From contig CAJJBL010000122.1 of NCBI GenBank assembly GCA_905182395.1, forward strand, positions 1 to 37,960: a stretch of 37,960 nt of DNA, written 5' to 3'. This stretch comes from an alpha proteobacterium SCGC AAA536-G10 (GTDB lineage Bacteria; Pseudomonadota; Alphaproteobacteria; Puniceispirillales; Marisalimonadaceae). Positions within the stretch are counted from its first letter, which is position 1. Each line of letters starts with the position of its first letter. Below the pieces are notes generated by a model, which did no database searches, was not told the DNA's origin, and saw nothing but the letters and a program-made list of their open reading frames with translations. The position numbers were made by a program, and so were the translations under genes. Positions 1 through 37,960 of the stretch are shown here, piece after piece.

Positions 1-68
1 TTTCCGACTAAATAATCTCCAGTCAACTGAATTAAACGCCATAAATATTTTCGATTTTTATCATTCAT
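1..68 (-). CDS. Start of an unidentified gene, cut by the left edge
   Basis: On the minus strand an open frame begins with ATG at 68-66, two bases after the dctM stop codon, and stays open to the window edge. The 22 visible residues begin MNDKNRKYLWRLIQLTGDYL. The tight spacing suggests it is the next gene of the TRAP operon and translationally coupled to dctM. Too little is visible to name a function, and the Shine-Dalgarno upstream (an AAGAA stretch inside the dctM end) is weak. Confidence 0.5.
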   Translation of the reverse strand, partial: MNDKNRKYLWRLIQLTGDYLVG

Positions 69-70
69 TT

Positions 71-1387
71 CTAAAAAATTCTTAAAAGAAATAATGTAAT
101 TCCTGGGAATGAAAAAAGAAGAATTACTCTTAAAATATCACTTATCAAAAAAGGGAGAACTCCTTTAAATGTCTCAGATATACTTACATCTACAGCAAGT
201 TTGTTTATAATAAAAACATTTAATCCAACTGGAGGGGTTATGAGTCCAACTTCAACGACAATTAATGTTAGTATTCCAAACCAAATAGCAGTTTCTTCAG
301 GTGTCATTCCAAAATCAAGTGTCATAATTAAAGGAAAAAAAACAGGAATAGTTAAAAGTATCATTGCTAGGCTATCCATTAAACAACCTAGAAATAAATA
401 AAGGATTAGAATACATACCACTATTAAAAAAGGTGATAGGTTGTTATTTAAAGCAATTCTTCCAAGTTCGTTTGGAAGTTGAGTTAAAGCGATAAAAGAA
501 TTAAAAAACTCTGCACCCAATAATACTAGAAATATCATCCCAGAGGTAACTGCTGTACTTTCTATTACCTCTATTAAATCAGCAAATTTAAAGTTTTTAT
601 TTAAGATAGCAATTAAACCAGTTCCACCAGCTCCTATTGCTCCTCCTTCAGTTGGAGTAAACCAGCCTAAATAAATACCTCCTATCATTACTAAAAAGAT
701 TAAAATTATTTGCCAAATATTTTTAAATAATAAAAATCTTTCTTTCCAGCCAACTCTATTTTTTGTAGGGCCAGAGCCTTTAATAAATCTTACATATAGT
801 GCTATGGTTAACATATAACCTAAAGCAGCTAAAATGCCGGGAATAAAAGCTGCCAAAAACATTTTAGCAATATTCTGTTCAGTTAAAATTGAGTATATTA
901 TCAAAATTACTGATGGAGGTATTAATATACCTAAAGTACCACCAGCCGCCAAAGTTCCAGTGCTTAAAGCACCAGAATACCCAAGACGCCTTAGTTCTGG
1001 TAATGCAACTTTTCCCATAGTAGCGGCAGTTGCTAATGAAGATCCACAAATTGCTCCAAATCCAGCACAAGCTCCTATAGCAGCCATTGCCACTCCACCT
1101 TTACGATGTCCTAAAAGAGCACCAGTAAATTTAAATAATGCTTCGCTCATCCCTGCTTTGCCAGCAAAGTTCCCCATTAATAAAAAGAGAGGAATAACAG
1201 AAAGAGAATAATTTGAAAAAAGATGCCATACACTTGTTTTAACTTGAGATAAAATTGGAAGCCATCCTGCAATCAAAATAGTCCCCGAACAACCAACAAT
1301 TAACATAGATAAGCCAATAGGAATTCTAAAAGCTAACATAGAAAATAATATTGGAAATGCTAATATACCAAGTGTAAATTTATCCAT
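71..1387 (-). CDS. dctM: TRAP transporter large permease (DctM)
   Basis: The 438-residue, very hydrophobic protein has the usual DctM length and about a dozen membrane segments. Diagnostic stretches are the N-terminal region with IPLFLLMGNFAGKAGMSEAL (about 65-85), the Gly/Ala-rich GAICGSSLATAATMG (about 112-126), the GTLGILIPPSV motif (about 150-160) and the C-terminal EVGLITPPVGLNVF (about 380-394). In TRAP systems DctM is the sodium-coupled transport channel that receives solute from the periplasmic DctP. It starts 5 bases after the dctQ stop, with an AGGA ribosome site inside the end of dctQ. The divergent aromatic-degradation operon suggests an aromatic or related carboxylate as substrate, which is inference from context only. 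Confidence 0.95.
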   Translation of the reverse strand: MDKFTLGILAFPILFSMLAFRIPIGLSMLIVGCSGTILIAGWLPILSQVKTSVWHLFSNYSLSVIPLFLLMGNFAGKAGMSEALFKFTGALLGHRKGGVAMAAIGACAGFGAICGSSLATAATMGKVALPELRRLGYSGALSTGTLAAGGTLGILIPPSVILIIYSILTEQNIAKMFLAAFIPGILAALGYMLTIALYVRFIKGSGPTKNRVGWKERFLLFKNIWQIILIFLVMIGGIYLGWFTPTEGGAIGAGGTGLIAILNKNFKFADLIEVIESTAVTSGMIFLVLLGAEFFNSFIALTQLPNELGRIALNNNLSPFLIVVCILILYLFLGCLMDSLAMILLTIPVFFPLIMTLDFGMTPEETAIWFGILTLIVVEVGLITPPVGLNVFIINKLAVDVSISETFKGVLPFLISDILRVILLFSFPGITLFLLRIF

Positions 1388-1392
1388 TTAAA

Positions 1393-1920
1393 CTAGCTTC
1401 CTAAAATATCATAAATCTTAATTGTGAAAGTATAAAAACAACAAATAGTTAAAAGAAAGAATGATACAATAACTGGTAAAAAGGGTATCCAAATAGGAAA
1501 TGCTAAGAGCATAGTTTCTTCTTGGTAAACGTACATATCTCTTGCTCCTAAAACCATTCGGGAGCTAAAAAAAAGTGCCGTTACTCCAAAAATTAAAGAA
1601 CTTAAAGCATCTAAAAAGTTGATTTTATTTTTTGATAACTTAGCTGTAATAAAATCAACTATAACGTTCCCATTTTTCAAATGACAAAGAGGTAAGAATG
1701 AACTAATAGCAACGGCACATGCTATCTCTACTAATTCAAAATCACCCAAAAGAGGGGATGAAAAAACAACACGTCCAAAGATTGAAAATACACTAATTAA
1801 TGCAACTACTAAAAGAACTAAACCTCCAAAAAGAGCAAATAATCTTGATATTGTATTTAAAATACGCCCAAATTGATTATCTGGACGCATTTTTATTTTT
1901 TTAAATTTATTAAGAATCAT
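1393..1920 (-). CDS. dctQ: TRAP transporter small permease (DctQ)
   Basis: The 175-residue membrane protein has four predicted hydrophobic segments (about 25-50, 60-80, 103-125 and 146-170), and its size and layout are typical of DctQ. It sits between the substrate-binding protein (10 bases upstream) and the large permease (5 bases downstream), the classic dctP-dctQ-dctM order. DctQ is the small membrane partner that forms the complex with DctM. The ATG used here has no clear Shine-Dalgarno; a second Met at residue 11 is a possible alternative start. Sequence conservation in this family is low, so the call rests on topology and neighbours. Confidence 0.9.
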   Translation of the reverse strand: MILNKFKKIKMRPDNQFGRILNTISRLFALFGGLVLLVVALISVFSIFGRVVFSSPLLGDFELVEIACAVAISSFLPLCHLKNGNVIVDFITAKLSKNKINFLDALSSLIFGVTALFFSSRMVLGARDMYVYQEETMLLAFPIWIPFLPVIVSFFLLTICCFYTFTIKIYDILGS

Positions 1921-1930
1921 AATTTATTAT

Positions 1931-2965
1931 TTATAATGTTTTCTCATACTTTGCGATCAATGATTTAGCTATATCATAAAGTTTTTGTCCATCAAGCCCT
2001 TTGCTGTTCGCTTTTTTGATCCAATCTTGAATGACTTCATCTCCAGCTTTTTTAATTTCTGTTACTGGTGCTCCAGATAACACATGAAACTCTCCGCCGG
2101 CTTTAACAGCTAGATCTTTGGCAGGACCTTCAAATCCATCCCATAAAATTCCCGCTTGTTTAGCTAAAGACATACCTGAATTATTATCAATAATTTTTTT
2201 ATGAGCATCAGATAATGAATTATATTTTGCTTTATTCATAATAAATAAAAAAGGAGTAGTATATAACCCTCTATTTCCAGCTATGTTGGTATGAGATTTA
2301 GTAAGTTCTTGAAGTTTAAAAGAAGGCATTATCTCCCAAGGTACAACCATACCATCAATAACACCTTTTGATAAAGATGGTGCAACTTTGGGTACGGGCA
2401 TGCCAACGGGTGTCGCTCCTAACTTTTTCAAAAGATTAGTTGCTGAACGTGTAGGTCCTCTAAGTTTAAGTCCTTTAAAATCAGCAACTGATTTTATGAG
2501 TGTTTTTTTTGTATGTATCATCCCAGGAGCATGAACATGAACTGCTAGAATTTTATAATCTTTTAGATCTTCTGCGCCCGCTGTTTCAACAAATTCTTGA
2601 ACTGCTTGAGCGGTTATCTTGGCACTAGTAGGCATAAAAGGTAGTTCAAATACAGATAATCTAGGAAACCTTCCAGGAGTATAACCAGCAACTGTCCATA
2701 CTAAATCGACAACCCCTTCACGAACTTGATCAACAAGCTGCGGTGGTTTGCCTCCAAGTTGCATTGAAGGATACATTTCTGTAATTATTTCCCCATTACT
2801 TTCCTTGTTTACTTTGTCGGCCCAAGGTTTTACAAATTTAGCGTTAGAGTTTGCAGGCATTGGCACAAATGTGTGAAACTTTAATGTAATTTTATCAGCT
2901 GATGCACTAAATGATAATCCAGCACTGATAATAGTGGTGGCTAATAATCCTATTATTTTATTCAT
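1931..2965 (-). CDS. dctP: TRAP transporter substrate-binding protein (DctP)
   Basis: The 344-residue protein begins with a signal peptide (MNKIIG then a hydrophobic core ending ASA-D near residue 24) and shows DctP-family features. These are KLRGPTRSATNLLKKLGATP (about 168-187), carrying the conserved arginine that usually contacts the ligand carboxylate, then LSKGVIDGMVVPWE and a mature length near 320. It binds an organic acid in the periplasm and delivers it to DctQM. A good ribosome site (GGAGG, 7 bases upstream) supports the start. It is the first gene of the minus-strand operon and is divergent from the extradiol dioxygenase at 3152, sharing a 186-base regulatory region. Confidence 0.95.
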   Translation of the reverse strand: MNKIIGLLATTIISAGLSFSASADKITLKFHTFVPMPANSNAKFVKPWADKVNKESNGEIITEMYPSMQLGGKPPQLVDQVREGVVDLVWTVAGYTPGRFPRLSVFELPFMPTSAKITAQAVQEFVETAGAEDLKDYKILAVHVHAPGMIHTKKTLIKSVADFKGLKLRGPTRSATNLLKKLGATPVGMPVPKVAPSLSKGVIDGMVVPWEIMPSFKLQELTKSHTNIAGNRGLYTTPFLFIMNKAKYNSLSDAHKKIIDNNSGMSLAKQAGILWDGFEGPAKDLAVKAGGEFHVLSGAPVTEIKKAGDEVIQDWIKKANSKGLDGQKLYDIAKSLIAKYEKTL

Positions 2966-3054
2966 TAATATTCCTCCAGATTAAGATTTTTTTTCTATGA
3001 ATAAATCATTAACTACATATTTATAAAAATCAAACTCTATTTTAATAAAATATA

Positions 3055-3092
3055 GATAATATTATCATTATATGATAAATTGTTACTATAAT
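3055..3092. promoter_or_regulatory. Candidate operator and promoter in the divergent dctP / dioxygenase region
   Basis: The sequence shows a perfect 12-bp palindrome GATAATATTATC at 3055-3066. It overlaps an inverted repeat TTATCA-N5-TGATAA at 3062-3078. A consensus -10 hexamer TATAAT follows at 3087-3092, about 60 bases before the dioxygenase start. TTATCA at 3062 could act as a -35 with a 19-base spacer. Overlap of a palindrome with the -35/spacer region is where a repressor or activator would act. The IclR regulator encoded at 5641 is the obvious candidate, by inference. The very high A/T content makes chance palindromes likely. Confidence 0.4.
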
Positions 3093-3151
3093 AATAGCTT
3101 TTTTATTGATATGATGTATTATTGATATTAATCAATTGAAGGTTTAATGAA

Positions 3152-4123
3152 ATGGCCATAAATGCGCTGAGTTATATTGGGGTAAATTCAGATAAGTTAG
3201 AGGATTGGGATAGTTTTGCAGTTCAGCATCTCGGCATGCAGAAAATTGATAATGGATCAAAGTCTTTGTCATTCAGAATGGACAATCAAAAACAAAGATT
3301 TTCTATATCTGGTGAATCAGGAGATGCACTAGCTTACCTTGGCTGGGAAGTTGAAAAAAAAACTGATCTGGAGATGTACGCTAATAGATTAGATAATATT
3401 AATGTATTAGTTATGGAAGGTACTAAACATTTAACGGATAAAAGATTTGTTGAGGATTTAATATATTTTGATGACCCAGCAGGAAATAGAATTGAGTTAG
3501 TTTATAAACCTCATTTGGATAAAGATCCATTTATTTCAGGAAGACCAATATCAGGCTTTAAAACTGACATATGTGGTTTGGGTCATGCTGTATTACATGT
3601 TTCAAATATTGATGATTTAATTCCGTTTTATAAAGATATCTTAGATTTTAAAATAAGTGATTATAGTTTTGATCCAATATCATTATGTTTTTTTCATGTA
3701 AATGGACGGCACCATAGTTTTGCTATGATAGGAACTGGTCAACAAGGGTTTCACCATTTTATGATTGAATATCAAAATCTAGACGACATCGGTCAAGGCT
3801 ATGATCTTCTTCAATTTAAAGAAAATGCTATTGCCTACACCCTAGGAAGGCACACTAACGATTATATGACTTCATTTTATGCTCATACACCATCAGGGTT
3901 TTTTGTAGAAAATGGTTGGGGTGGTAGAATTATTGATCCAAGCACCTGGGTGCCTCATGAAACAGATGTAGGCCCTAGCTTTTGGGGTCATGAAAGATTA
4001 TATCTCCCAGATATGGAACGATTAAAATTTAGAAAAAAACGTTTAGAAACAGCCAGACAAGGAAACCAATCTCCTATGATTATTGATTGTCCGTGGCTTT
4101 ACCAAAACGTTAAAAATAAATAA
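3152..4123 (+). CDS. Type I extradiol ring-cleavage dioxygenase (BphC-like, VOC fold)
   Basis: The 323-residue two-domain VOC protein carries the complete active-site set of 2,3-dihydroxybiphenyl-type dioxygenases. The iron ligands are His145 (GLGHAVLH), His202 (HHFMIEY) and Glu253 (FVENGWG). The acid/base residues are the His pair in NGRHHSF (about 187-188), His234 (LGRHTND) and Tyr243 (SFYAHTPSG). Such enzymes use Fe(II) and O2 to open catechols next to the diol (meta-cleavage). Gene order with an FAD hydroxylase and an FAH-family hydrolase fits breakdown of an aromatic acid. The exact catechol cannot be read from sequence. The start follows a GAAGG site and is first in its operon. Confidence 0.92.
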   Translation: MAINALSYIGVNSDKLEDWDSFAVQHLGMQKIDNGSKSLSFRMDNQKQRFSISGESGDALAYLGWEVEKKTDLEMYANRLDNINVLVMEGTKHLTDKRFVEDLIYFDDPAGNRIELVYKPHLDKDPFISGRPISGFKTDICGLGHAVLHVSNIDDLIPFYKDILDFKISDYSFDPISLCFFHVNGRHHSFAMIGTGQQGFHHFMIEYQNLDDIGQGYDLLQFKENAIAYTLGRHTNDYMTSFYAHTPSGFFVENGWGGRIIDPSTWVPHETDVGPSFWGHERLYLPDMERLKFRKKRLETARQGNQSPMIIDCPWLYQNVKNK

Positions 4124-4162
4124 ATATCATTTATGTAATGTTAAAAATGGACTGAGTTTAAT

Positions 4163-5626
4163 ATGAACAATTTGGATTTTGATGTTGTAATTGTAGGATT
4201 AGGGCCAACTGGTGGCACTTTGGCAAATTTACTAGCTATGAATAATGTTTCCGTTCTTATTTTAGAAAAAGAGGCAAATATATACAACCTTCCTCGTGCA
4301 GTACATTTTGATGATGAGATAATGAGAGTTTTTCAAACTATAGGTATTACCAAAAGTTTGTCTAAAAAATTAATTATTAATAAGGGGACAAAGTTTATAG
4401 ATGATAATGGTGAATTACTATTAGATTGGCCAAGACCAAAGAAAATTACAGAAAATGGATGGTACCCAAGTTATCGGTTTCATCAACCAGATTTAGAGAG
4501 AAGCTTAAGATATAATTTAAAAAAATATAAAAATGTTGCTACAGTTCAAAATGCTCAAGTTTATAAGACTGTTAATAAAAAAAATTATGTAGAAGTAAAT
4601 TATAAAAATACTAAAACTAATAAAATTTACTCTTTAAAATCAAAATATATAATTGGCTGTGATGGTGCAAATTCGTTCCTTAGGAATGAAATTAATTCAG
4701 AAATGGAAAATTTAGGTTTTGAGCAACGTTGGGCTGTTATTGATGTAATTTTAAAAAGAAAAAAAAAGGATTTACCTGATAGAACAATTCAATATTGTAG
4801 TCAATTTAGGCCAGCAACTTATTGTAGAAATGTAGGTAAGAGAAGAAGATGGGAAATAGCTCTAAAGGATAACGAAAGCTCAAACACCTTTTTTAAAGAA
4901 AAATCACTCTGGAAATTTTTAAGTCGATGGGTTACCCCAGATGATGTTCATATTGAAAGAAAGACTATATATAAGTTTCAATCTGCAATAGCTAAAAAAT
5001 GGAGAAAAGGACGTATATTTTTAGTAGGAGACGCCGCCCATCTAACCCCACCTTTCATGGGACAAGGCATGTGCGCTGGAATAAGAGACGCTTCAAATTT
5101 AGCTTGGAAGATTAGTATTAGTTGTCAAAAGGGTCATAATGAACAATTGCTTGATACATACCAATCAGAAAGAGTTAGCAATGTCAGAGACTATATAAAA
5201 ACAGCAATGAAAATGGGAGAATTACTTAATTCTATTGGAGGATCAAAAGTTTCAGACACTGTATTTATTCAACCTGATGGATCAATTAAGATGAATACTA
5301 TTAAACCAAAACTTGGAAAAGGATTAGGAAATCCAAAAGATTCTAATAGAGGAAAAATATTTCCTTCCTTTAAAAATGAATTGGAAAAAGATATTGATGT
5401 TTTATATTCGTGTGAACCTATATTAATTACTAATAGAAAAGTAAATAAAAAGGAATTTCCTATTAAAACTTTTGATATTAAAGATATTCCTAAAATTGAC
5501 ATGATACTAAAAAAATTTAAAAGTAACGCGTTAATACTTCGTCCTGACAGATACGTTTTTGCTAGTAGTAATGAAAAAGACTTAGTAAAATTTTCTAAAT
5601 CATCTATCGATCAAATTTATAATTAA
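4163..5626 (+). CDS. FAD-dependent aromatic monooxygenase (MhpA-like)
   Basis: The 487-residue flavoprotein hydroxylase has an N-terminal dinucleotide fold with GLGPTG (12-17) and the DG motif GCDGANSFLR (about 165-174, Asp167). It also has the ribityl-binding motif FLVGDAAHLTPPFMGQG (about 286-302, Asp290), with the Pro-Pro typical of class A phenol and 3-(3-hydroxyphenyl)propionate hydroxylases. The likely role is NAD(P)H-dependent ring hydroxylation to make the catechol cleaved by the neighbouring dioxygenase. It is shorter than E. coli MhpA, with a reduced C-terminal part. It lies 39 bases after the dioxygenase gene in the same operon. The substrate is unknown. Confidence 0.9.
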   Translation: MNNLDFDVVIVGLGPTGGTLANLLAMNNVSVLILEKEANIYNLPRAVHFDDEIMRVFQTIGITKSLSKKLIINKGTKFIDDNGELLLDWPRPKKITENGWYPSYRFHQPDLERSLRYNLKKYKNVATVQNAQVYKTVNKKNYVEVNYKNTKTNKIYSLKSKYIIGCDGANSFLRNEINSEMENLGFEQRWAVIDVILKRKKKDLPDRTIQYCSQFRPATYCRNVGKRRRWEIALKDNESSNTFFKEKSLWKFLSRWVTPDDVHIERKTIYKFQSAIAKKWRKGRIFLVGDAAHLTPPFMGQGMCAGIRDASNLAWKISISCQKGHNEQLLDTYQSERVSNVRDYIKTAMKMGELLNSIGGSKVSDTVFIQPDGSIKMNTIKPKLGKGLGNPKDSNRGKIFPSFKNELEKDIDVLYSCEPILITNRKVNKKEFPIKTFDIKDIPKIDMILKKFKSNALILRPDRYVFASSNEKDLVKFSKSSIDQIYN

Positions 5627-5640
5627 TAAGGTTTTGCCAA

Positions 5641-6423
5641 ATGTCTGGTTTTGAAAGATATAATAAAATTTTAAATTTGTTTTCAGAACAAAGAAATTCT
5701 TTGACAGTAGCAGAAATTTCACAAGAGTTAAAAGTTCCAGCAAGTACTGTTTATAGAATAGTTCGTGAAATGGTTTTGGCGGAGTTTATTGAGAGTGCTG
5801 CTGGGTCTTACTTTAGATTAGGGCAAGCATTTATTAAATTTAATCGAATTATCAATTTGTCAGATCCTTTAATTCAGGCAGGAGAACCATTTCTCAAAAA
5901 ACTAGCAAATGAAAACCCGATTCCTAGCACAAATATATTAGCAAGGTTATTTGGTAATAAGGTAATGTGTGTTGCGGATTTTAAACACTCAACTTTTAAA
6001 AATAATACAAGTTATCAAAAAGGAAGGTTAATGCCATTGCTTTATGGAGCAACGTCTAGAGCTATCATTATGCAAATAACAGAGAAACGCTTAAATAATA
6101 TTTTAAATCTAGAAGGTTTAAATAATGATCTGCAAAAAGAAATATTTATAAAAGGGTTAGATCAAGACAAAAAAAAAGGTTTTTGTAAAACTGAAGCTCA
6201 AGTTGACATTGGATTAATTGGCTTTGCTTTATCAATAAGCAATAAAAAATTAGGAATTGAAGCTTCATTAAGCTCAATATTTAACATTAGCGATTTTCGT
6301 CCTGAGCATGAACCATCTATATACGCAAATTTGTCAAGTTACGCTTTATTAATAGAGAGATATATAAATAAAATATTTATTGATACTGAGGCTTATCATA
6401 ACAATTATTTAAATAAGGATTAA
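5641..6423 (+). CDS. IclR-family transcriptional regulator
   Basis: The 260-residue protein has an N-terminal winged helix-turn-helix (about residues 5-60; LTVAEISQELKVPASTVYR is the HTH). An IclR-type effector domain follows, visible in PLLYGATSRAIIMQ (about 123-136) and KGFCKTEAQVDIGLIGFAL (about 179-197). IclR proteins commonly control aromatic catabolism operons as activators or repressors responding to a pathway intermediate. It sits inside the operon, 14 bases after the hydroxylase and 1 base before the next dioxygenase gene, so it is probably autoregulated together with the pathway. A palindrome at 3055-3078 is a candidate binding site. Confidence 0.92.
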   Translation: MSGFERYNKILNLFSEQRNSLTVAEISQELKVPASTVYRIVREMVLAEFIESAAGSYFRLGQAFIKFNRIINLSDPLIQAGEPFLKKLANENPIPSTNILARLFGNKVMCVADFKHSTFKNNTSYQKGRLMPLLYGATSRAIIMQITEKRLNNILNLEGLNNDLQKEIFIKGLDQDKKKGFCKTEAQVDIGLIGFALSISNKKLGIEASLSSIFNISDFRPEHEPSIYANLSSYALLIERYINKIFIDTEAYHNNYLNKD

Positions 6424-6424
6424 A

Positions 6425-7267
6425 ATGATGTTAACTGGAGTTCAAGCAGATTTATATCTTCATCATCTTGAAATACAAAGTAATAACCCAGATAATCTGG
6501 CAAAATTTTATTCAACCGCTATGAACATGCAAATAAATAAAATCACTAATCAAAAGATTATATGTAATGGTCCATCTAGAAAAATAATTATTACTCAGGG
6601 ACATAATAAAACCCTAAGTTACGCAGGTATGGTTTGCAGAAGTGAAAAAAATCTAATCGGATTTAGAAAGTTTTTAGTTATGAATCAGGTCAGTATTAAA
6701 CAATTTAAATCAGAAATTTATAAAACTGGATCTTTTTCTATTCAAGATCCTGATGATAATATCATATGTTTTGGTGTTTTAAATGATAATGAAAAATTAT
6801 ATTCAGAAGGAATAAATGGACCTTTACAACACTTGACCTTTGCTTCAGAAAACGTAGAAGCTTTTCAAAATTTTTACGAAAAAAAACTTGGGTTTGACGT
6901 CACTGATAGAGTTGTAAAATCAGATGGTAAGCTAGCAACTTGTTTCACCACATCTAATCACGAACACCACACAATAGCATGTTTTAAGTCAGTAAAAAAA
7001 GGAATGGATCATCATTCTTATGAAGCTGGTGAGTGGAATCATATAAAGACTTGGTGCGATCACCTTGCCTCACACGATATACAATTAATGTGGGGACCTG
7101 GTAGACACGGACCAGGAAATAACTTATTTATTTTTATTGAAGATATTGATGGGAATTGGATTGAAATTTCAGCTGAATTAGAAACGGTACATGGCCGACC
7201 GACAAAGAACTGGCCACAATCAGAAAGAACTCTTAATCTGTGGGGAAAAGCAATTTTGAGATCATAA
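6425..7267 (+). CDS. Second extradiol-dioxygenase-type VOC protein
   Basis: The 280-residue protein has two glyoxalase/VOC modules, a degenerate N-terminal one (about 9-118) and a C-terminal one (about 130-250). The C-terminal module keeps the metal triad of type I extradiol enzymes: His136 (PLQHLTF), His196/197 (MDHHSYE) and Glu247 (NWIEISAE). His181/182 (EHHTIACF) and His228 (PGRHGPGN) occupy the places of the BphC acid/base histidines. It may cleave a second catechol or a later intermediate, or replace the first enzyme under other conditions. It starts 1 base after the IclR stop behind AAGGA, so it is translationally coupled. Two diverged extradiol-type genes in one operon is notable. Confidence 0.85.
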   Translation: MMLTGVQADLYLHHLEIQSNNPDNLAKFYSTAMNMQINKITNQKIICNGPSRKIIITQGHNKTLSYAGMVCRSEKNLIGFRKFLVMNQVSIKQFKSEIYKTGSFSIQDPDDNIICFGVLNDNEKLYSEGINGPLQHLTFASENVEAFQNFYEKKLGFDVTDRVVKSDGKLATCFTTSNHEHHTIACFKSVKKGMDHHSYEAGEWNHIKTWCDHLASHDIQLMWGPGRHGPGNNLFIFIEDIDGNWIEISAELETVHGRPTKNWPQSERTLNLWGKAILRS

Positions 7268-7281
7268 GAAAAGGAAAAAAG

Positions 7282-8139
7282 ATGAAGTTATTAAGTTTTA
7301 TAAGGCTAGGAAAATCAAGCTTTGGTGCTGTAGTCAATGATGGTGTTATAGATTTAACTGGTAAATTAGATCCAGATGTAAATAGTATTAAAGATTTAAT
7401 ATCTTTGGATATGCAAGATCAAGCTGAAGAATATATTGCAGGCAAATCAAAAGATTTTTCATTATCTGACATTAGTTTATTGCCAGTAATACCGGATCCA
7501 CAAAAAATTATGTGTGTTGGCTTAAACTATATGGAACATAAGAAAGAAACTGGTAGACCAGATGTTGATAATCCAACAATTTTTACTAGATTTGCAGATT
7601 CACAGGTGGCTCATTTGCAGCCAATGATTAAACCAGATAAATCAGAACGTTTTGATTATGAAGCTGAAATGGCTATTATTATAGGTAAAGGAGGAAGATT
7701 TATCTCTGAAAGTGAATCAATGAAACATATAGCTGGTTACGCTTGTTATAATGATGGAAGCATAAGGGATTATCAAAGGCATACTTCTCAATACACTCCT
7801 GGAAAAACATTTCCTGGAACTGGTGGATTTGGACCTTTTATGGTTACTCCTGACGAGGTAGGGGATTATACTAAACTTCCAATTGAATTAAGATTAAATG
7901 GTAATGTTATGCAGAAGGCAACTCTTGCTGACCTTATATTTCCAATTCCTAGACTTATTAGTTATATTTCAGAATTTACTGCTTTATCGGCAGGGGATGT
8001 AATTGTTACTGGTACACCTGGTGGAGTAGGCGATAAAAGAACTCCTGCGGTTTACATGGTTCCAGGAGATGTTGTTGAGGTAGATATTGGAATGTTAGGT
8101 ATTTTAAAAAATCCAATAATTGCGGCTCCAAAGATATAA
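7282..8139 (+). CDS. Fumarylacetoacetate hydrolase (FAH) family protein
   Basis: The 285-residue protein shows the FAH catalytic domain: PQKIMCVGLNYMEHKKETG (about 74-91), metal ligands in the ExE motif DYEAEMA (Glu127, Glu129) and Asp158 (CYNDGS), and GDVIVTGTPGGVGDKR near the C-terminus. Family members hydrolyse acylpyruvates or decarboxylate/isomerise meta-cleavage products. Here it would process the ring-opened product of the dioxygenases. I choose the ATG at 7282 because AAGGAAAAA lies directly upstream; an in-frame earlier start at 7240 would overlap the preceding gene and add an unconserved extension. It is the last clear member of the catabolic operon. Confidence 0.92.
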   Translation: MKLLSFIRLGKSSFGAVVNDGVIDLTGKLDPDVNSIKDLISLDMQDQAEEYIAGKSKDFSLSDISLLPVIPDPQKIMCVGLNYMEHKKETGRPDVDNPTIFTRFADSQVAHLQPMIKPDKSERFDYEAEMAIIIGKGGRFISESESMKHIAGYACYNDGSIRDYQRHTSQYTPGKTFPGTGGFGPFMVTPDEVGDYTKLPIELRLNGNVMQKATLADLIFPIPRLISYISEFTALSAGDVIVTGTPGGVGDKRTPAVYMVPGDVVEVDIGMLGILKNPIIAAPKI

Positions 8140-8167
8140 ATTAATATTTTTTAAGTATAGGATTAAA

Positions 8168-8860
8168 ATGAATAAATCGTTAATAACAAACTTAGTTGCA
8201 ATATCTATTATTATGATTGGATTTGTTTTTAAGGATCAACATTCTTTTATTCTAATGACAGGTATTTTTGCTTTCTCAGGAAGTATTACTAATTGGATTG
8301 CAATTCATATGCTTTTTGAGAAAGTACCTTTTTTATATGGTTCAGGTGTCATATTAGATAGATTTGAAGATATTAAAATAGGTATAAGAAACCTAATAAT
8401 TGAAGAGCTGTTTTCTACTGAACAAATAAATAAATTTTTATTAGAAAGTAAAGATAATCTGTCAGAAAATCTAATACATAAAATTGATTTTGATAGAATT
8501 TTTCAAGGCCTTGTTGAAGCTATTGAAGGTTCTCAGTTAGGTGGAATGCTTGCAATGGTTGGTGGAAGAAAAGCTTTAGAACCACTTAAAGAACCAATTA
8601 TTAAAAAACTAAAGATAATTATTGAAGACATCGTAATTGAGAACTCTAATAAAGATAAAAACCAAAATTCTACGAGCAAATTAATAAACAAAATCGAAAA
8701 TGTTTTAGATGCGAGATTGGCTGAATTAACTCCTAAAGATATCAAACAAATTATCCAAAAAATGATTAGAGATCATTTAGGATGGCTTATTGTATGGGGA
8801 GGGTTTTTTGGTGGATTATTAGGTCTTATATTAAGCCCGATAGCGCTTAACTTATTATAA
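8168..8860 (+). CDS. DUF445 family membrane protein
   Basis: The 230-residue protein has hydrophobic segments at both ends (about 5-22, 30-48 and 205-228) and a charged, helical middle rich in Lys/Glu. The stretch SGSITNWIAIHMLFEKVPFLYGSG (about 39-62) is characteristic of DUF445/YheB-like proteins. Their function is not established; they are thought to sit in the cell envelope. I use the ATG at 8168 because GGATT lies just upstream; a longer reading overlaps the FAH gene. It is 28 bases after that gene and could share its transcript, but has no obvious link to aromatic catabolism. Confidence 0.8.
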   Translation: MNKSLITNLVAISIIMIGFVFKDQHSFILMTGIFAFSGSITNWIAIHMLFEKVPFLYGSGVILDRFEDIKIGIRNLIIEELFSTEQINKFLLESKDNLSENLIHKIDFDRIFQGLVEAIEGSQLGGMLAMVGGRKALEPLKEPIIKKLKIIIEDIVIENSNKDKNQNSTSKLINKIENVLDARLAELTPKDIKQIIQKMIRDHLGWLIVWGGFFGGLLGLILSPIALNLL

Positions 8861-8872
8861 TTTTAATATGAG

Positions 8873-8903
8873 AAGAAGAGAGATTATTTAATCTCTCTTC
8901 TTT
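8873..8903. terminator. Bidirectional hairpin terminator
   Basis: A perfect 13-bp inverted repeat (AAGAAGAGAGATT at 8873-8885, its complement at 8890-8902) encloses a 4-base loop and runs into a short T tract. It lies between two convergent genes, DUF445 on plus and an SDR on minus, where a shared terminator is expected. Confidence 0.75.
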
Positions 8904-8911
8904 AAACTTAT

Positions 8912-9616
8912 TTAAGATAGTAGCCATCCACCGTCAATATCAATGGTTGTTCCAGTTATAAACTCATTTTCAATAGCAAAAATAATTCCTTTTGCAACTT
9001 CATCTGAAGTGCCTGCTCTTGGTATTAAATTATTACCTGTTGTATTATTATAATAATCTTCTCTTGCTTTTCCTTCTAGAGGACTCATTGGTGTATCGAT
9101 AATACCTGGTGCAACTATATTAATTCTTTTAGGAGCTATTTCTGGAGCAATGCCTCTTGCAAAAGCTTCAACAGCTCCTCCAACTGAAGAAATAGCTATT
9201 TGTCCAGGCCTACATTTTCTAGCAGGAGAACCACTAACTAGAACAATATTCCCATCATTTTTTAAATGTTTTGTTCCATATTTTACAACATTTGTATATC
9301 CCCAAAGTTTATCAAAAGATGCCTTGTAACCTTCTAAATCCATTGAAAGAAAAGGGCCAACAGCTCTTGATCCTCCAGTAGCTGAGTTAACTAAAATGTC
9401 GAATTCACCTTCTTCATCAAAAAATTTTTCAACAGCTTCTCTATCAAGAGCATTAAGCTTTCTTGTTGTTACATTTTTAGGAAGCGTTTCTAGTTTTTCT
9501 GGATTACGGCTAATTGCAATAACATGTGCACCTTTTTCTGATAACATTTTGGTAGTTGATAGTCCTATACCTGAAGTTCCACCAAATACGATAGCTTTTT
9601 TTCCGTTAATATTCAT
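8912..9616 (-). CDS. SDR-family oxidoreductase lacking the YxxxK dyad
   Basis: The 234-residue Rossmann protein has the cofactor motif GGTSGIG (12-18), the SDR core LVNSAT (in place of NNAG, about 75-80) and a C-terminal FITGTTIDIDGGW typical of SDRs. The position of the catalytic Tyr-x-x-x-Lys reads I142-S-S-V-G146 within PGQIAISSVGGAVEAF, so both Tyr and Lys are absent while the flanking helix is intact. I checked this against the DNA. A divergent SDR subgroup with such loss exists. The protein may bind NAD(P) without classical catalysis or use another mechanism. It is divergent from alaX and convergent with DUF445. Confidence 0.88.
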   Translation of the reverse strand: MNINGKKAIVFGGTSGIGLSTTKMLSEKGAHVIAISRNPEKLETLPKNVTTRKLNALDREAVEKFFDEEGEFDILVNSATGGSRAVGPFLSMDLEGYKASFDKLWGYTNVVKYGTKHLKNDGNIVLVSGSPARKCRPGQIAISSVGGAVEAFARGIAPEIAPKRINIVAPGIIDTPMSPLEGKAREDYYNNTTGNNLIPRAGTSDEVAKGIIFAIENEFITGTTIDIDGGWLLS

Positions 9617-9725
9617 TGTTATTTAACCTTTATAAATTATAATTAATTATTAATGAATAACACATAATAATTTTTGTTAAAACATTTGTTATGATAGTTT
9701 TGTTAAAATAAATAAAGGATAGTAA

Positions 9726-10424
9726 ATGACAGTCGAGTTATTTAGGGACGATGCTTATATTAAAAATTATAATTCAAGGATTACTGAAATTGTTTCTGAT
9801 GGAATTATTCTTGATAAAACGGTTTTTTATCCAGAAGGAGGAGGTCAACCAGGTGATGTTGGGATTATAACTATTAATGAAAATGATATAGTGGTTACAG
9901 GTACTAGATATGACAACAACAGATTAGTTCATTTAATAGAACAACCTAATGCTTTGAAAATTAATCAAGACATTGAAATCAAGTTAAATTGGAAGAAAAG
10001 ATATAGCTACATGCAAGTTCATACTTGTCTTCATCTTTTATGTTCTATAATTCCAGCACCTGTTACTGGAGGTTCAATCGGAGACGCAAGAGGAAGGTTG
10101 GACTTCGATCTTGAAACAAAGCCAGATAAAGAAATGATTTTAAATCAATTAAATGAATTGATAAGTAATGATTATTTAATATCAATCTCTGAAATAACAG
10201 ATGATGAGTTAGATAAAAATCCAGAACTAGTAAGAACTATGTCTGTAAAGCCTCCTCGAGGATCAGGAAAAATAAGAATGGTTTCTATAGGTGATAAAAT
10301 AGATTATCAACCATGCGGTGGAACTCATGTAAATAAAACATCTGAAATAGGTGAGGTAATATCTATTAAAATTGAAAATAAAGGTAAAATGAATAAAAGA
10401 ATAATTATCAACCTGTTACAATAG
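9726..10424 (+). CDS. alaX: Alanyl-tRNA editing protein AlaX
   Basis: The 232-residue stand-alone editing domain hydrolyses mischarged Ser-tRNA(Ala) (or Gly-tRNA(Ala)). It has the two zinc motifs of the AlaRS editing domain, HxxxH at His99-His103 (VHTCLHLLC) and CxxxH at Cys197-His201 (PCGGTHV). The N-terminal FYPEGGGQPGDVG (about 34-46) is also diagnostic. The length fits the medium AlaX-M class. AAAGGA 7 bases upstream supports the ATG. It is a single gene, divergent from the SDR at 9616 and convergent with the methyltransferase. Confidence 0.93.
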   Translation: MTVELFRDDAYIKNYNSRITEIVSDGIILDKTVFYPEGGGQPGDVGIITINENDIVVTGTRYDNNRLVHLIEQPNALKINQDIEIKLNWKKRYSYMQVHTCLHLLCSIIPAPVTGGSIGDARGRLDFDLETKPDKEMILNQLNELISNDYLISISEITDDELDKNPELVRTMSVKPPRGSGKIRMVSIGDKIDYQPCGGTHVNKTSEIGEVISIKIENKGKMNKRIIINLLQ

Positions 10425-10439
10425 ATCAATTCTCAATCA

Positions 10440-11264
10440 TTATTTCTTACATAATACTTCAAAAGGTAATGTTCTTTTTTCTTTAATGGACTTTAAAGAG
10501 TTTTTAGATCTTTCTATCATGCTAGGTCCGCCTATAACATGAATGCCTAATGTTGGGGGTATTGTATCATTAGTCTTATTAACAAGTTTTTCATAACCAG
10601 ACATATATTTGTCTCCAGTTTTAATAATTTCTATATCAGTGAAACCTATTTTTTTTAATATTGATATTGTTTCTTCTGGAGGCAATAAGTAGCTCATTGA
10701 TTCAGAGTCGGCCCATGGCAATGGGAATATAGGGTCGCCTAATGGTCCTAATCCATGTTCGGTAAACGCAAAAAAACTTCCTTTTTTTAATACTCTATAG
10801 GCTTCAGAAAAAAATCTATCTCTTTGTGCTACATTCATAGTTACGTGTTGTGAATAAGCTCCATCAAAAGTGTTATCTTCTAATTCTAATATTTCACCAT
10901 TTCCAACTTTTAGATCAATTTTATTTGACATTGAAGTCAATTGATTAAATTCATTTCCAAGTTCAATGAAACTAGGTGTTATATCTATTCCAGTAATGAA
11001 GCATTCAAATTTTTTTGCATAATATCTTGCAGGTCCGCCAAGTCCGCAACCTATATCTAAAATTTTATTACCTTTTGAAATTGGCATTCTTTTCCCAAGA
11101 TCAACTGTAGCTGCTATACCTCGCGCATGATATTGATCAATAGGAAATAAATCTTCTATTTCTAATTTTTTATCAATTAAATTAGCTTCAATCATCGCTT
11201 CACGAACTCTTAAATGCAGATTTCCTCTGGTCCAAAATTGTTTTAAATCATTTGATTTGGTCAT
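10440..11264 (-). CDS. Class I SAM-dependent methyltransferase
   Basis: The 274-residue protein has a canonical motif I, KILDIGCGLGGPARYYA (about 67-83), then an acidic motif II (FITGIDIT) and DGAYSQHVTMNV as motif IV/post-I. The extended C-terminal half resembles the glycine/sarcosine/dimethylglycine N-methyltransferase and related small-molecule methyltransferase group. The acceptor is unknown. It lies 19 bases after the GMC oxidoreductase on the same strand, so the two are probably co-transcribed and may act on the same small alcohol or amine. That functional link is inference. Confidence 0.85.
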   Translation of the reverse strand: MTKSNDLKQFWTRGNLHLRVREAMIEANLIDKKLEIEDLFPIDQYHARGIAATVDLGKRMPISKGNKILDIGCGLGGPARYYAKKFECFITGIDITPSFIELGNEFNQLTSMSNKIDLKVGNGEILELEDNTFDGAYSQHVTMNVAQRDRFFSEAYRVLKKGSFFAFTEHGLGPLGDPIFPLPWADSESMSYLLPPEETISILKKIGFTDIEIIKTGDKYMSGYEKLVNKTNDTIPPTLGIHVIGGPSMIERSKNSLKSIKEKRTLPFEVLCKK

Positions 11265-11283
11265 ATAATTTAACTTTGATTTA

Positions 11284-12879
11284 TTAGCTATTGATTATAA
11301 AGTCAGCGCATCGTTCGCCAATCATCATACATGCAGCATTAGTGTTTCCAGAGATTAATGTGGGCATTATAGAGGCATCTGCAATACGTAATCCTTTAAT
11401 TCCATGAACTTTAAGGTTTTTATCAACAACTGCATTTTCATCAAATCCCATTTTACAAGTACCTGATGGGTGATAAAGTGTTTCAGCTTTATTTTTTACA
11501 AAATCTAAAATTTGTGCATCTGAAGAAAACTCATAACCAGGTTGTATCTCATCATCACAAAATTCTTTCATTGGTTCAGATTGCATCAATTTTCTTATTA
11601 ACTTAACCCCAGCTATAAGCGTATCCCTGTCTAATTGACTTGATAAAAAATTATATTTAATACTTGGATATTCCTCAGGATTAGCAGATTTAATATGAAT
11701 ACTGCCCTTACTTTCAGGCAAGTTTTGATTAACTGTACATGTGATTCCAGGTTGTTTTCCTAAAGTTCTTTTTCCATTATTTAAAACTACTTTGTATGGA
11801 ATAAAGTGAACCTGAACATCAGGTGCTGAAAGTTCTTTTCTTGTTTTAAAAAACCCAATCACTGGAGCTGAAGGAAGCGTTAAAAAGCCATCTCTTTTAA
11901 ATACATATTTTAGAACTTGTTTAATTAGATTAACACCTCTCGCTTTGTCATTATATGCAATACCTGGTTTTGTTATATTATACACCAATCTTGGCCCAAG
12001 ATGATCTCTTAAATTTTCTCCGACACCTTTAAGTTCATGAACTAATTTAATACCTTTTTCTTCTAAAATTGAACGATCACCAATTCCTGACAATTCTAAA
12101 ACTTGCGGAGAATTAATAGCTCCACCACATAAAACAACTTCTTTGGCGGCATTAAATTCTATTAGTTTATTTTTATTTTTTACTTCTGCCCCAATGCATT
12201 GTTTTCCCTTCATTAATAATTTAGTTACTAAAGAATTAGTAATAATTGTAAGGTTTTTTCTTGATTTAATAGGTGATAGATAAGCTATTTTAGCACTCAT
12301 TCTTTCACCTTTATAAATTGTTGTTTGTGTGTAGCTCATCCCTTCTTGATCATCACCGTTATAATCTTTATTGACGGGAATATTATTTGCTTCAGCAGAT
12401 TTAAACAAACCATCATAGATTGGGTTTCTATCAGTTACTTCAGAGATTTTAAGAGGGCCATCTCCTCCTCTTACTTCTGTTAATTCACCTTGGTAATTCT
12501 CCATTTTTTTAAAAAAAGGCAAAACATCATCGTATGACCATCCAGTGTTGCCCATTTGAGCCCATGTGTCATAATCTAATTTGTTACCTCTTACATATAC
12601 CAAACCATTTATAGCGCTTGATCCTCCTAGTAATTTACCTCTTGGTATTGGGATGGCTCTGTTTCCCGTGCTCTCTTCAGGCTCAGATCTGTATCTCCAG
12701 TTTGCCAATGGGTTATCTATTAAGAGAGCAAAACTTGCAGGAAGTCTTGTTACTGGGTGTGATGCTCTACCAGCTTCGATTAATAAAACTTTATTTTCTG
12801 GATTCTTAGACAATCTATTTGCAACAGCACAGCCAGCTGATCCTGCTCCAACAACAATATAATCAAAATCTTTTTTCAT
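11284..12879 (-). CDS. GMC-family FAD oxidoreductase (choline dehydrogenase-like)
   Basis: The 531-residue flavoenzyme has the N-terminal VVGAGSAGCAVANRLS ADP-binding motif and the first GMC signature GKLLGGSSAINGLVYVRG. The C-terminal active site is LYHPSGTCKMG with the later SGNTNAACMMIGERCADFI, giving the catalytic His and Asn/His region. It oxidises a primary alcohol to an aldehyde; the family includes BetA and polyethylene-glycol or alkyl alcohol dehydrogenases, and the substrate cannot be decided here. I place the start at 12879 because AGGAG sits 7 bases upstream; an earlier TTG at 12900 would put that site inside the gene. Confidence 0.9.
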   Translation of the reverse strand: MKKDFDYIVVGAGSAGCAVANRLSKNPENKVLLIEAGRASHPVTRLPASFALLIDNPLANWRYRSEPEESTGNRAIPIPRGKLLGGSSAINGLVYVRGNKLDYDTWAQMGNTGWSYDDVLPFFKKMENYQGELTEVRGGDGPLKISEVTDRNPIYDGLFKSAEANNIPVNKDYNGDDQEGMSYTQTTIYKGERMSAKIAYLSPIKSRKNLTIITNSLVTKLLMKGKQCIGAEVKNKNKLIEFNAAKEVVLCGGAINSPQVLELSGIGDRSILEEKGIKLVHELKGVGENLRDHLGPRLVYNITKPGIAYNDKARGVNLIKQVLKYVFKRDGFLTLPSAPVIGFFKTRKELSAPDVQVHFIPYKVVLNNGKRTLGKQPGITCTVNQNLPESKGSIHIKSANPEEYPSIKYNFLSSQLDRDTLIAGVKLIRKLMQSEPMKEFCDDEIQPGYEFSSDAQILDFVKNKAETLYHPSGTCKMGFDENAVVDKNLKVHGIKGLRIADASIMPTLISGNTNAACMMIGERCADFIINS

Positions 12880-13027
12880 TATTAGCTCCTCTAAAATCAA
12901 TTAGAAGACTAATCAATTCTTTAAAAAATATATTAATTTAATCTAATATTTTCTTTTATAAAAATCAACTTATTGAAAATTAATATAAACAATGTTAGTT
13001 AGGCAAATTATTTTCAGGAGGTTTGAA

Positions 13028-13630
13028 TTGCTAGATTCGGTTATAGACGTTTCACAGATTTTAATAGCAGACATTGTTTTGTCTGGTGATAACGCACTTA
13101 CAATAGGTATGGCCGCAGCGGCAGTTCCTGAAGCAAGTAGAAAAAAAGTTATTTTTATCGGATTAATGGTTGCGGCAATTCTAAGAATATTGTTTGCTTT
13201 AATTGCATCTTATTTAATCAGCGTTCCTGGACTGTTATTATTAGGTGGATTGATTTTGTTTTGGGTATGTTGGAAATTTTACCAAGATATTCAAGCATTT
13301 TCATCAACAGACAATGAAAAGGCTGACGTTAAAGAATCTGTTTCTGACAAAGGAATTAAAGCAGCTTTGATTACGATTATAATTGCAGATGTTTCTATGT
13401 CATTAGATAACGTTTTAGCTGTAACAGCTATCGCCAGAGATAACACTTTTTTACTAATGTTTGGAATTGGTTTTTCAATATTGTTAATGGCAGTCTTTGC
13501 GACTGCCATTGTTAAGTTGTTAACAAAATTTAAATGGCTATCTTATTTAGGTCTAGTTTTTCTGATTTATTTATCAGCTACTATGACCTTAGATGGATGG
13601 AAACAAGTTTATCCATTTTTAACCATTTAA
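13028..13630 (+). CDS. TerC-family integral membrane protein
   Basis: The 200-residue membrane protein has about six hydrophobic segments. It shows the two acidic TerC motifs, DIVLSGDNALTIGMAA near the N-terminus and IIADVSMSLDNVLAVTA in the middle (Asp/Asn pairs in the membrane). TerC/Alx/YjbE proteins are linked to metal-ion (Mn) export or to co-translational metal loading; some were first noted in tellurite resistance. The likely start is TTG at 13028, preceded by AGGAGG at correct spacing. An in-frame ATG at 12992 would bury that ribosome site. It converges with dctQM, with only 9 bases between the stops. Confidence 0.88.
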   Translation: MLDSVIDVSQILIADIVLSGDNALTIGMAAAAVPEASRKKVIFIGLMVAAILRILFALIASYLISVPGLLLLGGLILFWVCWKFYQDIQAFSSTDNEKADVKESVSDKGIKAALITIIIADVSMSLDNVLAVTAIARDNTFLLMFGIGFSILLMAVFATAIVKLLTKFKWLSYLGLVFLIYLSATMTLDGWKQVYPFLTI

Positions 13631-13639
13631 ATATCTTAG

Positions 13640-15691
13640 CTATCCATTTAAAAATTTGGGAAACCAAAGTGCTATATCTGGGATAAAGAGAACAAGCATC
13701 ATACCTATTATTTGTAATCCAATAAAAGGAATAACAGCTGCAAATATTTCTTGTAAAGTTATCTCAGGTGGAGCAACTGATTTTAGCCAGAAACATGCTG
13801 GTCCAAATGGAGGTGATAGAAAGTATATTTGAATATTCATTACAAATAACACTCCAAACCATACAGCGGCCCATTCTGGCTCAAGACCAAGTTCAGGAGC
13901 CATTCCAACTACAACTGGGGCAAAGACTGGCACAGTGATAAAAGCAATCGCAATCCATTCCATAAAAGTTCCTAATACAACTAATATAAGCATCATGACA
14001 GCAACCACGCCAAGTGCAGGTAAGCCAAGATTTTCAAATAATGATCGCATGAAATCTGCACCACCAATTAGATTATATATACCTACAAAAGCAACTGCTC
14101 CAAGTATTAACCAAACGATTGTACCCACAGTTGACATCGTACCAGCCAAAGCTTGTTGAAGAAGATTCCAACTAAAAGAGTTTCTAACAAAAGCCACAAT
14201 GATTGCTCCAACAACTCCTACTGAAGCTGCTTCTGTAACAGATGCTATTCCTCCATAAATAGATCCCATCACACAAAAAATTAAAAAACAACACATCAAC
14301 ACAGCAGATTTTTTTTCCTTGGTAAGTTTTATTGCTGATCCACGACGTTCTGCAACTTCCTCTGCAGTTGGAGCTAAAGAGTGGTTAAAAGTACATCTAA
14401 CTAATGTGTATATTGCATAAAAGCATGCCAACATTAATCCGGGAACTGCTCCAGCCATAAATAAGTCTCCAATAGCAACATTTGCTGAAAGACCATATAC
14501 TATCATTATAATGCTAGGAGGTATTAATGTTGCCAAAGCTCCGGATGCACAGACAACACCTATAGCTAACTTTTTATCGTACCCCAACCTTAACATTTGT
14601 GGTAAAGCAACTAGTCCTAACATTACTATTTCTCCGCCCATTACTCCAGACATGGCAGCTAAAATAACAGCTACAACAATGGTTTGAATAGCAACGCCGC
14701 CTCTAAGCTTACCTGCAAATATTTGCATGGCATCAAAAAGGTCTTCTGCAACCCCTGCTTTTTCAAGAATTGAAGCCATTAATACGAACAATGGAACAGC
14801 TACTAATGGGTACTTTTCTAGAAGGCCATAAGCATTTGTAGACACTAGTAGCATCCCAGGATAACCATAATAAAAAAGAGCACTGAATATAGAAACAAAT
14901 AAAGTAACAACGCCTAAAGGCATGCCTGTCATCATTAATAAAACCATTGCAGCTACAATAATAAAACTAGCAGCTCCAATGGATATGTCATCCATATCAA
15001 CATACAAGTTTGGCTCAAGATAATATCCAACTGAACTATAAAAACCATTTATTGTTGCAACAATACCTGTTGCTTCAAAAGCATGTTCAATAAACACTAA
15101 AACAATTCTCAGAATAATTAATCCTGCAATTGCAGTAATAATATTTTTACCAATTTGTGATTTAAAATGCCTATATAAGTTTACTAATAATTGAGCTAAA
15201 TAAAGTGTAGCTCCTGAAACAAGCATTGTTTTTAAAATCAGAGGTTGAGGAGAATTCCATGCGCTGCCAGCTCTTTCAACGGCCATTACAGCTTCTATTG
15301 CTCTAACAATTGTCGCATCAATAAAGTACCATAATGCAATTACCCCAATAACATAAGCAAACAAATCTAAATACCATTGTTTTGCTTTACTTAACATAAT
15401 ATATATTACTGTAATACCAATGTGACGTTTATGAAGTGTTATATATCCTGCCGATAGCATCCAAGCACTTGCACACAAAACCATAACAGTTTCAAATACC
15501 CATTGTGTTGGCGAATGGAATAAATATCTAGATACAACCTCATAGCAAGTTAACAAGGCTGCAAATAAATAAAGTTGAGAAACAGCGAGTCCCATAAGTT
15601 TACTTATATGATCTACAAAATTTAAATTGTCTTTTGTAGGTGGAAAATTATCACTATCTATTATTTCATTAGAATTCATTTTTTGCCCCAT
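13640..15691 (-). CDS. dctQM: TRAP transporter fused small/large permease (DctQM)
   Basis: The 683-residue protein combines a DctQ-like N-terminal part (about 25-200, four membrane segments, with HSPTQWVFETVMVLCASAWM) and a DctM part (about 230-680). The DctM part includes PLFVLMASILEKAGVAEDLF, MSGVMGGEIVMLGLVALPQM, GALATLIPPSIIMIVYG and YFLSPPFGPACFW. Fused permeases are a known TRAP subtype. The binding protein is on the opposite strand at 15999, so the system is split into two divergent transcripts. An alternative start Met at residue 5 (15679) has a GGGG stretch at better spacing. No binding protein is encoded on this strand. Confidence 0.93.
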   Translation of the reverse strand: MGQKMNSNEIIDSDNFPPTKDNLNFVDHISKLMGLAVSQLYLFAALLTCYEVVSRYLFHSPTQWVFETVMVLCASAWMLSAGYITLHKRHIGITVIYIMLSKAKQWYLDLFAYVIGVIALWYFIDATIVRAIEAVMAVERAGSAWNSPQPLILKTMLVSGATLYLAQLLVNLYRHFKSQIGKNIITAIAGLIILRIVLVFIEHAFEATGIVATINGFYSSVGYYLEPNLYVDMDDISIGAASFIIVAAMVLLMMTGMPLGVVTLFVSIFSALFYYGYPGMLLVSTNAYGLLEKYPLVAVPLFVLMASILEKAGVAEDLFDAMQIFAGKLRGGVAIQTIVVAVILAAMSGVMGGEIVMLGLVALPQMLRLGYDKKLAIGVVCASGALATLIPPSIIMIVYGLSANVAIGDLFMAGAVPGLMLACFYAIYTLVRCTFNHSLAPTAEEVAERRGSAIKLTKEKKSAVLMCCFLIFCVMGSIYGGIASVTEAASVGVVGAIIVAFVRNSFSWNLLQQALAGTMSTVGTIVWLILGAVAFVGIYNLIGGADFMRSLFENLGLPALGVVAVMMLILVVLGTFMEWIAIAFITVPVFAPVVVGMAPELGLEPEWAAVWFGVLFVMNIQIYFLSPPFGPACFWLKSVAPPEITLQEIFAAVIPFIGLQIIGMMLVLFIPDIALWFPKFLNG

Positions 15692-15770
15692 AATTTGAAC
15701 GTGTTAATTATAACTTAGATTAATTAAATATTCAGTCCATTAAAAAAATTTTTTTCTTTTTAAATTAAAA

Positions 15771-15790
15771 TAAATAAATAAATAAATAAA
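15771..15790. repeat. Short tandem repeat (TAAA)5
   Basis: Five consecutive TAAA units lie in the 153-base divergent region between dctQM and the 40-aa protein gene. A tract like this can change length by slippage and alter promoter spacing, but in such AT-rich DNA it may simply be low complexity. Confidence 0.6.
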
Positions 15791-15844
15791 ATTAGTTGAA
15801 TTGTTTGTTTTTTTTCTTCATGGTGTGACAACAGGGAGGAACTT

Positions 15845-15967
15845 ATGGCATCAGAAGGTAGAAACGATCACGTAAAACACTACGGCCCTTGGGGTTGGAT
15901 AAGTGGATTTGTATTAGCTACAACTATACTAGTACTTATGTTTGCTATTGCAGATGGTTTTTCTTGA
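15845..15967 (+). CDS. Unannotated 40-residue single-pass membrane protein in the TRAP locus
   Basis: An ATG at 15845 behind a strong GGAGG site (15836-15840) opens a 40-codon frame ending in TGA at 15965. The protein has a charged, His-containing N-terminus (MASEGRNDHVKHY), an aromatic/glycine turn GPWGWISG, and one hydrophobic helix of about 18 residues (FVLATTILVLMFAIADG). It would be a small inner-membrane protein with a short tail at each side. It lies 31 bases upstream of dctP with the same orientation, so it is co-transcribed with it. It may be a small accessory subunit of the TRAP complex. I do not recognise a family; superficially it resembles small oxidase subunits but lacks their motifs. 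Confidence 0.75.
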   Translation: MASEGRNDHVKHYGPWGWISGFVLATTILVLMFAIADGFS

Positions 15968-15998
15968 GTTTAAATCAGAATATTTCTAGGAGGAAGTA

Positions 15999-17030
15999 AT
16001 GAAAATGAAAATAACAGGGATTTTAAGTGTTGCAGTTGCTGCATCAATTATGGTCTCAAATGTAAATGCTAAAACTATTAAAGTTCAAGCAAGTTCAAAG
16101 TCAGGAGACTGGGCTCATAAATTTATGACTGAACAGTATGCTCCTAAATTAAAAGCTATGACTGGTGGAGCTTTAGATATTAAAGTTTTGCCTACTGGAG
16201 CTGTTGTTCCATACAAAGAGAGTATTGATGCTGTTGCTAGTGGAATATTGAATGGTGATTTAAATGCTATTTCTTATTTTTCCGGAAGAGATCCTGCTTT
16301 TGCTGTTATAGGTGATTTAATTGCGGGATGGGATACTCCTGAGCAATTACAAGCTTATTGTATGACTGGTGGCGGAAGAGAAATGCTACAAAAAATATAT
16401 GATGGAACAAAGGCAACTGCAGGTAAAATCCACGTTATAGGATGTAGCCCTTATTCAAAAGAAGCTTTAGTATCTAAAAATAAAATAACAACTGTTGCAG
16501 GTTTAAAAGGTGTAAAAATTAGATCTCCTGAAGGTTTGGCAGCGGAAGTTTTTAGATTAGTTGGAGCAGCTCCTTCTGCTTTGCCATTTTCTGAGGTTTA
16601 TACTTCTTTAGAAAAAGGTATAGTTGATGCTGCAGACGCTTCTGCTTACATAAACAACACTAATTCAGGTATGCATAAAATTGCAAAGTTTCCGATTTAT
16701 CCTGGTATTCATTCAATGGCAAATCTTCAATTCATAATGAATAAAAAATTATGGAATAAAATGTCAAAAGATCATCAAACTGCATTAGAAGTTTGGTATA
16801 TAGCTGCTTACACAGAAATGAGAAGAGCTGCTGATGTTGAAGATAGAGAGCAAGTAGCAAAAGATAAAGCTGGCGGTAAAATTACTGTTGTAGATTGGGC
16901 TCAGGAAGAACGTGATAAATTCAGAAAAATTTCTGTAGGTGCATGGGAAAATTTTGCAAAGAAAAGTCCTTTAGCTAGAGAAGCTTTGAATTCACAGTTA
17001 GCTTTCATGAAGAAAATGGGAATGCTATAA
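15999..17030 (+). CDS. dctP: TRAP transporter substrate-binding protein (DctP), second system
   Basis: The 343-residue periplasmic protein has a signal peptide (MKMKITG, hydrophobic core, cleavage after NVNA-K near residue 25) and the DctP core. That core includes VKIRSPEGLAAEVFRLVGAA (about 168-187), with the conserved arginine that usually contacts the ligand carboxylate, and SLEKGIVDAADASAY (about 202-216). It should deliver an organic acid to the fused DctQM encoded divergently. AGGAGG 7 bases upstream supports the start at 15999. Two unpaired-looking cysteines (about 121 and 148) could form a disulfide. It is followed by a strong terminator. Ligand identity is unknown. Confidence 0.94.
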   Translation: MKMKITGILSVAVAASIMVSNVNAKTIKVQASSKSGDWAHKFMTEQYAPKLKAMTGGALDIKVLPTGAVVPYKESIDAVASGILNGDLNAISYFSGRDPAFAVIGDLIAGWDTPEQLQAYCMTGGGREMLQKIYDGTKATAGKIHVIGCSPYSKEALVSKNKITTVAGLKGVKIRSPEGLAAEVFRLVGAAPSALPFSEVYTSLEKGIVDAADASAYINNTNSGMHKIAKFPIYPGIHSMANLQFIMNKKLWNKMSKDHQTALEVWYIAAYTEMRRAADVEDREQVAKDKAGGKITVVDWAQEERDKFRKISVGAWENFAKKSPLAREALNSQLAFMKKMGML

Positions 17031-17053
17031 AACTTTAAATTATTAGTTAATTT

Positions 17054-17090
17054 AAAACTTGCTGAAAGTAAATTTCAGCAAGTTTTTTTT
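17054..17090 (+). terminator. Rho-independent terminator after dctP
   Basis: A perfect 14-bp stem (AAAACTTGCTGAAA at 17054-17067 and its complement at 17073-17086) with a 5-base loop is followed directly by a run of T to 17090. It lies 23 bases after the dctP stop. The T tract touches the stop codon of the convergent amidase gene. Confidence 0.9.
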
Positions 17091-18394
17091 TACATTTTTT
17101 CCATTATTAAATTAGAAATATCTAACAATTTAGCGTCTTTATACCAAGACGTAATAATTTGTATACCTATTGGTAATCCGTCTTTACCTTTTAAAACAGG
17201 CAGACTAATTGCAGGAACTCCCATCATAGTCCAGTAACCATTGAAAATTGCATTTCCAGTATTCATTAAATCTCTGGGTGCTTGTCCAGTAGCAGCTGGA
17301 GTAACAATAGCATCAAATTTTGTAAAGATAGATTTTAAAATTTGTTGCATTTTTTTAGCTTTTTCAATGGCATCAATATACTCTTTTGCAGTCACTGGTA
17401 AGCCAGCTTCTATTCTGTTAACCGTAAAAGGATGAAGCTTTGATTTGTCTTCATTGTAGTAAGGAGATAAAGAGTTTGAAATAGAGCCATTCATAATTAT
17501 TTCATGACATTTTGCTGCCTCAGAAAAACTGTCGCCAAGTTCTATTGTTTCTATATCCATAGGAAATTGAGCTACAAATTTTTTTATTTGTTGCTGCATA
17601 TCTTGCTCACCGAAATTCCACACTGGGCCTTTGACAAAAGCAAACTTTGGTGATGAATTTGTTGTGGGTTCATTTTTAAAAACATAACTACTATCCATAT
17701 CTAGATCGTTTTCGTGGTAGGATAAAATAACTGACGCAACTAATTTGATATCATCTGGAGTGTTAGCGTAAATACCAGGATGATCTAACCGTTGAGAAAT
17801 TGCTGACATTCCAGCTCTTGATACGGTTCCAAAAGTAGGTTTGAGACCAAAAATACCTGTAAATGAAGCAGGTCTCAAAATTGATCCTCCTGTCTGAGAA
17901 CCAATAGCTAACGGTATCATATTATCGGATACAGCAGCAGCAGAACCTGAAGAAGATCCGCCTGGCGTACATTCTAAATTTTTAGGATTTTTTGTTTTTC
18001 CTGGAGCAGATAAAGCAAATTCTGTAGTAACGCATTTTCCCATTATAACTGCGCCTGCGTTTCTAAGTAACTTTACAAGATGAGCGTCTTCAGTAGGCTT
18101 TCTGTTTTTACATATTAATGAGCCATTTTCAGTTGGCATATCCTTGGTATCAATTATATCTTTAATACCAACAGGAATACCATTTAACATACCCCCTTGT
18201 TTATTGTGGCGCCTTTTATCTGCAAGTTTAGCTTGATGAATGGCTAATTCAGGATCTATAAAAATCCAAGCCCCAACTTCAGATTCACGTAATTTTATAT
18301 GATCTAAAAAAGCTTGAACATATTTTTCAGAAGTTAACTCACCTTTTTCCATCATGTTTAAGGCTTCTACAGCACTTAATTTTATTAAATTCAT
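17090..18394 (-). CDS. Amidase signature-family hydrolase
   Basis: The 434-residue protein carries the amidase signature triad region: Lys78 in NGIPVGIKDIID, the Gly/Ser-rich TPGGSSSGSAAAVSD (143-157, cis-Ser) and the nucleophile Ser171 in GSQTGGSILRPASFTG. FGLKPTFGTVSRAG and DGLPIGIQII near the C-terminus are also typical. Members hydrolyse amides, ureido or carbamoyl compounds; GatA is a larger relative with a fixed gene context absent here. It is a likely catabolic amidase of unknown substrate. It runs 23 bases downstream of the RidA gene on the same strand, so the pair is probably an operon linked to nitrogen-compound breakdown. Confidence 0.9.
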   Translation of the reverse strand: MNLIKLSAVEALNMMEKGELTSEKYVQAFLDHIKLRESEVGAWIFIDPELAIHQAKLADKRRHNKQGGMLNGIPVGIKDIIDTKDMPTENGSLICKNRKPTEDAHLVKLLRNAGAVIMGKCVTTEFALSAPGKTKNPKNLECTPGGSSSGSAAAVSDNMIPLAIGSQTGGSILRPASFTGIFGLKPTFGTVSRAGMSAISQRLDHPGIYANTPDDIKLVASVILSYHENDLDMDSSYVFKNEPTTNSSPKFAFVKGPVWNFGEQDMQQQIKKFVAQFPMDIETIELGDSFSEAAKCHEIIMNGSISNSLSPYYNEDKSKLHPFTVNRIEAGLPVTAKEYIDAIEKAKKMQQILKSIFTKFDAIVTPAATGQAPRDLMNTGNAIFNGYWTMMGVPAISLPVLKGKDGLPIGIQIITSWYKDAKLLDISNLIMEKM

Positions 18395-18417
18395 TTGAAT
18401 TCCTTAATTATTGTTAA

Positions 18418-18801
18418 TTACAAGTTTTGAATTACAGCTTCTGCTTCAATTTCAACAGTCATCCTAGGGTCCACTAAAGCTGAAACTTCTAGTAAAGTTG
18501 ATGCAGGCTTATGTTCTCCAAAATAATCTATTCTTTTTGGATTAATAAGAGTTCTATCAGCTATATTTGTTAGAAAAACTCTGACCTTAACAACGTCTGA
18601 ATAAGATCCTCCAGCAGCTTCAAGGCATGTGTTGAAATCTCTCATGGCTATATCAAATTGTTCTTTTGTATTATTTGGAATAGTACCATCAAAATTCATT
18701 CCTACTAGACCTGAAATCCAAATAATACCATTAGCTTCAACAGCATGACAGTAATGACTTACTGGTTGAAGAATATCAGGTATTAAAATTCTATTAATCA
18801 T
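18418..18801 (-). CDS. RidA family protein
   Basis: The 127-residue single-domain Rid/YjgF/YER057c protein has the family landmarks SHYCHAVEANGIIWISGLVG (about 15-34), a central NTKEQFDIAMRDFNTCLEAAGGSYSDVVKVRVFLTN and VDPRMTVEIEAEAVI at the C-terminus. Canonical RidA deaminates reactive enamine/imine intermediates. The conserved arginine expected before the last beta strand appears as Asp-Pro-Arg (VDPRM). It is upstream of and probably co-transcribed with the amidase, a pairing common in pyrimidine or amide catabolism, though no such pathway is complete here. Confidence 0.9.
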   Translation of the reverse strand: MINRILIPDILQPVSHYCHAVEANGIIWISGLVGMNFDGTIPNNTKEQFDIAMRDFNTCLEAAGGSYSDVVKVRVFLTNIADRTLINPKRIDYFGEHKPASTLLEVSALVDPRMTVEIEAEAVIQNL

Positions 18802-18900
18802 GTTTGCCCCTTTATAAAAATAAATATTATTTTTTTCTTTTATTATAAATTATTATAAAGTTTACTTTAAAATTAAATTTAAAAAAAGGATTTCGTAAAA

Positions 18901-19521
18901 ATGGGAATCATTAAAGATGAAGAACAATTAAGAAAACTTTATGAATATCCTAAAGGCAGAGCTGCTATCAAAGTAATAAATGAATTAGAGCAACATAGTA
19001 AAGAATTTTTAAAACTATCGCCTTTTATTGTTATTTCATCCATAGGCGCTGATGGTATTGCTGATGCTTCACCTAGAGGAGACGGAAAAGGGTTTGTTAA
19101 AATAAAAGATAATAGAACAATTATAATTCCTGATAGATCAGGAAATAATAGATTAGATACACTTCAAAATATTATAGCGAATTCTACTGTTGGACTGTTG
19201 TTTTTTATTCCAGGGATTAATGAAGTACTTAGAATTAATGGTAATGGATATATTGAAGATGACATAGATTTATGCAGCGAATTTAAAATTAAAAACAATG
19301 TGCCCAAGAGCTGTATTTTAATAAATATTAAAGAGATTTATATGCATTGTGCAAAAGCTATTATGAGGTCATCGCTTTGGGATCCTAGTTCTTATTTAGC
19401 TGCAAAAGATTTTCCAACTATTAGTAGAATTCTCAATGACCAGATTAATTCAAATGATGATTTAAAAAACCATCAACAAGAAGAGCAAAAATATAGAGAG
19501 CAAATAGATAATTTTGGTTAA
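18901..19521 (+). CDS. PPOX-type flavoprotein (MSMEG_1061-like)
   Basis: The 206-residue protein belongs to the pyridoxamine 5'-phosphate oxidase-like split-barrel fold. The stretch ADASPRGDGKGFVKI (about 57-71), PDRSGNNRLDTLQNI (about 78-92) and VGLLFFIPGINEVLRINGNG (about 97-116) match the FMN-dependent MSMEG_1061 subfamily. The C-terminal half has YMHCAKAIMRSSLWDP, another subfamily mark. These proteins bind FMN or F420-like cofactors and reduce small molecules; the physiological substrate is unknown. It is a single gene, divergent from the RidA-amidase pair. Confidence 0.85.
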   Translation: MGIIKDEEQLRKLYEYPKGRAAIKVINELEQHSKEFLKLSPFIVISSIGADGIADASPRGDGKGFVKIKDNRTIIIPDRSGNNRLDTLQNIIANSTVGLLFFIPGINEVLRINGNGYIEDDIDLCSEFKIKNNVPKSCILINIKEIYMHCAKAIMRSSLWDPSSYLAAKDFPTISRILNDQINSNDDLKNHQQEEQKYREQIDNFG

Positions 19522-19628
19522 TTAAATAATTCTAAATGCTAAATCACAATCTTTATTCATTTGCTTTGCAACATTTATAAAAATACATATCATGTTAATT
19601 ATTAAATCATATTTAAATAGAGGAAATC

Positions 19629-20648
19629 ATGCCTAAAATAGTTTTTTTAGATAACTTGCCTGCTCAAAATGGCTTAGATATATTATATTCTCAGTCTAAG
19701 GTAGAAATTATTAAAATAAGTAGCTCTGATAGTGAAGAAAAGTGTTTTTCAATTCTTAAAAATGCTGATGCTTATCAAGTTGGAGCGGCTAGAGATGAAG
19801 TTCCAGAATATTTGCAAGTTGATAAACGTTTCTTAAGCAAGGTTTCAAATCTGCTTATTGTATCATCTTCAGGAGCTGGTTATGACACGATTGATGTGCC
19901 AGCATGTACGGATGCGGGTGTGTTGGTTGTAAACCAAACTGGAGGAAATGCTGAAGGAGTTGCAGAACATGCTGTTGCAATGATTTTGAACTTATTTAAA
20001 AGAATTAATGAAGCAGATATTGCTCTTAGAAGGGGATGGAATGGAAGTAGAACTGATTTAATAGGAAGAGATCTTTTAAATAAAACTGTTGGCATAGTTG
20101 GTTTAGGTAATACAGGAAGTAGAGTAGCAGAAATATGTAAATTAGCTTTTAACTGTGAAATATTAGCCTATGATCCGTATATAGCGAAGGATACTTTTAA
20201 TAGTAAAAATGCAAAGCAAGTTGATCTTGATGAATTGTTAATTAAAAGCGATGTAATTTCTGTTCATATACCGCTTAACAAAGAAACAAATAATATGATT
20301 AATAAAGACTGGTTTCAAAAAATGAAGAAAGGTAGTTTTTTTGTTACAACGGCAAGAGGCTCAATTCATAATGAAGATGACTTGTATGACTTTATAAATA
20401 ACGACCACATAGCTGGAGCAGGTTTAGATGTTTGGGGTTATGAACCTCCTTCTTCTTCGCATAAATTACTTAAATTAGATAATGTAATTGCAAGCCCTCA
20501 TACGGCTGGCGTTACCACAGATAGTCGTGCAAAAATGTCTGAATTTGTTGCTACTCAACTTTTAGATCTTTTTGATGGTAAAGATCCAGCTAGAGCTGTT
20601 AATCCTGAAATAATTGATATCTATAGAAATAAATTTAAGAACTTATAA
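19629..20648 (+). CDS. D-isomer-specific 2-hydroxyacid dehydrogenase
   Basis: The 339-residue NAD-dependent dehydrogenase has a Rossmann motif TVGIVGLGNTGSRVA (about 155-169). The catalytic triad of the family is in order: Arg in TTARGSIH, Glu in DVWGYEPP and His in ASPHTAGVTT. It reduces or oxidises a 2-keto/2-hydroxy acid; SerA-like and glyoxylate reductase-like members have this length. No ACT domain is present, so it is not a classic regulated SerA. The start follows AGAGGA. An SDR gene follows 30 bases later, so the two probably act in the same short catabolic route. Confidence 0.9.
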   Translation: MPKIVFLDNLPAQNGLDILYSQSKVEIIKISSSDSEEKCFSILKNADAYQVGAARDEVPEYLQVDKRFLSKVSNLLIVSSSGAGYDTIDVPACTDAGVLVVNQTGGNAEGVAEHAVAMILNLFKRINEADIALRRGWNGSRTDLIGRDLLNKTVGIVGLGNTGSRVAEICKLAFNCEILAYDPYIAKDTFNSKNAKQVDLDELLIKSDVISVHIPLNKETNNMINKDWFQKMKKGSFFVTTARGSIHNEDDLYDFINNDHIAGAGLDVWGYEPPSSSHKLLKLDNVIASPHTAGVTTDSRAKMSEFVATQLLDLFDGKDPARAVNPEIIDIYRNKFKNL

Positions 20649-20678
20649 AATCAAATAACTTTTTTAAAGGAGGAAATA

Positions 20679-21413
20679 ATGAAAACTATTTTAATTACTG
20701 GAGCTAGTCAGGGTATTGGAAGAGCTACTGCAATAGAAGCGGCTAAAACTAAAGCATTTGTTGGTATAAACTATAATACAAATTTATCAGCAGCAGAGAG
20801 TTGTTTGGAAGAAGTAAAATCTGCTGGCGGAGATGGTATTATTTTACAATGTGATGTTGCAGATCATGTCGCAGTTAAAGCAATGTTTAATACTTTTATT
20901 GAAAAAGCAAAAACCCTTGATGGTGTTTTTAATAATGCTGGGATGACTGGCCCTATATCTCCTATACAAGATTTAGATCCAAAAGATTTAAAGCTATTAA
21001 TAGATACAAACGTAATGGGAGCATTTTATGTTGCCCAAGAATCAGCTAAAATAATGATAAAACAAAAGTATGGTGTAATAGTCAATATGTCTTCTATTGC
21101 AGCGGATATAGGAGGTGCTGGTGAGTTTATTCATTATGCAATGTCTAAAGGAGCCATTCACTCTTTAACTTATGGAATGGCCAAGGAGCTTGGTAAACAT
21201 GGAATCAGAGTTAATGCAGTTGCACCAGGACTTATTGATACTGAAATTCATGCTAAAGCTGGAGATGCTTCAAGAGTTGATAGATTAATGCCTTCTGTTC
21301 CATTAGGAAGGATAGGTGGCGCTGAAGAGGTTGCTCAAACTGTCATGTGGTTATTAGGAAAAGAATCCAGTTATGTCTCAGGATCTATAGTTCCTGTTTC
21401 AGGTGGAAGATAA
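20679..21413 (+). CDS. SDR-family NAD(P)-dependent oxidoreductase
   Basis: This is a 244-residue classical SDR with all motifs intact: TGASQGIG (7-14), NNAG (85-88), catalytic Ser138/139 (NMSSIA) and Tyr153-x-x-x-Lys157 (HYAMSK), plus the C-terminal VSGSIVPVSGG. It oxidises or reduces an alcohol/ketone, and the FabG/glucose-dehydrogenase-like group fits best. A strong AAAGGAGG precedes the ATG. It follows the hydroxyacid dehydrogenase by 30 bases in the same direction. Its stop is 3 bases from the stop of the convergent EamA transporter. Confidence 0.92.
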   Translation: MKTILITGASQGIGRATAIEAAKTKAFVGINYNTNLSAAESCLEEVKSAGGDGIILQCDVADHVAVKAMFNTFIEKAKTLDGVFNNAGMTGPISPIQDLDPKDLKLLIDTNVMGAFYVAQESAKIMIKQKYGVIVNMSSIAADIGGAGEFIHYAMSKGAIHSLTYGMAKELGKHGIRVNAVAPGLIDTEIHAKAGDASRVDRLMPSVPLGRIGGAEEVAQTVMWLLGKESSYVSGSIVPVSGGR

Positions 21414-21416
21414 AAG

Positions 21417-22331
21417 TTAAATACTAATATTACTATTTGTATTTAATTCAGCTTTTTTCTTCATTGATTGTCTGATGCCAATATAAGTTGAGGCTCCTAA
21501 AATTAAAGCGGCTCCCAGCCAAAGACCTGCTGGGGGCATTTCACTAAAAAATATATAACCTAATGAAACAGACCATATTAATCGTAAATAATCTAATGGG
21601 AGTAAAGCTGATATTTCTGCTCTTTTGAGTGCTTCATTTAAAAACCAATGAGTTAATGTTCCAGCAATTGCTATTAGTAAAAACATAAATAATTGGCTTA
21701 GACTTGGCCATTGCCAAACTTGAGTAGCAAGAATAAAAGTTACAGGTATAAGGCCAGCTGCTTGCCAAAAAGTAATAGTTAACGTGTTGTCAGTCAAAGT
21801 TAATTTCTTTGCCATCAAAACAGATCCAGACCACATTACTGAACCACATAAAATTAATATAGGGCCAAACCCAAGTTCTATATCAGGTCTAAGCACAATA
21901 ACTGCACCCAAAAAGCCAACAAGCATTGCTGTCCATCTTCTTATTCCGACAATTTCTTTTAAAAATATTATAGCTAATATTGTTGCAAAAATTGGTACAG
22001 TAAACATTAGTGCTGTTGCTTTTGCTAATTCCGTGATGCTTAACCCGTAGAACATACAACACATAGCAACACTGCCTATAATAGCTCGAAAAGATTGTAA
22101 TTTAACATTTACAGGCTTAAGTACTTTGAAGCCATTTTTCAAAACAACAGGTAAAAAAATAAGAAGAACAAATACTGTTCTAAAAAATGCAACCTCAAAT
22201 GGATGAGTATCTTCTGTTGCAAAACGAATTAAGCAATGCATTGATGATGCAAAAAAACCAGATAAAATCATAAATAAAACAGCAGAAATACCAGGAGACA
22301 TTATTGACGAAATGTTTAATTTTTTGATCAT
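21417..22331 (-). CDS. EamA / DMT-superfamily transporter
   Basis: The 304-residue membrane protein has ten predicted hydrophobic segments arranged as two EamA repeats. The first repeat starts around FFASSMHCLIRFATEDTHPFEVAFFRTVF and the second around ILCGSVMWSGSVLMAKKLT. The C-terminal part ALLPLDYLRLIWSVSLGYIFFSE is typical of the second repeat. The family exports amino acids, nucleosides or small metabolites across the inner membrane. A palindromic site at 22421-22438 lies 90 bases upstream, in the spacer shared with the dehalogenase gene. The charged tail (MKKKAELNTN) is cytoplasmic. Confidence 0.88.
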   Translation of the reverse strand: MIKKLNISSIMSPGISAVLFMILSGFFASSMHCLIRFATEDTHPFEVAFFRTVFVLLIFLPVVLKNGFKVLKPVNVKLQSFRAIIGSVAMCCMFYGLSITELAKATALMFTVPIFATILAIIFLKEIVGIRRWTAMLVGFLGAVIVLRPDIELGFGPILILCGSVMWSGSVLMAKKLTLTDNTLTITFWQAAGLIPVTFILATQVWQWPSLSQLFMFLLIAIAGTLTHWFLNEALKRAEISALLPLDYLRLIWSVSLGYIFFSEMPPAGLWLGAALILGASTYIGIRQSMKKKAELNTNSNISI

Positions 22332-22420
22332 TTATTAATAGTCAATTCTTTTAACATGATAATTAATTAAGCTTAATTTAATTTAAATATTTTAAAAAGG
22401 AAAAAAATTATTAGAATAGG

Positions 22421-22438
22421 TAAACTATATATAGTTTA
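22421..22438. promoter_or_regulatory. 18-bp perfect palindrome, candidate operator
   Basis: TAAACTATATATAGTTTA is a perfect 18-bp palindrome in the divergent spacer between the EamA transporter and the HAD dehalogenase, ending 25 bases before the dehalogenase start. Its half-site TAAACTAT recurs at 25043 before the next large operon. A perfect dyad of this size in the leader of a catabolic gene is the usual look of a dimeric regulator site. The regulator is not identifiable here, and AT-richness raises the chance of a coincidental match. Confidence 0.5.
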
Positions 22439-22462
22439 TCATATTAAATGAGGTTAAGTAAA

Positions 22463-23191
22463 ATGTTAAAAGTCAAAGCTCTTCTTTTCGATGTGTTTGG
22501 TACAGTCGTTGACTGGCGATCTGGAATAGCAAATGCTACTGAAATAATTGCAAAAAAAAATGATGTTCAAATTAATGCATTAGAATTTGCAGATGCATGG
22601 AGAAAAGAATATCAGCCAGCAATGGAAGAAATTAGAAAAGGAAGACGTGAATTTACTATATTAGATATACTCCATAGAGAAAATTTAAAAAAAATTGCTC
22701 CAAAGTTTAATTTAAATAATCTTTCAGAAGATGATGAAGATTTTTTAGTTACAGCTTGGCACAGACTTCCTGGTTGGCCAGATAGTAGTGCTGGTTTAAA
22801 AAGACTAAAAAATAAATTTATTATAGCAACTCAATCAAATGGTAATATTGCCTTGATGGTTAATATGGCAAAACATTCTAATTTAAATTGGGATGTTATT
22901 TTAGGAGCAGAAGTTCTTCAACATTATAAGCCTGATCCACAGGCATATTTAAAAGCTTGCAAAGTTCTTACTTTAGATCCTTCAGAATGTTTAATGGTTG
23001 CCGCTCATGATGATGATTTGTTGGCTGCAAGTAAGCAAGGAATGAAAACAGCTTATGTTGATAGGCCACATGAGTTTGGTAAAGAAAAGTTATTTGATAT
23101 AGCTGAAGTGAATGATTATAAAGTTAATAGAAACTGGGATTTTATTTCAAATGATTTTAATGATTTAGCAAACCAGCTTAGATGTGAGTAA
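22463..23191 (+). CDS. HAD-superfamily haloacid dehalogenase type II-like hydrolase
   Basis: The 242-residue protein has HAD motif I KALLFDVFGTVVDW with nucleophile Asp10 and Thr14, a cap domain (about 20-95), motif II ATQSNGN, and motif III/IV HYKPDPQAY and VAAHDDDLLAASKQG. Motif order and length match (S)-2-haloacid dehalogenases. The Ser/Asn found in characterised enzymes at motif IV reads His-Asp here, so a phosphatase or other ester hydrolase role is also possible. I start at the Met at 22463, which has GAGG 9 bases upstream; an in-frame ATG at 22448 overlaps that ribosome site. The gamma-glutamyl hydrolase gene follows after 38 bases. Confidence 0.85.
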   Translation: MLKVKALLFDVFGTVVDWRSGIANATEIIAKKNDVQINALEFADAWRKEYQPAMEEIRKGRREFTILDILHRENLKKIAPKFNLNNLSEDDEDFLVTAWHRLPGWPDSSAGLKRLKNKFIIATQSNGNIALMVNMAKHSNLNWDVILGAEVLQHYKPDPQAYLKACKVLTLDPSECLMVAAHDDDLLAASKQGMKTAYVDRPHEFGKEKLFDIAEVNDYKVNRNWDFISNDFNDLANQLRCE

Positions 23192-23229
23192 AAATAATTT
23201 AATAAAAATAAGATGAGTACTTTTTTAAT

Positions 23230-23997
23230 ATGTCTGATGTAAAACCTTTAATTGGAATTTCTACTAATGAGCTAACTAATTTCAATGGTAGGCAAGTTTC
23301 TCATTCAACAGGCCTGAGATATGTAAATTCTGTATCTAAATTTGCTAATGTAATACCAGTTTTAATTCCTTCTAATATCAAAGAAAAAGATTTAGACAAT
23401 TTGTTAACAAAAATTGATGGATTAGTTTTAACTGGAGGAAGAGCTAACGTAGAACCTCATCATTTTGGAGGAAACCCTTTCCCAGATGATGAACCTATCG
23501 ACCCTGGAAGAGATAAAATTGTTCTTGAAATGATACCAAAATGTGTTGATTTAGGTATACCAATTTTTGGAATATGTAGAGGAATTCAAGAAATGAACGT
23601 TGCATATGGAGGTAGCCTTCATTATAGAGTTCATCTTTTGCCTGATAAAAATGATCACCGAATGCCAAGAAATGAAGATGTAACGGTAAAAGATATTTTT
23701 ACTTTAAGGCATCGAATTGATTTTATAGATGATGGTTATTTTTCTAAACTTATTGGAGAAAAAAGCTGCTTAGTCAATTCCTTGCATGGACAAGCAATAG
23801 ATTTTTTATCGAAAGATTTAAAAGTTGAAGCAAATTCTGATGATGGTATCATTGAAGCTATTAGTATTTCAAAGCATCCGTCTTTTGCTGTTGGAGTTCA
23901 ATGGCATGCTGAATATGAACCTGAAAATAATCTACTTAATAGATGTTTGTTTGAAGAATTTGGTAAGGCTTGCTCTGATTATGCTAAACAAAAATAG
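23230..23997 (+). CDS. Class I glutamine amidotransferase-like gamma-glutamyl hydrolase (PuuD-like)
   Basis: The 255-residue protein has the triad of the peptidase C26 / PuuD family: nucleophile Cys116 in GICRGIQEMNVAYGG, with His226 and Glu228 in GVQWHAEYEPE. LVLTGGRANVEPHHFGG (about 66-82) and VNSLHGQAID are also typical. PuuD hydrolyses gamma-glutamyl-GABA in putrescine breakdown. The other puu genes are not present here, so the substrate may be a different gamma-glutamyl compound. It follows the dehalogenase in the same direction and converges on the GST gene. Confidence 0.9.
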   Translation: MSDVKPLIGISTNELTNFNGRQVSHSTGLRYVNSVSKFANVIPVLIPSNIKEKDLDNLLTKIDGLVLTGGRANVEPHHFGGNPFPDDEPIDPGRDKIVLEMIPKCVDLGIPIFGICRGIQEMNVAYGGSLHYRVHLLPDKNDHRMPRNEDVTVKDIFTLRHRIDFIDDGYFSKLIGEKSCLVNSLHGQAIDFLSKDLKVEANSDDGIIEAISISKHPSFAVGVQWHAEYEPENNLLNRCLFEEFGKACSDYAKQK

Positions 23998-24020
23998 TTT
24001 TATGCAATAGAATTTTTTAT

Positions 24021-24956
24021 CTATATTAAATGTTGTGGACCGATAGGTATAATTCTATATGGATTAATATGTTCATGAGAGTAATAATAGTGTCTTTTAA
24101 TATGATCAAAATTAGTTGTAGATTTAATCGCATTATTTTCAAATAGTGTTTTCATATAATTGTTTATATTTTTATATTCACTTATTTTTTTTAAATTACA
24201 TTTAAAATGAAGATAATAAACACAATCAAATCTCAGTAAAGTTGGTAATAATCTAATATCTGCTTCCGTAATTGAATTACCAACTAAATAGAGGCTATCT
24301 TCTAATTTTTTTTCAATAATATTAAGTGAAGAAAATAATTTATTAGCGGCATTTTCATATGATAATTGAGTTTTAGAAAAACCAGTTTTATATACCCCAT
24401 TATTAATATCATTATAAACAAAGTCATTAATTTCATCTATCTCATTTTTTAATATATCTGGATAATAATCAACATGATTATTTGTAATTTGATTAAAAGC
24501 TTTGTTAAAAATTCTAATTATTTCTGAGGATTCATTGCTTACAATTGTATTAGTTTTTTTATCCCATAAAATAGGAACTGTTGCTTTAGTTGAGACATGT
24601 TTGTCAGATAATTGATAAATTTCATGGATGTATTTTTTTTTATGAAGACTATCTCCAGTTGTCCCAGGAAAATTCTTATTGAAAGACCAGCCCATATCAA
24701 GCATATCTGGATCAACATAATCAACAGTTATGTGTTGTTCCAATTGTTTCAGTTTTCTGAATATAAGAGTTCTTTGAGCCCAAGGACATGCATAGCTTAC
24801 GTACAAATGATATCGTCCAGTTTCTGGAATATATATTTTTTCATCTAAGCTGATATTATTTCTAAACACGCTTTCAGATCTTTTGAATGAGCCGCTTTTA
24901 TCGTTATTTGAGACTGAGCCTTTTACCCACAATCCATCAATTAATTGACCCATCAT
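24021..24956 (-). CDS. Xi-class glutathione S-transferase (glutathionyl-hydroquinone reductase-like)
   Basis: The 311-residue protein is longer than ordinary GSTs and matches the xi class. The catalytic Cys57 lies in VSYACPWAQRTLIFRKLK, followed by DMGWSFNKNFPGTTGDSLH, ATVPILWDKKTNTIVSNESS and the helical C-terminal domain with GNSITEADIRLLPTLLRFD. Such enzymes reduce glutathionyl-(hydro)quinones and can support breakdown of chlorinated or quinone-like aromatics. AAGGA sits just upstream; two adjacent ATG codons are possible starts. It lies divergent from the 3-hydroxyacyl dehydrogenase at 25097. Confidence 0.9.
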   Translation of the reverse strand: MMGQLIDGLWVKGSVSNNDKSGSFKRSESVFRNNISLDEKIYIPETGRYHLYVSYACPWAQRTLIFRKLKQLEQHITVDYVDPDMLDMGWSFNKNFPGTTGDSLHKKKYIHEIYQLSDKHVSTKATVPILWDKKTNTIVSNESSEIIRIFNKAFNQITNNHVDYYPDILKNEIDEINDFVYNDINNGVYKTGFSKTQLSYENAANKLFSSLNIIEKKLEDSLYLVGNSITEADIRLLPTLLRFDCVYYLHFKCNLKKISEYKNINNYMKTLFENNAIKSTTNFDHIKRHYYYSHEHINPYRIIPIGPQHLI

Positions 24957-25042
24957 ATATCCTTACGAATTATACATTAAAAAGATATTTATAGCATATT
25001 TGTTTAAAATATTTGAAAAACAATTTAAATTACTTCTCTACT

Positions 25043-25069
25043 TAAACTATAATAATAGATTATTGATAT
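25043..25069 (+). promoter_or_regulatory. Candidate promoter and imperfect palindrome before the CRYL1-like operon
   Basis: TAAACTAT at 25043 and ATAGATTA at 25055 form a near-dyad (7 of 8 positions) related to the palindrome at 22421. A consensus -10 TATAAT lies inside it at 25048-25053, 44 bases before the ATG at 25097. The 13-mer ACTATAATAATAG and the following ATTATTGATAT also occur in the dioxygenase leader (3085-3097 and 3118-3128). A shared promoter architecture or a shared regulator would explain this. The -35 is unclear. Confidence 0.4.
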
Positions 25070-25096
25070 ATCTAATTTAATTAAGAGGAAAACATT

Positions 25097-26029
25097 ATGA
25101 AAAATATTGGCGTTATTGGTGGTGGTCTAATAGGTGCTAGTTGGGCGGCAATTTTCTCTAAGAGTGGTTTTAATGTTTTTGTATATGATACTATACCAGT
25201 TGTTTTTGATACATTTAATGAAAGAGTAAAGCTTTTTTTAGAAGAGCTTAAAAGTATTGATCCAAAAATTAATATTGAAGATAGTTTTAATAGAATTTCT
25301 ATAAATGTATCAATCGAGGATTTATGCCATAATGTTGATTATATTCAAGAGAGCGCTCCAGAAATTTTATCAGTTAAACAGGAGTTATTTGCAAAATTAG
25401 ATCAACTTGCTCCTGACCATGTAGTAATTGCGTCTTCTTCTTCGGCGATGCCTATCTCTAGCATAACTCAAAACTTAAAAGGTCAGCATAGATGTATAAT
25501 TGCACACCCTGCAAATCCACCGCATTTAATTCCATGTGTTGAAATATGTCCAGGTCCAAATACTTCATCTATTACAATAGAAAAAGCTAAAACTATATTT
25601 GATCAATCTGGTGCTTCAAGTGTGAATGTTAAAAAAGAAATTGATGGATTTATTTTAAATAGGCTTCAAGGAGCTTTATTAAATGAATCTCTTAGATTGT
25701 ATTCAGAAGGATATGCTAGTTCTGATGAAATTGATGCAACAATTAGAGATGGTTTGGGTTTAAGATGGGCTTTTATGGGACCATTTGAAACAATAGACCT
25801 AAATGCTCCTGGAGGCATCAGAGACTATATGGCACGTTATGGGCCGATGTATATAGAGATGGCTAAAACTCAAACTAAAATACCAGATTGGTCTGATGAA
25901 GCTGGAGAAAAGTTAGAAATAGAAAGAAGAAAAATACTTCCTGAAGATCAATTACAGGAGAGAGCAAAAAAGAGAAATCTTCTTCTAAAATCACTTAGGA
26001 AAATAAAAATAGAAAATGATGAAGAGTAA
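25097..26029 (+). CDS. Lambda-crystallin-like 3-hydroxyacyl-CoA / hydroxy acid dehydrogenase
   Basis: The 310-residue NAD-binding protein has GVIGGGLIGASWAAIF (5-20), Ser116 (ASSSSAMP), the catalytic His137 in IAHPANPPHLIPCVEI with Glu149, and a C-terminal 3HCDH domain (GFILNRLQGALLNESLRL). The HPANPP motif with LGLRWAFMGPFETIDLN places it with CRYL1/L-gulonate 3-dehydrogenase rather than FadB-type enzymes. Carnitine dehydrogenase is a related alternative. AGAGGA precedes the ATG. It leads a co-directional run with a CaiB-type CoA transferase 30 bases later, which suggests a hydroxy acid or its CoA ester is the substrate. Confidence 0.88.
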   Translation: MKNIGVIGGGLIGASWAAIFSKSGFNVFVYDTIPVVFDTFNERVKLFLEELKSIDPKINIEDSFNRISINVSIEDLCHNVDYIQESAPEILSVKQELFAKLDQLAPDHVVIASSSSAMPISSITQNLKGQHRCIIAHPANPPHLIPCVEICPGPNTSSITIEKAKTIFDQSGASSVNVKKEIDGFILNRLQGALLNESLRLYSEGYASSDEIDATIRDGLGLRWAFMGPFETIDLNAPGGIRDYMARYGPMYIEMAKTQTKIPDWSDEAGEKLEIERRKILPEDQLQERAKKRNLLLKSLRKIKIENDEE

Positions 26030-26059
26030 ACATTTAATTTTAGTTAGAGAGAATTTATT

Positions 26060-27244
26060 TTGCAGCCATTAGATAATTTAAAAGTTTTAGATTTATCACG
26101 TTTAGCTGCTGGAAATATGGTCAGTCATATGTTTGCAGATTTTGGTGCTGATGTAATTAAAATTGAAAGACCTGGTAAAGGAGATGATTTAAGAAATTGG
26201 AAAGTTAATGGTATTTCTCATTGGTGGGCGGTATATTCAAGAAATAAAAGAAGTATCGCCTTAAACCTTAAAGAAAAAGAAGGTTTAAACCTCCTTAAAG
26301 AGTTAGTAAAAACTGCAGATGTTCTTATAGAAAATTTTGTTCCAGGTACTCTTGAAAAATGGGGCGTTGGCCCCAAAAAATTAATTGAATTAAATAATAA
26401 AATTATAATTCTAAGGATTTCAGGATGGGGTCAAACAGGTCTATATAAGAATGCTCCTGGTTTTGGATCTTTAGTTGAGGGTATGAGTGGATTTGCAACT
26501 ATGACTGGCGAAAAAAGTCAGATGCCACTTCTTCCTCCAACAGCATTAGCTGATATGATCGCGGGTCTAACTGGTTTTGGAGCTGTGTTAATGGGAATTT
26601 TAGCATCTAAGAAAAATGATTTAGGAGGTCAGGTAATAGACTTATCTTTATTTGAGCCTCTTTTTTCTATAATAGGGCCATGGGCGGCAAGTTATAAAAT
26701 TTCTGGAAAAGTTCCAGATAGAATGGGAAATAGAAGCAGCGTTGCGGCTCCAAGAGGCATATATAAAGCTAAAGATAATAAATATATATCTCTCTCTGCC
26801 TCAATGCAGTCAATGTGGGAAAAGCTAGCTATTACTATTGGTGAAAAAGAATTAATAAATGATCCTAAATTTATATCAAATAGCGATAGGTTAAATAATC
26901 AGGATCACTTAGACAACGTAATATCTAAATTTATGAAGAAATATAATAGAGATGAACTTTTAAAATTATTTTCTGAAGCTGGAGTTACAGTAGGACCTGT
27001 ATTAGATATATCAGAAATAATTGATCATCCTTATGTAGTTGATAGAGAGATATTATTAGAACATGAGAATAGTGAGTTTGGAAACATTCTGATGCACCAG
27101 GCCTTTCCAAGATTAAGTAAAACGCCGGGCAAGATATTAAAATCAGCTCCTTCAATAGGAGAAAATACAGATGATATCTTAAAAGAAATAGGAATAACTC
27201 CATTACAAATTGAACAATTAAGAAATAAGAAAATTATCAATTAA
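26060..27244 (+). CDS. CaiB/BaiF-family CoA transferase
   Basis: This 394-residue family III CoA transferase opens with PLDNLKVLDLSRLAAGNM and has GADVIKIERPGKGDD (about 29-43), ENFVPGTLEKWGVG (about 91-104) and the catalytic Asp165 in LPPTALADMIAGLTG. It moves CoA between carboxylic acids, here possibly to activate the acid handled by the dehydrogenase upstream. The start is TTG at 26060, the only candidate that keeps the conserved N-terminus; the site upstream is a weak GAGAGA. The D-aminoacylase-type gene follows after an 80-base gap. Confidence 0.92.
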   Translation: MQPLDNLKVLDLSRLAAGNMVSHMFADFGADVIKIERPGKGDDLRNWKVNGISHWWAVYSRNKRSIALNLKEKEGLNLLKELVKTADVLIENFVPGTLEKWGVGPKKLIELNNKIIILRISGWGQTGLYKNAPGFGSLVEGMSGFATMTGEKSQMPLLPPTALADMIAGLTGFGAVLMGILASKKNDLGGQVIDLSLFEPLFSIIGPWAASYKISGKVPDRMGNRSSVAAPRGIYKAKDNKYISLSASMQSMWEKLAITIGEKELINDPKFISNSDRLNNQDHLDNVISKFMKKYNRDELLKLFSEAGVTVGPVLDISEIIDHPYVVDREILLEHENSEFGNILMHQAFPRLSKTPGKILKSAPSIGENTDDILKEIGITPLQIEQLRNKKIIN

Positions 27245-27324
27245 CTTAATTCTTCACATGTTAAATCAATTATTGACATCAATAAATTTAAGGAACAAAA
27301 TATGCTTATTAGGGGGTATTTTTC

Positions 27325-29082
27325 ATGGATGGGTTAAACAGAGATTTAAGAGATTATGATTTAATAATAAGAAATGGAACGCTTGTTGATGGAACAGGAG
27401 AAGATTCTGTTCTTGGTGATATTGCTATAAAAGATGGTATTATAGCGGCTATTGGAGAAGTTCAAGGGAAAGCTAAAACAGAAATTGATGCTAAAAATCT
27501 AATAGTTTCTCCTGGTTTTGTTGACATTCATACTCATTATGATGGCCAAGCTATATGGGACAGTCAATTAAAACCTTCATCACTTCATGGCGTTACAACT
27601 GTAGTAATGGGTAATTGTGGAGTTGGTTTTGCTCCTTGTAAGAAGGAAGATAGAGTAAAGTTAGTTGAATTAATGGAAGGAGTTGAGGATATCCCTGCTC
27701 CAGTAATGCATGAAGGCCTAGATTGGCAATGGGAGACATTTAAAGAATATGTTGAAGCATTAGAAACAAAGAAATTAGATATAGATGTTTGCGCGCTTCT
27801 GCCACATGCCGCTTTAAGAGTTTATGTTATGGGTGAAAGAGCAATAAAGCATGAAATAGCTAATGAAAAAGACATGAATATAATGAGAAAACTTGCAAAA
27901 GAAGCTGTTGAAGCAGGGGCTTTTGGATTCTCAACATCTAGAACTATAAGTCATAAAAGTTTAAAAGGTGAGTTTACTCCAACATTAAGAGCACATGAGA
28001 ATGAATTAACAGCCATCGCAATGGGTCTGTCAGATGCAGGTTCTGGCTTTATGGAAATTGTTTCAGACTGGAATGAACCTGATCCTGAAACTGAATTTGA
28101 AGTACTTAAAAGAATAGTTAAGAAATCAGGAAGGCCAGTGGTTTTTAGTTGTACACAAAGACATGACAGGCCAGATTTTTGGGAAGATTTAATGTCTATG
28201 GCAAGACAAGCTCAAAGTGAAGGGTTACCAATAAGACCTGTTGTTACACCTCGACCTATTGGTTTATTATTAGGATTAAATGGAAGCCAAAATCCTTTTT
28301 CAGGGACAGACACTTATAAATCAATTGCTCATTTACCTCTTGATGAAAGAGTTAAAGAAATGAGAAAAAAAGATATAAAAGCTAAAATTTTATCTGAAGA
28401 TCCAATTAAAGGAAGTACATTTCCATTAATAAATAGAATTGGTTATGCTCAAATGTATAGATTTGGATCTCCACCAAATTATAATCCAAAGCCAGAAGAT
28501 TCAATAGAATCATTAGCTAAAAAATCTGGAGTAACCTCTGCAGAACTTGCTTATGAAATACTTATGGAAAATGTAGGTAATAATTTTATTTATGCTCCTT
28601 TAGTTAATTATGCAGAACATACGTTTGATGTATGTCAAAAAATGCTTGAAGATAAAAACGCAATTATGGGATTGGGTGATGGTGGAGCTCATGTTGGTTT
28701 TATCTTAGACGCAGGGTATCCCACATGGCTTATTTCATATTGGTCTGTAAAAAAGAAAGTTTTTTCAATGGAGGAAACTATTAGAAGATTAACTTCTGAT
28801 ACAGCATCAGCTGCAGGTCTAAAAGATAGAGGTTGTTTAAAAGTAGGATTAAAGGCTGATCTAAATATTATTGACTGGGAAAAAGTTGGCTCTTCAGATC
28901 CGTTTATGGTTCAAGATTTACCAGCTGGCGGAAAAAGACTAATGCAAAAGACACATGGTTATGTTGCTACGATTGTCTCTGGGAAAGTTACATATCAAAA
29001 TGGGAATGTAACTTCTGAAAGGCCTGGTTCAATAGTACATTCAACAAAAGATAATGCTGAAAATCTTGAGTTTATCAATTAG
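27325..29082 (+). CDS. N-acyl-D-amino-acid deacylase-type amidohydrolase
   Basis: The 585-residue amidohydrolase-3 family protein has an N-terminal beta-sandwich start DLIIRNGTLVDGTG, metal-binding His69-x-His71 in SPGFVDIHTHYDGQAIWD, Cys98 in VVMGNCGVGFAPC, and late metal/catalytic GLGDGGAHVGFILDAG (about 450-465). Residue count is above the ~480 of classic D-aminoacylases but matches the larger D-aminoacylase-like group common in marine proteobacteria. It would release an acid from an N-acyl or cyclic amide. The ATG at 27325 has AGGGGG 8 bases upstream. The adjacent CoA transferase and dehydrogenase could process the freed acid, by inference. Confidence 0.9.
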   Translation: MDGLNRDLRDYDLIIRNGTLVDGTGEDSVLGDIAIKDGIIAAIGEVQGKAKTEIDAKNLIVSPGFVDIHTHYDGQAIWDSQLKPSSLHGVTTVVMGNCGVGFAPCKKEDRVKLVELMEGVEDIPAPVMHEGLDWQWETFKEYVEALETKKLDIDVCALLPHAALRVYVMGERAIKHEIANEKDMNIMRKLAKEAVEAGAFGFSTSRTISHKSLKGEFTPTLRAHENELTAIAMGLSDAGSGFMEIVSDWNEPDPETEFEVLKRIVKKSGRPVVFSCTQRHDRPDFWEDLMSMARQAQSEGLPIRPVVTPRPIGLLLGLNGSQNPFSGTDTYKSIAHLPLDERVKEMRKKDIKAKILSEDPIKGSTFPLINRIGYAQMYRFGSPPNYNPKPEDSIESLAKKSGVTSAELAYEILMENVGNNFIYAPLVNYAEHTFDVCQKMLEDKNAIMGLGDGGAHVGFILDAGYPTWLISYWSVKKKVFSMEETIRRLTSDTASAAGLKDRGCLKVGLKADLNIIDWEKVGSSDPFMVQDLPAGGKRLMQKTHGYVATIVSGKVTYQNGNVTSERPGSIVHSTKDNAENLEFIN

Positions 29083-29098
29083 TTCAGAAAGATAAACT

Positions 29099-30499
29099 TT
29101 GAAAAAAGGTAGTTACTCTAATAATCTTATTGAATTACCTTTTTCTAAAATTTTTTTTAGATTAGCTGTCCCAAACCTTTTTTCTACAATCATTGCATCA
29201 GCAACTACAATTTTTGATCTATGGTATGTGGGACAAATAGGTATCCCTGAATTAGCAGGGGTGGCATATATTTTCCCAATTTACATGTTAGCAAGTATGT
29301 TATCAAATGGGGCATTTGGAGGAGCTGTTAGTGGAGCAACAGCTAGAGCTTTTGGAAGCAAAAATATTTTTAAAGCAGAATGTATTTTTCGATCAGCTAT
29401 TTTGATCGCATTATTTGGTGCTTTATTAATGATGACTTTATTCTTTTGTTTAGCTGAAACCTTTTTTACATACTTATCTATTGATCAGAAAATTACTACT
29501 TCAGCGCTTACTTATGGAAGAATTTTATTAGGAGGAATTTCTTTAATTTGGCTGTTCAATATAGTTATAGCTATAACTAGAGGTAGTGGTAACACACTGA
29601 TACCAGCAATTAGTTGGTTAATAGTTCTTATTTTTCATATTTTAGCTGCTAGTATAAACTTTGAATATAAAGATGGAGAATTAATCCTTCTTGAAAATGT
29701 AAAAATATTTTCAGATTTTTTTATTTTCAGCTCATTAGAATGGTCAGCAATATCATTTTTATTAGGTTACTTGTCTGGTATTTTTTTCGTTTTCATTTTT
29801 TATTATCTAGGTAAACATCCATTTTCTTTTAATTTAAAAAATATTTTTCGTATTGATGGAATAACTTCTCTTTTAAAATCAGGTTCGTTAGCTAGTTGTC
29901 AATCATTAATGACAATTATTTTAGCTATGTTTTGTATTGTGGTTATAAGTACTTTTGGCATAAACTGGACAGCTGGTTTTGGAATTGCAATTAGATTAGA
30001 ATTATTGCTTATACCAATAATTTTTGGAATCGGAGGCGCTTTGATTGCTATTGTTGGAGCTAATGTTGGAGCAAAAAAATATAATAGAGCAGTTATAATC
30101 ACCTGGAAAGGCACATCATTTTCTGTTTTCATAGTTGGAATAATTGGATTGTTTTTTTCTATATTTCCAGACGTTTGGTCAAGTTTTTTTACAGATAATA
30201 TTGTGATAAAAGAAACGGCAAAAAGCTATTTGGAAATAGTAGCTCCATTTTACGCATTTTTTGCATTAGGTTTGGGGCTTTATTTTACTTGTCAGGCTTT
30301 TAATACTTTATTTTGGCCAGTAGTTGGAACTTTTATAAGGTTGACTATAGTAGTTTTAATAACTCTTATTCTATTTTATTTAGATCTTGCGAGTCCTCAT
30401 TCATTATTTCTTACAATGTCTTTAGGTCTAATCATTTATGGAATTTTTATTGCCCTGTCTCTTCATTTTGGACCTTGGAAACGTTATTACAAAGTATAA
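29099..30499 (+). CDS. MATE-family efflux transporter
   Basis: The 466-residue membrane protein has twelve hydrophobic segments in two MatE repeats. The first repeat shows PFSKIFFRLAVPNLFSTIIASATTIFDLWYVGQIG near the N-terminus, and the second begins near SLLKSGSLASCQSLMTI (about 259-275). MATE proteins export cationic drugs or metabolites using Na+ or H+. The start appears to be TTG at 29099, 16 bases after the deacylase stop, with a weak ribosome site, so translation is probably coupled. As last gene of the 25097-30499 run it may expel an intermediate or the parent compound. Confidence 0.9.
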   Translation: MKKGSYSNNLIELPFSKIFFRLAVPNLFSTIIASATTIFDLWYVGQIGIPELAGVAYIFPIYMLASMLSNGAFGGAVSGATARAFGSKNIFKAECIFRSAILIALFGALLMMTLFFCLAETFFTYLSIDQKITTSALTYGRILLGGISLIWLFNIVIAITRGSGNTLIPAISWLIVLIFHILAASINFEYKDGELILLENVKIFSDFFIFSSLEWSAISFLLGYLSGIFFVFIFYYLGKHPFSFNLKNIFRIDGITSLLKSGSLASCQSLMTIILAMFCIVVISTFGINWTAGFGIAIRLELLLIPIIFGIGGALIAIVGANVGAKKYNRAVIITWKGTSFSVFIVGIIGLFFSIFPDVWSSFFTDNIVIKETAKSYLEIVAPFYAFFALGLGLYFTCQAFNTLFWPVVGTFIRLTIVVLITLILFYLDLASPHSLFLTMSLGLIIYGIFIALSLHFGPWKRYYKV

Positions 30500-30511
30500 T
30501 AAAATTATGTT

Positions 30512-31561
30512 TTAAGGTGTAAAAACACCTTTACCATCGGATTGAAGATCAAAAAGCTCATATGCTTCTTTGGCTTGTGTTAATGACCAAGTATGAGTAA
30601 ATAATTTATCAACATCAATTTGTTTTTCTGCAATAAAATTAGCACATTCTGCTTGTCCATGTTTTGAAAACGTCCAACTTCCAATTAACGTCACCTGCCT
30701 TCTTAAAAGATCATTACTAACGTCAATAGTAACATCTCCCCCTTCTCCAACAAAGCATGCCTTACCCCAAGTCCTTACGCACTTAATTGCATTTAATCTA
30801 GCTATTGATGAAGAAGATGCATCTATTGAAGCATGAACACCTAATCCGTTAGTTAAATCTTTGATTTGAGAAATTACATCTGCATTGTCTTCTGGATTTA
30901 TTATATGATCAGCTCCAAACTCAATGGATCTATTTAATCTTTGAGTATTAGTATCAAGAGCTATTACTCTCGCTCCCATTTTATGGGCTAACATTACTGC
31001 TGATAAGCCAACAGGTCCCATCCCAAAAATTGCAATTGTATGACTTGCTCTAAGATCTAATCTATCTAAAGCACCCCATGCCGTCCCGGTTCCACATGAT
31101 ATAGCGGCTCCAGCAATAAAAGAAATTTCTTCTCTTAAGGGAACTATTGTACTGATAGGGCATTTCATATATTTAGCATGAGCGCCATTTCCTGTGACAC
31201 CGTAGACAGCTTTTACACCATCTACGCAAAGCTGTTGCCAACCAGTAGAACAGTGAGGACATATTCCACATCCACTATAATGATGTTGCATGACACGCAT
31301 GCCTTTATAGGCAAGATTTTTTGGAACATTTGATCCAACTTCAACAACAATTCCACATGGCTCATGTCCTGCAATAACTGGTTTATCATCTCCTCCAAGT
31401 CCTAGAGAAGAAGGGCCGCCGGATGCTCTATAAAACTTAAGATCACTTCCACACATTCCTGATGCTTGAATTTCAAGTATAACATCATCTGGACCAGGCT
31501 TAGGGTCTTCAAAATTCTGTATTTCTAATTTTTTATTTCCTAAAAAAACTATACCTTGCAT
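30512..31561 (-). CDS. Zinc-dependent medium-chain alcohol dehydrogenase
   Basis: The 349-residue MDR enzyme has catalytic zinc ligands Cys37, His66 and Glu67 (ASGMCGSD, AGHEPCG). It has a full structural zinc set Cys98, Cys101, Cys104 and Cys112, and a nucleotide fold HTIAIFGMGPVGLSAVMLAH (about 173-192). It oxidises a secondary alcohol or polyol with NAD; threonine- and sorbitol-dehydrogenase-like members fit. GGGAGGA 8 bases upstream supports the ATG. It converges on the MATE gene with 12 bases between stops, and a 7-bp hairpin (30514-30531) lies at this junction inside the last codons. Confidence 0.92.
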   Translation of the reverse strand: MQGIVFLGNKKLEIQNFEDPKPGPDDVILEIQASGMCGSDLKFYRASGGPSSLGLGGDDKPVIAGHEPCGIVVEVGSNVPKNLAYKGMRVMQHHYSGCGICPHCSTGWQQLCVDGVKAVYGVTGNGAHAKYMKCPISTIVPLREEISFIAGAAISCGTGTAWGALDRLDLRASHTIAIFGMGPVGLSAVMLAHKMGARVIALDTNTQRLNRSIEFGADHIINPEDNADVISQIKDLTNGLGVHASIDASSSSIARLNAIKCVRTWGKACFVGEGGDVTIDVSNDLLRRQVTLIGSWTFSKHGQAECANFIAEKQIDVDKLFTHTWSLTQAKEAYELFDLQSDGKGVFTP

Positions 31562-31593
31562 GTGTTATTCCTCCCCTAGAGATAATATTCTAA

Positions 31594-32043
31594 TTAATTT
31601 CTATATTTTTTATGACAACCTTTACAAGTTCCTGCTAAATCCCTAAATGCATTAACAGTCTGTTCCATATCTTTAGTTTGTGATTTAGTGATTAGATTTA
31701 GAGACGCATTTTGAAAGTTGTTTATAGCTGTTTTAAACCCGTCTGGATCTTTCCAAATATTAATTGATGCCTCTGAAGGCATGCCATCACTTCCTTCAGG
31801 AAAATATTTTATCATTTCTTTACTCCAGATAAGAAGTTGATCTGCAGATTTTTCTATAGCATTAAAATCTTGATTTTGAAGTCCTTTATTTATTTTTTGC
31901 ATAAGTGTTTTGCTAGTTTTAAATTTATCCATTCTTTCTTTAACTATTCCTTTTGCGCCATCATCTGCATGCAATGCATTGATAAACAAAATGTTTGTTA
32001 ATAAAATTAAGTTAAGATAAATAAATGTTTTTTTAAATTGCAT
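31594..32043 (-). CDS. Cytochrome c'-like periplasmic haem protein
   Basis: The 149-residue protein has a signal peptide (MQFKKTFIYL, hydrophobic core, cleavage after INALHA near residue 26). A mainly helical mature part follows, with one C-terminal haem-binding motif, Cys140-x-x-Cys143-His144 (TCKGCHKKYRN). A haem site at the very C-terminus and a four-helix layout are typical of cytochrome c' and cytochrome c-556. These proteins bind NO or serve as electron carriers in the periplasm. AAGGA 8 bases upstream supports the ATG. It is 32 bases upstream of the alcohol dehydrogenase on the same strand and might be co-transcribed. Confidence 0.9.
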   Translation of the reverse strand: MQFKKTFIYLNLILLTNILFINALHADDGAKGIVKERMDKFKTSKTLMQKINKGLQNQDFNAIEKSADQLLIWSKEMIKYFPEGSDGMPSEASINIWKDPDGFKTAINNFQNASLNLITKSQTKDMEQTVNAFRDLAGTCKGCHKKYRN

Positions 32044-32280
32044 AAATGATTTCCTTTTTTATATCAGATTATAATAAAATAATAATTCAAAAATGTGTAT
32101 TTTTTTTAATAATTTTTTTTACTTAAGAGAAAATTGCAGATGATTAATAAGTACAGCCAAAGGCAGTTAAAAAATCTATAAAAATTATAAAATAATTCTG
32201 ATAATAATTAATTAAAAGAATACTTATATACAAATTTAATGTCTAAAATTATAAAGACTAACTTATAAGGTTAAAAGAAT
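32044..32280. other. 237-base A/T-rich spacer between cytochrome c' and queC
   Basis: This is the longest gene-free stretch in the window. It must carry the divergent promoters of the cytochrome and que genes. The stretch 32136-32170 is less AT-rich and includes a 13-codon open frame at 32140-32181 without a ribosome site, which I do not call as a gene. I searched it for a preQ1 riboswitch aptamer and saw no match. GTCT and AGAC half-sites flank an A/T core at 32241-32258, 22 bases before queC. Confidence 0.5.
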
Positions 32281-32973
32281 ATGAATTCAGCTATTTTAAT
32301 GTTTAGTGGTGGGCAAGATAGTGCCACCTGTCTTTTTTGGGCGTTAGAAAAATTTGATATAGTAGAAACTGTTGGTTTTGATTATAATCAAAGACATAAT
32401 GTTGAACTAGAAGTTAGAAATGATTTCATTCAATTTTTAAAAGAAGAGTTTCCTAACCACTATAAAAAAATTGGAAAAGATCATAAAATTAATGCAACAA
32501 ACCTGACTGAAATTGGGGAGACCGCAATGACATCTGAAATGGAAATAACTTTTTCAGAAAACGGATTGCCTTCAACTTTTGTTCCTGCAAGAAATTTATA
32601 TTTTTTTACACTAACTTCAGCGATTGCTTATAGAAGAAATATATCAAAATTAATTGGTGGTATGTGTGAGACTGATTACTCTGGATACCCAGATTGTAGA
32701 AGAACAACTATGGATGCTTTGCAATCTGCATTGAGTTTAGGTATGGATCAACCTATGGAGATAGTTACTCCTTTAATGTGGGTAGACAAAGCTCAAACTT
32801 GGAAAATGGCTCATGAAATAGGTGGAGAAAAACTTATTGAGGGAATAAAGAAACACACTCACACTTGTTATATTGGAGATAGAGAACATTTTCATGAGTG
32901 GGGTTATGGTTGCGGTGAATGTCCTGCCTGTAACTTGAGAAGTAATGGTTATAAACAATGGAAGCAAGAATAA
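32281..32973 (+). CDS. queC: 7-cyano-7-deazaguanine synthase QueC
   Basis: The 230-residue protein has the PP-loop ATP pyrophosphatase motif FSGGQDSATC (8-17), FVPARNLYF in the middle, SGYPDCRR, and a C-terminal zinc site of Cys196, Cys211, Cys214 and Cys217 (GCGECPACNLRSNGY). QueC converts 7-carboxy-7-deazaguanine to preQ0 using ATP and ammonia, in queuosine biosynthesis. AAGG upstream supports the ATG. It leads a co-directional queC-queD-queE cluster with gaps of 28 and 66 bases. FolE, TGT and QueA/QueF are not in this window. Confidence 0.96.
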   Translation: MNSAILMFSGGQDSATCLFWALEKFDIVETVGFDYNQRHNVELEVRNDFIQFLKEEFPNHYKKIGKDHKINATNLTEIGETAMTSEMEITFSENGLPSTFVPARNLYFFTLTSAIAYRRNISKLIGGMCETDYSGYPDCRRTTMDALQSALSLGMDQPMEIVTPLMWVDKAQTWKMAHEIGGEKLIEGIKKHTHTCYIGDREHFHEWGYGCGECPACNLRSNGYKQWKQE

Positions 32974-33001
32974 TAAATTAATATTTTTAGAAAGATAAAA
33001 T

Positions 33002-33358
33002 GTGTACATAATAACTAAAGAGTTTCATTTTTCAGCTTCTCACGAACTTAAGAAACTTCCTGAAAATCATCAATGTTATAGACTTCATGGTCATAATTAT
33101 ATTTTAAAAGTAGAGTTGCAAAGTAAAGATTTAGACAATTATGATTTTGTATTAGATTATGGAGAATTAAGTAATATTAAAATATACATAGATAAAAATT
33201 TTGATCACAGGCATTTAAATGATGTTATGAAAAATAATAATCCTACAGCAGAATTAATAGCGAAGCATTTTTATGATTTATTTAAACCAGATTTTCCTCA
33301 AATTTCAGCAATACATATAAGTGAAACTCCAAAAACTTGGGCAGTTTATAGAGAGTAA
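33002..33358 (+). CDS. queD: 6-carboxytetrahydropterin synthase QueD
   Basis: The 118-residue protein of the PTPS/QueD family has zinc ligands His14 (FSASHEL), His29 and His31 (RLHGHNY), catalytic Cys25 (ENHQCYRLHG) and the conserved DHRHLND. It turns dihydroneopterin triphosphate into 6-carboxy-tetrahydropterin. The start is GTG at 33002; the ATG two bases earlier is in another frame and stops after three codons, so GTG is the only way to keep the conserved N-terminus (YIITKEFHFSASH). The spacing to queC is 28 bases. Confidence 0.95.
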   Translation: MYIITKEFHFSASHELKKLPENHQCYRLHGHNYILKVELQSKDLDNYDFVLDYGELSNIKIYIDKNFDHRHLNDVMKNNNPTAELIAKHFYDLFKPDFPQISAIHISETPKTWAVYRE

Positions 33359-33424
33359 TTTTAATCATTACATTAATATAGATACTTTAAGGATAAATAA
33401 TTAATATGGATTATCCCAATTAAG

Positions 33425-34324
33425 ATGAGTGAAAAAGAATATTTATACTCTGAGATATTTGACTCTATTCAAGGTGAAGGAACATATACAGGTGTTCATT
33501 CATTATGGTTAAGATTTTTTTTATGTAATTTACAATGTAATGGCTTTGGTCAATTAGATCCAAAAGATCCATCGACATATGATCTTCCTTTTAAGAGTTT
33601 TGATATTTCTAACATAAGTAAAGTTGAAGATTTACCAGTCTGGGATAAAGGATGTGATAGTTCTTATTCTTGGGCTAAAAAATATAAGCACTTGATGTCA
33701 CAAGGAACTCCTGCAGTATTAGCAAAAAGAATTATGGATGCAGGAAAGAATGATACAAATCCAAACGGCTTCTTTAAACACCCTATTTCAGGACAAAAAT
33801 CTGATATGTGCTTTACTGGAGGAGAACCTCTTTTATTACCTTCGCAAGAGGCCTCAATAGCAATATTAAGGTATTTTGAAGACGTATCTAATATTCCCCG
33901 ATCAGTTACTTATGAAACAAATGGAACTATAAATCTTACATTTGATTTTGTTAAATTTTGGAAATTTAAAACAGATTATGAGTTATTTTTTTCAATTAGT
34001 CCTAAATTGTTTTCTGTCACTGGAGAAAAAAGAGGTGATGCAATCATTCCTGAAGTTATTAGTCAATATTATAAATTATCAAATAGAGGTCATTTAAAAT
34101 TTGTGTTAGGCACTCATAATAACCATTGGGAAGAGATGGAAGAGGTTCTCCAAATATTAAGAAAGTATGGAATTAATTATCCTGTTTATATTATGCCAGT
34201 TGGAGCAAGGGAAGAAGACCAAAAGGATATTGCTGGAGAGGTTGCTGAAATGGCATTAAATAGAGGTTATAATGTAAGCGCAAGAATGCATGTGTATTTA
34301 TTTGGAAATGCTATTGGAACATAG
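33425..34324 (+). CDS. queE: 7-carboxy-7-deazaguanine synthase QueE with split Fe-S motif
   Basis: The 299-residue protein is a radical-SAM QueE by its N-terminal YSEIFDSIQGEGTYTGVHS, CFTGGEPLLLP and the SAM-binding C-terminal half. It forms CDG from carboxy-tetrahydropterin. The cluster motif is unusual: Cys34 and Cys38 (FFLCNLQCNG) are in place, but the third cysteine expected three residues later is Phe41. The usual CDxxYSW follows only after a long insert, at Cys77 (KGCDSSYSW), giving CX3C-X38-C. The protein is also long for QueE (E. coli ~223 residues). Similar long QueE proteins occur in marine bacteria and phages, as far as I recall. No strong ribosome site precedes the ATG. Confidence 0.9.
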   Translation: MSEKEYLYSEIFDSIQGEGTYTGVHSLWLRFFLCNLQCNGFGQLDPKDPSTYDLPFKSFDISNISKVEDLPVWDKGCDSSYSWAKKYKHLMSQGTPAVLAKRIMDAGKNDTNPNGFFKHPISGQKSDMCFTGGEPLLLPSQEASIAILRYFEDVSNIPRSVTYETNGTINLTFDFVKFWKFKTDYELFFSISPKLFSVTGEKRGDAIIPEVISQYYKLSNRGHLKFVLGTHNNHWEEMEEVLQILRKYGINYPVYIMPVGAREEDQKDIAGEVAEMALNRGYNVSARMHVYLFGNAIGT

Positions 34325-34428
34325 CTTTTTAAATTTGACTATTGCGTGACTATTATTCAAATTATTTATTTAAGTATTTTTTTTTTGATAGATAATAAAG
34401 TTTAATGCATTTCTAAAGGCAATATATT

Positions 34429-35628
34429 TTGATAGATGAAAACAAAAAGAAGATATCTAATTATGATATTCTGATTTCTTTTTTTTTATTAGGATTAACC
34501 TCTTTTGGAGGGCCAATTGCACATATTGGGTATTTTAGGAATGTTTTTGTTAAGCAAAAGAAATGGATTGATGAACAAACCTATATGGACTTTGTTTCAT
34601 TATGTAATTTTTTACCTGGACCTTCGTCTAGTCAAGTAGGTATGTCAATAGGTTATAGTTTAAGAGGCGTTAGCGGTGCCTTAATGGCTTGGCTTGGCTT
34701 TACAGGGCCATCAGCTATAATTTTAATTTTTTTCGGCTATATTATTCTTAATTATCAAGATTCAATATCTAATGGATTGCTTCAAGGGCTTAAAGCAATA
34801 GTTGTGGCAATTGTATTGCAGGCTATTTGGGGAATGAAAAAAAATGCATTAAAGGATTTTTATGCTTATGGATTTACTTTTCTTACTGCTGTAACACTTA
34901 TATTTTATCCCTCATCTTCAAATCAATTTTTATGTTTAATTTTCAGCGCTTTATTTGGTTCTTTTTTATATAAAGAAAAAGGAAACAAGATGATTTTTAA
35001 AATTTCAAATGTTAAATTATTAAATTATTTTCCATTGGTTTTATTTTTTTCTTTATTAATTTTATTTCCTTTTTTTAGCAAAATATTTGATTCAAATGTA
35101 ATTATAAAGCTTGCTGATATTTTTTATAGAATAGGTTCTTTAGTTTTTGGAGGAGGGCATGTTGTTTTACCTTTATTACAGGTTGAATTAGTATCATCTG
35201 GATTGATAAATGAAGATACTTTTTTAGCTGGATATGGAGCTGCTCAAGCAATCCCAGGTCCATTATTTACCTTTTCTGCATATTTAGGAACGTTTATTCA
35301 AAGTGGATTAAGCTCATGGTTAATGGGTATATTTTGTTTGTTTTTTATATTTTTACCGTCTTTTCTATTAGTAATTGGCACATTGCCAATTTGGGAAGAA
35401 TTAAGAAAAATTAGTATCATCAAAGGTTCTTTGAAGGCTGTAAACGCGAGCGTTATTGGTTTACTTATAGCAGCATTATATGATCCAATTATTCTATCTT
35501 CCTTGAAAAGTGAGACTGACATAATTCTTATCTTTTTATCTTTATTAATTTTACTTTTTACTAAAACACCTCAATGGTTAGGAGTTCTGATATTAGCATT
35601 TAGTGGATGGGGATTATCGTTATTATAG
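34429..35628 (+). CDS. Chromate transporter (CHR family), two-domain
   Basis: The 399-residue membrane protein is the long, bidomain CHR type. Domain 1 holds TSFGGPIAHIGYFRNVFV and CNFLPGPSSSQVGMSIGY (about 24-80). Domain 2 repeats the pattern with GSLVFGGGHVVLPLLQVEL and YGAAQAIPGPLFTFSAYLG (about 236-287). ChrA proteins efflux chromate in some hosts; in many genomes the family is present without chromate exposure, so the true substrate is open. The start is TTG at 34429 with AAAGG upstream. It stands alone after queE. Confidence 0.9.
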   Translation: MIDENKKKISNYDILISFFLLGLTSFGGPIAHIGYFRNVFVKQKKWIDEQTYMDFVSLCNFLPGPSSSQVGMSIGYSLRGVSGALMAWLGFTGPSAIILIFFGYIILNYQDSISNGLLQGLKAIVVAIVLQAIWGMKKNALKDFYAYGFTFLTAVTLIFYPSSSNQFLCLIFSALFGSFLYKEKGNKMIFKISNVKLLNYFPLVLFFSLLILFPFFSKIFDSNVIIKLADIFYRIGSLVFGGGHVVLPLLQVELVSSGLINEDTFLAGYGAAQAIPGPLFTFSAYLGTFIQSGLSSWLMGIFCLFFIFLPSFLLVIGTLPIWEELRKISIIKGSLKAVNASVIGLLIAALYDPIILSSLKSETDIILIFLSLLILLFTKTPQWLGVLILAFSGWGLSLL

Positions 35629-35690
35629 TTTTTTTTTGACAATTTGATTGAATTGTTACATAGGAAGTAAAAGTTAACCTTCTTAGGGCT

Positions 35691-36116
35691 ATGATGATGG
35701 ATGATAAAAATATAACTTTAGTACAAACAGGTACTAATGAAATTAGTGAAATAAATTCTAATCTTACTGGTAGCGCTATGACAAAGGCTGGCAGGCTAGC
35801 CATGGAATTGTCTCATGAGAAAAGAAGACTTAAGCAAGAATTAGAAGAGCTTCAAAGTGAATATGATGATATTAAGCCTACAACTCCAACAGGAACAACT
35901 GATTGGTATGTAAAATGGCTTTCAATGTTATTAGCAGTAGCAGGGGTGTTTTTAATAAGTGCATCATTTGTGCTTTATGGCCAAGTTGCTTATTTAATTA
36001 GTACTATTGGTTGGATTTATGTTGGAATGCAATGGAGTGATAGAGCTATAATGATAGGATCAGCCATTAGTGGCACAGCAATAGCCATGAATATAGTAAA
36101 CTCACTTGTTGTTTGA
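35691..36116 (+). CDS. Hypothetical membrane protein with coiled coil
   Basis: The 141-residue protein has an N-terminal Ser/Thr/Asn-rich part (1-30) and a charged heptad-like stretch likely to form a short coiled coil (AMELSHEKRRLKQELEELQSEY, about 37-58). A Pro/Thr linker and three hydrophobic segments (about 75-92, 96-110 and 116-139) follow. I do not recognise a family. Three consecutive in-frame ATG codons at 35691, 35694 and 35697 leave the start uncertain by two residues. A TTGACA at 35636 may be a -35 element, but no clear -10 follows at normal spacing. It converges on the next small gene with 2 bases between stops. Confidence 0.75.
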   Translation: MMMDDKNITLVQTGTNEISEINSNLTGSAMTKAGRLAMELSHEKRRLKQELEELQSEYDDIKPTTPTGTTDWYVKWLSMLLAVAGVFLISASFVLYGQVAYLISTIGWIYVGMQWSDRAIMIGSAISGTAIAMNIVNSLVV

Positions 36117-36118
36117 TA

Positions 36119-36322
36119 TTACTGACTAGACTTACTCTTGAATATTCCCTTTTTCAAAGAAAATTGTTTGTCAGCTTTAGCATTAATTAGATAGTAACCA
36201 ATTGCAAGACCAAATATAATTGGGATTATGGCATAAGTGTACCAACTTAATTCCATATTTTTTATAATATAAGCAAATCCAAACGGCATAAAAAGACATG
36301 ATAGTATAATAAAAAATTTCAT
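36119..36322 (-). CDS. Small hypothetical inner-membrane protein
   Basis: The 67-residue protein has two hydrophobic helices (about 2-20 and 29-46) and a basic, cytoplasm-facing tail (KADKQFSLKKGIFKSKSS). It fits the positive-inside pattern. I see no recognisable domain. It lies between two unrelated genes with its own short upstream spacer of 45 bases, and its lack of overlap with other frames supports it being real. The function is unknown. Confidence 0.6.
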   Translation of the reverse strand: MKFFIILSCLFMPFGFAYIIKNMELSWYTYAIIPIIFGLAIGYYLINAKADKQFSLKKGIFKSKSSQ

Positions 36323-36367
36323 TTTTATATTTTAACTTTTGAATAAATTATTCACAAGTGTTTTAAA

Positions 36368-36877
36368 CTAAATTTGTGAATTACACTTAAAAATATCTGC
36401 AGTTACACTTGATAGCATGTTAGTCTCTTTAATAAGATTATTGATGATTTTATCATTATTTTTTTGAGCTATTTTATTATGTGTTAAAATAGTTTCTTTT
36501 TTCTCATTTAAATCACTTATTCCTACTGCATTTCCTCCAAGAGTGTTTGCTCTTTTTATTAACGCATTCATTAACTCATCATAGGTCAAGCTGCCGCCAA
36601 TTTTAACTCTTATTATCTGAATACAATCAGCGTTGCCTTTTAAAAATTTGGTAGATGAAAAGTTAATATTACTTTCAATTTTAGATGTTATTATAGGAGG
36701 TTGTTTTTTAGGATTTGATTTTGGTTTAATTAAGCTTGTTAATTTGCTTTCTGTTTTTGATTCAGATTGTTGAGGGTTTAATACGATACTTTGTCCATAT
36801 CTTGATACATAAGACGATGTTTGATGGCAGCTTACTATCAATAAGCAAAGAATACTCAAAAATACTATTTTAATCAT
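36368..36877 (-). CDS. Putative lipoprotein with RcsF/DUF4156-like C-terminal part
   Basis: The 169-residue protein has a lipoprotein signal peptide (MIKIVFLSILCLLIVSC, lipobox ending at Cys17). A low-complexity Ser/Lys/Pro linker (about 25-70) follows, then a compact domain with ADCIQIIRVKIGG and ALIKRANTLGGNAVGISDL. The ANxLGGNAV pattern is shared by DUF4156/RcsF-like outer-membrane lipoproteins. The resemblance is by eye and modest. It should be anchored in the envelope. It is separated from its neighbours by short spacers and its role is unknown. Confidence 0.65.
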   Translation of the reverse strand: MIKIVFLSILCLLIVSCHQTSSYVSRYGQSIVLNPQQSESKTESKLTSLIKPKSNPKKQPPIITSKIESNINFSSTKFLKGNADCIQIIRVKIGGSLTYDELMNALIKRANTLGGNAVGISDLNEKKETILTHNKIAQKNNDKIINNLIKETNMLSSVTADIFKCNSQI

Positions 36878-36989
36878 TATATATCTCTTTAAAAACTTCT
36901 ATATATTATAACGGTATTAAATTAAATTTATTTAATATAATTCAATATAAGAGTATAAAATTAAAAGAAAATCATTGTCAGGATTTATT

Positions 36990-37355
36990 ATGAAGTTAAT
37001 AAGATGGGTTTTAGGAAGAGTTATTATATTACTGGATGTTTTGTTTAGCCCTAAGCCTTTAAATAGAAATAAATTATTACAATCTAATATAGATAAAATT
37101 ACAAAAAATTATAAATTATATCAGTATTATGCATGCCCATTCTGTGTAAAAGTAAGAAGATTTTTTAAAAAAAAATCTCTAAAAATCGAATTAATCGATG
37201 CAAAGGAAGAAATTCATAAGCAAGATTTAATTCAAAATGGAGGAAGACAGAAAGTGCCATGCTTAAGGGTCCAATTAGAAAATAAACCAATAAGATGGAT
37301 ATATGAATCGAATGATATAATAGAATTTATTTCTACAGAAATAGAGAGTAAATAA
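36990..37355 (+). CDS. Membrane-anchored glutaredoxin-like protein
   Basis: The 121-residue protein has an N-terminal hydrophobic helix (about 2-20) and a thioredoxin fold with redox motif Cys49-Pro-Phe-Cys52 (YYACPFCVKVRRFF), a cis-Pro loop GGRQKVPCLRVQ, and YESNDIIEFI at the C-terminus. It is likely a glutaredoxin/GST-N-like thiol oxidoreductase attached to the inner membrane. AGGA upstream points to the ATG at 36990; an in-frame TTG at 36975 would precede it without a ribosome site. It converges on the Rap1a-like gene, with 2 bases between stops. Confidence 0.85.
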   Translation: MKLIRWVLGRVIILLDVLFSPKPLNRNKLLQSNIDKITKNYKLYQYYACPFCVKVRRFFKKKSLKIELIDAKEEIHKQDLIQNGGRQKVPCLRVQLENKPIRWIYESNDIIEFISTEIESK

Positions 37356-37357
37356 TT

Positions 37358-37702
37358 CTATTTCTTACATTGGAAAGTGTTTACAAAAAATTGTCCGATT
37401 ACTTTATTCGCTTCAATATTCATAAGCTCAGCATTATCTACTATAAAATTAATTATTGATATACGAAGCGTTTTAATAGAAATATTTTCATCTAGACAAA
37501 TTTGAGCTGTTTTCTTATCTAAGGAGTAAATTACGTCACTCACCGCTATAATGTAGCCGTCACAAATGCCGAGTTCATAAATGTTGTCACTTTTACAATA
37601 TGTCATGAATTGAGCTGTGGTAAAAAATAAATTATTTGACGAGGAGTATGACTTTGTTGAGAAAAAAATACTAAAAAATAGCGCTATAAAAATTTTTACC
37701 AT
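37358..37702 (-). CDS. Secreted Rap1a/Tai-like small protein
   Basis: The 114-residue protein has a signal peptide (MVKIFIALFFSIFFSTKSYS, cleavage near 20) and four cysteines, Cys36, Cys47, Cys69 and Cys112, in a pattern like the Rap1a/Tai fold: CDGYIIAVSDV (47-57), QICLDEN, and a C-terminal TFQCKK. Rap1a and Tai4 are periplasmic immunity proteins against type VI secretion amidase effectors, but the fold is wider than that role. No effector gene is visible here. Its ATG overlaps the 3' end of the upstream autotransporter-like gene by 7 bases, so the pair is translationally coupled. Confidence 0.6.
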   Translation of the reverse strand: MVKIFIALFFSIFFSTKSYSSSNNLFFTTAQFMTYCKSDNIYELGICDGYIIAVSDVIYSLDKKTAQICLDENISIKTLRISIINFIVDNAELMNIEANKVIGQFFVNTFQCKK

Positions 37703-37960
37703 GACATTCCTATAGATAATTTTCCCATATTATACTCTCCGGAAAAGGCTGTTCCTAAAGAAAAATCTAATGGAAAATGCAATCCATCATATATACCAAT
37801 AAAATTCAATCCAAAAGCAGCCTCATTATTTGTAGTTGCACTACTTAATGTCAAGGCATGCTTATTTCCATATAGAGGCAGTCTTGTATCTAATGATGCA
37901 GCCATAAGGCTAACCTTATCTGCATATCGTCTGGTAGAAGCGTGATTTGCCGCTGTTGGT
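37696..37960 (-). CDS. C-terminal part of a YadA-like trimeric autotransporter or related surface protein, cut by the right edge
   Basis: The frame is open to the window edge; translating past the internal Met at 37905 adds PTAANHASTRRYADKVSL before it, so that Met is not a start. PTAANHAxTxxYxDK is a linker often found before coiled-coil stalks of tail fibres and trimeric autotransporters. The last ~70 residues alternate small and aromatic residues like beta strands (LTLSSATTNNEAAFGLNFIG, MGKLSIGMSW) and end in Trp, as outer-membrane barrels often do. This fits a YadA-type membrane anchor. The passenger is outside the window, so the call is tentative. Confidence 0.5.
   Translation of the reverse strand, partial: PTAANHASTRRYADKVSLMAASLDTRLPLYGNKHALTLSSATTNNEAAFGLNFIGIYDGLHFPLDFSLGTAFSGEYNMGKLSIGMSW

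Follow-up and report, generated by a model that had tools for sequence, protein, structure and literature searches.

A conserved 40-residue gene in a TRAP transporter locus

The window, by which we mean the whole 37,960-nt stretch of DNA analyzed here, encodes a 40-residue protein with a single predicted helix at positions 15,845-15,967 of the forward strand. We propose, with a probability of about 0.6 and by analogy with small helices of other membrane complexes, that one clade of TRAP transporters includes it as a small fourth membrane subunit, which would bind and stabilize the DctQM scaffold. TRAP transporters have been described as consisting of P, Q and M subunits only (PMC9971032), and all three are encoded at this locus, with Pfam matches to DctP, DctQ and DctM above cut-off. 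Here dctQ and dctM form a single fused ORF: the permease gene dctQM (683 residues, PF04290 and PF06808) occupies 13,640-15,691 on the reverse strand and diverges from the small gene and from dctP, which encodes the 343-residue substrate-binding protein (15,999-17,030, forward strand; PF03480, E 3.9e-37).

The earlier note on this DNA had described an ORF with an ATG, a ribosome site and dctP 31 bases downstream, and each of these is present: the ATG at 15,845 lies 5 nt downstream of a GGGAGG Shine-Dalgarno sequence (15,834-15,839, forward strand), the stop codon ends at 15,967, and a gap of 31 nt separates it from the dctP start at 15,999. Homologues have similar ribosome sites, mostly purine-rich, and their start codons include ATG, GTG and TTG. 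The 153 bp that separate the small gene from the divergent dctQM (15,692-15,844) would hold the promoter, and a promoter scan of this region gave a score not above that of shuffled sequences. A terminator-like hairpin followed by a T run 3' of dctP (17,054-17,086, forward strand) likely marks the end of the small gene-dctP unit. A search of the genome found one copy of the small protein. The view that the gene is too short for routine gene callers holds for Thalassospira, where it is absent from the annotation, but not throughout: among records with gene tables, homologues in Acuticoccus, Sulfitobacter and Marinovum have been called and named “hypothetical protein”.

Those relatives that have names mark the genome as an alphaproteobacterium of SAR116 type. 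Strong homologues occur in 47 of 101 relatives, and every one of the distinct SAR116 small proteins that we read out is exactly 40 residues long (39–60 residues for homologues of all lineages). Across 34 distinct coding sequences, pN/pS is 0.42 in the coding frame and 0.88-0.89 in the other two frames; these alternative frames are interrupted by stop codons in 34/34 (+1) and 32/34 (+2) of the sequences. The median dN/dS of the SAR116 small gene is 0.16, calculated from pairs with usable dS, which is the synonymous-biased pattern of change that the earlier note had proposed to look for. The same note had named absence of conservation at the same transporter, and stops or frameshifts in orthologues, as grounds for abandoning its claim: the gene is conserved beside the same dctQM and dctP, and the homologues of the 47 relatives contain neither internal stops nor frameshifts. 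The SAR116 frame is under purifying selection, and the small ORF is confirmed as a real, conserved gene, far beyond chance.

Alignment of 15 SAR116 sequences shows R6, D8, Y13, G14, G21, M32, F33 and the ADGF of positions 36-39 to be invariant; over the small-protein family G14 is invariant, and G21 and F33 are near-invariant. Within a genus the small protein retains 68% identity vs about 96% for dctM and dctP, and so diverges faster than its neighbors. The structure prediction for the small protein consists of one helix, residues 15-38, with a mean pLDDT of 77.7 that rises to 96 over residues 21-30. This agrees with the single helix noticed at the outset; the “GPWGWISG turn” described with it is instead the start of that helix in the model. 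The protein displays the features of its family, namely one predicted membrane helix and the conserved [YF]G, G21 and F33. For DctQM, AlphaFold with 27 close homologues yielded a poor model (pLDDT 45).

Searches of Pfam, NCBIfam and the PDB returned no family match for the small protein. Matches to YqzM, DUF1029, PGF-CTERM and MtrF, which like the small protein are short or single-helix segments, were at chance level: they involved 1-2 of the 32 members, with E about 0.01 or worse.

Linkage to TRAP genes in SAR116 and in other lineages

Orthologues of dctP (at least 57% identity) are found in exactly the 47 of 101 genomes that have the small protein, and in 0 of the 54 others (Fisher 6e-30, with relatedness ignored). 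All SAR116 loci examined have the same gene order, with dctQM diverging from the small gene and dctP; one locus (L035) starts at the small gene, its dctQM side being cut off. The coordinates of the other SAR116 matches to the small gene place them within 50 bp of dctP.

Outside SAR116, profile searches were performed over whole genomes with no position bias. Strong matches were located only beside TRAP genes (dctP or dctM) wherever the flank was available; one member (L093) sits at a contig start, with its upstream neighbor beyond the contig. Members are present in 15 of 36 genomes of the Nisaea order, where the Nisaea protein has 45 residues and one genome has the SAR116-type gene order, in 12 of 149 genomes of a further alphaproteobacterial family, and in several other alphaproteobacterial families. 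The one carrier that is not an alphaproteobacterium (G715) belongs to the same phylum. In nearly all of these non-SAR116 loci the order is P-QM-small, with the small gene at most a few tens of nucleotides 3' of dctM or slightly overlapping it. In Sulfitobacter dubius the small gene precedes dctP and diverges from dctQM. As the small gene lies 3' of dctM in other lineages, its linkage to the transporter outlives the change in gene order.

A tBLASTn search of plasmids with two of the small homologues gave only one true relative, and plasmid loci were therefore sought, and found, through dctM. The association extends to unfused Q and M, albeit by a weak profile match: on Marinovum algicola plasmid pMaD8 (L193:6287-6421), a divergent 44-residue protein, AKP00048.1, is encoded 3' of dctM. 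Weak profile matches within long ORFs are due to chance. A candidate Rosetta-stone fusion to DctM in genome G505 was ruled out, the open frame upstream not being the dctM frame.

Restriction to one DctM clade

In a tree of 76 DctM sequences, all 53 carriers and the weak Marinovum case fall in a single clade of 56 (SH-aLRT 100), and the 20 sequences outside it have no small protein. Many of the sequences in this tree were found through the small protein itself; in the sample collected through DctM only, a clear member accompanies 14 of 17 sequences of the clade vs 0 of 20 outside it (Fisher p 1e-7). The window contains a natural control: a second TRAP locus on the reverse strand (71-2965), with separate DctP, DctQ (175 aa) and DctM (438 aa), has no homologue of the small protein. 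Adjoining this second system, the region 3152-8139 encodes two extradiol-dioxygenase-like proteins, an FAD monooxygenase-like protein, an IclR-type regulator and a fumarylacetoacetase-like hydrolase, a cluster which, judged by sequence, resembles one for aromatic or related catabolism.

In two members of the clade, G294 and G386, no family member adjoins dctM, and each has only a weak, displaced candidate. Such candidates are present in three f84 genomes, in which a small membrane ORF with the pattern MxEEDPNDPMPDRM.IWTT..GYG is conserved: in G386 (L199:6315-6467, reverse strand) it is convergent with the clade dctM, and in G294 (L243) and G1238 (L242) it is beside a threonine aldolase gene. 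This ORF may be related to the small subunit and have been displaced, or it may have no relation to it.

Nineteen DctM positions set the clade apart, located between residues 260 and 633 of the fused DctQM (window 13,640-14,971, reverse strand); examples are N286 vs R, A387/L389 vs G/M, E578 vs D and Y623 vs S. They suggest a distinct substrate or ion site. The clade-marking residues are spread throughout the DctM sequence and single out no docking site, and the restriction to this clade is therefore confounded with descent.

Proposed role and alternative explanations

The QM core is complete without the small protein: residues 22-681 of DctQM align with residues 39-653 of the solved fused SiaQM (8thi). 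Because this alignment runs from end to end, the small helix is an extra element and not a replacement for part of the permease, and the idea that it substitutes for the Q-M fusion helix was ruled out, Q and M being already fused. The locus has the same standard P (PF03480), Q (PF04290) and M (PF06808) as the DctPQM and SiaPQM systems of Haemophilus and Photobacterium, and its Q and M are joined in one chain like those of HiSiaQM, but a conserved fourth gene is added to them. In TRAP transporters of solved structure, the transport domain moves against a fixed scaffold that is made larger by Q (PMC9971032). The extra fusion helix of HiSiaQM adds to this scaffold and encloses a lipid (PMC10942642). 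Whereas that helix is part of the fused chain, the small helix is encoded by a separate gene, in a locus where Q and M are already fused.

The small protein would span the inner membrane once, with a short polar N-terminus, a helix at residues 15-38, almost no tail, and presumably an N-in/C-out orientation. Most plausibly, by analogy with CydX and AcrZ, the helix with its conserved Gly and Phe residues packs on and stabilizes the scaffold; the contact would most likely be with Q and the scaffold portion of M, which together make up the fixed scaffold, and could stabilize or tune the DctQM complex. Co-transcription with dctP (in SAR116 and Sulfitobacter) or with dctM (elsewhere) would allow the small protein to be made in step with the transporter. 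For CydX, a 37-residue subunit of cytochrome bd oxidase, the evidence was of the same kind, a linkage to only one type of CydA that is restricted by clade (PMC4325964); like the small protein, it has a single helix and few conserved residues, is encoded in the operon of its partner and accompanies a single clade of its large subunit (PMC4325964). It belongs to a different complex, no sequence similarity was detected in Pfam, and none of the 32 members searched there matched CydX / YbgT-YccB. AcrZ, a small single helix bound to the AcrB pump (PMC7267776), provides a functional model of a small single-helix transporter partner; no sequence relation to it was found, and AcrZ tunes an efflux pump whereas TRAP transporters are binding-protein-dependent importers.

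The initial suggestion, that the protein is a small fourth subunit in the membrane or an assembly factor, is supported by the 1:1 co-occurrence with dctP, the two gene orders and the single permease clade. The second half of that suggestion is the main rival to a subunit: a membrane chaperone acting outside the working transporter, for DctQM insertion, maturation or protection from proteolysis. We consider this unlikely, though a serious competitor, since the linkage and co-occurrence data are equally compatible with it, and rapid divergence of a lone helix would be in keeping with a loosely attached factor. The constant presence of the gene next to the transporter, and the invariant or near-invariant Gly and Phe residues through the helix, fit a stable helix-helix contact, but are not decisive. 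It is improbable that the protein has its own job, such as uptake sensing or action on another membrane target, and merely travels with the transporter. Binding to DctQM is our inference, and the weakly similar ORFs of G294 and G1238 are beside a threonine aldolase gene instead; however, the linkage holds through two gene orders and many families, and is confined to a single clade of permeases. An ORF this short, with a strong ribosome site and with dctP starting 31 nt downstream, could also be a leader peptide or translational coupler controlling dctP, with an unimportant product. This reading is largely refuted and retains very little probability, because in most lineages the small gene comes last, after dctM, where it is unable to lead dctP, and the amino acids are conserved beyond the frame alone. 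A functionless chance ORF is refuted by the homologues in 47 of 101 relatives, the constant 40-residue length and the dN/dS of 0.16, and its probability is negligible.

If the small protein is a subunit, the whole TRAP clade could be four-part, with a single-helix component that is stoichiometric, functionally required, overlooked for its size, and alters the scaffold of the elevator or the way in which the binding protein docks. We hold this broader claim tentatively, at odds a little short of even. TRAP transporters are widespread bacterial importers of organic acids, and structural work on them, which is intense, treats them as machines of three parts. A true fourth membrane part would make any reconstitution of this clade from P, Q and M only incomplete, and would serve as a natural handle on the scaffold in the elevator mechanism. 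It would also give many genes that are unannotated or named “hypothetical protein” a proposed function. We found no description of an extra TRAP component in the open-licence literature, earlier mention elsewhere being possible.

Neighboring genes, for example those encoding glycerate kinase and IlvD/EDD dehydratases, hint that the substrate of the transporter is probably a 2-hydroxy or sugar acid. On pMaD8, the gene next after that of AKP00048.1 encodes a dihydroxyacid/phosphogluconate dehydratase, which hints at a sugar-acid substrate.
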